A stretch of DNA of 64,000 nt from the NCBI GenBank assembly GCA_005885555.1, contig VAWN01000037.1:1-64000 (forward strand). Reading direction: 5' to 3'. Shown piece after piece: positions 1-64,000 of the stretch (the stretch's first letter is position 1; each line of letters starts with the position of its first letter). A program made the translations under genes and the position numbers. The notes beneath the pieces were generated by a model that made no database searches, was not told the origin of the DNA, and saw nothing but the letters and a program-made list of their open reading frames with translations. Source of the stretch: Actinomycetota bacterium. Lineage in GTDB: Bacteria > Actinomycetota > Actinomycetes > Mycobacteriales > Micromonosporaceae.

Positions 1-2
1 AC

Positions 3-410
3 GATCTCCAGGAGGCCGAGCGTCGCCAGGGTGTGCGGGTGCGAGCCGGCGATGCGGTACTCCTGCGGACCGGCTATGGCCGCGTCCGGCACGAGGCCGG
101 TACGGCCAGCGGATTCACGCAGGCCGGCTGGCACGCGTCCTGCCTGCCGTGGCTACATGAACGCGACGTCGCGCTGATCGGCGCGGACACCCCCCAGGAC
201 GTTGCGCCGTCGGGGTACCAAGACGTGTTGATGCCGGTTCACGCCGTGAGCCTGGTCGCGATGGGTCTGTGGCTGCTCGACAACTGCGACCTGGAGGCGT
301 GCGCGACGACGGCTGCCGAGCTCGGCCAGTGGGACTTCCACCTCGCCGTCGCGCCGGTCCGCTTCGCCGGTACGTCCGGCAGCCCGGTCAACCCGATCGC
401 CACATTCTGA
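3..410 (+). CDS. Cyclase-family protein, C-terminal part (cut by window edge)
   Basis: The reading frame is open to the left edge of the window, so only the last 135 or so residues are present. The visible part carries the hallmarks of the cyclase / kynurenine-formamidase-like family (metal-dependent hydrolases): the stretch GDAVLLRTGYG near its start, a central GADTPQD segment, and a closing motif ending in PVNPIATF, which resembles the usual family C-terminus. The HDGG-type metal-binding motif expected upstream lies outside the window, so activity cannot be judged. Family assignment is fairly safe; the substrate is unknown. A GTG at 33 could look like a start, but the frame continues upstream with family-like sequence (LQEAERRQGVRVRAGD), so it is not one. 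Confidence 0.75.
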   Translation, partial: DLQEAERRQGVRVRAGDAVLLRTGYGRVRHEAGTASGFTQAGWHASCLPWLHERDVALIGADTPQDVAPSGYQDVLMPVHAVSLVAMGLWLLDNCDLEACATTAAELGQWDFHLAVAPVRFAGTSGSPVNPIATF

Positions 411-611
411 CCGCGGTTCACGAAGCCGCCAGCCGCTGCCGCGCGACAGTCTTCAACAGCTCCGGGTAGATCCAGAAAGCGCGGCCGCCGAGGCGCATGA
501 ATGGGAGTTCAATAACGTCAATGTCTACCGGTACCGTGGCTTCCGCTCATTCATCTCTCAGTCACGCCGCGGGTGCTGGCGGTGCCCGCTTCCGCGGAGG
601 CACCATGGGTT

Positions 612-1340
612 ATGGAGACCAGGGGGCCTAAACGACTGAGCACGGTCCTGAAGTGGGTTGCCATATCATCCGCCTCCGTCGCCGTGGTACTCGTGACCGG
701 TCTGGGTCTCGTCGCGCTGGTCGCGCAGGGCGGCAGCACCGACACCTGGATCAGGTGGAGCAATGCCGGCCAGGCGTTCGGGGTACTCACCGCGGTCTTC
801 TCCGGTTTCGCTCTCGCGGCGTTGGTCATCACGTTCGTGATGCAGCTTCAGGAACTGAAGGCCCAACGAATGGAGTTGTGCCAACAAAGGGAGTTACTGG
901 GACGGGCGGGAACCGCGCTTCATCGCAGCGCGGAAGCACAGCTGCGGAATCTGCACCGCGACCTGATGCGACTGGCGATGGAGGACGAGGAACTGGCGGA
1001 GGTATGGCCGACGCTGGTTTCCGGCCTTGCCCCGGGCCGCAACCGCCAGTACCTGTACGCGAACCTCATCATCCAACACCACTGGCTGCGCTTCCGGATC
1101 AGCGACATCACGGAGGAGCAGTTGCGAAGTGAACTCGGCTATCTGTTCAGCAGCCCGCTCGTTCGCCAGTACTGGAGGGACACCGAACGGGCCCGCGCGA
1201 GTCACATCGTGCCCGGGACCGAGGAGTTCCACTTCAACCAGGTCGTGGCCCAGGTGGCGAGCGAGAACCCGGGGCCGGCGGCCCTCGACGGCCCGCCGAA
1301 TGACGTGGGCTCGCCGGAACGGCGACAGCAGGCCGCGTGA
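612..1340 (+). CDS. DUF6082-like membrane protein
   Basis: Encodes about 242 residues. Two hydrophobic segments lie near the N-terminus (VAISSASVAVVLVTGLGLVA and then AFGVLTAVFSGFALAALVITFVM, given here only in part), followed by a soluble helical domain with LHRDLMRLAMEDEELAEVW and a later YLYANLIIQHHW motif. This arrangement matches the actinobacterial DUF6082 family, often found as short accessory genes in Streptomyces and Micromonosporaceae; no biochemical role is known. I chose ATG 612, which has GGAGG at 596-600; a GTG at 573 in the same frame would add 13 residues. Its stop abuts the stop of the convergent small gene at 1341. Confidence 0.6.
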   Translation: METRGPKRLSTVLKWVAISSASVAVVLVTGLGLVALVAQGGSTDTWIRWSNAGQAFGVLTAVFSGFALAALVITFVMQLQELKAQRMELCQQRELLGRAGTALHRSAEAQLRNLHRDLMRLAMEDEELAEVWPTLVSGLAPGRNRQYLYANLIIQHHWLRFRISDITEEQLRSELGYLFSSPLVRQYWRDTERARASHIVPGTEEFHFNQVVAQVASENPGPAALDGPPNDVGSPERRQQAA

Positions 1341-1583
1341 CTAGCGTTCGGGGATGTCCTGCTTCGCGCGCAGCAGGGTCTCCCGCGTAATCACGACGAT
1401 CCGTTCGTAGTCCGCCCGGCTGGCGTCGGCCGGAAGCGCGCCGTCAAGGTCGGTGGTCATGTCTGTGCCGATGACCGCGAACCTTCCATCGGAAAGCTCG
1501 AAGATGTCCGGGCAACTGCAGTTGGTGGCACTGCCGCGCGCTCGCGGCGAGGCCCCCAGCCTTCGGACGATCTCTGCGACCAA
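1341..1583 (-). CDS. Small conserved hypothetical protein (80 aa)
   Basis: Eighty residues with the central motif CSCPDIFELSDGRFAVIGTD. I recognise this type as a short conserved actinobacterial protein of unknown function often lying next to accessory regulators, but no function can be assigned. The start is TTG at 1583, chosen because AGGAG sits six bases upstream on the minus strand and no in-frame ATG or GTG lies near. Two cysteines (CSC) near residue 23 could bind a metal or be chance. It is convergent with the DUF6082-like gene with directly abutting stops. Confidence 0.55.
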   Translation of the reverse strand: MVAEIVRRLGASPRARGSATNCSCPDIFELSDGRFAVIGTDMTTDLDGALPADASRADYERIVVITRETLLRAKQDIPER

Positions 1584-1717
1584 CGGGTGCTCCTAGATAG
1601 GAAAGTTTCCGGATACCGACCCGGTCGATCTTCCTGAAGACCGACGGACCGACGCGGTAGGCGCGCCACCGTTATCGAACTGTGTCCACGCGGGAACGCC
1701 GACCCCGCTACGGCAGG

Positions 1718-3160
1718 ATGGACGCCGTGATTGAACCTCTCCTGGATGCGGACGGGATCGCGCGGCTGCGCGCCGCGCTGCAGGCCGCCGGGTACACCAG
1801 CAACGGGATCGCCGACCGGATCGGCCCGCAGGCGACCGTCGCCCTGCGCCGCAACGACTTCCGCGCGGCGCTGCGGGCCACCACCGACCGCGACCCCCTC
1901 GCCGTCCTGATCCGGTTGTTCGTCTGCGCCCAGGCCGAGCCGCGCGCGGCGGTCGCGGCTGCGCTGCCGGCCGAGGCTTTCCCGCTGCTCGCCGAGGACG
2001 GTGACGCCGTCCGGTCCATCGTCGACCTGGAGCCGTACGGCGAGGAATCCTGGGTGATCTCCGACCTCACCGGCGGTACCCCGGCGCCCGATCATGTCCT
2101 CGGCGTCGGCGGCGCCTCGACGATGCTGGCCGGCGCGACGATCCGCCGACCGGTAGCGACCGCGCTGGATCTGGGTACCGGCTGCGGAATCCAGGCCCTG
2201 CACCTGTCCACGCACGCGGGGCGGGTCACCGCGACCGACGTCTGCGCCCGGGCGCTGCGCTTCGCGGCCACCACCGCCGCGCTCAACGGGCTGGACTGGG
2301 ACCTGCGGCTGGGCGACCTGGCCGAGCCGGTACGCGGTGAACGGTTCGACCTCGTGGTGAGCAACCCGCCGTTCGTGGCCGGTCCGGGTACCGCCACGCA
2401 CGCCTACCGCGACTCGGGCCGGCCGGGCGACGCCGTCTGCGCGGAACTGGCCGCCGCCGCACCCGACCTGCTGACCGAGGGCGGCACGATGCAGTACCTC
2501 GCCAACTGGCTGCACGTCGCCGGCGAGGACTGGACGCAGCGGGTGGCCGGATGGGTCGCCGGTACCGGGCTGGATGCCTGGATCATCCAGCGGGAGGCCA
2601 CCGACCCGGTCTCCTACGTCCAGCTCTGGCTCGCCGACGCCGCGCAGGCCGGCGACGTCCGGCGCACCGTCGAATGGCTGGACTGGTTCGACGCGCAGAA
2701 GGTGGAGGCGGTCGGCTTCGGCCTGGTCACGCTGCGCCGCGCGGGGCACGCCGATCCGGTGGTCCGGGTCGAGGACCTGCGCCAGGCCGTGGACCAGCCG
2801 CTCGGAGACCAGGTCGCGGCCTGGTTCGACCGCCAGGATGCGGTCCGCGCGGGTGGCCTGCTCAGCCGGCGGTACCGGACGGCAGCCGGCCTGCGCCTGC
2901 ACCAGGAGGCGACGATCGGGACGCAGGGCTGGGCGGTGGACCGGCAACGGCTCGCGCTGCCGCACGGGCTGCGCTGGACCGAGGAGGTCGATCCGCTGGT
3001 CCTCGCGCTGGTCAGCGGCTGCGACGGCGGTGTTGCTCTCAAAGACCAGCTCACCGTGCTGGCCGCGGCGCACGAGGTCGACGAGGAGGTACTCGCCGAG
3101 GTCGCCGAGCCGATCGTGGCCCACCTCGTCGAGCGCGGCTTCCTGGAGATCGTGCGGTGA
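1718..3160 (+). CDS. Class I SAM-dependent methyltransferase (DUF7059/small-MTase type)
   Basis: About 480 residues. An N-terminal helical domain (about 1-130) precedes a Rossmann methyltransferase domain with motif [14 protein letters not shown] (about residues 150-162) and the catalytic NPPF motif ([11 protein letters not shown]), the signature of methyltransferases acting on exocyclic or side-chain amides and amines such as HemK and RlmG. The C-terminal 200 residues form a separate domain found in actinobacterial homologues. The substrate is unknown; rRNA, tRNA or protein glutamine are candidates by family. Start choice is uncertain: ATG 1718 or GTG 1727 fit family length better than the more upstream GTG 1682. 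The stop overlaps the GTG of dtd (GTGA), implying translational coupling. Confidence 0.8.
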
Positions 3161-3579
3161 GAGCGCTCGTGCAGACGGTCAGCCGGGCGAGCGTGACCGT
3201 CGACGGTACCGTGGTCGGCGCGATCGGCGACGGCCTGCTGATCCTGCTCGGGGCCACCCACACCGACACCGACGCGACCGCGAAGGAGCTTGCCCGCAAG
3301 GCGTACGAGCTGCGGATCTTCGACGAGGAACGGTCCGCCGCCGACCGCGCGGCGCCGGTACTGGTGGTCAGCCAGTTCACCCTGTACGGCGACGCGCGCA
3401 AGGGGCGCCGCCCGAGCTGGACCGCCGCGGCCCCGGCCGAGGTCGCCGAGCCGCTGGTCGACGCGTTCGTCCGGGCACTGCGGGAACGCGGCGCCGACGT
3501 GGCCACCGGGCGGTTCCGGGCGCGGATGCTGGTCGAGTCGGTCAATGTCGGACCGCGGACAGTTCTGCTGGAGTTGTGA
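3157..3579 (+). CDS. dtd: D-aminoacyl-tRNA deacylase
   Basis: A 140-residue protein that hydrolyses D-amino acids from mischarged tRNAs (and Gly-tRNAAla), recycling the tRNA. Hallmarks are [17 protein letters not shown] around residues 68-84 and the closing [12 protein letters not shown], which contains the Gly-cisPro motif of this dimeric enzyme family. Length is typical. The GTG start overlaps the TGA of the preceding methyltransferase by GTGA, so the two are probably co-translated. The N-terminal [16 protein letters not shown] also matches the family closely. Confidence 0.95.
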
Positions 3580-3684
3580 TCCGCGTTGCGGATCTACCTG
3601 GACAAATAAGGAGAACCCAGCTCCCGAATTAGTGCCACGCATCGAACGCCTCACCCCGACTTCACGTGTCTAGGTAGACGCTCT

Positions 3685-3710
3685 ATTTCCGTACAGCATT
3701 TCCGTACAGC
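3685..3710. repeat. Perfect 13-bp tandem duplication upstream of sigB
   Basis: The unit ATTTCCGTACAGC occurs twice back to back (3685-3697 and 3698-3710). It lies 30 bases before the GTG of the SigB-like gene, in a more A+T-rich patch that also contains TAGGTAGACG. Two head-to-tail copies at 13-bp spacing suggest either a binding site for a tandem-binding regulator or a recent slippage event. Confidence 0.6.
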
Positions 3711-3739
3711 GTGGAACCTCGAGCACATGGGGGAGGCGA

Positions 3740-4753
<1,014 letters not shown>

Positions 4754-4777
4754 ACCAGGCTGAACCGGTCCCCGCCG

Positions 4778-7165
4778 TCAGGTCAGGCGGCGGGGACCGC
4801 TGTCTGCGCGGGTACCCGGCTCGCCGCGCTGGATCGTGACGTCCAGCACCGAGATGCCGTCCGGCCGGGCCAGCACCGGCCGGAGCAGCAGCCGCTGTAC
4901 CTCCGGATGCGCGTCGATCAGCAGCCCGACCCGCAGCAGCAGGTCGCGCAGCGCGTCGGCGGCCACCGGCGGCGCACCCCGGTACCCGAACAGCAGCGGC
5001 GCCAGCTTCGGCTCGCGGATCAGCGCGTCGGCGTCCAGGTCGGTCAGCGGCGCCGCCCGCCAGGCCTGGTCGCCGAGCAGGTCGGCGGTGACCCCGCCGA
5101 GCCCGAAGCCGACCAGCGGTCCGAACGACGGGTCCTCCACCGCCTCGATCCGGCAGGACACGCCCGGCGCCACCATCGGCTGTACCACGACGTGCGCCTG
5201 GTCGCCGAAGCGGTCGAGCAGTTCGGCCGCGGCCCGCTCGACGGCAGCCGCTTCAGTCAGGTCCAGCCGTACCTCGCCGAGATCCGCCCGGCCACCGGCG
5301 AGCTTGACGACGACCGGGAAGCCGAACCGGTACCCGGCGGCCATGGCCTCCTCCGGGTCGGCGACGCGTACCGACGGGACGACCTCGATGCCGTACTCCA
5401 CAAGGGGATCCGGAGAGTCCACTGTGGACAGTTCGGGTACCCGGCCGGTCGGCGACCGCCGCCACGCCGAGTAGGCGGCCACCCGGCCGAGCGCGCGGAC
5501 GCCCTCCTCGACGGTCGGGTACCACGGCACGCCGGCGGGTGGCTCGTCCGCCAGTACCGTGGCCACCATCGGCTTGCCCAGCGGCTCGGCCAGTACCGCG
5601 GCGAAGCCCGACGACAGTCCGGACAGCGGCGCGCACGCCACCACCAGCGCATCCACCTCCGGATCCTCGGCGGTGGCCTGCAGCGCCTCGCCGAACTCGG
5701 CGGGTGAGGCCTGCGGACCCACGTCGGCGCGGGCGGTGACGGTCAGTCCCGCGGGCCCGCAGTCGCCCGCGGCGAGCGCGGCCAGCGCCGAGGAGTTCGT
5801 GACGATGCCGACGCGGGTACCGCCGGGCAGCGGCTGCTGCGCCAGTAGCACCGCCACGTCGAACATCTCGGTCACCGTGTCCACCCGGATCACCCCGCCG
5901 AACGGCGGCACCGGTGCGGCCGGCGCGACCGCGACGATCGGCTTGTCCCGGCCCAGCCGCCGGGCCAGCCGGGCGAACTTGCGCGGGTTGCCGAACGTCT
6001 CCAGGTACAGCAGGACCACATCGGTGGCCGGATCGCCCTGCCAGTACTGGAGCAGGTCGTTGCCGGACACGTCGGCGCGGTTGCCGGCCGAGACGAACGT
6101 GGACAGGCCCAGGCCACGCCGGCGCGCGGTGTCCAGCAGCGCCACGCCGAGGGCACCGGACTGGCTGAAGAACCCGACCCGACCGTGCGGCGGCAGGGCC
6201 GGCGCGAGGGTGGCGTTGAGCCGCACCGCCGGATCGGTGTTCGCGATGCCCAGGCAGTTCGGCCCGACCAGCCGGATGCCCGCCGCCCGTACCGCATGCA
6301 GCAGCTCCCGCTGCGCCTCCTCGCCGGCCGGCCCGGTCTCCGCGAAGCCGGACGAGACCACGACCACCCCGGCCACGCCCGCGGCGGCCGCCGCGGTGAC
6401 GGCGTCGAGGACGGCTGGCGCGGGTACCGCGATCACCGCGAGGTCGGCCGGCTCCAGCAGGCGGGAGCCGAAGTGCACCGGGTACACCGGCCCGGTGAAC
6501 GTGGACAGGTTGCCCAGCAGCGCCGCCCCGATACCGGCCCCGCCGCGCCGCGCGCCGTAGACGGCCACCGCGCGCGGGCCCAGCAGCCGGGCGATCGAGC
6601 GGGCCTCCGTCGACTGCTCGCGGCGGTACTGGACGGCCAGCGAGTCCTCGGTCGGCGCGATCGGGAAGGTCAGGTGCACCACGCCCTCGGCGTAGCGCCG
6701 CTGCACCTGGTACCCGGCGTCGGTGAACACGCGGAGCATGTTGGCGTTCTCGGCGAGCACCTCGGCGACGAACCGCTGGATGCCGACCGCGCGCGCCGCC
6801 GCCGCGAGGTGTTCCAGCAGCATCGACCCGATCCCGCGCCGCTGGTAGGCGTCTTCGACGACGAACGCCACCTCCGCGTCCTCCGCGTCCGGACCCAGGC
6901 GGTCGTAGCGGCCGACCGCGATCAGCTCACCGCCGCAGATAACGACCAGGGCCTCCCGGTCGCGGTGGTCGACGTTGGCGAACCGGTGCAGGTCGCGGTC
7001 GGGAATCCGGTGGTACGGCGTGAAGTAGCGCAGGTACCGCGTGCGCACCGACAGCCGCGAATGCAGCTCCTGCAGGTCGTCGGCGTCGTCGGGCCGGATC
7101 GGCCGGACCCGGACGGTGGACCCGTCCGAGAGCAGCACATCGACCGGGTCAATCACGTGGGTCAT
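4778..7165 (-). CDS. GNAT / ADP-forming acyl-CoA synthetase-like protein acetyltransferase (Pat type)
   Basis: A 795-residue fusion. Residues about 15-165 form a GNAT acetyltransferase domain with the acetyl-CoA binding signature YQRRGIGSMLLEHL; about 185-330 is a CoA-binding domain with IGAALLGNLS and a VGPNCLGIAN motif; about 340-590 resembles succinyl-CoA synthetase subunits (FFSQSGALG); the last 200 residues are ATP-grasp-like. This is the architecture of Pat/PatA lysine acetyltransferases, which acetylate and silence acyl-CoA synthetases such as Acs. In actinobacteria the GNAT domain is N-terminal, as here. The ATG overlaps the end of acuC by 17 bases, so acetyltransferase and deacetylase are co-expressed. 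Confidence 0.9.
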   Translation of the reverse strand: MTHVIDPVDVLLSDGSTVRVRPIRPDDADDLQELHSRLSVRTRYLRYFTPYHRIPDRDLHRFANVDHRDREALVVICGGELIAVGRYDRLGPDAEDAEVAFVVEDAYQRRGIGSMLLEHLAAAARAVGIQRFVAEVLAENANMLRVFTDAGYQVQRRYAEGVVHLTFPIAPTEDSLAVQYRREQSTEARSIARLLGPRAVAVYGARRGGAGIGAALLGNLSTFTGPVYPVHFGSRLLEPADLAVIAVPAPAVLDAVTAAAAAGVAGVVVVSSGFAETGPAGEEAQRELLHAVRAAGIRLVGPNCLGIANTDPAVRLNATLAPALPPHGRVGFFSQSGALGVALLDTARRRGLGLSTFVSAGNRADVSGNDLLQYWQGDPATDVVLLYLETFGNPRKFARLARRLGRDKPIVAVAPAAPVPPFGGVIRVDTVTEMFDVAVLLAQQPLPGGTRVGIVTNSSALAALAAGDCGPAGLTVTARADVGPQASPAEFGEALQATAEDPEVDALVVACAPLSGLSSGFAAVLAEPLGKPMVATVLADEPPAGVPWYPTVEEGVRALGRVAAYSAWRRSPTGRVPELSTVDSPDPLVEYGIEVVPSVRVADPEEAMAAGYRFGFPVVVKLAGGRADLGEVRLDLTEAAAVERAAAELLDRFGDQAHVVVQPMVAPGVSCRIEAVEDPSFGPLVGFGLGGVTADLLGDQAWRAAPLTDLDADALIREPKLAPLLFGYRGAPPVAADALRDLLLRVGLLIDAHPEVQRLLLRPVLARPDGISVLDVTIQRGEPGTRADSGPRRLT

Positions 7166-8324
7166 GCGGATCCAGGCCCAGCAGCGGGAAGACCGCGTTG
7201 CGGGTGGCGAGGATCGCGCGGTCGACCGCGTCGGCGGTCTCGCCGGGCTGCCACGCCGTCCAGGTGGCGGAGCCGCGGTCGGTCATCCAGGCCGGCACGT
7301 CACGGCTCGGCCGGCGCCGGTGGGCAAGGTTCTGCCAGCTGTCCGGGGTCGGGGTGGCCGGGTCCAGCGGCTCCCCGGTCACCACCGCGAGCAGGTGCGT
7401 CCACGCCCGCGGTACCACTTCCACCAGCGCGTACCCGCCGCCGCCGGTGACCACCCACCGGCCCTCGCACAGCTCCTCGGCCAGGTCGCGCATGGCCAGG
7501 TAGCTGGCCCGCTGCGCGTCGACGGTCAGCCGCAGGTCGGCCAGCGGGTCCAGCCGGTGCGTGTCGGCACCGCACTGGCTGAACAGGATGTGCGGCCGGA
7601 ACGCGCGCAGCACCGAGGGCACCACCGCGTGGAACGCCCGCAGCCAGCCCGCATCGCCGGTACCGGGAGGCAGCGCCACGTTCACCGCGCTGCCCGCAGC
7701 ACCCGGGCCACCGGTCTCGTCGGGGAAGCCGGTGCCGGGGAACAGGGCGAGCGGCGTCTCGTGCAGGCTCACCGTCAGCACCCGCGGATCGCGGTAGAAG
7801 ATCTCCTGCACCCCGTCGCCGTGATGCACGTCGACGTCCACGTAGGCGATCCGCTCGACGCCCCGGTCGAGCAGCCGGGCGATCGCGATGGCCGGGTCGT
7901 TGTAGACGCAGAACCCGCTGGCCCGGTCCGGCATGGCATGGTGCAGTCCGCCGGCGACGTTGACCGCCCGGCGCGTCCGGCCGGCCCAGACCTCCTCGGC
8001 GGCGGCCAGGGTCGCACCGGCGACGAGCGCGGACGCCTCGTGCATCCGAGGGAACACCGGGTTGTCCGGCGTGTCCAGGCCGTACCCCGGACCGCCGGCC
8101 CGGACCGCCTCGATGTACTCCGGCCGGTGTACCCGGGACAGGGCCAGCTCGTCGGCCGGTTGCGGGGAGATCATCGTGACGTCCGGCCGGTTGAGGATGC
8201 CGAGGTCGCGAGCCAGCGCCATGGTCAACTCGATGCGTACCGGATCGAGCGGATGGTCGCCGAGGTCGTACCGCAGCAGCTCGTCGGTCCAGACGACGGC
8301 GGCGCCCTTGGCGGACGGGCTCAT
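7149..8324 (-). CDS. acuC: Acetoin utilization-type deacetylase AcuC (class I HDAC fold)
   Basis: About 391 residues of the arginase/deacetylase fold. Catalytic features are GGLHHAMPDRASGFC (active-site His pair), YVDVDVHHGDG (zinc-binding Asp and His), the later CGADTHRLDPL (second zinc Asp), and GGGGY (transition-state Tyr). AcuC enzymes remove acetyl groups from lysines, classically reactivating acetyl-CoA synthetase. I chose ATG 8324: its ATG overlaps the TGA of the upstream sulfurtransferase gene (ATGA), and the family N-terminus fits. It is followed directly by the Pat-type gene with a 17-base overlap, making a writer/eraser operon. Confidence 0.93.
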   Translation of the reverse strand: MSPSAKGAAVVWTDELLRYDLGDHPLDPVRIELTMALARDLGILNRPDVTMISPQPADELALSRVHRPEYIEAVRAGGPGYGLDTPDNPVFPRMHEASALVAGATLAAAEEVWAGRTRRAVNVAGGLHHAMPDRASGFCVYNDPAIAIARLLDRGVERIAYVDVDVHHGDGVQEIFYRDPRVLTVSLHETPLALFPGTGFPDETGGPGAAGSAVNVALPPGTGDAGWLRAFHAVVPSVLRAFRPHILFSQCGADTHRLDPLADLRLTVDAQRASYLAMRDLAEELCEGRWVVTGGGGYALVEVVPRAWTHLLAVVTGEPLDPATPTPDSWQNLAHRRRPSRDVPAWMTDRGSATWTAWQPGETADAVDRAILATRNAVFPLLGLDPHDPRD

Positions 8325-9151
8325 GAGCGGGCCACCGGCCGGGTCGGGTCGGTGATCCAGTGGCTCCACGAGCCGACGTAGAGGGCCGGTTCGGATACCC
8401 CGGCCTCGGTCAGCGCGAGGATCGTGTTGGCCGCGGTGACCCCGGAGCCGCAGTACGCGCCGACCGGCCGGTCCGGCACCAGGCCGGCCGCCGCGAACCG
8501 TTCGCGCAGCTGCGGCGCGGGCAGCAGGTGCCCGTCGGGGCCCATCAGCTCACCGGCCGGCAGGTTCACCGCGCCCGGGATGTGGCCGGCGACCGGGTCG
8601 ATCGGCTCGGCCTCGCCCCGGTACCGGGGCGGGATCCGCACGTCGAACAGCACACCGGTGCCGGCGACCCGGGCGGCGTCGGCCGCGTCGAGCACCGGCA
8701 GCTGACCGGGCCGGACGGTGAAGTCACCGCGGGGCGGCACGACGGTACCCGGTTCGACCGGCCGCTTACCGGCCCGCCAGGCGGCGAAGCCGCCGTCCAG
8801 CACCAGTACCCGTGGATGTCCGGCCCAGCGCAGCGTCCACCAGAGGCGGGCCGCGGCCTGGCTCTCCCCGCCGTCGTAGGCGACCACGGCCCGGTCCTGG
8901 CGTACCCCCGCCGCCCGCAGCGCCTCCTCCAGCGCATCCGGATCGGGCAGCGGATGCCGGCCGCCCGCGCCCGGTTTACCGCACACGTCCGTATCGAGAT
9001 CGACGAACGCCGCCCCCGGGATGTGCCCGGCCTCGTACTCCGCCCGGGTCGGCGGGCCGGTCAACCGCCAGCGCACGTCCAGCACGGTCGGCGGTTGCGC
9101 CGACGCCAGCGCCTGCGCAAGTCCGGGCACGCTGATCAGCGAATCGGTCAC
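8321..9151 (-). CDS. sseA: Rhodanese-type sulfurtransferase (SseA-like)
   Basis: A 276-residue protein of two rhodanese domains; the second carries the active-site loop CGSGVTA with the persulfide cysteine, which matches 3-mercaptopyruvate sulfurtransferases better than thiosulfate sulfurtransferases. The N-terminal domain shows the typical inactive fold with DVRWRL and GHIPGAAFVDLD. GTG 9151 is chosen because it lies just downstream of the divergent promoter region and gives the family length; the ribosome-binding site is weak. First gene of the leftward sseA-acuC-pat operon. The link between sulfur transfer and acetylation control is only positional. Confidence 0.88.
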   Translation of the reverse strand: MTDSLISVPGLAQALASAQPPTVLDVRWRLTGPPTRAEYEAGHIPGAAFVDLDTDVCGKPGAGGRHPLPDPDALEEALRAAGVRQDRAVVAYDGGESQAAARLWWTLRWAGHPRVLVLDGGFAAWRAGKRPVEPGTVVPPRGDFTVRPGQLPVLDAADAARVAGTGVLFDVRIPPRYRGEAEPIDPVAGHIPGAVNLPAGELMGPDGHLLPAPQLRERFAAAGLVPDRPVGAYCGSGVTAANTILALTEAGVSEPALYVGSWSHWITDPTRPVARS

Positions 9152-9165
9152 GCGTCCAGTGTGTC

Positions 9166-9180
9166 CTACCCGCCGGGTAG
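9166..9180. promoter_or_regulatory. 15-bp perfect palindrome between sseA and ideR
   Basis: CTACCCG-C-CGGGTAG is a perfect inverted repeat (7-1-7) in the 55-base gap between the divergent sseA and ideR genes. Its right half overlaps a possible -10 hexamer for ideR (TAGCAT at 9178-9183). It does not resemble the classical IdeR iron box, so a different regulator, or none, may bind it. Confidence 0.45.
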
Positions 9181-9206
9181 CATCGACGCTCGGGAGGCAG
9201 CAACCC

Positions 9207-9887
9207 GTGAACGATCTGGTCGACACCACCGAGATGTACCTGCGCACCATCCTCGAACTCGAGGAGGAGGGGGTCATCCCGCTGCGCGCCCGGATCGCCG
9301 AGCGGCTGCACCAGAGCGGTCCCACGGTCAGCCAGACGGTGAACCGGATGGAGCGCGACGGCCTGCTCACCGTCGAGGGCGACCGGCACCTGCAGCTCAC
9401 CGCGGCCGGGCGCAGCTACGCGATCTCCGTGATGCGCAAGCACCGGCTGGCCGAGCTGTTGCTGGTCAACGTCATCGGGCTGGCGTACGAGGCGGCGCAC
9501 GAAGAGGCCTGCCGCTGGGAACACGTGATGAGCGAAGCGGTCGAGGCCAAGGTCTACGAGCTGCTCGGCCGGCCGACCCGCTCGCCGTACGGGAACCCGA
9601 TCCCGGGGCTGGACAAGTTCGACGCCGACGCGCCCGCCCACGCCGACTGGGAGACCGAGCGCAACCTGGCGTTCCCCGGCCTGTCCGGCGACGTCGTGGT
9701 CCGGCGGATCTGCGAGAGCGTGCAGACCGACGCCGAGGTGCTGCGGCAACTGCACGCGGCCGGCGTCGATCCGGGTGCCACGGTCAACGTCGCCCAGGAC
9801 CGTGACGAGGTGATCGTCGACCAGGCCGGCGAACAGGTCCGGCTCCCCCGCGAGATCGCCTCCCGAGTCTTCGTCGCCGCCCACTGA
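9207..9887 (+). CDS. ideR: Iron-dependent repressor, DtxR/IdeR family
   Basis: A 226-residue metalloregulator. An N-terminal winged helix (residues 1-60, with IAERLHQSGPTVSQTVNRM as the recognition region) is followed by a dimerisation/metal domain. All expected metal ligands align with DtxR numbering: Met10, His79, Glu83, His98, Cys102, Glu105 and His106. A C-terminal SH3-like domain (about 150-226) is present. These ligands favour iron over manganese, because Cys102 is kept. GTG 9207 has GGAGG nine bases upstream. By family it represses iron uptake and activates iron storage when Fe2+ is bound. It is divergent from sseA and ends before an inverted repeat of family A. Confidence 0.92.
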   Translation: MNDLVDTTEMYLRTILELEEEGVIPLRARIAERLHQSGPTVSQTVNRMERDGLLTVEGDRHLQLTAAGRSYAISVMRKHRLAELLLVNVIGLAYEAAHEEACRWEHVMSEAVEAKVYELLGRPTRSPYGNPIPGLDKFDADAPAHADWETERNLAFPGLSGDVVVRRICESVQTDAEVLRQLHAAGVDPGATVNVAQDRDEVIVDQAGEQVRLPREIASRVFVAAH

Positions 9888-9923
9888 CGGCGCCGCGTCG
9901 CCGCCGCGCCCCGCCTTCTCCGC

Positions 9924-9993
9924 CGATCTTGGAGTTGTGGTGCCCGACTCGCGGAGCCGCGCGGCTTTTGTCGCCGACACAAGTCCAAGATCG
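9924..9993. repeat. Inverted repeat family A, copy 1 (70 bp)
   Basis: Ends are CGATCTTGGAGTTGT (9924-9938) and ACAAGTCCAAGATCG (9979-9993), complementary except for one G-G position. The 40-base core is almost identical to that of copy 2 at 38222-38291. The element sits between the convergent ideR and lipoprotein genes, where a bidirectional terminator would be expected, but it lacks a T-run. Confidence 0.8.
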
Positions 9994-10023
9994 CGGGGGT
10001 CAGGCGGTGGCCGGCGGCGGGGG

Positions 10024-10602
10024 TCAGGCGCTGGCCTGGTCGACCTTCCTCGCGAGCGCGACCAGCTTCGGGATCATCGCGGTCGCGTCGCCCGCCGGGG
10101 TACCGGGCGGGGTCCGGTACCGCAGCGTCATCAGCCGCTGGTTGCCGGACAGCCAGCAGACCTCCGCGCCCGGCCCGGCACCGGTCAGCGAGGCGGCCAG
10201 CGACCGGCTGTACCCGGCCTTGCCGAGGTCGGCGACGGTCGCCGCGCCCTTGGGTACCACGCTGGTGGTGAACACGCCGGTGTCGGCCAGCGTCGGGCTG
10301 ACCGACAGCGCGAGGTCGGGCAGCACCGCGTCGACCCGGCGCAGTACGCAGGTGTAGGTGTCGCCGCTGTTGCTCGACCCGGACGCGCCGAAGTCGACCC
10401 CGGTCGTCGCGGCCACCAGTTCGAAGCTCAGCAGCAGACAGGCGCCGCCGGCGTCCTCGGCCGGCTCGCGGGTCGGCGAGGGCACCGGGTGGGCGCTGCG
10501 CGGCACGCGCGGCGCTCCCGCGGCCGGGCCGGTGCAGGCGGTACCGGCGAGCAGCAGCGCCAGTCCCATGACGATCCCGGACACCCGACGCAGCACCGCC
10601 AC
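10024..10602 (-). CDS. Putative lipoprotein
   Basis: About 192 residues with a signal sequence (VSGIVMGLALLLAGTAC) whose last residues resemble a lipobox, although the -3 Gly is not the standard Leu. The mature part has a low-complexity Pro/Ser stretch and then a domain with a Cys pair (YTC near 82 and VCW near 147) and the family-like EVCWLSGNQRLMTLRY, seen in actinobacterial DUF3558-type lipoproteins; that assignment is tentative. GTG 10602 is used; GTG 10596 has a better-spaced AGGG. It follows lhgO by 10 bases, so it may be the last gene of the MFS-lhgO operon. Confidence 0.6.
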   Translation of the reverse strand: MAVLRRVSGIVMGLALLLAGTACTGPAAGAPRVPRSAHPVPSPTREPAEDAGGACLLLSFELVAATTGVDFGASGSSNSGDTYTCVLRRVDAVLPDLALSVSPTLADTGVFTTSVVPKGAATVADLGKAGYSRSLAASLTGAGPGAEVCWLSGNQRLMTLRYRTPPGTPAGDATAMIPKLVALARKVDQASA

Positions 10603-10612
10603 ACCCTACGGC

Positions 10613-11767
10613 TCAGGTGGGCAACCCGTCGACGATCCACCGGGCGATCTCCAGCGAACTGGTCGCCGCCGGTGACGGTGCGTTGAGCACGTGTACCTGA
10701 CCGGGTCGCCGGACCAGCAGGAAGTCGTCGAGCAGCGCGCCGTCGCGCCCGATCGCCTGTGCCCGTACCCCGGCCGGGGCACGGACCAGGTCGGCCGGCT
10801 GGATCGCTGGTACCAGCCGGGCGAGGTCGGCCGCGAACCGGCGCCGGGACAGCGAGCGGCGCACCTCGGCGATGCCGGTGCGCAGGTGCTTGCGGGCCAG
10901 CCGCCACATGCCCGGGTACCCGGCGACCGCGGCGAGGTCCCGGGCGCTGAACCGGCGCCACGTGTACCCCTCGCGGGCCAGTGCCAGCACCGCGTTCGGC
11001 CCGGCATGCAGCGACCCGTCGATCCCCCGCGTCAGGTGCACCCCGAGGAACGGCAGTGCCGGATCCGGTACCGGGTAGACGAGGGTGCGGACAAGCGGCC
11101 GGCGCACATGGAAGTACTCGCCACGGAACGGTACGATCCGGACCTCCCGCGGCTTGCCGGCGAGCCGGTCGGAGAACAGGCCGGCACAGTTGATCACGAG
11201 GTCGGCGGGTACCTGCTCGCCGTCGGCGGTGCGGATCCCGCCGTTGAGCGCGGTCACCCGGGTGCCGAGCCGGACCTCGCCGCCGTGCTCGCGTACCAGG
11301 CCGGCGAGCACCTCGCAGACCGCGCCGAAGTCGGTGATCCCGGTCGACTCGACGTGCAGCGCGGCCAGGCATGACACCTCCGGCTCGCGTTCGCGCGCCG
11401 CGGCGGCCGACAGCATCTGCGCCGGTACCCCGTTGGCCTGCGCCCGTTCGGCCAGTACCCGCAGCCGCGGCAGCTCCGCCTCCGACGTGGCGACGATGAG
11501 CTTGCCGCACACCTCGACGGGTACCCCGTGCTTCTGGCAGAACTCGACCATCGAGCGCGCCCCGGCGACGCACAGCCGGGCCCGGTCGCTACCCGGGCGG
11601 TAGTAGATGCCCGAGTGGATCACGCCCGAGTTGTGCCCGGTCTGGTGCGTGCCGACCCGGTTCTCCTTCTCCAGGACGGTGACCGACGCGCCTGGACGGT
11701 CGAGCAGCAGCCGGTGGGCGACCGCCAGCCCGACGATGCCACCCCCCACGACGACGTACCGGTTCAT
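10613..11767 (-). CDS. lhgO: L-2-hydroxyglutarate oxidase
   Basis: A 384-residue FAD-dependent oxidoreductase of the DAO family. The dinucleotide-binding motif VVVGGGIVGLAVAHRLL is at the N-terminus, followed by the LhgO/L2HGDH signature THQTGHNSGVIHSGIYY, CGKLIVAT and FRGEYFHVR. It oxidises L-2-hydroxyglutarate to 2-oxoglutarate, a metabolite-repair step, passing electrons to the membrane quinone pool. ATG 11767 overlaps the MFS stop codon as ATGA, so the two genes are translationally coupled; an in-frame upstream start at 11788 would place it inside the MFS gene. Confidence 0.9.
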   Translation of the reverse strand: MNRYVVVGGGIVGLAVAHRLLLDRPGASVTVLEKENRVGTHQTGHNSGVIHSGIYYRPGSDRARLCVAGARSMVEFCQKHGVPVEVCGKLIVATSEAELPRLRVLAERAQANGVPAQMLSAAAAREREPEVSCLAALHVESTGITDFGAVCEVLAGLVREHGGEVRLGTRVTALNGGIRTADGEQVPADLVINCAGLFSDRLAGKPREVRIVPFRGEYFHVRRPLVRTLVYPVPDPALPFLGVHLTRGIDGSLHAGPNAVLALAREGYTWRRFSARDLAAVAGYPGMWRLARKHLRTGIAEVRRSLSRRRFAADLARLVPAIQPADLVRAPAGVRAQAIGRDGALLDDFLLVRRPGQVHVLNAPSPAATSSLEIARWIVDGLPT

Positions 11768-13062
11768 TCCTCGAAAGCTACCCGCCACCGGATCCCGGGC
11801 CGGCGGATACCCACCGAAAGCGCGGCCGCGCCCAGCGCCAGCAGGCCGGCGATGTAGAAGGCGGTGTCGTAGGCGCCCAGCCGGTCATGGATCAGCCCGG
11901 CCCCGGTGGCGGCGAGCGCGGCACCGAACTGGTGCGCCGCGAACACCCAGCCGAACACGACCGGCCCGGCGTCGCCGAAGCGCTCACGGCACAGCGCGAT
12001 CGTCGGGGGTACCGTCGCGATCCAGTCCAGCCCGTAGAACAGCACGAACACGAGCATGCTCGGGTGCAGGCTGGCGGCCAGCAGGCTGGGCAGCACCAGC
12101 AGGGACAGCCCGCGCAGGCCGTAGTACATGCCGAGCAGCAGCCGCGAGTCGTACCGGTCGGTGAGCCAGCCGGACGCGACGGTGCCGGCGATGTCGAACG
12201 CGCCCACCAGCGCGAGCAGGTTGGCGGCCGTGGTCTGCGGCAGTCCGTGATCGTGTGCGGCCGGGATGAAGTGGGTGCCGATCAGCCCGTTGGTGGTCGC
12301 GCCGCAGATCGCGAACGCGCCGGCCAGCAGCCAGAAGGTGCCCGTGCGAGAGGCGTCGCGCAAGGCCGACAGCGCCCGCCGGGCGGCGCCCGTGCTGTGC
12401 ACGCGAGGCGGGTCGGGGTCGACCGCGCCGTATGCGGTCGTGCCCACGTCGGCCGGATGGTCACGCAGTAACCAGTACACGAGGGGTATGACAGCGAGGG
12501 CCGCCAAGCACACCGTCAGCGCGGCGGCCCGCCAGCCGTGGTTCGCGGTGAGCGTGGCCAGTAGCGGCAGGAAGGCGAGCTGTCCGGTCGCCCCGCCCGC
12601 GGTCAGTACCCCGGTCACCATGCCCCGGTGCCGGACGAACCACCGGCCGGTCACGGTCGCCACGAACGACAGCGCCATCGCACCGGTACCGAGCCCGACC
12701 AGTACTCCCCAGCACAGCACGAGCTGCCAGCTCGACCGCATGAACACGGTCAGCCCGCTGCCGGCGGCGACCAGCACCAGCGCGACGGGTACCACGCGGC
12801 GCATGCCGAAGCGCTCCATCAGCGCGGCGGCGAACGGGGCGGTCAGCCCGTAGAGGATCAGGTTCACCGAGACGGCCAGCGAGATCTCCCCGACCGACCA
12901 GCCGAACTCCTGGCGCAACGGGTTGATGAGCACGCCGGGGGTGGCCCGGAACCCGGCCGCGCCGACGGTCGCCACGAACGCCACACCGGCCACGAACCAG
13001 GCCCGGTGCAGCCGCCTACGCCCGGTGCCGTCCCGCTCCCTGATCATCGTCACGCGAACCAT
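11764..13062 (-). CDS. MFS transporter (monocarboxylate-porter-like)
   Basis: About 432 residues with twelve predicted hydrophobic segments. The N-terminal half contains FRATPGVLINPLRQEFGWS and a loop MERFGMRR after helix 2, as in MFS proteins of the oxalate/formate and monocarboxylate groups. The substrate cannot be read from sequence; because the next gene is lhgO and the divergent gene is a GlxA-type regulator, an organic acid is a reasonable guess. The start is uncertain: ATG 13062, GTG 13053 and ATG 13047 are all possible, with AGGA about eight bases before 13053. Confidence 0.8.
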   Translation of the reverse strand: MVRVTMIRERDGTGRRRLHRAWFVAGVAFVATVGAAGFRATPGVLINPLRQEFGWSVGEISLAVSVNLILYGLTAPFAAALMERFGMRRVVPVALVLVAAGSGLTVFMRSSWQLVLCWGVLVGLGTGAMALSFVATVTGRWFVRHRGMVTGVLTAGGATGQLAFLPLLATLTANHGWRAAALTVCLAALAVIPLVYWLLRDHPADVGTTAYGAVDPDPPRVHSTGAARRALSALRDASRTGTFWLLAGAFAICGATTNGLIGTHFIPAAHDHGLPQTTAANLLALVGAFDIAGTVASGWLTDRYDSRLLLGMYYGLRGLSLLVLPSLLAASLHPSMLVFVLFYGLDWIATVPPTIALCRERFGDAGPVVFGWVFAAHQFGAALAATGAGLIHDRLGAYDTAFYIAGLLALGAAALSVGIRRPGIRWRVAFEE

Positions 13063-13124
13063 CCTGAGATGCCGGCGGCCGGCCGGCGAGTGGCCTGAAC
13101 GCCAACATGTGTAAGAATCCGGCC

Positions 13125-14090
13125 ATGACCCATCGGCACCGGATCGCGGTACTGGCACTGCCCGGCGCGGTCGCGCTCGATCTCGGGGTACCGGCGACGG
13201 TCTTCTGGGCCGCCCGGAACGCGGCCGGGCACCGGTTCTACGAGACCCGCCTGTGCACGCCCGACGGCGGCCCGGTGCGGACCGCGGCCGGGTTCTCCGC
13301 CGTACCCGAACACGGGCTGGACCTGCTCGACACCGCGGACACGGTCATCGTGCCGGGGGTCAGTGGACGGTCGGCGGCACTGACCGGTACCCCCGAAGTG
13401 TGCGCGGCATTGCGCGCGGCGCACGCGCGCGGCGCCCGGGTGATGTCCATCTGCACCGGCGCGTTCGTGCTCGCCGCCGCCGGCCTGCTCGACGACCGGC
13501 CGGCGACCACGCACTGGGCGCACGTGGAGCGCTTCCGGACCCGGTACCCCCGGGTGAAGCTGGACCCCGACGTGCTGTTCGTGGACGACGGCGACATCCT
13601 GACCTCGGCCGGCGTCGCCGCGGGCATCGACCTGTGCCTGCACGTGATCCGCCGCGACCACGGCAGCGAGGTGGCCAACCGCGCGGCCCGGCGCTGCGTC
13701 GTCCCGCCCTGGCGGGACGGCGGGCAGTCGCAGTTCATCGAGCGGCCGGTGCCGGCGGCCGGCGACGCGACCACCGGCCCGACCCGCGCCTGGGCGCTGG
13801 ACCGGCTGGACCAGCCGCTCGACCTGGACACACTGGCCGGGCACGCGCGGATGAGCCTGCGCACGTTCACCCGGCGGTTCCGCGAGGAGACCGGGCTGAG
13901 CCCGGGACGGTGGCTGCTGCGCCAGCGGGTGGAGCTGGCCCGGCGGCTGCTGGAGGGCACCGACCTGCCGATCGAGCGGGTCGCCGCGCAGGCCGGCTTC
14001 GGCACCGCGGCCTCGCTGCGCCAGCACCTGCACGCGGCCGTCGGGGTGGCACCGGCCGCATACCGGCGCACGTTCCGGACCGCGGCGTGA
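13125..14090 (+). CDS. GlxA-type AraC-family transcriptional regulator
   Basis: About 321 residues in two domains: an N-terminal DJ-1/PfpI-like (class I glutamine amidotransferase) domain with the nucleophile-elbow region VMSICTGAFVLAAAGLL, then a C-terminal AraC double helix-turn-helix (ARMSLRTFTRRFREETG, then VAAQAGFGTAASLRQHLHAAVGVAP in two parts). GlxA/FtrA regulators usually control an adjacent operon. It is divergent from the MFS-lhgO-lipoprotein genes, which are its likely targets. ATG 13125 is chosen; ATG 13107 upstream is also possible. Confidence 0.88.
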   Translation: MTHRHRIAVLALPGAVALDLGVPATVFWAARNAAGHRFYETRLCTPDGGPVRTAAGFSAVPEHGLDLLDTADTVIVPGVSGRSAALTGTPEVCAALRAAHARGARVMSICTGAFVLAAAGLLDDRPATTHWAHVERFRTRYPRVKLDPDVLFVDDGDILTSAGVAAGIDLCLHVIRRDHGSEVANRAARRCVVPPWRDGGQSQFIERPVPAAGDATTGPTRAWALDRLDQPLDLDTLAGHARMSLRTFTRRFREETGLSPGRWLLRQRVELARRLLEGTDLPIERVAAQAGFGTAASLRQHLHAAVGVAPAAYRRTFRTAA

Positions 14091-14167
14091 GCGGCGTGCG
14101 GCGCGGCGGCGCCTGGCCTGACGAGGGAAGGCGGCTCGGCGCGCGCGGCGGGCGACGGTGGGACACC

Positions 14168-14683
14168 GTGCTGGAGGTCCGGCTCGATCCGCCGCTGACC
14201 GAGCGGTTGCGGGAGGAGATCGTGACGCTGTGGGCCGACGTGTCCAACGCCGGCGGCGCGGTGGGTTTCGCCGGTCCGGTCTGCCCCGACGAGGTGTGGC
14301 CGCTGGCCGGGCGCGCGTTCGCCGGGGTCGACGAGGGGCACGACCACCTGCTCGTCGGGTACGCCGGTGACCGGCTCGCGGGGCTGCTGTTCCTGGTCAG
14401 CCAGCGGTTCGCGCTGGCCGAGCACTGGCGCACCGTCAAGCGGCTGATGGTGCACCCGTCGTTGCAGAGCAAGGGGTACGGCGCCGCGCTGGTCCGCGAG
14501 GCCGAAGCCGTCGCGCGCCGGCTCGGGTGGGAGGCGCTGCACCTGACGGTCCGGGACGGTACCGGGCTGGAGCGCTTCTACGCCGCCCACGGGTACCGCA
14601 TCGTGGGCCGGCTGCCCGGGGCGCTGCGGGTGGCACCCGGCGACGACCGCGACGAGACCCACCTGTGGTTGGCTCTGTCCTGA
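14168..14683 (+). CDS. GNAT family N-acetyltransferase
   Basis: About 171 residues. The GNAT core is visible: beta4 LLVGYAGDRLAGLLFL, motif A VKRLMVHPSLQSKGYGAAL with the Q/RxxGxG/A acetyl-CoA loop, and motif B GLERFYAAHGYRIVGRLPG. The acceptor is unknown. The start is uncertain: GTG 14168 gives a standard-length domain, while a GTG at 14087 would overlap the AraC stop. Its TGA overlaps the ATG of the following peptidase as TGATG, suggesting one transcript. Confidence 0.8.
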   Translation: MLEVRLDPPLTERLREEIVTLWADVSNAGGAVGFAGPVCPDEVWPLAGRAFAGVDEGHDHLLVGYAGDRLAGLLFLVSQRFALAEHWRTVKRLMVHPSLQSKGYGAALVREAEAVARRLGWEALHLTVRDGTGLERFYAAHGYRIVGRLPGALRVAPGDDRDETHLWLALS

Positions 14684-16719
14684 TGGATCCCTACCGATGG
14701 CTGGAAGACATCGACGGCGCACCGGCGGTCGAGTGGGTCACGGCCCGCAACGCCGAGACGCTCGCCGGGCTCGGTAGCGGGCCGCGCTTCGAGCGGCTGC
14801 GCGCCGACCTGCTCGCCGTGCTCGACAGCGCCGGCCGGATCCCGTACCCGACGTGGCACGGCGACCACCTGTACAACCTCTGGCGTGACGAGGAGCACCC
14901 GCGCGGAGTGTGGCGGCGCACCACGCTCGACGAGTACCGCAAGGTCGAGCCGGACTGGCAGGTGCTCATCGACATCGACGCGCTCGCCGAGCGGGAGGGC
15001 GAGAACTGGGTCTGGCAGGACGTCGAGTTCCTCCGCCCGGGTGGGGCGCGCTGCCTGGTCGCGCTGTCCCGGGGCGGCTCGGACGCGGCGGTGGTGCGCG
15101 AGTTCGACCTGGCCAGCGGGCTGTTCGTCGCCGACGGGTTCACCCTGCCGGAGGCCAAGAGCGGGGTGGCGTGGATCGACCGGGACCGCATCTTCGTGGG
15201 TACCGACACCGGACCCGGCTCGCTGACCCGGTCCGGGTACCCGCGCGTCGTGCACGAGTGGCGGCGCGGCACCCCGCTGTCCGCCGCGCCGGTCGTGTAC
15301 GCCGGCAAGCCCGACGACGTCATCGTGCGCGCCTTCCACGATCCGGTACCGGACTTCGGCCGCGACGTCGTGGTACGGCGGATCGACTTCTTCAACGCCG
15401 AGTGGTACGTGCGGGCCGGTGGCGCGCTGGTCCGGGTACCGGCGCCGGTGGACGCCGAGCTCGACTCGCACGGCGAGTGGTTGCTCGTCGCGCTGCGGTC
15501 ACCGTGGACGGTCGGCGGGGTCGCGCACGCCGCCGGTACCGTTCTGGTCGGCCGCTTCGACGCGGTCCTCGCCAGCGGCGACGCGGTCCCGGCGGGCGGC
15601 GACGCAGGCCTCGCCGGCGGCACGGACCTGGCCCCGGTCTTCGTCCCGGACCAGCACACGTCGCTGAACGGGTACCGGTGGACCCGCGACCGCCTGATCC
15701 TCGACACGCTCGTCGACGTGCGCAGCCGGCCGCTGGTCGTGACACCCGGGCAGCCGGGGCAGCCGCTCGTTGACGTCGCCGAGTCCGACCGCGTCGAGGT
15801 GGTCGCCACCGACCCGGACCGCAGCGACGAGTACCTGTTCACGTCGAGCGGCTTCACCCGGCCGACGACGCTGTGGTACGGGCGCGGCGACGGCGGGGGC
15901 GAGCTGCTCAAGCGGGAACCGGAGTTCTTCGACGCCACCGGCATGTCGGTGCGGCAGCTGTTCGCGACGTCGGCCGACGGTACCGCGGTGCCGTACTTCG
16001 TCGTCGGGCGCGAACTGGACAGACCCGGGCCGGCGCTGCTGACCGGGTACGGCGGCTTCGAGGTGTCGCTGACGCCGCACTACGACGGGCTGATCGGGCG
16101 CGGCTGGCTCACCGACGGCGGTACCTATGCGGTGGCGAACATCCGCGGCGGCGGCGAGTACGGGCCGCGCTGGCACCGGGCCGCGCTACGGGAGAACCGG
16201 CCGCGGGCGTACGAGGACTTCGCCGCCGTCGCGGCCGACCTGGTCGCGCAAGGTTTCACCACCCGGGCACAGCTCGGCGCGCTGGGCGGCAGCAACGGCG
16301 GGCTGCTGATGGGCGTGATGCTGACCAGGTACCCGCAGCGGTTCGGCGCGATCGCGAGCCAGGTGCCGCTGCTGGACATGCGGCGGTACCACGAGCTGCT
16401 CGCCGGCCGGTCCTGGATGGCCGAGTACGGCGACCCCGACGATCCGGCGGACTGGGCGTTCCTGAGTGGGTACTCGCCGTACCACAACGTCCACAGTGGA
16501 CAGTCGTACCCGCCGGTCCTGCTGGTCACGTCGACGCGCGACGACCGGGTACACCCGGGGCATGCGCGCAAGATGGCGGCGTTGCTGCGCGAGCACGGGT
16601 ACGACGTGAGCTACTACGAGAACGTCGAAGGCGGGCACGGTGCGGCGGCCGACAACCGCCAGGCCGCGATGAAGTGGGCACTGATCCTGGAGTTCTTCCG
16701 CCGGCGACTGCGGTCGTGA
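14683..16719 (+). CDS. Prolyl oligopeptidase family serine peptidase (S9)
   Basis: A 678-residue cytosolic peptidase. The N-terminal beta-propeller covers roughly residues 60-420 and the alpha/beta hydrolase domain the rest. The catalytic Ser is in GALGGSNGGLL, the Asp in STRDDRVHPGHA and the His in VEGGHGAAAD. The motif ANIRGGGEYGPRWH, before the nucleophile, is typical of S9A. Such enzymes cut short proline-containing peptides. The ATG overlaps the stop of the GNAT gene. The coding sequence contains one copy of the palindrome GTCCACAGTGGAC at 16489-16501. Confidence 0.93.
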   Translation: MDPYRWLEDIDGAPAVEWVTARNAETLAGLGSGPRFERLRADLLAVLDSAGRIPYPTWHGDHLYNLWRDEEHPRGVWRRTTLDEYRKVEPDWQVLIDIDALAEREGENWVWQDVEFLRPGGARCLVALSRGGSDAAVVREFDLASGLFVADGFTLPEAKSGVAWIDRDRIFVGTDTGPGSLTRSGYPRVVHEWRRGTPLSAAPVVYAGKPDDVIVRAFHDPVPDFGRDVVVRRIDFFNAEWYVRAGGALVRVPAPVDAELDSHGEWLLVALRSPWTVGGVAHAAGTVLVGRFDAVLASGDAVPAGGDAGLAGGTDLAPVFVPDQHTSLNGYRWTRDRLILDTLVDVRSRPLVVTPGQPGQPLVDVAESDRVEVVATDPDRSDEYLFTSSGFTRPTTLWYGRGDGGGELLKREPEFFDATGMSVRQLFATSADGTAVPYFVVGRELDRPGPALLTGYGGFEVSLTPHYDGLIGRGWLTDGGTYAVANIRGGGEYGPRWHRAALRENRPRAYEDFAAVAADLVAQGFTTRAQLGALGGSNGGLLMGVMLTRYPQRFGAIASQVPLLDMRRYHELLAGRSWMAEYGDPDDPADWAFLSGYSPYHNVHSGQSYPPVLLVTSTRDDRVHPGHARKMAALLREHGYDVSYYENVEGGHGAAADNRQAAMKWALILEFFRRRLRS

Positions 16720-16754
16720 CCCGCTCGGGGACCGGGCCGGCCCCAAGTCGGATA

Positions 16755-16796
16755 TGTCCAATGTGGACCGTCCGCATGAACGGTCCACATTGGACA
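16755..16796. terminator. 17-bp perfect hairpin between convergent genes
   Basis: TGTCCAATGTGGACCGT (16755-16771) and its exact complement (16780-16796) enclose an 8-base loop. It lies between the convergent S9 peptidase and Vps62-like genes and could end transcription from both sides. No T-run follows on either strand. Its arms contain GTCCA..TGGAC words like the palindrome repeated elsewhere in this window. Confidence 0.6.
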
Positions 16797-16819
16797 ATCC
16801 TGCCCGGGTCGCCCAGGAA

Positions 16820-17800
16820 TCAGCAGGGTCGCGACCAGGTGGGCGGTACCGCGCCCTTGAAAACCGACGGTCCGAGCGGACCTGTCGAGTCCGAGCCTTC
16901 GCCGACCTCGCCCCACGCGCCGCCGTAGCCAAACCAGCCCTGGGTGCGGGCGTTGGCCAGGTGCCGGTACGTGGGCCAGCCGGCACCCCGGCCGGTGGTG
17001 TCGGTGGCGAGCCGGTGCGCGATCGGGAAGGTACCGGCCCACGGGTACGTGGCGTGCGTGCCCCGCGCGCTGTAGGCGAGCGGGTGCCCGTTGTGCTTGC
17101 CCGCCTCCCGCCACGGGCGGGTGCAGTACCCGTCGTGCTCGAAGTACGCCACGGTCACCGCGTGATCATGCGCATCCAGCCGGACGCTGATGCGCTCCCA
17201 GTCGCCCTCGTGGTCGAACATGTTGGTCGGCCGGGGGGCGTCGTTGAAAGCGTAGAAGAACCAGTAGGTGACGTAGTTCCGCGGCGAGTACTCGTAGTAG
17301 ACCGGGACGCCGGTACCCTGCCCGCCGCGCAGCGTGTTGGGCAGGTTGAGGAAGAAGCCCTCGCCCTCGGGTACCCCGTGCTTGCCGCCCTGCCGCGGCC
17401 GGGTCAGCTCGTCGCTGCGGTGCTGGACGCCGTGCCGGATGCAGACCGCGTTGGAGATCTGGTGCCGGTAACCACCGCTGCCCAGCCTCCCGGCGTCGAT
17501 GGTGCCGCGGGCGGCGACCACATCGTCCGGGCAGCCCTGGTCGCGGGCCCACGACAGCGAGGACTGCGTGACGAACGAGCCTGGGTCCATCGGCGTGAAC
17601 CGCTCACCCGGGGCAAGGTACACGAATGGCGCATACATCGACACCGGCGAGGGGACGCCGGCGGCCGCCGGTTCGCCGCCCACCGTGGCGCCGCCGATGG
17701 CGAGCGTGGTGATCAGCACGGCACCCGCGACCGCACTGCGGATTCTGCGCAACTTGCCATTCGTCGTCTTCCGCAGACTTGACGAGCACTCTGACGTCAC
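16820..17800 (-). CDS. Secreted Vps62-related protein
   Basis: About 326 residues. A Sec-type signal peptide (basic SLRKTTNGKLRRIRS, then a hydrophobic core AGAVLITTLAIGGATVGG, then an AxA cleavage region) precedes a domain with YWFFYAFNDAP, FDHEGDWERISVRLD and GTHATYPWAGTF, all typical of the Vps62/NPP1-like beta-sandwich family found in secreted bacterial and fungal proteins. Function is unknown. GTG 17800 is preferred over ATG 17806 because GGAGG (17808-17812) is seven bases upstream of the GTG but touches the ATG. Two 19-bp tandem repeats begin just upstream. Confidence 0.75.
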   Translation of the reverse strand: MTSECSSSLRKTTNGKLRRIRSAVAGAVLITTLAIGGATVGGEPAAAGVPSPVSMYAPFVYLAPGERFTPMDPGSFVTQSSLSWARDQGCPDDVVAARGTIDAGRLGSGGYRHQISNAVCIRHGVQHRSDELTRPRQGGKHGVPEGEGFFLNLPNTLRGGQGTGVPVYYEYSPRNYVTYWFFYAFNDAPRPTNMFDHEGDWERISVRLDAHDHAVTVAYFEHDGYCTRPWREAGKHNGHPLAYSARGTHATYPWAGTFPIAHRLATDTTGRGAGWPTYRHLANARTQGWFGYGGAWGEVGEGSDSTGPLGPSVFKGAVPPTWSRPC

Positions 17801-17810
17801 AGACATTCCT

Positions 17811-17853
17811 CCGGTTTGGTTGGCTGTTGCCGGTTTGGTTGGCTGTTGCCGGT
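17811..17853. repeat. 19-bp tandem repeat upstream of the Vps62-like gene
   Basis: CCGGTTTGGTTGGCTGTTG occurs twice without a gap (17811-17829, 17830-17848), followed by CCGGT as the start of a third copy. It lies in the intergenic region between the divergent Vps62-like and HTH-membrane genes, overlapping the ribosome-binding site of the former, and is a candidate operator array. Confidence 0.65.
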
Positions 17854-18015
17854 CGTACGACCAAGTCCAGCGCCCAGACCTGCGCGCGGTCCACCCGGTC
17901 GGCGCGGAGTCGGACCGGCGCGCCCGGAGTCGGGTCGGATCCGGCCCGGCACCGACGGAAGGCCCGGCGTGTCGGCCCGGCCCGCCGGGTCCCCGTGACG
18001 GCACAATCGGCCCTC

Positions 18016-18792
18016 GTGTCCACCGCCGACTCTGAATCGATCCCCGCCGCGGTGACCGCGATGTGGGACGCCGTGCTGCAGGCCCTGCGCGAAGCCGGTG
18101 AACCCAGCGCGCGGGACATCGAGCGACTGGCCGCCGAACTGAAGCTGCCGACACTCCCGGCCAGTACCACCGCCGACTGGCTTCGGGACCGCACGACGGT
18201 ACCCGGCCGGGAGAAGTTCCATGCTTTGATCGAATGCCTCGGCGCCGAGAAGGACCCTGGTGTCGACTGGGAGGCTCTGCGCCTGGCCGCCGAGCGGGCC
18301 CGGAGGAAGCATCTGCGGGATACCCGGGACCGGACCGTGCCCCAGCCCGCTGAACCTCCCGCAGCCGACCCCGACGCACGGTCACGGCCCCCGGTGGTCC
18401 GGTCGCGCCGAACGACGGCGACGATCGTCGGCCTGGCGATCGCGCTGCTCGCCGGCATTGGGATCGGCTGGGAACTGGGCCGCCACGGCCACCCGGCCAC
18501 CGCCGGGGAGTCCCCGGGCCTGGCGGCGGTCCCGGCGACCGGCCGAACCTGTGCCCATGTGGTGGCGTCCGTCGCACGCGTGCTGGCGGCACCGGAACCG
18601 ACCGCGTCCTTTATCAAGAACAAGAAGGAGACCGACCAGGTCGAGATCGTAGCCCGGCCTGCGCCCCGACCCAGCGCCCCGCCCGGCTGGGTACCCGTCC
18701 TTCTCCCCCGGGACGCCGCCGGCACGGGGTGGATGAGCCAGTCCGACCTCTCCGACCCGGAACCCTGTACCGCCCCGCCCGGCGGACGCTGA
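18016..18792 (+). CDS. HTH-transmembrane-SH3-like protein
   Basis: About 258 residues. The N-terminal 90 residues form a small helical domain (WDAVLQALREAGEPSARDI, then STTADWLRDRTTVPGREKF) like the helix-turn-helix modules of actinobacterial accessory regulators. A single membrane helix follows (TIVGLAIALLAGIGIGWELG, about residues 135-154). The outer part contains CAHVVASVARVLAAPEPTA and VPVLLPRDAAGTGWM, which resembles an SH3b-like domain with two Cys. This suggests a membrane-tethered sensor or regulator. No close family is recognised. GTG 18016 is a tentative start without a clear ribosome-binding site. It is divergent from the Vps62-like gene across the tandem repeats. Confidence 0.55.
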   Translation: MSTADSESIPAAVTAMWDAVLQALREAGEPSARDIERLAAELKLPTLPASTTADWLRDRTTVPGREKFHALIECLGAEKDPGVDWEALRLAAERARRKHLRDTRDRTVPQPAEPPAADPDARSRPPVVRSRRTTATIVGLAIALLAGIGIGWELGRHGHPATAGESPGLAAVPATGRTCAHVVASVARVLAAPEPTASFIKNKKETDQVEIVARPAPRPSAPPGWVPVLLPRDAAGTGWMSQSDLSDPEPCTAPPGGR

Positions 18793-18915
18793 ATCCATCC
18801 GCCCAGACCCGGATCCGTACCGGATCCGGGACGGCCAGCCGGCGGGAGGTTGCCGGAACCTGTGCCCACCGACGAATATCACCGACCGTCCGACACACCG
18901 ATTGTGAGGTATCAC

Positions 18916-19344
18916 GTGCGCCTGTCTCCGCTCCGCACCGCCGCCACCACGTTCACCCTCGGCATGCTCGCGACCGTCGTGGCGTGCGGTGCAGCTGCCA
19001 CCATGGACCAGGCCGTCCAAGGGAAGTGGAACTGCGTGGCGACCGATCCCGGCGAGGACGCAAAGGCGGCGACCGTCGTCGTCGGCGATGGGACCTTTCA
19101 GTACACCGCCGGCTACCGAACCGGATCGGGCACATGGACGCGATCCGGCAACACGATCACCGTGACCGCGGACGGCGAGAAGGGCGAACTGCAGTTGCTC
19201 AACATCCCGGTCAACACGGACAGGTCATTCACGTTCACGATGCAACCGAGCAGCGGCGAGCCGACCGACCACGCCGCGACCTTCGACGGACACACGCTGC
19301 GGTTCACCATCAAGAACACCCAGATCGACTGCGCCAGACAGTGA
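18916..19344 (+). CDS. Putative lipoprotein of unknown function
   Basis: About 142 residues with a signal sequence ending in a lipobox-like VVAC (residues about 18-21). The mature protein is a small beta-rich domain (WNCVATDPGED, GTFQYTAGYRTGSGTW, FTFTMQPSSGE, LRFTIKNTQIDC) with two further cysteines likely to pair, as in lipocalin-like or META-type small lipoproteins; no firm family. GTG 18916 has GTGAGG six bases upstream. It follows the HTH-membrane gene in the same direction after 123 bases in which I see no other gene. Confidence 0.6.
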   Translation: MRLSPLRTAATTFTLGMLATVVACGAAATMDQAVQGKWNCVATDPGEDAKAATVVVGDGTFQYTAGYRTGSGTWTRSGNTITVTADGEKGELQLLNIPVNTDRSFTFTMQPSSGEPTDHAATFDGHTLRFTIKNTQIDCARQ

Positions 19345-19609
19345 CGCGGCCGATCTCACAACCACCCCCAGGAGGGGCGGGGTCGGGGCTGGCCGGCCCC
19401 GGGCGCCGGCCAGCCCTGCAGGAACCCTTGTGCCTGATCGCAGTGCCTGATCACAGCCCAGCTTGCGAAGCACGGTGAGCTGAGCGGTCCTTGACGCCGT
19501 TGGCGACGCCGGTCAGCCGAACGCCTCGCCCAGCCCGACGCCGGCGGTGCGGGTCTCACCGCCGGCACGGTCCTTGACGAGCCCGGGCCATGAAACGAGC
19601 GATCTCGTA
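19345..19609. other. Intergenic region downstream of nrdJ
   Basis: A 265-base gap between the convergent lipoprotein and nrdJ. It holds a G+C-rich imperfect palindrome (about 19386-19418, GGCTGGCCGG..CCGGCCAGCC) that may terminate transcription. I see no small open reading frame or RNA gene of note. Confidence 0.4.
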
Positions 19610-22600
<2,991 letters not shown>

Positions 22601-22669
22601 CCCATCCCCCTTTTGCGACGCTTGCGCCGCCCCATTTCCAACGATGAACTCCGGCCACCCGTCGGCCGG

Positions 22670-23158
22670 TTACCCGACCTTTACCGGGGCCGCCGGTGGA
22701 ACCTGCCCGATGTCCCGGCCGGCGCGCAGGGCGGCGATCTCCTGTTCGAAGTCGGCCAGCGACTCGAACGAGCGGTACACGCTGGCGAAACGCAGGTAGG
22801 CCACCTCGTCCAGATCACGCAGCGGCCCGAGGATCGCCAGGCCGACGTCGTGACTGGGTACCTCCGCCGCGCCCTTGGCCCGGACGGTCTCCTCGACCCG
22901 CTGGGCCAGCAACGCGACGGCGTCGTCGGCGACCGGCCGGCCCTGGCAGGCCTTGCGCACGCCGGCGATGATCTTCGCGCGGCTGAACGGTTCGGTCACC
23001 CCGCTGCGCTTGACGACGGCGAGTACCGCCTCCTCGACGGTGGTGAACCGCTTGCCGCACTCCGGGCACGACCGCCGCCGACGGATCAACTGGCCGTCCT
23101 CGGCTTCCCGGGAGTCGACCACACGGGAGTCGGGATGACGGCAGTACGGACACCGCAT
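22670..23158 (-). CDS. nrdR: Transcriptional repressor NrdR
   Basis: A 162-residue repressor of ribonucleotide reductase genes. The N-terminal zinc ribbon is CPYC...CPEC (residues 3-6 and 31-34 approximately) and the rest is an ATP-cone domain ([20 protein letters not shown]) that senses ATP/dATP ratio. ATG 23158 has GGAGG eight bases upstream. By family it binds NrdR boxes before RNR operons; one such box lies upstream of its own gene, and nrdJ is the next gene, so autoregulation of the nrdR-nrdJ unit is likely. Confidence 0.96.
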
Positions 23159-23296
23159 CGCATTACCTCCCTCGGGTCGCAGGAGCCGCCGCCTTCGGGC
23201 ACGCCAACCGGAGCCGACGAGGACATCGGCAAGGTGGCTGTGTATGAGGCTGTGGAGAAGTCATCCCCAACCTGTGGATGACTTACACCCCTGTAA

Positions 23297-23312
23297 CTAC
23301 TAGATGTTGTGG
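23297..23312. promoter_or_regulatory. Probable NrdR box
   Basis: CTACTAGATGTTGTGG matches the NrdR-box pattern (ACACTATATMTTGTGT-like) at most positions and lies about 140 bases upstream of nrdR, in its promoter region. NrdR boxes usually come in pairs; a convincing second copy is not seen, although TTACACCCCTGTAA (23283-23296) is a neighbouring perfect 5-4-5 palindrome. Confidence 0.55.
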
Positions 23313-23403
23313 TCGACGTTAGCTCTTGAACCAGAGCCACGCAAGCCGAACGAGCGAACCGGGCGGTGTGTCGTGGGTGCCAACCCGAACGGTGTCGAGG
23401 CGA

Positions 23404-23802
23404 TCACCGACGTCGGGGCAGCGTGAGCCGGACACCGACCGGAACCGTGTATCCGCTGATCCCGTTCAGTCGACGGATCTCGTCGATTGTGGCGAACGGG
23501 TCGCCGCCCGGCGCGTACCTCGTGGCGATCGACCAGAGCGTGTCGCCGGATCTGGTCACCACGGTCGGCACCGGGCCGGCCGGGTCGGCCGCCTGGCTGG
23601 CCGGCGCGGCGAGGACCACCGCGAGGCCGGCCAGCGCCAGCGCCAACAGCAGCAGCACGGCACGCCCGCGCCGGGTGAGCCGGACCCGGCCGGGCCGGCG
23701 CCGGGTGTCCACCGCGATCCGGCCGACCCTCGAGACCCGGCCGAGCCTCGCGATCCCGCTGCCCATCGCCGCCCCGGCACTCATCGCGACCCCACTGCTC
23801 AT
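23404..23802 (-). CDS. LysM-domain SOS cell-division inhibitor candidate (DivS/ChiZ/YneA-like)
   Basis: About 132 residues: a basic N-terminal segment, one membrane helix (AVLLLLALALAGLAVVLAAP), and a C-terminal LysM domain (VTRSGDTLWSIATRYAPGG...VGVRLTLP). ATG 23802 has GGAGGAGGGG just upstream. A perfect LexA box lies 16 bases before the start and the gene is divergent from lexA. This arrangement is shared by YneA (Bacillus), DivS (Corynebacterium) and ChiZ/Rv2719c (Mycobacterium), which halt division during the SOS response. The function is inferred from context and architecture; the domain alone only indicates peptidoglycan binding. Confidence 0.8.
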   Translation of the reverse strand: MSSGVAMSAGAAMGSGIARLGRVSRVGRIAVDTRRRPGRVRLTRRGRAVLLLLALALAGLAVVLAAPASQAADPAGPVPTVVTRSGDTLWSIATRYAPGGDPFATIDEIRRLNGISGYTVPVGVRLTLPRRR

Positions 23803-23817
23803 CGCGACCCCTCCTCC

Positions 23818-23833
23818 TCGAACGGAAGTTCGA
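23818..23833. promoter_or_regulatory. LexA (SOS) box
   Basis: TCGAACGGAAGTTCGA is a perfect match to the actinobacterial/Gram-positive LexA consensus (CGAAC-N4-GTTCG with flanking T/A). It sits 16 bases upstream of the LysM gene and about 250 bases upstream of lexA on the other strand, so it can control both divergent genes. Confidence 0.92.
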
Positions 23834-24085
23834 TAGAACGCCCGTACGAAGAGGGTGTACCAGACCGGTACGACAGTTTCCAGCGACACGACGCGCCGGG
23901 TCGTACAGATGTTTGAAGTTGTCGGAGGGTCGGGATACGGTCACTGGCACGAACCTCTGGGGAGCTTCCCGGCGAACCAGGAACCATCCGGGTAACCAGG
24001 AACGAGCCGAGAGCACCGAGACACCGTCCGAGAACACCGACACCGCGGCGCGGCAGCGCGCCGGCCGACAAGGGGAGATGCCGAC

Positions 24086-25186
24086 GTGTCGACCGAGGAC
24101 CGCACGAGCACGCGGCGCGCCGACGACAGCGGCGGGCGCGGCAGCGGCGCACGCGAACAGCCGCGGCGCCGGGACGCCGACCCGGGCAGCGCGCGCCTTG
24201 AGCAGCCGACCGGCACCAGACGATCCGACCAGAGCGCCGGTCCGGCACCGGAGGACGCGGTCGGCGGGCGGCGGCAGGGCAGCCCGGCCGGCGGCCGGGG
24301 CACCGCGGCCCGGTCCGCTCCAGCACGTTCCGGGCAGGTGACACGCCCGGGGTCGGCGACCCGAACGGCCGCTGCGACCCGCTCCGCCCCGGCGACCCGC
24401 TCCGCCCCGGCAACGCGCTCCGCACAGCCGGCACGGTCGGAGCAGGCGACACGTGCCGGTTCGGCGTCCCGACCCGGCACGCCAGCGCGCACGGGTCCGA
24501 CACCGCTGCGCCCGGTCTCGTCGGTGGCGTCCGGCCCGACCGAACTGCCCGACGATGAGCTGACCGGCCGGCAGCGACGCATCCTCGGCTTCATCCGCGA
24601 CTGGGTGGCCGAGCACGGGTACCCGCCGAGCGTGCGCGAGATCGGTGAGGCGGTCGGCCTGGTATCCCCGTCGAGCGTCGCCTACCAGCTCAAGGAGTTG
24701 GAGAAGAAGGGCTACCTGCGCCGCGACCCCAACCGCCCGCGCGCGGTGGATGTCCGCCCGCCGAGCGACCTGACGGCGGACGAGGACGAGGCGCTGCACG
24801 CCACGCGGCCGACCCCGGCCTATGTTCCGTTGCTCGGTCGCATCGCCGCCGGTGGTCCGATCCTCGCCGAGCAGTCCGTCGAAGACGTCTTCCCGCTGCC
24901 GCGCGAACTGGTCGGCGAGGGCAACCTGTTCACCCTGCAGGTCAAGGGCGATTCGATGCTGGAAGCGGCGATCTGTGACGGTGACTGGGTGGTGGTGCGG
25001 CAGCAGCCGACCGCTGACAACGGCGACATCGTGGCCGCGATGATCGAGGGCGAGGCGACCGTCAAGACATACCGGCGCCGCGACGGTCACCTGTGGCTGA
25101 TGCCGCAGAACCCGGCATTCGATCCGATCCCCGGCGACGACGCCACGATCCTGGGCCGGGTGGTCGCGGTACTGCGCCGGATCTGA
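24086..25186 (+). CDS. lexA: SOS repressor LexA with long N-terminal extension
   Basis: A 366-residue LexA; family members usually have about 200-260. Residues 155-220 form the winged helix ([16 protein letters not shown]...[20 protein letters not shown]). The protease part is complete: Ala255-Gly256 cleavage site in GRIAAGGPI, Ser290 in KGDSMLE and Lys327 in EATVKTY. Residues 1-150 are a basic Ala/Arg/Ser/Thr/Pro-rich, probably disordered extension with ATRSAP-type repeats. The GTG start is supported by AGGGGAG about nine bases upstream. LexA represses SOS genes until RecA filaments trigger self-cleavage. Confidence 0.95.
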
Positions 25187-25215
25187 CCGCCGGCACGCCG
25201 GCGAAGGCCCGGCCG

Positions 25216-26823
25216 CTACTCGAGGATGTCGCCGAAGCCCTCGTGCTGGTCGGAGTACCCGCGCCGGCCCGGGTCGCCGTTGTCCCGCGGTCCTCGACGG
25301 TTGGCCGGGCGGTGGGAACGGGCGACCCCCCGGTCGCCGCGCCGGCCGGGGTTCGAGGGCGGAGCCGATCGCGACGCTCCCGGCGGCAGGCCACCCGGGC
25401 CACCCAGGCCACCCGGGCCGGACGGGAAAGGCCCCGGCGCCGGTCCGGCGGGCGGCATCCCGGCGCCCGGCGGCATCCCACCACCCGGCGGTACCCCGGC
25501 GCCCGGCGGGCCGGGATACCGGTCGTCGGGATCGGGGTAGCGGTCGGCGGGCGGTTCGTAGGGCGAGCCGTTGCCGTACCCGCGGCTGCGGTACGCGGAA
25601 CCGGGCGGCTCGGCGGGCGGCGGGTACCCGGAAACCTGGGCCATCGCGGACGTCGGCGAGTTCATCGTCTCCGGGTCGTTGTCCGACGACGAGCGGCGCC
25701 GGGCCGCCGCGGTCGCGCCCTTGCGGCGGGCCCGTCTGATCCCCACCACGCCACCGATCACCATGAGCAGACCGAGTACGCCGACGCCGCCGATGACGCG
25801 CAGGAAGTCCTGCAGGTTCCACTTGTCCAGCCAACTGCGGGTGTCGCCCTTGCTGGCGATCGCGGGAGCCGCCTGGGCCGGGTTGGCGGCGGGCGGGCTG
25901 GGCCGGTACCTGAGGATCTGGGTGACGGCGCCCTGCTGCTTGTCGACGTCGGACACGGTGAGGAAGTTGGCGTTGTCGCGGCTGTACGCGATCGCGGAGC
26001 CCTGCGGTTCGTTGGGCAGCGGGGTGATCTTCGGGGTACCCGTCGTGATCGCGCCCAGGACGTCGCCGCTGGTGACGCCCCACTCGTACGCGTCGGAGTA
26101 CGTGCGGATCGCGACGTGCTTGCCGTCGTGCGAGTTGGCCGCACCGGTCACCCGGGTCATTCCGATCTTGGACAGCTTGTTCTCGGTGCCGGTCTGCTGC
26201 GGGGTGAAGTCTCCGGCGTGCTTGAGCGCGGTGGCGTGCCCGGTCGGGTCGAGCGGACCGCCCGGGACGTAGATGCCGGCCGGCCCCCGTGGATTGTCGG
26301 TGATGATGACCGGGTTGCCGTCGCCGTTGATCAGCAGTGCCTGGGCGGCCTGCGGGCGGTCGGGGTAGGTGAACCGGTACAGCGTGGCGCGGCCGTCCGG
26401 GAGGATCTTCCAGACGCCGACGTTCGGACGGGCCGGATTGGCCGGGTCGTCGCCGGTGTCCGCGACCCAGAACGTACCGTCGGCCGCGACCTGGATGTCC
26501 TGCGGATCGCGGGCGCCCCGGTCGGCGTTGTACGCAAGGCTCTTGCCGCTACGCCGGCACTCGGCGTCGAGCAGGTAGACACGCAGGGCAAGGCCGGAGG
26601 TCGCCTTGACGGTGACGGCGTACCCGTTGGCGGTGGCGGTGAGTCCGGTGATCCCGCCGAGCTCCTTGTCGACGGTGCACTGTACGGTACCGGGGCTGGG
26701 CGACGGCACCGGTAACGGAGCCGGCGACGGTGCGGCCGACGCGACCGTCGCGCACAACGTCGCGGGTGACGTCACGAGAACGGTACCCAACGCGGCGGTG
26801 ACCGCCCACGCCCATCGTCGCAT
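25216..26823 (-). CDS. Secreted/membrane beta-propeller-like protein with proline-rich cytosolic tail
   Basis: About 535 residues. A Sec signal peptide (MRRWAWAVTAALGTVLVTS, then an AxA site) precedes a large extracytoplasmic domain with motifs suggestive of a propeller (DPQDIQVAADGTFWVADTGDD, split here by length, and PNVGVWKILPDGRATLYRF). One membrane helix (IGGVGVLGLLMVIGGVVGI, about residue 370) and a basic stop-transfer run follow. The last 150 residues are a low-complexity Pro/Gly tail predicted to be in the cytoplasm. No catalytic motif is recognised. It is a common actinobacterial protein next to lexA/hflX. It is convergent with lexA after 29 bases. Confidence 0.65.
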   Translation of the reverse strand: MRRWAWAVTAALGTVLVTSPATLCATVASAAPSPAPLPVPSPSPGTVQCTVDKELGGITGLTATANGYAVTVKATSGLALRVYLLDAECRRSGKSLAYNADRGARDPQDIQVAADGTFWVADTGDDPANPARPNVGVWKILPDGRATLYRFTYPDRPQAAQALLINGDGNPVIITDNPRGPAGIYVPGGPLDPTGHATALKHAGDFTPQQTGTENKLSKIGMTRVTGAANSHDGKHVAIRTYSDAYEWGVTSGDVLGAITTGTPKITPLPNEPQGSAIAYSRDNANFLTVSDVDKQQGAVTQILRYRPSPPAANPAQAAPAIASKGDTRSWLDKWNLQDFLRVIGGVGVLGLLMVIGGVVGIRRARRKGATAAARRRSSSDNDPETMNSPTSAMAQVSGYPPPAEPPGSAYRSRGYGNGSPYEPPADRYPDPDDRYPGPPGAGVPPGGGMPPGAGMPPAGPAPGPFPSGPGGLGGPGGLPPGASRSAPPSNPGRRGDRGVARSHRPANRRGPRDNGDPGRRGYSDQHEGFGDILE

Positions 26824-26885
26824 GCCGCACAGTCTCGCAGAGGATTCTCAAAGTCGGGTGGCCGGCCGGCGCCGACGTGCCGGTA

Positions 26886-28310
26886 TCAGTGCCCGGCCGG
26901 CGTCTGCGCGACCGCGTAGGGCGCCAGTTCGGCGGCCAGCGCCGCGTCGACGCGTACCCGGATCAGGGTGCCCTGCTCCCGATGCTCCGTGGCGAGCACC
27001 TCGCCCCGTTCGTGTACCCGGGCGACCAGGTCACCCCGGTCGTACGGCACCAGCGCGGCGACGTCGACCGCCGGCCGGGGCAGCCGCGCCTCGATCGCCT
27101 CGGTCAGCGCGGCGATGCCCGCGCCGGTCCGGGCCGAGCACGGCACGGCATCCGGCCAGGCGCGCTTCAGCCGCAGTACGGTCTCCTCGTCCGCCGCGTC
27201 GATCTTGTTGATGACCAGCAGCTCGGGTACCTTGTCCGCGCCCACCTCGGCGAGTACCTCGCGGACCGCGCGCACCTGCTCCTCCGGGTCGGCGTGCGCC
27301 CCGTCGACCACGTGCACCACCAGATCGGCCTGCGCGACCTCCTCCAGCGTGGAGCGGAACGCCTCGACCAACTGGTGCGGCAGGTGCCGGACGAACCCGA
27401 CGGTGTCGGACAGCGTGTAGATGCGGCCGTCGGCGGTACGCGCCCGGCGGGTGGTCGGGTCGAGGGTGGCGAAAAGCGCGTTCTCCACCAGTACCCCGGC
27501 ACCGGTCAGCCGGTTGAGCAGGCTGGACTTGCCGGCGTTGGTGTACCCGGCGATCGCCACCGCGGGTACCGCGTTGCGCCGCCGCCCGGCCCGCTTGGTC
27601 GCGCGGATGACCCGCATGGCCTCGATCTCGCGCTTGAGCTTCGAGATCCGGGTGCGGATGCGGCGCCGGTCGGTCTCCAGCTTGGTCTCACCGGGACCAC
27701 GCAGGCCCACGCCGCCGCCCGCACCGCCGCCCCGGCCGCTACCACCGGCCTGCCGGGACAGCGCCTCGCCCCAACCGCGCAGCCGGGGCAGGAAGTACTG
27801 CAGCTGAGCCAGCTCGACCTGGGCCTTGCCCTCTTTGCTCTTGGCGTGCTGGGCGAAGATGTCCAGAATCAGCGCGGTCCGGTCGATCACCTTGACCTTG
27901 GTCTGCTGCTCCAGGGTGCGCAGCTGGCCCGGGGACAGCTCGCCGTCGCAGATCACCGTGTCGGCACCGGTGTCGATCACCACGTCGCGCAGCTCGGCCA
28001 CCTTGCCGCGACCGATGAACGTGGCGGCGTCCGGCCGCCTGCGCCGCTGGATCAGCCCTTCGAGCACCTGCGAGCCGGCGGTCTCGGCGAGCGCGGCGAG
28101 CTCGACCAGGGAGTTCTCCGCGTCCGTGGCGCTGCCCTCGGTCCACACCCCGACCAGGATCACCCGTTCGAGGCGCAGCTGGCGGTATTCGACCTCGGTG
28201 ACGTCGGCGAGTTCGGTGGACAGGCCGGCGACGCGCCGCAGGGCGTACCGCTCTTCCAGTTCAAGATCAATATCGTCGGACCGTTCCGACGGCGAGAATG
28301 CGTCAGTCAT
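26886..28310 (-). CDS. hflX: Ribosome-associated GTPase HflX
   Basis: A 474-residue GTPase that binds the 50S subunit and splits stalled or stress-damaged ribosomes. The HflX N-terminal domain (RLERVILVGVWTEG, FIGRGKVAEL) and linker with the glycine-rich GLRGPGETKLETDRRRI motif precede the G domain: G1 GYTNAGKSSLLN, G3 DTVGF, G4 NKID. A C-terminal domain follows. The ATG at 28310 fits the family. Length is normal for actinobacteria. It stands alone, divergent from the malic enzyme gene. Confidence 0.95.
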   Translation of the reverse strand: MTDAFSPSERSDDIDLELEERYALRRVAGLSTELADVTEVEYRQLRLERVILVGVWTEGSATDAENSLVELAALAETAGSQVLEGLIQRRRRPDAATFIGRGKVAELRDVVIDTGADTVICDGELSPGQLRTLEQQTKVKVIDRTALILDIFAQHAKSKEGKAQVELAQLQYFLPRLRGWGEALSRQAGGSGRGGGAGGGVGLRGPGETKLETDRRRIRTRISKLKREIEAMRVIRATKRAGRRRNAVPAVAIAGYTNAGKSSLLNRLTGAGVLVENALFATLDPTTRRARTADGRIYTLSDTVGFVRHLPHQLVEAFRSTLEEVAQADLVVHVVDGAHADPEEQVRAVREVLAEVGADKVPELLVINKIDAADEETVLRLKRAWPDAVPCSARTGAGIAALTEAIEARLPRPAVDVAALVPYDRGDLVARVHERGEVLATEHREQGTLIRVRVDAALAAELAPYAVAQTPAGH

Positions 28311-28501
28311 GTTGCTTCGATCGTGACACGGCGCCGCGCCGGACGCACCACCATTCCACTGGCCATTCCGCTCGCGTCGCGGCGCTCAGACGCCCTGTCT
28401 TCCCTCCTCGCTACGCTCGTCAGTCCAGAAAGGGCCGCGCCGCTCCCTGCTCGCTCCCGGAAGGGCGGACAATGGCCAGGCCCACACCGAAAGGGACAAC
28501 C

Positions 28502-29880
<1,379 letters not shown>

Positions 29881-29884
<4 letters not shown>

Positions 29885-30708
29885 ATCCGCACGTCGCCGG
29901 TTGCCACGATCTGCGCCGGGCCGCTCAGGATGCACCGGTCGAGCGCGATGACCACGGTGAGCCGGCCGCCGGGCAGGTCGACGGCGACGGTACCCACGTC
30001 GAGCCCCATCCCGCGGACCGCGACCGCGGCGACCGCGCAGGCCCCGGAGCCGCACGACATCGTCTCGCCGACCCCGCGCTCGAACACCCGCATCCGCACG
30101 TGCCGGTCGAGATCGGCGTGGTCGAGCGGCGCCGCCTCGGCGACGAACTCGACGTTGGCGCCGTCCGGGAACAGCACCGGATCGACCCCGAACGCGACGG
30201 ACAGGTCCAGGTCCGTCACGTCGTCCACCGGGCAGACCAGGTGCGGGTTGCCGACCGTCACGGCGGTACCCGGAAAGTCCCGGCCGGAGCGCAGCTGCCG
30301 GGCGCGCGACGGCGGCCCGATCACCGCGTTCGGCATGTCGACCGTGATCGAGTCCTCGCCGACCAGCGCCAGTACCGGGCCGGTGCGCGTCGCGACCGGA
30401 AACGCGGCCGCGTCGACCAGGCCGGTCTCGGTGAGGTACCGCGCGAAGACCCGGATCCCGTTGCCGCACATCTCCGACAGGGACCCGTCGGCGTTGTGGT
30501 AGTCCATGAACCACGCGGCTTCGCCCGCCTGGTCCGCCGCGTCCGGGTGCTTCGCCGACCGCACCACCCGGATGACGCCGTCTGCGCCGATCCCGAAGCG
30601 GCGGTCGCACAGCCTGCGAACCAGTTCCGGGGTCAGGTCGAGGGTGCCGTCCGGGTCGGGCAGCAGGACGAAGTCGTTGCCGGTGCCGTGGCCCTTCGCG
30701 AAGCGCAT
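29881..30708 (-). CDS. dapF: Diaminopimelate epimerase
   Basis: A 275-residue cofactor-independent epimerase converting LL- to meso-diaminopimelate for lysine and peptidoglycan. The two active-site cysteines are visible: Cys in YHNADGSLSEMCGNGIR and in GVGETMSCGSGACA. The N-terminal FAKGHGTGNDFVLL is the family signature. ATG 30708 is five bases after the stop of miaA, so the two are probably one transcript (miaA-dapF). Confidence 0.96.
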
Positions 30709-30713
30709 GGCGA

Positions 30714-31649
30714 CTATTGTGCCCGCGCCTGTTGGGCCCGCGACCGTGGTGCCCGCGCCGCTGCGAGGGCGGTGCGCAGCAGGTCCGGCGCGGCACCGTC
30801 CAGCCAGTGGATCCGCTCGTCGCGCCGGAACCAGGAACGCTGCCGCCGCACGAACCGCCGCGTCGCCCGTACCGTGTCCGCCGCCGCCTGCTCCTGCGGG
30901 CACTGCCCGGCGAGGTACCGCAGCACCTGGCGGTAGCCGAGCGCCCGGCTGGCGGTCCGCCCGTCGCGCAGCCCGCGGTCGGCGAGGTGACGCACCTCGT
31001 CGACGAGCCCGCGCCGCCACATCTGCGCGACGCGTGCCGCGATCCGCTCGTCCAGTACCCCTGTGTCCAGGTCGACGCCGAGCTGCACGGACGGGTAGTA
31101 CGGCGCGGGGTCGGGCAGCGTCGCGGTGAACCCGCGGCCGGTCAGCTCCACCACCTCCAGCGCGCGGACGATGCGCCGGCCGTTGGACGGCAGGATACCC
31201 GCCGCCGCACCGGGATCGACGCGCGCCAGCCGGGCGTGCAGCGGCCCGGGGCCGACGTCGGCGAGCTCGGCTTCGAGGGCGGCCCGCAGGCCGGCATCGG
31301 TACCGGGGAACTCGAAGCGCTCCAGTACCGCCCGCACGTACAGTCCCGAGCCGCCGACCAGCAGCGGTACCCGGCCGCGCGCGCGGATGTCGTCGATCGC
31401 CGCGCGGGCCAGCCGCTGGTACTCCGCCACGCTGGCCGGTTCGGTGACGTCCCAGATGGAAAGGACGTGGTGCGCGACGCCCTCCCGCTCGGCGACGGTG
31501 AGCTTGGCGGTGCCGATGTCCATGCCCCGGTACAGCTGCATGGAGTCGGCGTTGACGACCTCGCCGCCGAGCGCGTGGGCCAGCGCCAGGCTCAGTGCCG
31601 ACTTGCCCGTCGCCGTCGGCCCGACCACGGCGACAACGCCGACGGTCAT
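30714..31649 (-). CDS. miaA: tRNA dimethylallyltransferase
   Basis: A 311-residue enzyme that adds dimethylallyl to A37 of tRNAs reading U-starting codons. The P-loop VGPTATGKSALS and the DSMQLYRGMDIGTAK motif are at the N-terminus, and RRIVRALEVVELTG and the ALGYRQVLRYL signature follow. The product is the substrate of MiaB, encoded nearby. The ATG overlaps the stop of the extradiol-dioxygenase-like gene as ATGA. Confidence 0.96.
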   Translation of the reverse strand: MTVGVVAVVGPTATGKSALSLALAHALGGEVVNADSMQLYRGMDIGTAKLTVAEREGVAHHVLSIWDVTEPASVAEYQRLARAAIDDIRARGRVPLLVGGSGLYVRAVLERFEFPGTDAGLRAALEAELADVGPGPLHARLARVDPGAAAGILPSNGRRIVRALEVVELTGRGFTATLPDPAPYYPSVQLGVDLDTGVLDERIAARVAQMWRRGLVDEVRHLADRGLRDGRTASRALGYRQVLRYLAGQCPQEQAAADTVRATRRFVRRQRSWFRRDERIHWLDGAAPDLLRTALAAARAPRSRAQQARAQ

Positions 31650-32308
31650 ACGGGCTCCCAGTAGGCGACGGTGTACTGCACGCCGTAGGGCGCCGCGTCG
31701 TACAGCACCTCGCCGCGCGCCGACGGGCAGGCGCCGGCGAGCACCTGCCAGGGTGCCCGGCCGGCGACCATCAGCTCGTCGGCGATCACCTGATTGGTCC
31801 CCAGCAGCGCGGCGGCGTCCCCTTCGGCCAGCGCCTTGGTGATCCGGGCGTCGAACGGCTCGGCGCGCGGGTCGAGGTACCCCGGCGCCTTGACGTCGCG
31901 GCACGCGGACCCGTCACCCATCACGAGCAGCGCCACCCGACCGGCCTGGACCAGTTTTTCCCCCAGCGCGACGCACTCGGCGGTCGGTGTCGAACCGGCG
32001 ACCGTGAGTACCCGCGCCGCGCCAGCCGAGCGCAGCAGCCAGACCCCGACCGCGACGCTGAGCGGCAGTCCCGGCGGCCCGTCCGCCAGACCCCACGGCG
32101 AAAACGACACCTGGTACGGCGGGACGTACTCGGCGCTCCGCTCGGCCCCGCCGACCACGCAGACGCTGTCCGGCCCGGTCGCCAGCAGCCGGGACACGAC
32201 GGTGGCGCAGGCCTCGCGCAGGTCGTCGAGTTCCGCGGCCGCACCGGCGGCGAGCCTCGGGACGATGAGCGGGGGGTGCGGGCAGACCGCGGCGGCGAGG
32301 AGCGGCAC
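31646..32308 (-). CDS. Class III extradiol dioxygenase-like protein (Rv2728c type)
   Basis: A 220-residue protein of the class III extradiol-ring-cleavage dioxygenase subunit B-like fold (AAAVCPHPPLIVPRL at the N-terminus, then VVGGAERSAEY and VMGDGSACRD). Proteins of this type are conserved in actinobacteria between the miaA/dapF and miaB genes; the function is unknown and no substrate is implied. GTG 32308 is chosen to fit the family N-terminus (VPLLAAAVCPHPP). It is coupled by ATGA to miaA. Metal-binding His residues (PHPP) are present in part. Confidence 0.75.
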   Translation of the reverse strand: MPLLAAAVCPHPPLIVPRLAAGAAAELDDLREACATVVSRLLATGPDSVCVVGGAERSAEYVPPYQVSFSPWGLADGPPGLPLSVAVGVWLLRSAGAARVLTVAGSTPTAECVALGEKLVQAGRVALLVMGDGSACRDVKAPGYLDPRAEPFDARITKALAEGDAAALLGTNQVIADELMVAGRAPWQVLAGACPSARGEVLYDAAPYGVQYTVAYWEPV

Positions 32309-32502
32309 GGACCCACCGTAACCGGATGCCGGTATCCGCGTCCCCCACGGCCCGCCAGGACACCGTATGGTCACGGTCGGCCCTGGGCGCTCGACGCGGA
32401 GGGGGGCCGACCTGTGAGAATGCCGGAAGCACCACACACTGTGCTTTGGCGGAGACGCCCGGGGACGCCCGGATGGCTCCGGAGACCGAGGATGGGCGCG
32501 AA

Positions 32503-33714
32503 ATGACCAGCGACTGGACGGCCTTTGGTCGGGTGGATGAGGATGGCACGGTTTACGTGAAGACCGCCGCGGGTGAGCGGGCGGTCGGATCGTGGCAGGC
32601 CGGTACCCCCGAAGAAGGCCTTGCCCATTTTGCGCGCCGGTTCGACGGTGTGGTGACCGAGGTGAATCTCATCGAGACCCGCCTGTCCACCGGGGCCGGC
32701 GACGCCGCGCACGCGTTGGCCCGGGTCAAGGAGCTGCGGACCGAGCTCGACGAGCCGCATTTCGTCGGCGACATCGACGGGCTCGCCGAGCGGCTGGACA
32801 AGCTGGCCCTGGCCGCGGAGGCGAAGGTCGGCGAGGTGCACGCGGCGCGCACCGCCGCCCGCGCCGAGGCGGTGGCCCACAAGACCGCGCTGGTCGAGGA
32901 GGCCGAGGGCATCGCCGCCGAGTCGACGAGCTGGAAGGCGGCCGGCGACCGGTTCAAGGAGATCCTCGAGGAGTGGAAGACGATCCGCGGGGTCGACCGG
33001 AAGACCGACGGCGAACTGTGGAAGCGCTACGCCACCGCGCGGGACATGTTCGCCCGGCGGCGCGGCGCGCACTTCGCCACCCTCGACGCGGCGCGCAAGC
33101 AGGCCCAGTCGCAGAAGGAGGCGCTGGTATCGGCCGCCGAGGAGCTGTCCGGGTCCAGCGAGTGGGCCGCCACGGCGGCGCGCCTCAAGGAACTGATGGC
33201 GGAGTGGAAGGCGGCGCCGCGCGCGTCCAAGGAGGTCGAGCAGCGGCTGTGGGAACGGTTCCGCGCCGCGCAGGACGCCTTCTTCGCGCGCCGTAGCGAG
33301 GTGTTCTCCGCGCGTGACACCGAGCAGCGGGCCGCCCTGGACAAGCGCCAGGAACTGCTGGTCCAGGCCGAGGCGCTGGACGTCGACAGCGATCCCCGGG
33401 CGGCACAGGCCCGGCTGCGCGAGATCCAGGCACGGTGGCACGACGCCGGGCGGGTCGGGCGCGACGCGGCCGGCGGCCTCGACCGGCGGTTGCGCGCGGT
33501 CGAGGAGCGGGTACGCGCGGCAATGGACACCGCGTGGCGGCGCACCACGCCGTCAGACAACCCGCTGCTGGCGCAGATGCGCGAGCAGGTGGCGGAGGCG
33601 GAGGCGCGGCTGGCCCGGGCGCGGGCGGCCGGTGACGCCAAGCGGATCCGGGAGGCCGAGCAGGCGCTGGCCTCGAAGCGACAGTTCCTCCAACTGGCCG
33701 AGCAGACCGGATGA
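32503..33714 (+). CDS. DUF349 domain-containing coiled-coil protein
   Basis: A 403-residue, highly charged helical protein with tandem DUF349 repeats (WKAAGDRFKEILEEWKTI; WAATAARLKELMAEWKAAP; AQARLREIQARWHDAGRV). The repeats carry the conserved W-x-x-x-(G/P)-x-x-x-(R/K) and LWxRF/YxxA patterns. It is conserved in actinobacteria at this location beside miaA/miaB. The molecular role is not established. ATG 32503 is chosen for the family N-terminus; ATG 32473 would also be in frame. Confidence 0.85.
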   Translation: MTSDWTAFGRVDEDGTVYVKTAAGERAVGSWQAGTPEEGLAHFARRFDGVVTEVNLIETRLSTGAGDAAHALARVKELRTELDEPHFVGDIDGLAERLDKLALAAEAKVGEVHAARTAARAEAVAHKTALVEEAEGIAAESTSWKAAGDRFKEILEEWKTIRGVDRKTDGELWKRYATARDMFARRRGAHFATLDAARKQAQSQKEALVSAAEELSGSSEWAATAARLKELMAEWKAAPRASKEVEQRLWERFRAAQDAFFARRSEVFSARDTEQRAALDKRQELLVQAEALDVDSDPRAAQARLREIQARWHDAGRVGRDAAGGLDRRLRAVEERVRAAMDTAWRRTTPSDNPLLAQMREQVAEAEARLARARAAGDAKRIREAEQALASKRQFLQLAEQTG

Positions 33715-33770
33715 AACACCACATAGAGATCTGGGCGTCCCGCCTCGGTGGGGCGCCCTGATCATTCTGG

Positions 33771-35207
33771 TCACCGGACGGTCGGCATGCCCAGCATGAC
33801 GCCCGGCGGCTTCGCCGTGCAGGCGGCGGCGCCGGCCGCGGTACGGCGGTGGGCCACCAGCGGACCGTCGGCGTTGAGGTGGTGCGGCGCGGCATAGGTG
33901 ACCGTGGCGTGCACGACGTCGCCCGGTCGGACGCTGTCGCCGGCCGGCCCCGCCGCGCCGCCGGTGGCGAAGTGCACCAGGCGGCCGTCGCGCGCGCGGC
34001 CGGACATCCGGCCGGTGGCGCCGTCCTTGCGGCCCTCGCCGACGGCGACGAGTACCTCCAGGGTCTGCCCGACCAGCTTGCGGTTCTCCGCCCAGGTGAT
34101 CTCCTCCAGGAGCGCGACCAGCCGGTCGTACCGGTCCTGCACGACCTCCTTCGGTACCTGGTCCGGTAGCGCCGCCGCGGGGGTACCCGGCCGCTTGGAG
34201 TACTGGAACGTGAACGCGCCGGCGAACCGGGCCTGGCGCACCACGTCGAGGGTCTGCTGGAAGTCCGCCTCGGTCTCCCCGGGGAACCCGACGATGATGT
34301 CCGTGGTGATCGCCGCGTCCGGCATCGCCTCTCTGACCCGGTCGATGATGCCGAGGTAGCGCTCCTGCCGGTAGCTGCGCCGCATGGCCCGCAGTACCGC
34401 ATCCGAGCCGGACTGCAGCGGCATGTGCAACTGGTGGCAGACGTTGGCCGTCTGCGCCATCGCGGCGATCACGTCGTCGGTGAAGTCCTTGGGATGCGGG
34501 CTGGTGAACCGGACCCGCTCCAGCCCCTCGATCGTGCCGCAGGACCGCAGCAGCTTGCCGAACGCGTACCGGTCGCCGAACTCCGCGCCGTAGGAGTTGA
34601 CGTTCTGCCCGAGCAGGGTCACCTCGATCACCCCGTCGGCGACCAGCGCCTCGACCTCGGCCAGGATGTCACCCGGCCGGCGGTCCTTCTCCCGGCCACG
34701 CAGCGCCGGCACGATGCAGAACGTGCACGTGTTGTTGCAGCCGACCGAGATCGACACCCAGCCGGCGTAGCTGGACTCGCGGTGCGTGGGCAGCGTGGAC
34801 GGGAAGACCTCCAGCGCCTCCAGGATCTCGACCTGGGCCTCCTCGTTGTGCCGGGCCCGGTCCAGCAGTACCGGCAGGGAGCCGATGTTGTGGGTACCGA
34901 AGACGACGTCGACCCACGGCGCCCGGCGCACGATCTCGCCGCGGTCCTTCTGCGCCAGGCACCCGCCGACCGCGATCTGCATGCCGGGGTTGGCCTGCTT
35001 GGTGGGGCGCAGGTGACCGAGGTTGCCGTAGAGCCGGTTGTCGGCGTTCTCCCGTACCGCGCAGGTGTTGAACACCACCACGTCCGGGGTACCGTCGTCG
35101 GCCGCGGCGCGCACGTAACCGGCATGCTCCAGCAGCCCGGCGATCCGTTCGGAGTCGTGGGCGTTCATCTGGCAGCCGTACGTGACGACCTTGAAGCTCT
35201 TCGGCAC
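33771..35207 (-). CDS. miaB: tRNA-2-methylthio-N6-dimethylallyladenosine synthase
   Basis: A 478-residue radical SAM methylthiotransferase acting after MiaA. Domains: N-terminal UPF0004 domain with [22 protein letters not shown] and VGGCLAQ (the auxiliary cluster cysteines); radical SAM domain with [14 protein letters not shown] (CxxxCxxC); C-terminal TRAM domain. GTG 35207 fits the family. The gene stands with miaA, dapF and the DUF349 gene in the standard actinobacterial arrangement. Confidence 0.96.
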
Positions 35208-35232
35208 CCCATCAGCGTAGCCGCGGCGCCGG

Positions 35233-36732
35233 TCAGTCCTCCGCGGAGACTTCCGCGCGGCCGCGACCGCCGTGCTTGGCGCGGTACATGGCCAGGTCGG
35301 CGCGGCGCATGAGCGGGCCGGGTTCGGTCTCCCCCACGTTCGCGTACGCGATGCCGATGCTCGCCGTCACCCGTACCGCCCGCTCGCCCAGCGGTACCGG
35401 CGCCTCGATCGCGGCGAGCAGCCGGTCCGCGACCGCGGCCGCGAAACCGTCGCCCGGCGCACCGACATCCCACAGCATCGCGGCGAACTCGTCGCCACCG
35501 AAGCGCGCCGCCACGTCGCTGCCGCGCAACTGCTCCTTGACCCGGTGCGCGATCGTCATCAGCAGCTGGTCGCCGGCGGCGTGCCCGAGGGTGTCGTTGA
35601 CCTCCTTGAAGTGGTCGAGGTCGAAGAACAGCAGCGCGAGGCCGACGCCCTCCCGCGCGGCCAGGGACAGCTGCTGGGTCAGCCGCTCCAGGAACAGGCC
35701 ACGGGTGGCCAGGCCGGTCAGCGAGTCGTGGTACGCCTGGCGCATCTGGTCGACCGTCTTCGCATCCGTCAGCGCCAGGCTGACGTGCTCGGCGAACGCG
35801 CGCAGCGTCTGCGTGTCCGCGTCGCCGAACTGGCGTTGCGGCTCGCACGACGCGACAAGCAGGGCGCCGGTGACCACTCCGCTCTCCCGGACCGGTGCGG
35901 CCATCGCAATCGTCTGCCGGCCCGGAACAAGATCCACCGTCAGCGTCGATGGCTGGCCCTGGTTGGTGACCAGGCCGTCGGCCAGGATCGCTTCGCCGGC
36001 CACGCCGGCTTCAGTCAGCGGTACCGGTGCCAGCCGCCTCGCCACCTCCTCGCGCATCCCCCGCCAGGCGGCCAGCCGGACCCGGTCCGGATCGCCCGGC
36101 TCGCGCAGCCACAGCGCCACGATCTCGTCGCCGAGCAGGTCCTGGGTGGCGTCGGTGACGCTCTCCAGGATCTCCGGCAGCGACTGGCGCAACGAGATCG
36201 CCCGCTGGATGCCGGACAGGTGCTCCAGCAGGCGCTGCCGCTGCTGGAGCGAGGCGAGCAGCTCGGCGTTCTCGGCCGCCTGCCGCTCGCTGCGCTGGCG
36301 CATCTCGTGCTCGGCGGCCAGCGTGCGGTGCATGGTCAGGGTCAGTTCGAGCAGCCGGGCCATGCCGCGGATGAGGTTGGTCTCCTCGACCGAGAACCCT
36401 TCGTCGTACCGGGCGAGGACCAGGTGGCCGGGGTGCGCTCCGGCCCAGCCGGCGGCGATGGCGTAGCAGTCGCCGACATCGGGTACCGACAGCTTGTCCA
36501 GCTGGCGGTCCGCGATGGCGAACAGTTCCTCCTCGGGTACCTCCTCGGCGGGAAAGCCCACCGCGGCGGCGATGTGGCGGTCGATGATGACCACCGCGAC
36601 CTCGGCCTCCAACGCCTGCGCTGCCCGCTCGGCCGCACCGACCACGGCGGCCGCCTCGTCCGGCAGCGACGACACCACCGCCAGCAGCTCGACGAGCTGC
36701 TGGATCTGCAGTGCCGCGACCGCCTCGACCAT
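35233..36732 (-). CDS. GAF-GGDEF diguanylate cyclase
   Basis: About 499 residues: an N-terminal sensory region with a long helix, a GAF-like domain (about 180-320), and a C-terminal GGDEF domain ([27 protein letters not shown]). The GGDEF motif is intact and the RxxD inhibitory site (RGSD) stands five residues before it, so it is a probable active, product-inhibited cyclase making c-di-GMP. ATG 36732 is one base past the FIST stop codon (TGAGATG), so the two are co-translated; a TTG at 36753 is possible. It probably receives input from the FIST protein. Confidence 0.88.
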
Positions 36733-36733
36733 C

Positions 36734-37921
36734 TCAGGTGAGGGCCAGGACAACCAGGGTCTGGTTGTGGAACCCGTCGATACCGCGCACCCGGGCGATC
36801 TCGCCGTAGGTGTAGAAGCCGGCGAACGGTACCCCGGCCGCGGCCTCCTCCAGGTGCGCCCCCTCCTTGCGGATGCCCTCGTCGCCGAGGACCGCCCGCA
36901 GCGCGGCGCAGCTGAACGTGAGCATGCCGATCGGCTCCCGGCCGTCCAGCGCCTCGCGCACGTCCCGGCACGCGGCGTCGGTGGCCGCCAGGATCGACTC
37001 CTCGTCGCCCTCCATGACCCAGGTCAGCCCGCCGAGGTCGATCGAGCTGCCACCGCCGATGGTGCGGCCCGCCAGGTCGATCTCGGTGCTGACGTTGCGC
37101 GCCTCGACACCGCTGCGCCGCTGCACGCCGATCGGGCGGGGCAGGGCGAAGTCGACGAACGCGTTGACGTCGGTGTACGCGTCGGCCGGGGCGCCGAGGC
37201 GCTCCAGGTACACGTCGAGGGCGGGACGGTCGTCGAGGGTCAGCACCCGGCCGTTCTCGCTGCCGGTCACGATCATTGGCGTACCCAACCGGCGCCAGCC
37301 GTGCCGCACCGCGACCGCGAGCGGCGCGTCCGACTCGATCATCACGGCGGCGACCGCGTCGGTGAGGACCTTGCCGTCGGCCATGACGTAGGTACCCGTC
37401 ATCCGCCAGCCGTCGGCGGCCGCGCCGCCGAAGAGCGGGACGCTGGCACCGAGTACCGAGTAGCAGCCGCGCAGGATGGTCTCCTGGTCGCGGATCATGC
37501 CGTCGGTGAGCATGAGCAGGGCACGGTACGGGCGACGGTCGGCGCGGTTCACCGCACGGGCCAGCTCGACGCCGGCCTCCCGCTGGCGGCCGGACACCTG
37601 CTGCGCGATCGCGCTGGTGACGGTGAAGCCGGTACCGCCGATGACCGCGACCGTGACCGAACCGTCGAGCGGACCGCCCGGCCCGATCTCGCCGTGCGTG
37701 GTGCAGCCGAGTACCGGTACCTCGCCGACAACCTCGCGGATACCCTCCTGCACCGCGGCCGGGTCGTGGGTGATGGCCGCGAAGACGAGTACCAGCTTGG
37801 GGTCGGCGCCGACGACGGCGGCCCGGGCGGCGGCCGCCGCGGCGGCGTGGGAGTCCTGCTCGGCAGATCGCCCGACGCCCATCCAGCGGGGCCGGTCTGC
37901 GGTGTTGAGTTCGTGGCTCAT
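36734..37921 (-). CDS. FIST-domain signal-sensing protein
   Basis: A 395-residue protein with FIST_N (LVLVFAAITHDPAAVQEGI, PVLGCTTHGEIGPGG, LFGGAAADGWRM) and FIST_C (YTYGEIARVRGIDGFHNQ) domains. FIST domains are thought to bind small ligands, perhaps amino acids, and are often linked to two-component or second-messenger signalling. Here the gene is coupled to a GGDEF cyclase. ATG 37921 has GGAG five bases upstream. No membrane segment is seen, so it is probably cytosolic. Confidence 0.88.
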   Translation of the reverse strand: MSHELNTADRPRWMGVGRSAEQDSHAAAAAAARAAVVGADPKLVLVFAAITHDPAAVQEGIREVVGEVPVLGCTTHGEIGPGGPLDGSVTVAVIGGTGFTVTSAIAQQVSGRQREAGVELARAVNRADRRPYRALLMLTDGMIRDQETILRGCYSVLGASVPLFGGAAADGWRMTGTYVMADGKVLTDAVAAVMIESDAPLAVAVRHGWRRLGTPMIVTGSENGRVLTLDDRPALDVYLERLGAPADAYTDVNAFVDFALPRPIGVQRRSGVEARNVSTEIDLAGRTIGGGSSIDLGGLTWVMEGDEESILAATDAACRDVREALDGREPIGMLTFSCAALRAVLGDEGIRKEGAHLEEAAAGVPFAGFYTYGEIARVRGIDGFHNQTLVVLALT

Positions 37922-37978
37922 GGTCGCTCCAGATCGGCGGGCAGGCCGCCGACCTGACGAGTTGGGTACCGTGGCGAC

Positions 37979-38197
37979 ATGTGCCGCAGCATCAAGACAC
38001 TCCGCCCGCCATACCAGGAAGTGGTCACCGAGGACGACATGCACGCCGCGGCGCTGCAGTACGTCCGGAAGGTCTCTGGTTTCCGGGCGCCGGCCCCGCA
38101 CAACGCGGAGGCGTTCGACGCGGCGGTGGCGGCGGTGACGGCCGCCACCCGGGACCTGCTGGACACCCTGGTCGTCGGCGCCCGCCGCGCACGCTAG
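37979..38197 (+). CDS. DUF2277 family protein
   Basis: A 72-residue protein with the family signature MCRSIKTLRPP and LQYVRKVSGFRAPAPHN. Length is typical. Function is unknown. It is divergent from the FIST gene across 57 bases and convergent with rny; an inverted repeat of family A follows it. Confidence 0.88.
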   Translation: MCRSIKTLRPPYQEVVTEDDMHAAALQYVRKVSGFRAPAPHNAEAFDAAVAAVTAATRDLLDTLVVGARRAR

Positions 38198-38221
38198 CGC
38201 CGGCGCCCCCGCTCTGCCCGT

Positions 38222-38291
38222 CGATCTTGGACTTGTGGTGCCCGACTCGCGGGGCAGCGCGGCTTTTGTCGCGGACACAACTCCAAGATCG
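38222..38291. repeat. Inverted repeat family A, copy 2 (70 bp)
   Basis: Ends are CGATCTTGGACTTGT (38222-38236) and ACAACTCCAAGATCG (38277-38291), complementary except for one C-C position. The core nearly matches copy 1 at 9924-9993. It lies between the convergent DUF2277 and rny genes. No T-run is present, so it may be a mobile or structural element rather than a simple terminator. Confidence 0.8.
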
Positions 38292-38306
38292 CGGAGAGGG
38301 GCCGGG

Positions 38307-40088
<1,782 letters not shown>

Positions 40089-40591
40089 GGTCGCCTCCCT
40101 TCCCCGTCCGGTCCGGCTGTTTCGGCCGGTTGCGTCCGGCCTGCCGGCCGGTCTCACTCGACGGAGGAGAGGTCCGCTCCTGGGGTACGGCTACGCGCAC
40201 CCGACGCCCATCCCGGCGTCGAGGTACACCCCCTGTTGTCAACGCCGTAACACTGCGTCGACGCTTCGCGTATATAGCGAGCGAATGTTGCCGTACTGTT
40301 ATGCGTTCTATGTTGTGCGCGTAGCCGCGATGGTCGGACGTTCTCCTCTGGTACCCGAGGCTAGGTCGCCGACAGCGGTTCGGTCAAGAACTCATGATCG
40401 GGCGGAAGCCGGTACACTGCGCCATCCTGCAACTACCTGCGGAAACGGGCGGGAACCGGGTTCGGCCGATACCGCCTGTTGTGACTGCCTTCGAGATCTT
40501 GGACGCCTGTGCCCCGCCCACGGGGTACCAGCGTCCAAGATCTCCGAGCCGGGCGGCGCGCGGCCATCGTCCCCGCCGCCGCTGGCCGCGG
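40089..40591. other. Long intergenic region upstream of rny
   Basis: This 503-base gap between the co-directional recX and rny genes has no convincing gene. It contains an A+T-rich patch (about 40262-40320, with TATATA at 40270-40275) that is a likely promoter area for rny, and inverted repeat family B at 40493-40544. A TTGTCAAC word at 40236-40243 reads as TTGACA on the minus strand and could be a -35 element, but no matching -10 is seen 17 bases away. Confidence 0.5.
40493..40544. repeat. Inverted repeat family B, copy 1 (52 bp)
   Basis: GAGATCTTGGACGC (40493-40506) and GCGTCCAAGATCTC (40531-40544) are perfectly complementary, enclosing 24 bases with an inner CCCCG/CGGGG stem. The same design occurs at 51187-51240. 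It stands just downstream of recX and could act in its transcription termination or be a dispersed element. Confidence 0.8.
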
Positions 40592-41446
40592 TCACACCTC
40601 GCCGGCCGGTTCCCCGGTCTCGCCGATCAGGTCGGTCAATGCGTCCGGGTCGATGATCTCCGCGAACGCGGCCAACTCGGCATCCCGCTCCGCAAGCACG
40701 TCCTTGACCACGCTGACGGCCAGCCCGGCGGGGTACCCCTTCCGGGCGAGCATGCCGACCAGGCGCCGGAACACGACCTCGGGCGCTGCGCGGCCCATCC
40801 CGCGCAGCTTCCGTTCGGCCAGTGCACGGGCGGTAGTCGCCTCGGTTGCGGGATCCAGCTCCTCCAGCGCCGCGCCGACCACCTGACCATCGACGCCGCG
40901 CTGGCGCAGTTCGCCGGCCAGTGCGCGGCGGGCCAGCCCGCGGCCGTGGTGCCGGCTGGTCACCCAGGCGCGCGCGAAGGCAGCGTCGTCGATGAGCCCG
41001 ACCTCGTCGTACCGGTCGAGCACCTCGGCGGCGACGTCTTCGGCGATCCGGCGGCGGCGCAGGGCGGTTGCGAGTTCGGCCCGGGTACGGGGACGGACGG
41101 CGAGCAGCCGCAGGCAGATCTCCCGCGCCACCTCGGTCGGATCGGCGGGTGCCGCACCGCCGGCCCCGGCCGCAGCGCCGCCGCTCGAATCGCGGGATGC
41201 CGCACCGCCGCCCCCGGCCGCAACGTTGCCGGCTGGGTCGCCGAGTGCCGGACCGCCGGCCCCGGCCGCAGCGTCGCCGGTCGGCTTGTCGGCCCGCCGG
41301 TAGCGCTCCTCTTCGCCGGTCCACAGCGGCGCGTCGACATCGAGCTCGCCCGACCCGGTCGGGTCGGCACGGACAGGCGCCTTGCGGGCGCGGGGCGGGG
41401 CGGCGTCCCAGCCCCGCCCCGTCCGCGCGCGTCTCCTACCGGCCAC
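40592..41446 (-). CDS. recX: Regulatory protein RecX
   Basis: About 284 residues. The C-terminal 170 form the RecX three-helix repeats (AREICLRLLAVRPRTRAELA; AWVTSRHHGRGLARRALAGEL; GMLARKGYPAGLAVSVVKDVL), which bind RecA filaments and limit strand exchange. The first 115 residues are a low-complexity Gly/Ala/Pro-rich extension with short repeats. The GTG start lies 15 bases after the recA stop, so recA-recX are co-transcribed. The length is long for RecX because of the N-terminal extension. Confidence 0.9.
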   Translation of the reverse strand: MAGRRRARTGRGWDAAPPRARKAPVRADPTGSGELDVDAPLWTGEEERYRRADKPTGDAAAGAGGPALGDPAGNVAAGGGGAASRDSSGGAAAGAGGAAPADPTEVAREICLRLLAVRPRTRAELATALRRRRIAEDVAAEVLDRYDEVGLIDDAAFARAWVTSRHHGRGLARRALAGELRQRGVDGQVVGAALEELDPATEATTARALAERKLRGMGRAAPEVVFRRLVGMLARKGYPAGLAVSVVKDVLAERDAELAAFAEIIDPDALTDLIGETGEPAGEV

Positions 41447-41461
41447 CGTTGCCGCCTACGG

Positions 41462-43564
<2,103 letters not shown>

Positions 43565-43627
43565 TGCCACCCCTACGTTTGCCGTCTTCGCGGTTGCCTT
43601 CGCGGAGGAACTCTTGGTCACGCCGAC

Positions 43628-43650
43628 ACGCTAGGCGCTGGGTCCGACAG
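43628..43650 (-). promoter_or_regulatory. RecA-NDp/PafBC-type DNA-damage promoter candidate
   Basis: On the minus strand CTGTCGGAC, eight bases, then TAGCGT, matches the LexA-independent RecA-NDp consensus (TTGTCRGTG-N8-TAnnnT) at six of nine left positions and with exact spacing and the TAnnnT part. It is 64 bases upstream of the chosen recA ATG. No canonical LexA box is visible nearby. Confidence 0.55.
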
Positions 43651-43739
43651 AAAACAGCCGACGGGCCGTCGCCTGTGGACAGCGCCCAGCCCTGTGGACG
43701 ATACCCGTACAGGTGTACGACGCAAGAACGACACGCGGG

Positions 43740-43940
43740 TCAGCGCAGCGACTTCGGTACCCGGTCGGGATAGGCCGCCACGACCGCCCGCCAGACCGTG
43801 ACGGTCTCCTCACCGGCAGCGAGCGCCTGCTGGATCGTCCGGCCGCCCAGTTGCGGAATCACCTGGTCGGCGGCCACGCTCGCCGCGTAATGAGGCCCGA
43901 ACACCCGCTCCAGCCGCGCCCAGAAGTCGGTCAGCCGCAC
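43740..43940 (-). CDS. DUF3046 family protein
   Basis: A 66-residue protein with the DUF3046 signature RLTDFWARLERVFG and VWRAVVAAYPDRVP. It is conserved upstream of recA in actinobacteria. Function is unknown. GTG 43940 has GAGGTGA upstream, which fits the start. It is separated from recA by about 175 bases that hold the recA promoter candidate. Confidence 0.85.
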   Translation of the reverse strand: MRLTDFWARLERVFGPHYAASVAADQVIPQLGGRTIQQALAAGEETVTVWRAVVAAYPDRVPKSLR

Positions 43941-44041
43941 CGCGTCACCTCTCCGTGTCACCTCTCCGTCCGCCGCGCCGTCCGCCGCGCCGCCGTAACC
44001 CGGCACCGGGGCGGCGGACCCCACAACGGTACGATCCGTTC

Positions 44042-44665
44042 GTGCCTCACGTGCCACTGGACGACTGGCTGGAACGGTTGGGTTCGGCCGCGCCGACCCC
44101 CGGTGGCGGGGCCGCCGCCGCGCTCGCCGCGGCGACCGGCGCGGCGCTGATCGAGATGGTGGTCAACCTGACCATCGGCAAGTCGGCCTACGCGGAGCAC
44201 GAGTCGCACGTCCAGCCGATCGGCGCGCAGGCCCGCGCGCTGCGGCAGCGGGCGCTGGAGCTGATCGACGCCGACGCCGCCGCGTTCGACACCGTGATGG
44301 CGGCCTACGGCCTTCCCCGGGACAGCGACGCGGAGAAGGCGGCGCGGACGGCCGCGATCCAGGTGGCGACCGCCGACGCGGCCCGGCCGCCGATGGAGAT
44401 CGCGGAGGTCGCCGCGCGGATCATCGAGCTGGCCGCGGCGCTGCCCGGGCGGTCCAACCGCAACGTGCTGTCCGACGTGGGCGTGGCCGCCGCACTCGCC
44501 GGGTCCGCGCTGGAGGCCGCCGCGATCAACGTCGAGGTCAACGTCGGGGCGCTCAAGGATCCGGGGGTACGGGAAGAGCTGCGCAAGGAGCTGTCCGCCC
44601 ACCTTATCGCCCAGCAGCTCGGTCGTGAGGTGGTCGGCAACGTGCTGCACGGGGTTGCCGGCTGA
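44042..44665 (+). CDS. Cyclodeaminase/cyclohydrolase family protein (FTCD_C/Fch)
   Basis: A 207-residue protein of the family shared by formimino-THF cyclodeaminase and methenyl-THF cyclohydrolase (Fch). The N-terminal PLDDWLERLGSAAPTPGGGAAAA and the MVVNLTIGKSAYAEHE segment are typical. It is coupled to a FolD paralogue by TGATG overlap. GTG 44042 is chosen; GTG 44051 is also possible. Which of the two activities it has cannot be told from sequence; the coupled FolD argues for cyclohydrolase (methenyl- to 10-formyl-THF). Confidence 0.8.
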   Translation: MPHVPLDDWLERLGSAAPTPGGGAAAALAAATGAALIEMVVNLTIGKSAYAEHESHVQPIGAQARALRQRALELIDADAAAFDTVMAAYGLPRDSDAEKAARTAAIQVATADAARPPMEIAEVAARIIELAAALPGRSNRNVLSDVGVAAALAGSALEAAAINVEVNVGALKDPGVREELRKELSAHLIAQQLGREVVGNVLHGVAG

Positions 44666-45507
44666 TGCTGATCGACGGAAGGAAGCTCGCCGCCGAGCTG
44701 GGCGCCGAGCTGACCGGCCGGATCGCCGCCCTCGGTACCGCGCCGGGGCTCGCGATCGTCGTGGCGACCGACGATGCCAGTACCGCGTGGTATGTGCGGT
44801 CGCTGCTGCGTACCGCGGAGAAGCTCGGCATCGCGGCGCGCCGGATCGACCTGCCGACCGACGCCGACGCGGCCACCATCCGCGCGGCGCTCGCCGAGGC
44901 GGCGGCGACACCCGGTACCCACGGAGTGATCTGCCAGACCCCGCTGCCCGGCGGGTTGACGCTGACCGACGTCGGATCGGCGATCCCGCCGGAGGCGGAC
45001 GTCGACGGGGCGAACCCCGTCTCGCTGGGCCTGCTGGCCGCCGGGGCGCCGGACGCGTTCCCGCCCGCGACCGCGGCCGCGGTCCTGCGCATCCTCGACC
45101 ACGAAGGCGTCGACCTCGTCGGCCGGCGGGCGGTGGTGATCGGCCGGTCGAACGTGGTCGGCAAGCCGGCCGCGCTGATGCTGCTGGCCCGGCACGCGAC
45201 GGTGACGGTCTGCCATTCCCGTACCCCCGACCTGCCGGCCGTCGCCCGCGAGGCGGACGTGCTCGTGGCGGCGGTGGGCCGGCCCGAGCTGGTCACCGCG
45301 GAGTACGTCAAGCCGGGTGCGGTCGTGATCGACGTGGGCACCAACGCCACCGCCGACGGTGGCCTCGTGGGCGACGTGGCGACCGGCGCGGTCGAGCAGG
45401 TCGCGGCCGCGGTCACCCCGGTACCCGGCGGGGTCGGCGCGGTCACCACGATGGTGCTGATGAGCCACGTGGTGGCCGCCGCGGAGCGGCGGGGATCAGA
45501 GCGCTGA
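44665..45507 (+). CDS. folD: FolD-like methylene-THF dehydrogenase lacking the catalytic lysine
   Basis: A 280-residue FolD-fold protein. Aligned to E. coli FolD, Tyr43 is kept but the catalytic Lys (normally four residues later) is Leu47 (CTG at 44803-44805). Gln91 (ICQTPLPG) and Asp114 (ADVDG) are kept, and the NADP-binding VVIGRSNVVGKP and PVPGGVGAVT are normal. The usual substrate-loop PCTP is PPAT. Loss of this Lys abolishes cyclohydrolase activity in studied FolD/MTHFD enzymes, so this is probably a dehydrogenase only, or a divergent paralogue. It is translationally coupled to the Fch-like gene. Its end overlaps the udgX end by 12 bases. Confidence 0.75.
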   Translation: MLIDGRKLAAELGAELTGRIAALGTAPGLAIVVATDDASTAWYVRSLLRTAEKLGIAARRIDLPTDADAATIRAALAEAAATPGTHGVICQTPLPGGLTLTDVGSAIPPEADVDGANPVSLGLLAAGAPDAFPPATAAAVLRILDHEGVDLVGRRAVVIGRSNVVGKPAALMLLARHATVTVCHSRTPDLPAVAREADVLVAAVGRPELVTAEYVKPGAVVIDVGTNATADGGLVGDVATGAVEQVAAAVTPVPGGVGAVTTMVLMSHVVAAAERRGSER

Positions 45508-46143
45508 CGCCGCCACGCGCAGGTCGTCGACCAGGCCGGCGTAGGCGGTGTCCCGGTCGTCGGCGCGCAGGATGGCCGACGGGTGCAGGGTCGCCATCAC
45601 CTTCGCCGAGCCGCCCGCCTGGGCGAAGTCTTCGGCGTGGTACGCCGACTCCGGCCAGGGCAGCAGCACCCCGCGCTGTTTGGTGACCCGGAACGACGGC
45701 CCGAGCAGCGCCTGGGCCGCGGTCGCCCCGAGCGCCACCACCACCCGCGGGGACACCTGCGCGAACTCGGCGAGCAGCCACGGCCGGCAGGCGATGATCT
45801 CGGTGCGGTCCGGGGTCTGGTGGATCCGCCGCTTGCCCTGGCGGCGGAACTTGAAGTGCTTGACCGCGTTGGTGATGTAGATGTCGTCCGCGGACAGGCC
45901 GGCGTCGCCGACCGCGCGGCGCAGCAGGACCCCGGCGGGTCCGACGAACGGCTCGCCGCGTTGGTCCTCGACGTCACCCGGCTGCTCGCCCACCATGACC
46001 ACCCGGGCGCCGGCGCTGCCCCGGCTGAACACCGTCTGGGTGGCGTTCTCCCACAGGTGGCAGCCCTTGCAGGCGGCCGCCGCCGCGCGCAGCTGGTCGA
46101 GGTCGGCGCCGTCGGGTACGAAAGGCGCTGCGGACTCGCTCAT
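45496..46143 (-). CDS. udgX: Uracil-DNA glycosylase-like UdgX
   Basis: A 215-residue family-4-related uracil-DNA glycosylase. Motif A is GEQPGD (52-57), motif B is HPSA (187-190), and the distinctive KRRIH loop (104-108) is present with His108 corresponding to the residue that attacks the abasic site in M. smegmatis UdgX (His109 there). UdgX stays covalently bound to uracil DNA after excision. Cys25, Cys28 and Cys119 are probable iron-sulfur ligands; the remaining ligand position has His instead of Cys (VKHFKF). It is convergent with folD. Confidence 0.88.
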   Translation of the reverse strand: MSESAAPFVPDGADLDQLRAAAAACKGCHLWENATQTVFSRGSAGARVVMVGEQPGDVEDQRGEPFVGPAGVLLRRAVGDAGLSADDIYITNAVKHFKFRRQGKRRIHQTPDRTEIIACRPWLLAEFAQVSPRVVVALGATAAQALLGPSFRVTKQRGVLLPWPESAYHAEDFAQAGGSAKVMATLHPSAILRADDRDTAYAGLVDDLRVAASAL

Positions 46144-46172
46144 GCCGCCTTTCTACCCCATCGCCTACGGGT

Positions 46173-47489
46173 CTACGCGGACAGGCCGGCGGTTGCGCGC
46201 ACGGCGCCGGCCACCGCGTCGGCCAGGGGCGCGATGTCCGACCGGCCCAGCGGCGCGACCGTGATGCGCACCGCCGGCGGGCTGCCGATGCGGTACAGCG
46301 CGCCGGGTGACACCGCGTACCCGCGGTCGCGCAGGCGGGCGACGGCGAGGGTCTCGTCGGGCACGGGTACCCACACGTTGATGCCGGTGCGGCAGGACAC
46401 CGCGAGGCCCCGCTCAGCGAGCGCGGCGACGAGCGCGCCGCGCCGGAAACTGTAGGCGTCGCGCGCCCGGGACACCTTGCGCGCCACGGTTTCGTCAGCC
46501 CACATCGCGAGTACCAGCCGTTGCAGGATCGTGGAAACCCAGCCGGTGCCGGCGCGCAGCCGGCCCTCGACGCGCGCCACGGTCGCCTCGTCGCCGGCGA
46601 GGACGGCCAGGCGAAGGTCCGGGCCGTAGGGCTTGGACACCGACCGCACGAACGCCCACCGGTCGGTCGCGCCGGCGAGGGCGTGCAAGGACACCGAGGA
46701 CAACTCCGCGGCGTGGTCGTCCTCGATGACGAGCAGGTCACGGTACCCCCTGAGCAGGCTCCGGAGGGCCGACGCGCGAGTCGCGGTCACGGCCGCGCCG
46801 GTCGGGTTGTGCGCGCGGGCGGTGACCACGACGGCGCTGGCGCCGGCGGCGAGCGCCGCGCGCAGCCCGGCGGCGGTCGGCCCGTCGTCGTCGACCGGGA
46901 CCGGCACCGGCGTGAGCCCTTGTGCCGCAACGAGATCGAGCAGGTTGGCCCAGCCCGGGTCCTCGACGGCGACCCGGTCGCCGGGCCGCAGGTGCGCGGC
47001 GAGCAGGCGGTCGATGCCGTCCAGCGCGCCGCCGGTCACGGTCAGCGCCGGCACGCGCAGGCCGTCCGCGCGCAGCCGCGCGGACGCCGCCTCCGCCAGC
47101 TCGGCAAGCACGCCCGCATCGCGGTAAGGGATCGGCGCCCGGTGGGTGAGGCCCGGCAGGTGGGGCAGCAGCCGCGGGTCCGGCTCACCCGCCGACAGGT
47201 CCAGCACCCCAGGGGGTACCGGCGGCCGCCGGCCCATCCGCGTCGGCGCGACCGGTGGCCGGGGCCGGATCCGGGTGCCGTTGCGGCCGGCGGTGTCGAT
47301 GATGCCGCGCTGCCGCAGTTCCCTGTACGCGGCGGCGACCGTGGCCGGACTGACGCCCAGGCTGCCGGCCAGCTCGCGGACCGGCGGCAACGGATGCCCG
47401 GCCGGCAGCGCACCCCGGCGCACCCCCTGCTCGACGGAGGCGGAGATGGCGGCAGCGGTGCTTCCGGTGACCTGATAATGTACTGGCAC
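46173..47489 (-). CDS. MocR/PdxR-type GntR-aminotransferase fusion regulator
   Basis: A 438-residue regulator with an N-terminal GntR winged helix (PVRELAGSLGVSPATVAAAY) and a C-terminal aminotransferase-like (fold type I, PLP-binding) domain; the PLP Lys lies in FVRSVSKPYGP. MocR regulators usually bind direct repeats before a divergent vitamin B6 or amine-metabolism gene. The divergent gene here is a PNPOx-family gene, consistent with B6-linked control. The GTG 47489 lies inside the operator and, with TACAAT eight bases before it on the minus strand, may be leaderless. Confidence 0.85.
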   Translation of the reverse strand: MPVHYQVTGSTAAAISASVEQGVRRGALPAGHPLPPVRELAGSLGVSPATVAAAYRELRQRGIIDTAGRNGTRIRPRPPVAPTRMGRRPPVPPGVLDLSAGEPDPRLLPHLPGLTHRAPIPYRDAGVLAELAEAASARLRADGLRVPALTVTGGALDGIDRLLAAHLRPGDRVAVEDPGWANLLDLVAAQGLTPVPVPVDDDGPTAAGLRAALAAGASAVVVTARAHNPTGAAVTATRASALRSLLRGYRDLLVIEDDHAAELSSVSLHALAGATDRWAFVRSVSKPYGPDLRLAVLAGDEATVARVEGRLRAGTGWVSTILQRLVLAMWADETVARKVSRARDAYSFRRGALVAALAERGLAVSCRTGINVWVPVPDETLAVARLRDRGYAVSPGALYRIGSPPAVRITVAPLGRSDIAPLADAVAGAVRATAGLSA

Positions 47490-47512
47490 AGTCTGCAGAT
47501 TGTACTAGAACA
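47479..47512. promoter_or_regulatory. MocR operator: two direct repeats
   Basis: TGTACTGGCACA (47479-47490) and TGTACTAGAACA (47501-47512) are direct repeats 22 bases apart (two helical turns), the spacing typical of MocR/PdxR sites. Each half is itself nearly palindromic. They lie between the divergent mocR-like and PNPOx genes; the second repeat contains TACAAT (minus strand), the first is preceded by GATAAT (plus strand), possible -10 elements. Confidence 0.65.
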
Positions 47513-47523
47513 AAGGAGGCGCC

Positions 47524-48751
47524 GTGTACCTGGCAACCGAGCGGACAACTCCGCACCGCCTCGCCGAACGGGTCTCCTACGACCGCGCGGCCGCGCACGC
47601 GATCCTCGACGAGGCGTATGTGTGCCATCTCGGCTTCACCGCGCCGGACGGGCCGCGGGTCCTGCCGACGCTGTTCGCCCGGATCGGCGACGTGCTGTAC
47701 GTGCACGGTTCCACCGGCAGCGGGCCGATGCTGGCGCTGCGCGGCGGCGGTCCGGTGTGCCTGACCGTGACGCTGCTGGACGGTCTGGTACTGGCCCGGT
47801 CGCAGTTCCACCACAGCGCCAACTACCGGTCGGTGGTGGTGTACGCGACCGCGACCGTGGTGACCGACGAAGCCGAGCGGCGGCAGGCGATGGATGCGTT
47901 GGTGGACAAGGTGGTGCCCGGCCGGTCGACGGAAACCCGGCCGCCGTCCGGACGGGAACTGGCCGCCACCGCGATCCTCGCGGTCCCGCTGTCCGAGGTG
48001 TCGGTGAAGGCGCGCGCCGGCGGGGTGGCCGACGAACCCGAGGACTACGCGCTGCCGCACTGGGCGGGAGTCGTGCCGCTGGGACTCGTGCGCGGCGTGC
48101 CTTCGCCGGACGCGGGCGTCGCGGTCGCGGTGCCGGAGCCGCTGCGGCCGGCGGGCTCGCCGTGGCTGTCCCCGGCGGTGCTGCGCGGTCACCACGTGGT
48201 TCTGGAACCGCTGGACGTCTGCCATGCGGCGGACCTGTTCGCGGCGCTCGACGACGCCGAGGTGCACCGGTACCTGCCGCGGGGCCGGCCGGGTTCGGTC
48301 GACGACGTGGCGGCCACGATCGCGGACATGCTGCGCGAGCACGCGGCCGGGGTACGGGTGCCGTGGGTCCAGCGATCCGCCGCCACCGGCGAGGTCGTGG
48401 GTACCACGTCGTACTGCCCGCCGGACGAGGCGAACCGCTCGGTGCACATCGGTTCCACGGTGCTCGGCCCGCACCGCGATCAACACCGAGGCCAAGCTGC
48501 TGCTGATGACGCGGGCGTTCGAGCACCTCGACGCGGTACGGGTCGAGTGGCAGACCGACGTGCTCAACCTGCGCTCGCAGGCGGCGATCGAGCGGCTGGG
48601 CGCCACCCGGGAAGGGGTGCTGCGGCGGCACAAGCGGCGCGCCGACGGTACCTGGCGCGACTCGGTCTTCTACGGCATGACCGACGCGGAGTGGCCGGCG
48701 GCGAAGGCGCGGCTCACCTCCCGGCTAGCCCGTGGCGGTACGCGTAGTTGA
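47524..48751 (+). pseudogene. PNPOx-like/GNAT fusion disrupted by a frameshift
   Basis: Frame 1 (47524 to about 48470) encodes a pyridoxamine-phosphate-oxidase-like split-barrel domain (VCHLGFTAPDGPRVLPTL; VCLTVTLLDGLVLARS; FHHSANYRSVVVYATA) and the first half of a GNAT domain (NRSVHIGSTVLGP). Frame 3 (from about 48471 to 48751) encodes the rest (TAINTEAKLLLMTRAFEHLDA, in part, and LNLRSQAAIERLGATREGVL). Compared with GNAT relatives, about four residues such as AWxx are missing, so a deletion of 11 bases (or similar) shifts the frame at about 48468-48476. It may be a decayed gene or a sequencing error. The GTG at 47524 has GGAGG upstream. Confidence 0.75.
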
Positions 48752-49454
48752 CCGCCTGCGCCCGGTCGCGCACCCCGGTCTTGGCGAACAGCCGGTTGAT
48801 GTGCGACTTCACGGTCGCCTCGCTGACGTAGAGCCGCCTGGCGATCTCGCGGTTGGACAGGCCCTCGGCGATCAGGGCCAGCACCTCGCCCTCGCGCGCG
48901 GTCAGCCCGTCGGGCAGTTCCCCTTCGGCCGGGGCCTTGGCCTGGGCCTGAGCCTCGGCCGGGGCCTTGGCCTGGGCCTGAGCCTCGGCCGGGGCCTTGG
49001 CCTGGGCCTGAGCCTCGGCCGGGGCCGGTGGCGGTGCCGAGGTCGCCGCCGCCAGCAGCCGTTGCTGCACCTGCGGATCCAGCACCGACTGGCCGGCGGC
49101 CGCACCGCGCACCGCCTGCGCGATCTGGTTGCGGTCGGCGTCCTTGGTCAGGTACCCGAGCGCACCGGCCCGCAACGCGGCCAGGATGTCGGCGTCCTCG
49201 GCGTAGGTGGTCAGCACCACGACCCGGGTACCCGGATGGTCCGCGCGGATCCGCTCCGTCGCCCGTACCCCGTCGCAGCCGGGCATCCGCAGGTCCATCA
49301 GCACCACGTCGGGCGCGTGCGCGGCGACCAGCGCGACCGCTTCGTCACCGTCGCGCGCCGCACCGACCACGGTCACGTCGTCGAGCAGGTCGAGCAGGAG
49401 GGCGAGCCCTTCCCGTACCGCCGTCTGGTCGTCGGCCACCACGACCCGGATCAT
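48714..49454 (-). CDS. NarL/FixJ-type response regulator with a 10-residue tandem repeat linker
   Basis: A 246-residue response regulator. The receiver domain (IRVVVADDQTAVREGL; LMDLRMPGCDG, with the phospho-Asp) is followed by an Ala/Gln/Lys-rich linker with three perfect AEAQAQAKAP copies and a LuxR-type helix-turn-helix (LTAREGEVLALIAEGLSNRE, then EATVKSHINRLF). The ATG overlaps the kinase stop as ATGA. Target genes are unknown. Its stop overlaps the end of the PNPOx-GNAT gene by 38 bases (convergent). Confidence 0.93.
   Translation of the reverse strand: MIRVVVADDQTAVREGLALLLDLLDDVTVVGAARDGDEAVALVAAHAPDVVLMDLRMPGCDGVRATERIRADHPGTRVVVLTTYAEDADILAALRAGALGYLTKDADRNQIAQAVRGAAAGQSVLDPQVQQRLLAAATSAPPPAPAEAQAQAKAPAEAQAQAKAPAEAQAQAKAPAEGELPDGLTAREGEVLALIAEGLSNREIARRLYVSEATVKSHINRLFAKTGVRDRAQAVNYAYRHGLAGR
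48931..49020. repeat. Three perfect 30-bp tandem repeats in the response regulator linker
   Basis: Positions 48931-48960, 48961-48990 and 48991-49020 are identical 30-mers coding for AEAQAQAKAP on the minus strand. Perfect identity suggests recent slippage; copy number may vary between strains. The change stays in frame and lengthens the linker between receiver and DNA-binding domains. Confidence 0.9.
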
Positions 49455-50536
49455 GTGGGGATCCTGACACCGACCCGCCAGCCGCCGTCGCGCGGGCCGG
49501 CGGTGCACTCGCCGCCGGCCAGCTGCGCCCGTTCGCGCAGCCCGGTCAGCCCGTACCCGCCGCCGGTGGGCGCGCGCCCGCCGTCCCCGCCGGGGCCGTT
49601 GACGACGGCGAGCTCCACGTCGCCGGGGCGGTAGGTGAGGTGCACCTCGACCGGGGCACCCGGGGCGTGCTTGCGCACGTTGGTCAGCGCCTCCTGGGCC
49701 GCCCGGTACAGCGCGAGGCCGGTGTCGGCGTCCAGGTCGCGGGGCTCGCCGGTGACGGTCAGCGTGGCGGTCGGGTACCCACTGGACAGGACGGCGAGCA
49801 GGTCGGGCAGTGGGAGCGCCTCGCCGCGCAACGCCCCGATGGCCCGTCGCGTCTCCGCCATCCCCTCGCGGGCCAGCTGCCCCGCCTGTACCACCAGCAC
49901 CCGCCCCTGCTCCCCGCGCCCACCTTCGAGCAGCGCGTCGGCGGTCTCCAGCTGGACGGTGAGCGCGGCGAGCGTGTGCGCGAGGACGTCGTGGATCTCC
50001 CGGGCGATCCGCGCCCGCTCGGCCAGCGCCGCCTGTTCGGCGCGGGCCGCGTCGGCTTCGTGCTGCAGTCGTACCGTGGCCCGCCGCACCATCCCCGCAG
50101 CCACGCAGGCGGCGAGGATGGCCGGCCCGAAGAGGAGCCATTTCCGGTCGCCCCCGGTCAGCACCAGGCCGGCGTCGAAGGCCGCGGCGAGTGCCACGGT
50201 GAACGGGACCGACCGGCGCGGCGGCAGGTAGGTGCCGGCCCGGATGCAGGCCACGGCCACGAACGTCAACGCCACGCCGCGCGGGTTCGTGTAGCACAGC
50301 ACGATGCCGCCGGCGCCGGCGAGAAGCAGGCCGGTGAGCACCCGACGGTCGGGCCGGACCGGCTCTCGCCGGACCGGTTCTCGCCGGACCGGTTCTTGCC
50401 GGACCGGCAGCGTCCAGGTCAGCCAGCCGGCCGCGACCGCGGCGAGAGCCAGCACGGTCCCGGCGGGGTTGCGCGACGGGGTGACCGCGACGGCGATCCC
50501 CACGACAGCGAGCAGGGCCAGACTGCGGATCGTCAT
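49451..50536 (-). CDS. Two-component sensor histidine kinase (HisKA_3)
   Basis: About 361 residues with five predicted membrane helices in the N-terminal half, then HisKA_3 (ARIAREIHDVLAHTLAALT, phospho-His in the EIHDV motif) and an HATPase domain (NVRKHAPGAPVEV; GGGYGLTGLRERAQLAGG). The cytosolic loop after the second helix carries a 15-bp repeat coding for EPVRR three times. ATG 50536 is chosen; a GTG at 50587 would add 17 residues. Coupled by ATGA to the response regulator. Confidence 0.88.
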   Translation of the reverse strand: MTIRSLALLAVVGIAVAVTPSRNPAGTVLALAAVAAGWLTWTLPVRQEPVRREPVRREPVRPDRRVLTGLLLAGAGGIVLCYTNPRGVALTFVAVACIRAGTYLPPRRSVPFTVALAAAFDAGLVLTGGDRKWLLFGPAILAACVAAGMVRRATVRLQHEADAARAEQAALAERARIAREIHDVLAHTLAALTVQLETADALLEGGRGEQGRVLVVQAGQLAREGMAETRRAIGALRGEALPLPDLLAVLSSGYPTATLTVTGEPRDLDADTGLALYRAAQEALTNVRKHAPGAPVEVHLTYRPGDVELAVVNGPGGDGGRAPTGGGYGLTGLRERAQLAGGECTAGPRDGGWRVGVRIPT

Positions 50537-50588
50537 CCACCAGTCCGGCCACTGTCGCTGCACGACCACCACGTTACGGACGACCACG

Positions 50589-51065
50589 TTACGCAGGCAC
50601 CCGGTCCCGGCTCGCGGCCAGCGGTACCCCGGTGCGGGCGGCCCGCCAGGCCACCAGCGCGCTCTCGGCGACGAAGCTGACCCCGAGCACGAGCACGAGG
50701 CTCTGGTTCACCACGTGCACGCCCATCAGGTGACCGCCGACGACGAGCCCGATCCGCACGACGATGGCGGCGAGCCAGACGCCGAGCGTGGTCCACCGGT
50801 ACCGCTGCCAGAGCTGGCCGGCGCGGTGGTACAGCTGGATGGTCGCGCCGCGGGCGAGACCGACGCCGACGGCGACGAGTACCTCGACGGCGAGGAACGC
50901 CACGTCGGCGGCGCCGAAGTGGCTGCCGCGCAACTGGACGAGGCCCCAGACGGTGAGGACCAGCGGCACGGTGGCCGACTTCGCCTGTACCGGCTGGCCG
51001 GCGAAGCGGCGGACGATGACGAGTACGACGAGACCGGCGATCAGCAGGATCTGCACGATGTTCAT
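50589..51065 (-). CDS. DUF1453-like integral membrane protein
   Basis: A 158-residue protein with about five hydrophobic segments (IVQILLIAGLVVLVIVRRF; VAFLAVEVLVAVGVGLARG; TTLGVWLAAIVVRIGLVVGG; VLVLGVSFVAESALVAWRA). The RRFAGQP motif after helix 1 resembles DUF1453 proteins. It lies just upstream of the sensor kinase in the same direction and may belong to the same operon. Function unknown. Confidence 0.6.
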   Translation of the reverse strand: MNIVQILLIAGLVVLVIVRRFAGQPVQAKSATVPLVLTVWGLVQLRGSHFGAADVAFLAVEVLVAVGVGLARGATIQLYHRAGQLWQRYRWTTLGVWLAAIVVRIGLVVGGHLMGVHVVNQSLVLVLGVSFVAESALVAWRAARTGVPLAASRDRVPA

Positions 51066-51186
51066 GGCTGATGACGCTACGGAGCGGCGCCCCGTCGGAG
51101 AGCCACCCACGGGTTGAGCCCGGGTGGAACCTGCGCTCAACCCGGCCGCAGCTCCGCGCGCGGCCCGGCGCGCGGCCCGGCGGTTG

Positions 51187-51240
51187 CGAGATCTTGGACG
51201 CTTACGCCCCCTGCAGGGGAGACTGGCGTCCAAGATCTCG
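51187..51240. repeat. Inverted repeat family B, copy 2 (54 bp)
   Basis: CGAGATCTTGGACGC (51187-51201) and GCGTCCAAGATCTCG (51226-51240) are perfectly complementary around a 24-base centre that contains CCCCTGCAGGGG. The same design appears at 40493-40544. It sits between the co-directional DUF1453-like and 51306-51614 genes. Confidence 0.8.
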
Positions 51241-51305
51241 TCGTGCATGACCGTCACTGCAGCCCTGCCCGTCGTCCCGGCGGGCCACGCCGGTGCGCCG
51301 TGCCG

Positions 51306-51614
51306 TCAGGCGGGTTCGTGCGTGCGGTACACGATCAGGTCGGCGCGGCCGAGCCGGCGCAGGATGTCGTTGACGACGCGGATGTCCTCGGAGAGCGGCC
51401 GGTGGGCGCGGCGGCGGACCACGTAGTGCACGGCGGCGCGCACCTGGGCGCGGTCGGCGGCGCTCGCGACGGCGGTCTCGTCGATCAGGCGGCGGAGCGC
51501 GGCGACCAGCTTGTCGGCCAGTTCGGCGTCGGCGGGTACCCGCGCGCGGCGGGGATCGGCGACGTGCCGGTCCAGCTGGCGGAGGAGTACCTCTGACTCC
51601 CGCCCCTCGGTCAT
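51306..51614 (-). CDS. Conserved hypothetical protein (102 aa)
   Basis: A 102-residue, all-helical, soluble protein (LADKLVAALRRLIDETAVAS; VRAAVHYVVRRRAHRPLSED). No family is recognised with certainty. ATG 51614 is used. It follows the family B repeat on its downstream side and is divergent from lhr. Confidence 0.5.
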   Translation of the reverse strand: MTEGRESEVLLRQLDRHVADPRRARVPADAELADKLVAALRRLIDETAVASAADRAQVRAAVHYVVRRRAHRPLSEDIRVVNDILRRLGRADLIVYRTHEPA

Positions 51615-51777
51615 CAGCTGCGCACCTCCCGCATCGTGACTGTCACGTCACCCGATGTGTTCCGGCGAACTTACTCGATACCTCGCAACAAGGGCAAGTT
51701 CTGCGCCGAGGTTCCGTTACCCGGCCGCGGAGCCGGCGCCAGCGTTTCCTGTCGTACCCGCGCGGCAGTATGGACAC

Positions 51778-54700
51778 GTGCTCGACGAGTTCGGATCCGC
51801 GACCCGCGCCTGGTTCCAGGCGGCGTTCGCCGCGCCCACCGCCGCGCAGGCCGGTGCGTGGGCCGCGATCGGGGCGGGCCGGCATGCGCTCGTGGTCGCG
51901 CCGACCGGTTCCGGTAAGACGCTGGCCGCCTTCCTCTGGTCGCTGGACCGGCTCGCGACCACGCCCGCACCCCCCGACCCGACCCGGCGCTGCCGGGTGC
52001 TCTACGTCAGCCCGCTCAAGGCGCTGGCCGTCGACGTGGAGCGCAACCTGCGCGCCCCGCTGACCGGCATCCGGCAGGCCGCACACCGGCTGGGCCTGCC
52101 GCCGCCGGAGATCAGCGTCGGGATGCGCACCGGGGACACCCCGGCCGACGAGCGGCGCGCGTTCCAGAAGCACCCGCCGGACATCCTGATCACCACGCCG
52201 GAGTCGCTGTTCCTGCTGCTCACCTCGGCGTCGCGGGAGTCGCTGCGGGGCATCGAGACGGTGATCGTCGACGAGGTACACGCGATGTGCGCCACCAAGC
52301 GGGGCGCGCACCTGGCGCTGTCGCTGGAGCGGCTCGACACCCTGTTGCCGAGGCCGGCGCAGCGGATCGGGTTGTCGGCGACGGTACGGCCGATCGACGA
52401 GACCGCGCGGTTCCTCGGCGGGGCCGCCCCGGTGGCGGTGGTCCAGCCGCCGAGCGCCAAGACGATCGAGATCAGCGTGGTTGTGCCGGTACCGGACATG
52501 ACCGAGCTGCACGACCAGGAGGACGTCAACAACACGGCGTCGATCTGGCCGGCGGTCGAGGAACGGGTACTGGACCTGATCCAGGCGCACCGGTCGACGA
52601 TCGTGTTCGTCAACGCGCGCCGGGGTGCCGAGCGGCTGTGCGCCCGGCTCAACGAGCTGGCCTACGAGCGCGGCGGCGGGGTCCTCGATCCGGGTTCGGC
52701 GCCACCGGCGCAGATCATGGCGGAGTCCGGGGCGGCCGGCGGTGCGCCGCCGGTCGTCGCTCGCGCGCACCACGGCTCGGTGTCCAAGGAGGAGCGCAAG
52801 CAGACCGAGGAGCTGCTCAAGTCCGGCCGGCTGCCGGCCGTCGTGGCGACCAGCAGCCTGGAGCTGGGCATCGACATGGGCGCGGTCGACCTCGTGGTAC
52901 AGGTCGAGGCGCCGCCCAGCGTGGCCGCCGGGCTGCAGCGGGTCGGCCGGGCCGGTCACCAGGTCGGTGCGGTGTCGCGTGGCGTGGTCTTCCCCAAGCA
53001 CCGCGGCGATCTGGTGTCCTGCGCGGTCGTCGCGGAACGGATGGTCGACGGCGCGATCGAGGAGCTGCGCTACCCGCGCAACCCGCTCGACGTCCTCGCC
53101 CAGCAGATCGTCGCGATGGTGGCGATGGACCCGTGGCCGGTACCGGAGCTGGCCGCCCTCGTCCGGCGGGCCGCGCCGTTCGCCGGCCTGCCGTCGTCCG
53201 CGCTGGACGCGACGCTGGACATGCTCGCCGGCCGGTACCCGTCGACCGCATTCGCCGAACTGCGCCCGCGGCTGACCTGGGACCGCGACCGCGACCTGCT
53301 CAGCGCCCGGCCGGGCGCGCAGCGGCTGGCCGTCACCAGCGGCGGCACGATCCCCGACCGCGGCCTGTTCGGCGTGTTCCTCGCGGGAGCCTCGCGGGCG
53401 GCCCGGGTCGGCGAGCTGGACGAGGAGATGGTCTACGAGTCCCGGGTCGGCGACGTGTTCCTGCTCGGCTCGACCTCGTGGCGCATCGAGGACATCACCC
53501 CTGACCGGGTCCTGGTCTCCCCCGCGCCCGGTGCCCCGGCCCGGATGCCGTTCTGGAAGGGCGACGCGCTGGGCCGGCCGGTCGAGCTGGGCCGGGCGAT
53601 CGGCGCACGGCTGCGCGCTCTGGTCAAGGCACCGCCGGACGCCGCCCGGAGCAGCCTGACCGGGGCCGGGCTGGACGAGTGGGCGGCCGACAACCTGCTC
53701 GCCTACCTGTACGAGCAGCGGGAGGCGACCCGGGCGCTGCCGGACGACCGCACGGTACTGGTCGAGCGGTTCCGCGACGAGCTGGGCGACTGGCGGCTGG
53801 CGGTGCACTCGGTGCTCGGCGCGAAGGTCAACGGGCCGTGGGCGCTGGCGATCGGGCGGCGCATCGCGGAGCGGTACGGGGTGGACGCGCAGGTGATGCC
53901 GTCCGACGACGGGATCGTGGTCCGGCTGCCCGACATGCTCAGCGACAGCGATGCCGGTGATCCGCCGGGTGCCGACCTGGTCAGCTTCGAACCGGAGGAG
54001 ATCTCCGCGCTGGTCGAGGAGACCGTGGGCACCTCGGCGCTGTTCGCCGCGCGGTTCCGCGAGTGCGCCGCCCGGGCGCTGCTGCTGCCCCGGCGCAACC
54101 CGGGCAGGCGCAGTCCCCTGTGGCAGCAACGGCAGCGCTCGGCGCAGCTGCTCGACGTGGCCCGGGAGTACGCCGACTTCCCGATCACGCTGGAGGCGGC
54201 CCGGGAGTGCCTGCAGGACGTGTTCGACGTGCCCGGTCTCGTCGGGCTGATGCGCGACCTGGCCGGGCGCAAGGTACGGCTGGTCGAGGTGGAGACGCCG
54301 CGGCCGTCGCCGTTCGCCCGCTCGCTGCTGTTCGGCTACGTCGGCGCGTTCCTCTACGAGGGCGACGCGCCGCTGGCCGAGCGGCGGGCTGCCGCGCTGG
54401 CCCTGGACACGACCCTGCTCGGCGAGCTGCTCGGCCGGGCCGACCTGCGGGAGCTGCTCGATCCGGCGGTGGTGTCGGAGACCGGGCGGCGGCTGCAGTG
54501 GCTGACCGGGGACAAGCGGCCGCGCGACGCCGAAGACGCGGCCGAGGTTCTGCGCATCCTCGGCGATCTGTCCACTGTGGAGGCTGCGGAGCGGGGCGTC
54601 CCGGTCGACTGGCTGGAGACGCTGGAGGTGACCAAGCGGGCGATCCGGGTACGGGTGGCGGGGCAGGAGCGCTGGCTCGGCATCGAGGACGCCGGGCGGT

Positions 54701-56280
54701 ACCGCGACGCGCTGGGGGTCGCGTTGCCGGTCGGGCTCGCCGCCGCCTTCGTCGAACCCGGGCCGGATCCGCTGGCTGACCTCATCGGCCGGTACGCCCG
54801 GACGCACGGGCCGTTCGCCGCGGCGACCTGCGCCGCCCGGTTCGGCCTCGGGGTGGCGGTGGTGGAGCAGGCACTGCGCCGGCTCGCCGCGACCGGCCGG
54901 GTCACCGCTGGCGAGTTCACCCCGGCCGGCGCGGGCACCGAGTGGTGCGACGCGGAGATCCTGCGGCTGCTACGCCGCCGGTCGCTCGCCGCGCTGCGCA
55001 AGGAGATCGAGCCGGTACCCGCGACCGCGCTGGCCCGGTTCCTGCCGGCCTGGCACCACGTCGGCTCGTCCGCCCGGGGCGTGGAGGCGGTGGCTGCCGC
55101 GGTCGAGCAGTTGCAGGGCCTCGCCGTACCGGCATCCGCGCTGGAGCGGCTCATGCTGCCCGGCCGGGTGGCCGACTACTCCCCCGCCCACCTCGACGAG
55201 CTGTGCGCGTCCGGCGAGGTGCTGTGGGCCGGCAGCGGCACCATCACCGGCGGGGACGGCTGGGTGACGCTGGCGTTCGCCGACAACGCGCCGCTGCTGC
55301 TGCCATCACCGGCGGACACGCTCGCCCTGACGCCGCTGCACGAGGCGATCCTCGACGCGCTCGACGGCGGGCACGCGCTGTTCTTCCGCGGCCTGGCGGA
55401 GCGGACGGGCGCGGCCGAGAGCGACACGCTGGAAGCGTTGTGGGATCTGGTCTGGGCCGGCCACGTGGCCGGTGACACGCTTGCTCCGCTGCGCGCCCGG
55501 CTGGCCGGCACCGGCGCGCACCGGGGCCGGCCGACCGCGAGCCGCACCCGGTACCGGCGACCCGGCCGGCCCAGTCCGACCCTGGCACCGCGCACCGGAC
55601 CGCCGACCGGTGTCGGCCGGTGGTACCGGCTGCCCGAGCGCGACGCCGACCCCACCCGCCGGGCCGCCGCGCTGACCGACGCACTGCTCGACCGGCACGG
55701 CGTGCTGACCCGGGGCGCGGTGCTGGCGGAGGGCGCGGCGGGCGGCTTCGCCGGCGTCTACCCGGTGCTGTCCGCGCTGGAGGAACGCGGGGCGGTCCGG
55801 CGCGGGTACTTCGTGGAGGGGCTCGGTGCGGCGCAGTTCGCCGTCCCGGGGGCGGTCGACCGGCTGCGCAGCCCGAAGGAGAGCACGGGCGCGACCGTGC
55901 TGGCCGCGACCGACCCGGCCAACCCGTACGGCGCGGCGCTGCCCTGGCCGGACCGGATCGTCGACAGCGGCGGCGAGGAGGGCGACAAGACGGCCGGGCA
56001 CCGAGCCGGCAGGAAGGCGGGTGCGCTGGTGGTACTCGTCGACGGCGAGCTGGTCCTGTACGTCGAGCGCGGCGGCCGCACCCTGCTGTCCTATGTGGAC
56101 GGTCAGGAGCACTTGGGCATGGCGGCCAAGGCGCTGGCGGATGCGGTACATGCGGGGGCGCTGGGTGCGCTGTCGGTCGAGCGGGCCGACGGGGCGCCGG
56201 TACACCAGTCGCCGCTGGGCGATGCCCTGGCCGCGGCCGGCTTCCGGGCCACCCCGCGGGGCCTGCGCCTACGAGGATGA
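51778..56280 (+). CDS. lhr: ATP-dependent helicase Lhr
   Basis: A 1,500-residue superfamily 2 DNA repair helicase translocating 3' to 5'. Motif I APTGSGKTLAAF, motif II DEVHAM, motif III SAT, and motifs IV-VI (SSLELGIDMG; VGRAGHQ) are in the first 450 residues; winged-helix, beta-barrel and C-terminal Lhr domains follow. The length matches the full-size actinobacterial Lhr. GTG 51778 is the best start; an in-frame frame continues upstream without a better ribosome-binding site. It is DNA-damage induced in mycobacteria. An imperfect copy of the 13-bp palindrome is at 54570-54582. Confidence 0.94.
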   Translation: MLDEFGSATRAWFQAAFAAPTAAQAGAWAAIGAGRHALVVAPTGSGKTLAAFLWSLDRLATTPAPPDPTRRCRVLYVSPLKALAVDVERNLRAPLTGIRQAAHRLGLPPPEISVGMRTGDTPADERRAFQKHPPDILITTPESLFLLLTSASRESLRGIETVIVDEVHAMCATKRGAHLALSLERLDTLLPRPAQRIGLSATVRPIDETARFLGGAAPVAVVQPPSAKTIEISVVVPVPDMTELHDQEDVNNTASIWPAVEERVLDLIQAHRSTIVFVNARRGAERLCARLNELAYERGGGVLDPGSAPPAQIMAESGAAGGAPPVVARAHHGSVSKEERKQTEELLKSGRLPAVVATSSLELGIDMGAVDLVVQVEAPPSVAAGLQRVGRAGHQVGAVSRGVVFPKHRGDLVSCAVVAERMVDGAIEELRYPRNPLDVLAQQIVAMVAMDPWPVPELAALVRRAAPFAGLPSSALDATLDMLAGRYPSTAFAELRPRLTWDRDRDLLSARPGAQRLAVTSGGTIPDRGLFGVFLAGASRAARVGELDEEMVYESRVGDVFLLGSTSWRIEDITPDRVLVSPAPGAPARMPFWKGDALGRPVELGRAIGARLRALVKAPPDAARSSLTGAGLDEWAADNLLAYLYEQREATRALPDDRTVLVERFRDELGDWRLAVHSVLGAKVNGPWALAIGRRIAERYGVDAQVMPSDDGIVVRLPDMLSDSDAGDPPGADLVSFEPEEISALVEETVGTSALFAARFRECAARALLLPRRNPGRRSPLWQQRQRSAQLLDVAREYADFPITLEAARECLQDVFDVPGLVGLMRDLAGRKVRLVEVETPRPSPFARSLLFGYVGAFLYEGDAPLAERRAAALALDTTLLGELLGRADLRELLDPAVVSETGRRLQWLTGDKRPRDAEDAAEVLRILGDLSTVEAAERGVPVDWLETLEVTKRAIRVRVAGQERWLGIEDAGRYRDALGVALPVGLAAAFVEPGPDPLADLIGRYARTHGPFAAATCAARFGLGVAVVEQALRRLAATGRVTAGEFTPAGAGTEWCDAEILRLLRRRSLAALRKEIEPVPATALARFLPAWHHVGSSARGVEAVAAAVEQLQGLAVPASALERLMLPGRVADYSPAHLDELCASGEVLWAGSGTITGGDGWVTLAFADNAPLLLPSPADTLALTPLHEAILDALDGGHALFFRGLAERTGAAESDTLEALWDLVWAGHVAGDTLAPLRARLAGTGAHRGRPTASRTRYRRPGRPSPTLAPRTGPPTGVGRWYRLPERDADPTRRAAALTDALLDRHGVLTRGAVLAEGAAGGFAGVYPVLSALEERGAVRRGYFVEGLGAAQFAVPGAVDRLRSPKESTGATVLAATDPANPYGAALPWPDRIVDSGGEEGDKTAGHRAGRKAGALVVLVDGELVLYVERGGRTLLSYVDGQEHLGMAAKALADAVHAGALGALSVERADGAPVHQSPLGDALAAAGFRATPRGLRLRG

Positions 56281-56292
56281 GACAGGAGAGAC

Positions 56293-56652
56293 ATGTTCGC
56301 CAAGCTGCACAACGTCGTCCTTGACTGTCCGGAGCCGGCCAAGCTGGCCGAGTTCTACCGGGAGCTGACCGGCTGGTCGGTGACCGCACACGACGCCGAC
56401 TGGGTCACGCTGTCCGATGAGGGATACATCCGGCTGGCCTTCCAGGAGGCGCCCGGCCACCGCCCGCCGGCCTGGCCGGACGAGTCCTCCTCGATGCAGT
56501 TCCACCTCGACTTCATGGTCGAGGATCTGGCCGAGGCCGGGAAACGGGCGCTGGCGCTGGGCGCCACGAAGTTCGCCCACCAGCCGGGCGGCGCCGACTT
56601 CGAGGTGTACGCCGACCCCGCCGGGCACCCTTTCTGCCTCTGCGTCAGCTGA
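56293..56652 (+). CDS. VOC family (glyoxalase/bleomycin resistance-like) protein
   Basis: A 119-residue protein with the vicinal oxygen chelate fold in two beta-alpha-beta-beta-beta halves (LHNVVLDCPEPAKLAEFYREL; QFHLDFMVEDLAEAGKRAL; DFEVYADPAGHPFCLC). It ends with the common GHPFCLC signature. The substrate is unknown. It begins 12 bases after lhr, with AGGAGAGA at 56283-56290 as ribosome-binding site. Confidence 0.88.
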   Translation: MFAKLHNVVLDCPEPAKLAEFYRELTGWSVTAHDADWVTLSDEGYIRLAFQEAPGHRPPAWPDESSSMQFHLDFMVEDLAEAGKRALALGATKFAHQPGGADFEVYADPAGHPFCLCVS

Positions 56653-56686
56653 AATCGCCGGACCGGGGCGCGCTAGTCTGCGGGGC

Positions 56687-58141
56687 ATGCCTGACGAGGA
56701 GCCGAAGAAGGAGCAGCCGCAGAAGCCGGATCCGGTCGACGACCTGGTGACCACCGCGCACACGCTGCGCATCGGCGACCGGGAACTGGCCTACACGGCG
56801 ACGGCCGGGCGGATCGTGCTGCGCCAGGAGGTTACCACCGACGACGCCTTCGAGGGGCACAAGCCGAAGGCCGAGGTCTTCCTGACGGCGTACACGCTCA
56901 ACGGTGCCGACCCGGCCCGCCGGCCGGTGACGTTCGCGTTCAACGGCGGCCCCGGCTCGTCGAGTGTGTGGCTGCATCTGGGACTGCTCGGCCCGCGACG
57001 GGTACTCAGCGGCGACGTCGACGCACCACAGCCGCCGCCGTACCGGTTGGTGGACAACGCGGAGACCCTGCTGGCGCATTCGGACCTGGTGTTCATCGAC
57101 CCGGTCTCGACGGGGTACTCGCGTGCCGTCACCGGCGAGAAACCCAAGGATTACCACGGCTTCCAGGGCGACCTCGACTCGGTCGCCGAGGTGATCCGGC
57201 TGTGGACGTCGCGGCACGGCCGCTGGCTGTCGCCGAAGTACCTGTGCGGCGAGTCCTACGGCACGTTGCGCGCGGCGGCGCTCAGCGACCATCTCCAGCA
57301 GCGCCACGGCATGTACCTCAACGGCCTCATCCTCATCTCCGCCGTCCTCGACCTCGGCACGCTGGAGTTCGTCCCCGGCAACGACGTACCGCACCCGCTG
57401 TTCCTGCCGACCTACGCGGCCATCGCGAACTACCACGGAAAGCATGGCGACCGTCCGCTCGACGCCGTGCTCGCCGAGGCGGAAGCCTTTGCCGGCAAGG
57501 AGTACCCGTGGGCGCTGGCACAGGGTTCCCGACTGTCCACAGTGGACCGTGCGGAGACGGTGGCGCGGCTGGCTCGGCTGGCCGGCGTCAGCGAGGATTA
57601 CGTCGACCGGGTCGACCTGCGCATCGAGCACATCCGGTTCTTCACCGAACTGCTGCGCGACCGGCGCCGTACCGTCGGCCGGCTGGACGGCCGCTTCCTC
57701 GGCTGGGACGTCGACTACGGCCAGGAGCGCATGTCAGCCGACCCGTCGTACCTGGCGATCCTCGGCCCGTACACCGCCGCGGTCAACCACTACCTGCGGG
57801 TGGACCTGAAGTACGCCAACGACCTGCCGTACGAGGTGCTGTCCGAGCGGGTACAGCCGTGGTCGTTCAAGGAGTTCGAGGGGCAGCACGTCAACGTGGC
57901 CGGGCGGTTGGCGACGGTGCTGCGGGCGAATCCGAGCCTGCGGGTACACATCGCGGCCGGCTGGTACGACGGCGCCTGCCCGTACTTCGCCGTCGCGCAC
58001 ACCGTCGCCCACCTCGGCCTGCCGGAGGAACTGCGCGGCAACATCGGGTTCCGCTACTTCCCCGCCGGCCACATGATGTACGTCCACGAACCCAGCCGGC
58101 TGGAGCACTCGGCCCAGCTGGCCGAGTTCGTCACCGCCTAG
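56687..58141 (+). CDS. Serine carboxypeptidase-like peptidase (S10-type)
   Basis: A 484-residue alpha/beta hydrolase. The oxyanion-region motif FNGGPGSSSVWLHLG and the nucleophile motif CGESYGTLRAAAL (Ser) are clear, with the Asp likely in AGWYDGACPYFA and the His in AGHMMYVHEPSR. No signal peptide is seen, unlike many secreted S10 enzymes, so it is likely cytosolic. ATG 56687 is chosen. Its stop overlaps the convergent Rieske-gene stop by four bases. A copy of GTCCACAGTGGAC lies at 57535-57547. Confidence 0.9.
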   Translation: MPDEEPKKEQPQKPDPVDDLVTTAHTLRIGDRELAYTATAGRIVLRQEVTTDDAFEGHKPKAEVFLTAYTLNGADPARRPVTFAFNGGPGSSSVWLHLGLLGPRRVLSGDVDAPQPPPYRLVDNAETLLAHSDLVFIDPVSTGYSRAVTGEKPKDYHGFQGDLDSVAEVIRLWTSRHGRWLSPKYLCGESYGTLRAAALSDHLQQRHGMYLNGLILISAVLDLGTLEFVPGNDVPHPLFLPTYAAIANYHGKHGDRPLDAVLAEAEAFAGKEYPWALAQGSRLSTVDRAETVARLARLAGVSEDYVDRVDLRIEHIRFFTELLRDRRRTVGRLDGRFLGWDVDYGQERMSADPSYLAILGPYTAAVNHYLRVDLKYANDLPYEVLSERVQPWSFKEFEGQHVNVAGRLATVLRANPSLRVHIAAGWYDGACPYFAVAHTVAHLGLPEELRGNIGFRYFPAGHMMYVHEPSRLEHSAQLAEFVTA

Positions 58142-59007
58142 GGCCGGCGCACCTCCACCCGGTCGTCGACGATGCGTACCTTCAGCACCGGCTGCGGCAT
58201 CGTCGCCGGACCGCGCCGCACCGCACCGTCGCGCAGCCGGTAGGTGCTGCCGTGCCACGGGCACACCACGCACGGCTCGTCGTCGATCACGGCCACCGCG
58301 CCTTCCGACAGCGGCCCGGCCATGTGTGCGCACTGCTCAACCGTGACGTGCACGCTGCGCGGCCCGCGGTACACCAGTACGGGTACGTCCGCGACGAGCC
58401 GGCGCACCAGCCTTCCCGGCGGCAGCGCGGTCAGCTCGTCGACCGGCTGCCAGCTGGTCGGCAGCCGGCGCCACGCCGGCTCGGCGTGGTTGAACCCGGT
58501 GCCCGACCGGTAGGCCAGGTGCCCACCGAGGTAGGCGCCGGCCATCGCCGCCGCGAGGCCCAGGCCGCCCAGCGTGCGGCCCGCGGCGTGCCGCCCGCGC
58601 AGCCGCGCCACCAGCGAGGCCGCGTAGGCCACCGCGGCCGTGCCGTTGGCCAGGCCGTGCCACAGGCCCAGCCGCTCCTGTTCGCGGCCTGCCGCGGCCC
58701 AGTCGTTGTAACCGGTGACCGCCGACGGTACCGCGGCCGCGAGCCCGAGCCCGACCAGCGCGGTGGCCGCGGCCTCCTGATCCGGTACCGCGTCCAGCAC
58801 CGCCGCGCCGACCCAGGCGCCCACCGGAACGTCGGTCAGGGCAGGGTGCAGCGGATGCCCGAGCCAGGTGCCGTGCAGCGCGTCGGCGACCGGGCCGGGT
58901 GGGATGACCCGGCGGACCGCCCGGCGCACCAGATCGATCACCCCGTCCAGCCGGGACGACCGCTCGACCCGGTCCAGTTGCCGCGCACCGGCCTCCAGCA
59001 GATCCAT
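58138..59007 (-). CDS. DUF2231 membrane domain fused to a Rieske [2Fe-2S] domain
   Basis: A 289-residue fusion. The N-terminal half has DUF2231-type membrane helices (GHPLHPALTDVPVGAWVGAAV at the N-terminal signature), and the C-terminal 110 residues form a Rieske domain with ligands in CAHMAGPL and CVVCPWHGSTY (Cys-His, Cys-x2-His). The Rieske part should face the cytoplasm or cell exterior; orientation is not resolved. ATG 59007 has GGGAGG six bases upstream. A membrane electron-transfer role is inferred. It is divergent from the quinone oxidoreductase gene. Confidence 0.85.
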   Translation of the reverse strand: MDLLEAGARQLDRVERSSRLDGVIDLVRRAVRRVIPPGPVADALHGTWLGHPLHPALTDVPVGAWVGAAVLDAVPDQEAAATALVGLGLAAAVPSAVTGYNDWAAAGREQERLGLWHGLANGTAAVAYAASLVARLRGRHAAGRTLGGLGLAAAMAGAYLGGHLAYRSGTGFNHAEPAWRRLPTSWQPVDELTALPPGRLVRRLVADVPVLVYRGPRSVHVTVEQCAHMAGPLSEGAVAVIDDEPCVVCPWHGSTYRLRDGAVRRGPATMPQPVLKVRIVDDRVEVRRP

Positions 59008-59080
59008 GACCGCCTCCCGGGGTACGTTCTCCTGAACGGGTACCCGCACGTCGTCGAACCAACCGCGAAGGGTCGGGCAG

Positions 59081-60043
59081 ATGCAGGCAATCCAGGTACA
59101 GCGGCTCGGTGGCCCGGAGGTGCTCGAACTGGTCGAGGTCGAGCAGCCGCAGCCGGGGCCGGGCCAGGTGCGGGTCGAGGTGGCCGCGGCCGGGGTCAAC
59201 TTCATCGACGTGTACCACCGCACCGGGCTGTACCCGAAGCCGCTGCCGTTCATCCCCGGCGACGAGGGTGCCGGCAAGGTGGTCGCGGTCGGCCCCGGGG
59301 TGGAGACGGTCAAGGTCGGTGACCGGGTCGCCTCCACCAACCTCGCCGGCGCCTACGCGCAGTACTCGGTCACCGAGGCCGACCGCGTGGTACCGGTACC
59401 CGAGGGCGTGTCCGACGAACAGGCCGCCGCCCTGCTGTTGCAGGGGTTGACCGCGCACTACCTGGTGAACGACAGCTACCCGGTCAAGCAGGGCGACACG
59501 GTCGTCGTGCACGCCGCGGCCGGCGGGGTCGGCCTGCTGCTGACCCAGTTGGCGACGAAACGGGGCGCGCGGGTCATCGGTACCGTCTCGGCGCTGGAGA
59601 AGGAGAAGCTCGCGCGCGACGCCGGCGCCGCCGAGGTGATCGGCTACGACAACGTCGCCGAGGACGTGCGCCGGCTGACCGACGGCAAGGGTGTCGCGGC
59701 GGTGTACGACGGCGTCGGGCGTAGCACGTTCGACGCGAGCCTGGCGAGCCTGCGGCCGCACGGGGTACTGGTGCTGTACGGCCAGTCCAGCGGCCCGGTG
59801 CCGCCGTTCGACCTGCAGCGGCTGGCGCGCGGCGGCTCGCTGTACATCACCCGGCCCACCCTGGCGCACTTCATCGCCACGCCGGAGGAGCTGGAACGGC
59901 GTGCCACCGACATCTTCGGCCGGGTCGCCGACGGCACCCTGTCGGTGCACATCGGCGGCCGGTACCCGCTGGCGGAGACCGCGAAGGCGCACACCGACCT
60001 GCAGTCCCGCCGCACCACCGGCAAGCTGCTGCTGCTCCCCTAG
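59081..60043 (+). CDS. NADPH:quinone reductase (zeta-crystallin-like MDR)
   Basis: A 320-residue medium-chain reductase lacking zinc ligands. The N-terminal GroES-like part (GPEVLELVEVEQPQPGPGQV) and nucleotide-binding part (VVVHAAAGGVGLLLTQLA) with the quinone-reductase signature VNFIDVYHRTGLYPKPLP are present. It reduces quinones with NADPH. It lies divergent from the Rieske-DUF2231 gene, suggesting a shared redox theme. ATG 59081 is the family start. Confidence 0.9.
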   Translation: MQAIQVQRLGGPEVLELVEVEQPQPGPGQVRVEVAAAGVNFIDVYHRTGLYPKPLPFIPGDEGAGKVVAVGPGVETVKVGDRVASTNLAGAYAQYSVTEADRVVPVPEGVSDEQAAALLLQGLTAHYLVNDSYPVKQGDTVVVHAAAGGVGLLLTQLATKRGARVIGTVSALEKEKLARDAGAAEVIGYDNVAEDVRRLTDGKGVAAVYDGVGRSTFDASLASLRPHGVLVLYGQSSGPVPPFDLQRLARGGSLYITRPTLAHFIATPEELERRATDIFGRVADGTLSVHIGGRYPLAETAKAHTDLQSRRTTGKLLLLP

Positions 60044-60073
60044 CTGCCCCGTCCGCTCGCTTCGCTCCCTCAG

Positions 60074-60985
60074 CTAAGCCAGTTGCGGCAACGCCTCCGA
60101 CGCGATGACGTCGAGGTGGTCCAGGTCGGACAGGTCGATGATCTGCAGGAAGACCCGGGTGGCGCCCAGTTCGGCGAACCGGCCGAGCTGGTCGACCACC
60201 TGGTCCGGGGTACCGGACAGCGGTGTCGGCTGACCGACCGCCTCGGCCCGCTTGCGCGCCTCGGCGTCGGTCCGTCCACATGCGACAGTCTGCGCGATGG
60301 ACAGCACCGGGCCGGTCTCCCGGCCGGCGACCGCGCAGGCACGCGCCACCCGCTCGTACATCACGCGGGTCTGGTCGAGCGTGCCGAACGGTACGTTGAA
60401 CTCGTCGGCGAACCGCGCGGCGAGCTGCGGCGTGCGCCTGGGTCCCTTGCCGCCGACGATGACCGGCGGGCCGGGTACCTGGGCCGGCTTCGGCAGCGCG
60501 GGCGAGTCGACGATCTCGTAGTGCCGCCCGGCGAAGGAGTACCGGTCGCCGGCCGGGGTACGCCACAGTCCGGTGATGATCTCCAGCTGCTCGGCGAGCC
60601 GGTCGAAGCGCTCCCCGAGGGGCGGGAACGGGATCGCGTACGCGCGGTGCTCCGCCTCGAACCAGCCGGCGCCCAGGCCCAGTTCCACCCGGCCGCCGCT
60701 CATCTGGTCGACCTGGGCCACGCTGATCGCCAGCGGCCCCGGGTACCGGAATGTTGCGGAGGTGACCAGCGTGCCCAGCCGGATCCGGGTGGTCTGCACC
60801 GCCAGCGCGCCCAGCGTCACCCACGAGTCGGTCGGGCCGGGCAGCCCGGCCCGGTCGCCCATGGTCAGGTAGTGGTCGGACCGGAAGTACGCGTCGAAGC
60901 CGAGCTCCTCCGCGTGCTGCGCGATCCGGAGCTGGTCGAGGTAGGACGCCCCGAGTTGGGGCTCGGTGAAGACGGCGAGACGCAT
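60074..60985 (-). CDS. LLM class F420-dependent oxidoreductase
   Basis: A 303-residue luciferase-like (F420-dependent in actinobacteria) TIM-barrel oxidoreductase. The N-terminal LAVFTEPQLGASY and the motifs FDAYFRSDHYLTMG, RVELGLGAGWFEAEH and PPVIVGGKGPRRT are typical. The substrate is unknown. ATG 60985 is used. Confidence 0.88.
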   Translation of the reverse strand: MRLAVFTEPQLGASYLDQLRIAQHAEELGFDAYFRSDHYLTMGDRAGLPGPTDSWVTLGALAVQTTRIRLGTLVTSATFRYPGPLAISVAQVDQMSGGRVELGLGAGWFEAEHRAYAIPFPPLGERFDRLAEQLEIITGLWRTPAGDRYSFAGRHYEIVDSPALPKPAQVPGPPVIVGGKGPRRTPQLAARFADEFNVPFGTLDQTRVMYERVARACAVAGRETGPVLSIAQTVACGRTDAEARKRAEAVGQPTPLSGTPDQVVDQLGRFAELGATRVFLQIIDLSDLDHLDVIASEALPQLA

Positions 60986-61228
60986 GGAATACACCCTGTC
61001 AGACCCGCGGCGCTGTCGCCCGACCGGTCGGTTCTCCCGGATTGCCGGGTATTTTCTGGGCCGCGTCGCCCGACAGTCGCGCAGTGTGGTCGCCGGCAGA
61101 CTGGTCACAGCCCCGGACGGGGGATTGGCGAGGCAACGATCCGCCGAGCGTGTTGGTCGCTCTCGGCACGGCGGGGAGCCAGTAGCGAAACCGGCGCCTA
61201 TGACGTTTCACTACGAAGGGCTCACTTC
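60986..61228. other. Leader region upstream of two small secreted proteins
   Basis: A 243-base divergent gap with G+C-rich, possibly structured sequence (about 61085-61200). I compared it by eye with c-di-AMP (ydaO) and c-di-GMP riboswitch patterns and found no convincing match. AAGGG at 61216-61220 is the ribosome-binding site for the gene at 61229. Confidence 0.35.
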
Positions 61229-61687
61229 ATGCGTAAGTTCCTGCAGCGGACGGTCGTCATCGGTACCACGGTCGCCGTCACCGCCCTCGGCGCCGGCGCC
61301 GCCTACGCGTTCGTCGCCGCCTCCGGGACCGGCTCGTCCAGCCAGAGCGCCACCTCGGCCGCGAACTACCGGCTGGACGTGACGGTCAGCCAGCCGGCCA
61401 CCCTGGTCCCGGGCACCACCCAGACGGTCACCGTGACGGTCACGAACAGGGGCCCGGCCAAGGTGCGGATCAGCACCGCGACCCTGTCGCTGGGGACCCT
61501 GCCGTCCGGCGTCGACCAGGCGGCCTACGACACCATCAAGCTGAACCAGCCCGCGGTCCTGGCGCAGGTACTGGACAAGGACGAGACCACCACGTTCACC
61601 GGTTCCATCCAGATCCAGGACTCGGCCACGGTGGACCAGACCTCGCTGCTGGACAAGACGTTCACCCTCAACGCGAACGTCAGCTGA
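61229..61687 (+). CDS. Small secreted protein with signal peptide (beta-sandwich-like)
   Basis: A 152-residue protein. The signal peptide (MRKFLQRTVVIGTTVAVTAL, then AYA cleavage region) precedes an Ile/Val/Thr-rich domain with an RLDVTVSQPATLVPGT start and VTVTVTNRGPAKVRI, which resembles CARDB-type extracellular modules. No enzymatic motif. It is followed after 65 bases by a second small secreted protein, likely the same operon. Confidence 0.7.
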   Translation: MRKFLQRTVVIGTTVAVTALGAGAAYAFVAASGTGSSSQSATSAANYRLDVTVSQPATLVPGTTQTVTVTVTNRGPAKVRISTATLSLGTLPSGVDQAAYDTIKLNQPAVLAQVLDKDETTTFTGSIQIQDSATVDQTSLLDKTFTLNANVS

Positions 61688-61752
61688 CGCAAGTCAACGG
61701 GGGCCTGCCGGGCGGTTCGCCCGGCAGGCCCGCCCCGACCGAGGAGAAGCAC

Positions 61753-62187
61753 GTGCGCAGGACGATCCCCGTAGCACTGGCCGCCAGCGTCGCCGTCGCG
61801 CTGCTCTCGACCCAGCCGGCGTTCGCCTACGCCCGCACCAGCGGTACCGCCGCCATGAGCCAGCACGTTGTCGCCGGGCGACCGCTGACCGCGCCGAACT
61901 CCCCGGTCACCGTCGGCAGCAAGGGCGATCCCACGGGGGCGCCCGCGACGGCCACGGTGACCAATCCCGACGGCTTCCACCGCTGGGTGCACAGCCTCAC
62001 CGCCGCGTTCGTCTCATCGTCCAAGAGCAACTGCACGGCGGCCGACTACCAGATCTCCTCGCCGACGTCGCCGCTGCACCTCACCGTCGCCGGAAACGGC
62101 ACCCTGTCGGTCCCCGGCGTCACCGTGGCGGTCACCTCCACGAACTGCAACAAGTCAACGGTCACCCTGTCCTACACGGTGGGCTGA
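61753..62187 (+). CDS. Small secreted protein, partner of the preceding gene
   Basis: A 144-residue protein with a signal peptide (MRRTIPVALAASVAVALLS, then AFA cleavage region), GTG at 61753 with AGGAG upstream. The mature part is a Thr/Ser/Val-rich domain with Cys near 94 and 131 that may pair (SNCTAADYQISS and TSTNCNKSTVTL). Function unknown; it shares the style of the preceding protein and may act with it at the cell surface. Confidence 0.65.
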   Translation: MRRTIPVALAASVAVALLSTQPAFAYARTSGTAAMSQHVVAGRPLTAPNSPVTVGSKGDPTGAPATATVTNPDGFHRWVHSLTAAFVSSSKSNCTAADYQISSPTSPLHLTVAGNGTLSVPGVTVAVTSTNCNKSTVTLSYTVG

Positions 62188-62903
62188 CCGACCATCGCGT
62201 CGATCGCGGCCCGGATCGGGCCGCTGATCCCGATCTCCCCGGCGATCGCGGCGGCCTGCTCAGCCAGCCGCCGCGCCTGCGCGAACTCCCCCTCCGCCTG
62301 CCGGATCTGCGCCAGGAACTGCAGCTGCGCCGCCGCCTCGGGCAGCGCGCCGCAAGCCAGTCGCAGGGTCAGGCTCTGCCAGGTCAGGTCCCACGCCAGC
62401 GTCCGGTTGCCGGTGCCGTAGAACTCGTAGAACGCAAGGTGGCGTAGGCAGTACGAGAGCAGGAACGGCTCGGCACCCGCGCGCACCTCGGCCCATTCCG
62501 CCCGGGCGGCCTCGTGGTCTTCGAACAGCACGTCCAGGCTCGTCGCGTGGAAGAACCGCGCCCAGGCCCGCAGCGCCGGGTCGGGCAGCGACCGGGCCAG
62601 CTCGGCGAACCGGTCCACCACCGCGCGGCAGCGCGCCTCGTCGCGGTCGTCGCCGAACAGCAGCACGCCGTACCGGTACCGCGCCTGCGCCAGCGTCCAC
62701 TCCGGCGTCTCGCCGACCGCCTCCCGCGCACGGTCGAGCAGTTCGGCGACCCCGTCCCGCCCGGTGAACAGGTAGCTGTCCACGGCGATGAGCGCGGCGA
62801 CCAGCCGCCCCTCGGCAGCCGGTACCGATTCGGCGAGCCGGATCGCGGCATCCCACCGCCCGGCCCGCCCGAGCAACCGGGCGGCGCGCAGCGTGTCGTC
62901 CAT
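62172..62903 (-). CDS. TPR-like helical repeat protein
   Basis: A 243-residue all-helical protein (LLGRAGRWDAAIRLAESVP; AQARYRYGVLLFGDDRDEA; LQFLAQIRQAEGEFAQARRL) with tetratricopeptide-like pairs, suggestive of a protein-binding scaffold. No other domain. ATG 62903 is used. It is convergent with the secreted protein, overlapping by 16 bases. Confidence 0.65.
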   Translation of the reverse strand: MDDTLRAARLLGRAGRWDAAIRLAESVPAAEGRLVAALIAVDSYLFTGRDGVAELLDRAREAVGETPEWTLAQARYRYGVLLFGDDRDEARCRAVVDRFAELARSLPDPALRAWARFFHATSLDVLFEDHEAARAEWAEVRAGAEPFLLSYCLRHLAFYEFYGTGNRTLAWDLTWQSLTLRLACGALPEAAAQLQFLAQIRQAEGEFAQARRLAEQAAAIAGEIGISGPIRAAIDAMVGQPTV

Positions 62904-62999
62904 TCGCGCGAGCGTACCGGCAACGCGGTCAGCCGCCCCGGCGCGGCAACAGCACGGTCAGCCGCCGCGGCGCGGCAGTCGAGCCGCTAGCCTCTGGTC

Positions 63000-63788
63000 A
63001 TGGCGGCCTATGACTGGATCACCTTGACGACCGACTACGGGCTGTCCGACGGCTACGCCGGGATGCTGCGCGGCGTCATCGCGCAGCACGCGCCGTGGGC
63101 ACGGGTCATCGACGTCACCCACCTGGTACCGCCGGGCGACGTCGCGCGCGGCGCCACGGTACTGGCACAGGCGGTCGGGCACTTCCCGCCGGCGGTACAC
63201 GTCGGTGTCGTCGATCCCGGCGTCGGTACCGGCCGGCGCGCGGTCGCCATCCGGACGCCGCGCGGTCTCCTGGTCGGACCGGACAACGGGCTGCTGACCG
63301 CCGCCGCAGATGCGTTGGGCGGGGTACAGGCGGCGGTCCGGCTGACCGAGACGACCTGGTTCCTGCCCGAGGTGTCGATGACGTTCCACGGCCGGGACAT
63401 CTTCGCGCCGGTCGCCGCGCGCCTGGCCGCCGGGGTACCGCTGGCCGACGCGGGACCGGCGATCGAGCCGGAGTCGTTGGTACGCCTGCCGGAGCCGATC
63501 GTGGTCATCGGCGACGGGTACCTGGAGGCCGAGGTACTGACCGTGGACCGCTTCGGCAACGTCCAGCTCGCCGCCCCCGGTCCGGCCATCGACGGGCTCG
63601 GCGAGCAGCTGATGGTCGGCGGTGTCCGGGCCACCCGCGCGAAGACCTTCGCCGACGGCCAGCCGGGCCGGCTCATCGTGTACGTCGACTCGGCCGGCAA
63701 GGTGGCGCTCGCGGTCAACGGCGGCCGGGCGGTCGTCGCGCTCGCGGTCAGTCCCGGCGACGTCCTGCGGATTGCGAGCCGGGCATGA
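63000..63788 (+). CDS. SAM hydroxide adenosyltransferase (DUF62, SAM hydrolase)
   Basis: A 262-residue protein of the fluorinase/chlorinase/SAM-hydrolase superfamily. Motifs TLTTDYGLSDGY, GVVDPGVGTGRRAV and EVSMTFHGRDIFAP (containing parts of the Asp-Arg-His triad that positions hydroxide) indicate the hydrolase rather than halogenases. It converts S-adenosylmethionine to adenosine and methionine. Its stop overlaps the ATG of the next gene (ATGA). Confidence 0.9.
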   Translation: MAAYDWITLTTDYGLSDGYAGMLRGVIAQHAPWARVIDVTHLVPPGDVARGATVLAQAVGHFPPAVHVGVVDPGVGTGRRAVAIRTPRGLLVGPDNGLLTAAADALGGVQAAVRLTETTWFLPEVSMTFHGRDIFAPVAARLAAGVPLADAGPAIEPESLVRLPEPIVVIGDGYLEAEVLTVDRFGNVQLAAPGPAIDGLGEQLMVGGVRATRAKTFADGQPGRLIVYVDSAGKVALAVNGGRAVVALAVSPGDVLRIASRA

Positions 63789-64000
63789 CCCACATCCGTC
63801 CCTACCGTCCGGAGGACCGCACCGCGGCGCTCGCGCTGGCCGCCCGCCTGCAGATCGGCGTCGCACCGTGGCGGGACCCGGCCGCCGTACGGGCCGCGGT
63901 CACCGAGTGGGTCCGCGGCTCGCTGGAGTCGGCCGGCGAGCCCGAGCGGACCGTCCTGGTCGCGGTGGACGGCGACACCGTGGTCGGCCTGGTCACCGTG
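63785..64000 (+). CDS. GNAT family N-acetyltransferase, N-terminal part (cut by window edge)
   Basis: The gene starts at ATG 63785, overlapping the SAM hydrolase stop, and runs off the window end. The visible 72 residues (THIRPYRPEDRTAALALAAR at the start; VAVDGDTVVGLVTV at the end) match the N-terminal half of a GNAT acetyltransferase. The acetyl-CoA motif is beyond the edge, so activity cannot be judged. Confidence 0.7.
   Translation, partial: MTHIRPYRPEDRTAALALAARLQIGVAPWRDPAAVRAAVTEWVRGSLESAGEPERTVLVAVDGDTVVGLVTV

Follow-up and report, generated by a model that had tools for sequence, protein, structure and literature searches.

The window, by which we mean the whole 64,000-nucleotide stretch of DNA that was analysed, carries a two-gene unit in which a gene of the Fch family is followed directly by a FolD-like gene whose product has leucine at the position of the catalytic lysine. 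From sequence and predicted structure, we consider it very probable that the FolD-like protein is a monofunctional, NADP-dependent methylene-THF dehydrogenase, that Fch supplies the cyclohydrolase, and that the two together replace one bifunctional FolD. The features of the locus are as follows.

44042 to 44665, plus strand: fch, methenyl-THF cyclohydrolase-like protein of the FTCD_C family, 207 aa; putative GTG start, TGA stop
44663 to 44667, plus strand: TGATG, overlap of the fch stop and the folD-like start, with probable translational coupling
44665 to 45507, plus strand: folD-like gene, predicted lysine-less methylene-THF dehydrogenase, 280 aa; ATG start overlapping the fch stop
44803 to 44805, plus strand: codon for Leu47, aligned with the catalytic Lys54 of Escherichia coli FolD

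The two reading frames overlap by one base, as the first-pass annotation had described for the FolD-like start and the Fch-family stop, and are probably co-translated. On one side the pair is flanked by a DUF3046 gene, recA (with an intein) and recX, and on the other by a uracil-DNA glycosylase gene; these neighbours all lie on the minus strand, so fch and folD-like form a free-standing two-gene unit. The interrupted RecA gene occupies 41462-43621 (minus strand), and its intein has a LAGLIDADG endonuclease domain. Across about 105 Fch-FolD pairs, with start codons picked by script, the end of fch and the start of folD share 4 bases in 40 cases and 1 base in four, the window pair being one of these four. 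These 44 pairs are mostly actinomycete, making start/stop overlap common within the actinomycete clade, and a gap between the two genes is frequent in pairs of the Val and Ala clades described below.

The FolD-like protein scored above the Pfam cut-offs for both FolD domains (PF00763 THF_DHG_CYH, 77.1 bits; PF02882 THF_DHG_CYH_C, 192.8 bits), and its predicted structure (mean pLDDT 97.3) had human MTHFD1 as top structural match (Z 39.4, 1.3 Å over 278 residues). Alignment with E. coli K-12 FolD and solved relatives paired Tyr43 with Tyr50, Leu47 with Lys54, Gln91 with Gln98, and Asp114 with Asp121. The residue assignments first made by eye thus stand: tyrosine, glutamine and aspartate are kept, leucine occupies the lysine site, and the lysine has been replaced, not moved to another position in the motif. 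The NADP site is also kept as annotated, with Arg161, His184 and Ser185 all in place, these being the 2'-phosphate residues named for the human and Leishmania enzymes (PMC3368264). The canonical P-C-T of the PCTP loop is P-A-T in the window protein (FPPAT), in line with the PPAT originally read, and relatives have APAT or PPAT. The protein therefore shares with canonical bifunctional FolD (E. coli, human MTHFD1) both domains, the fold, the Tyr/Gln/Asp set and the NADP site, but differs from it in having leucine for the lysine of YxxxK, a changed PCT loop and an adjoining Fch.

Leu47 is common to the window FolD and its nearest relative (78% identical), and the same substitution is kept over dozens of genera; judged from these sequences, it is therefore beyond chance. 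The same evidence bears on whether the folD-like gene is simply decaying, its lysine lost by neutral drift. The loss of a catalytic residue is the sole point in favour of decay, to which we give almost no credence, because the frame is intact, the structural model is confident, the protein keeps its remaining catalytic residues, Ile/Leu persists at this site over deep divergence, and no replacement FolD was found.

The partner protein matched Pfam FTCD_C at 201.7 bits, above the cut-off. Fch 7vg4 is a solved relative (E 7.8e-41), and 31 columns are invariant between the window protein, Fch 7vg4 and the solved homologue 1o5h; by these alignments it is a member of the Fch/FTCD_C fold family. The best NCBIfam model was the FchA equivalog NF045657, at 199.7 bits and under its 275-bit cut-off, and Fch stretches of other pairs and clades likewise fell under 275, at 197-259 bits. 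A role as the formimino-THF cyclodeaminase of histidine breakdown was considered and rejected, since the formiminotransferase domain (PF07837) had no match in the window genome.

The window genome is a 6.7 Mb draft in 197 contigs, 99.98% complete. Its one FolD match is the Fch-coupled gene itself; the second, canonical, lysine-bearing FolD that the first-pass annotation proposed to look for was sought and none was found in this genome, so its term 'paralogue' is misleading. With a draft of 197 contigs, an overlooked second FolD is unlikely, yet possible. Fhs also had no match in the genome, which leaves the pair as the only standard route to 10-formyl-THF that was found there.

To place the pair in context, we compared adjacency by coordinates in 151 genomes from the window's family. 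A strong FTCD_C match was present in 47, and in all 47 a FolD domain lay about 1 kb away. The pair's FolD is the sole FolD in 23 of these pair-bearing genomes (the window genome included), of which 20 are without Fhs and none has the formiminotransferase domain. Fch-adjacent FolDs of the family have the signature TAWYVRSI/L, CQTPLP or LQTPLP, DVDGANP, APAT or PPAT, and GRSxVVGKPAALLLL; non-adjacent ones have YVxxK, and PCTP in most cases. Certain relatives have a lysine-bearing FolD besides the pair, and a specialised role is possible there, which lends something to the idea that the pair serves a different C1 carrier or a side pathway outside central folate metabolism. We regard that idea as very unlikely, given that in the window genome and 22 relatives no FolD other than the pair's was found and Fhs is mostly absent, that the protein folds like a THF enzyme and has the substrate residues of one, and that the adjoining genes at the locus are unrelated to C1 metabolism.

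The survey was then extended to the phylum, to Clostridia and to named genomes, which yielded 171 non-redundant FolD sequences; a FolD was counted as Fch-adjacent if it lay beside Fch on the same strand. The lysine site of the Fch-adjacent FolDs holds Ile in 46, Val in 28, Ala in 24, Leu in 11 and Lys in one, with one unreadable, so that 109 of 110 readable sequences are without the lysine. Among the non-adjacent FolDs, 55 of 60 have it; the five entries without it represent four distinct genes, and the genome of each carries Fch at another site or on the opposite strand (G548, G549, G552). When further families of the class were sampled later, outside the set on which the rule was formed, all 23 Fch-adjacent FolDs lacked the lysine. 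The co-occurrence survey that had been suggested at the outset thus gave a consistent result, both for adjacency (47/47 in the family) and for lysine loss (109/110 and 23/23). Outside the family, many Fch-family matches have no adjoining FolD (43 loci from L142 on have no FolD match), and the rule is accordingly limited to Fch-adjacent FolDs and does not extend to every Fch; lower-scoring matches without FolD may in some cases be other subfamilies.

The single sampled Fch-adjacent FolD with lysine is from Clostridiales PH28_bin88 (L174:1402-2313, plus strand), in which the glutamine is replaced by Glu. It branches beside the Anaerolineae lysine-less clade with moderate support, and may be an intermediate step of the FolD/Fch split. 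Its lysine beside Fch, together with the score of the window Fch under the FchA cut-off, are counterpoints to the split. Several other loci depart from the simple pair. In an Anaerolineae locus (L099), two distinct lysine-less FolDs (3046-4131, minus strand, and 7211-7810, plus strand) lie within about 5 kb of a single Fch, one of them on the opposite strand. One genome with an Fch-FolD pair has a second, weak FTCD_C copy (L204, G096:C11:58000-62000) about 1.3 kb from Fhs (61571-63253 of the same contig). Another has a second pair (L203, G053:C78:66000-70500) made up of a divergent Val-type FolD (AYERRV) and a divergent FTCD_C protein, a type also present in distant Actinomycetota (L269, L270).

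In a maximum-likelihood tree, the window FolD falls inside a clade of 30 actinomycete lysine-less FolDs (support 99/93). Three further groups stand apart from it: one with Ala, drawn from Clostridia and part of the Actinomycetota (the Ala clade), one with Val from other Actinomycetota (the Val clade), and one with Ile from Anaerolineae. Glutamine is also lost in the Ala and Val clades, to Phe, Leu or Met (for example L142-L168 for Val, and L206, L220, L222 and L232 for Ala); it is kept in 53 of 57 Fch-adjacent Ile/Leu FolDs, including the window clade, and in all 55 sampled lysine-bearing non-adjacent FolDs. Most Val clade FolDs have His for the NADP-site Arg, and cofactor use in the Val and Ala clades may differ. 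The tree requires three changes of lysine state, and a single origin for all lysine-less FolDs was not rejected (AU p = 0.31). The association between lysine loss and Fch has therefore been long kept after few events and does not reflect many independent losses, and with a single origin not rejected we make no claim of repeated convergence. On the tree, changes of lysine state and of Fch adjacency are rare, giving too few independent contrasts for a test of correlated change.

The first-pass annotation had compared the pair with MtdA/Fch of Methylobacterium, a likeness that is borne out for function but not for lineage. There too the dehydrogenase and cyclohydrolase are on separate proteins, and the window Fch is about 45% identical to the homologous Fch 7vg4; the Methylobacterium dehydrogenase, however, is MtdA, whereas that of the window is a FolD by Pfam and fold. 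No FolD match was found in two methylotroph genomes examined for this comparison, and many Fch-bearing methylotroph genomes (L062, L065, L074, L081, L126 and others) are without a match, as expected if MtdA/Fch replaces FolD.

FolD/FchA of Clostridium perfringens and acetogens is the closer precedent, because the FolD fold is already used there. Aluri et al. 2016 (Microbiology 162:145) are said to have found that C. perfringens FolD is a monofunctional dehydrogenase and that FchA is also needed to replace E. coli FolD. That system would thus resemble the window, with its predicted activities, in having a FolD-fold monofunctional dehydrogenase and a separate FTCD_C-family cyclohydrolase, and the window pair has the corresponding arrangement of a lysine-less FolD beside an Fch-family gene. 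PMC7219735 cites Aluri 2016 for the separate FchA in C. perfringens. C. perfringens has Fhs besides FolD/FchA, whereas the window genome has no Fhs match. The sampled clostridial Fch-adjacent FolDs (the C. perfringens sequence lies outside the sample) mostly have Ala at the lysine site and Phe/Leu at the glutamine site, in contrast with the Ile/Leu and retained Gln of the window clade. Acetobacterium woodii has an fhs1-fchA-folD cluster (PMC10472528), in which, as in the window, fchA is followed directly by folD; its pair lies within a Wood-Ljungdahl cluster with Fhs and methylene-THF reductase, whereas the window pair stands alone and in a genome with no Fhs match.

In the division of labour that we propose, the FolD-like protein would convert 5,10-methylene-THF and NADP+ to 5,10-methenyl-THF and, with Leu47 in place of Lys54, would be unable to hydrolyse the product; Fch would then convert methenyl-THF and water to 10-formyl-THF. 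Since the window genome has neither a second FolD match nor an Fhs match, methylene-THF would there reach 10-formyl-THF mainly or solely through the pair, to supply purines and initiator formyl-Met. We infer the activities, the cofactor and the reaction direction, drawing on the known chemistry of human and E. coli FolD. E. coli FolD K54S is reported, by Sah and Varshney 2015, to be without cyclohydrolase and still high in dehydrogenase activity. The cyclohydrolase step requires the lysine; with Fch at hand, losing it would be tolerable, which fits the survey pattern. Roles of Lys56, Gln100 and Asp125 have been described for the human enzyme (PMC3368264, PMC6443876), where Lys56 is also said to aid hydride transfer (PMC3368264), so the dehydrogenase activity of a Leu47 protein might suffer.

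Alternatively, the FolD-like protein could still be bifunctional by way of another residue or water, leaving the Fch-family protein to another reaction such as formimino-THF cyclodeamination. Fch and the FTCD cyclodeaminase are one fold and family, and the sub-threshold FchA score of the window protein is compatible with such a role. We nevertheless find it improbable, because the formiminotransferase domain is missing from all 23 sole-pair genomes, lysine loss tracks Fch across clades, and the human Lys56 has been linked to both steps (PMC3368264). The split of dehydrogenase and cyclohydrolase over two proteins, as originally suggested, is the reading that the evidence supports: a lysine-less FolD occurs with Fch, no canonical FolD is needed, and the dehydrogenase residues are kept.

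The FolD/Fch split as such is already known from C. perfringens FolD/FchA. In the literature searched, which covers few subscription papers, we found no description of an Fch-FolD pair in actinomycetes. As far as these searches reach, three aspects are new: an actinomycete clade marked by a distinct residue signature, its part as sole FolD in genomes mostly without Fhs, and how closely loss of the lysine goes with Fch. A broader generalisation is that gain of Fch generally leads to loss of the FolD lysine, more than once in Actinomycetota, Chloroflexota and Clostridia, that many FolDs listed as bifunctional in databases are monofunctional dehydrogenases, and that the coupled pair is the only 10-formyl-THF route in many actinomycetes; we hold this tentatively, as a proposition that falls slightly short of an even balance. 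The natural, separable dehydrogenase and cyclohydrolase parts may be usable in C1 engineering. The lysine-site residue and the neighbouring gene would together predict FolD function, and the pair suggests that bifunctionality is predicted in error for the FolDs of many actinomycete families and of other Actinomycetota classes, which would change metabolic models and the view of FolD as an antibiotic target.
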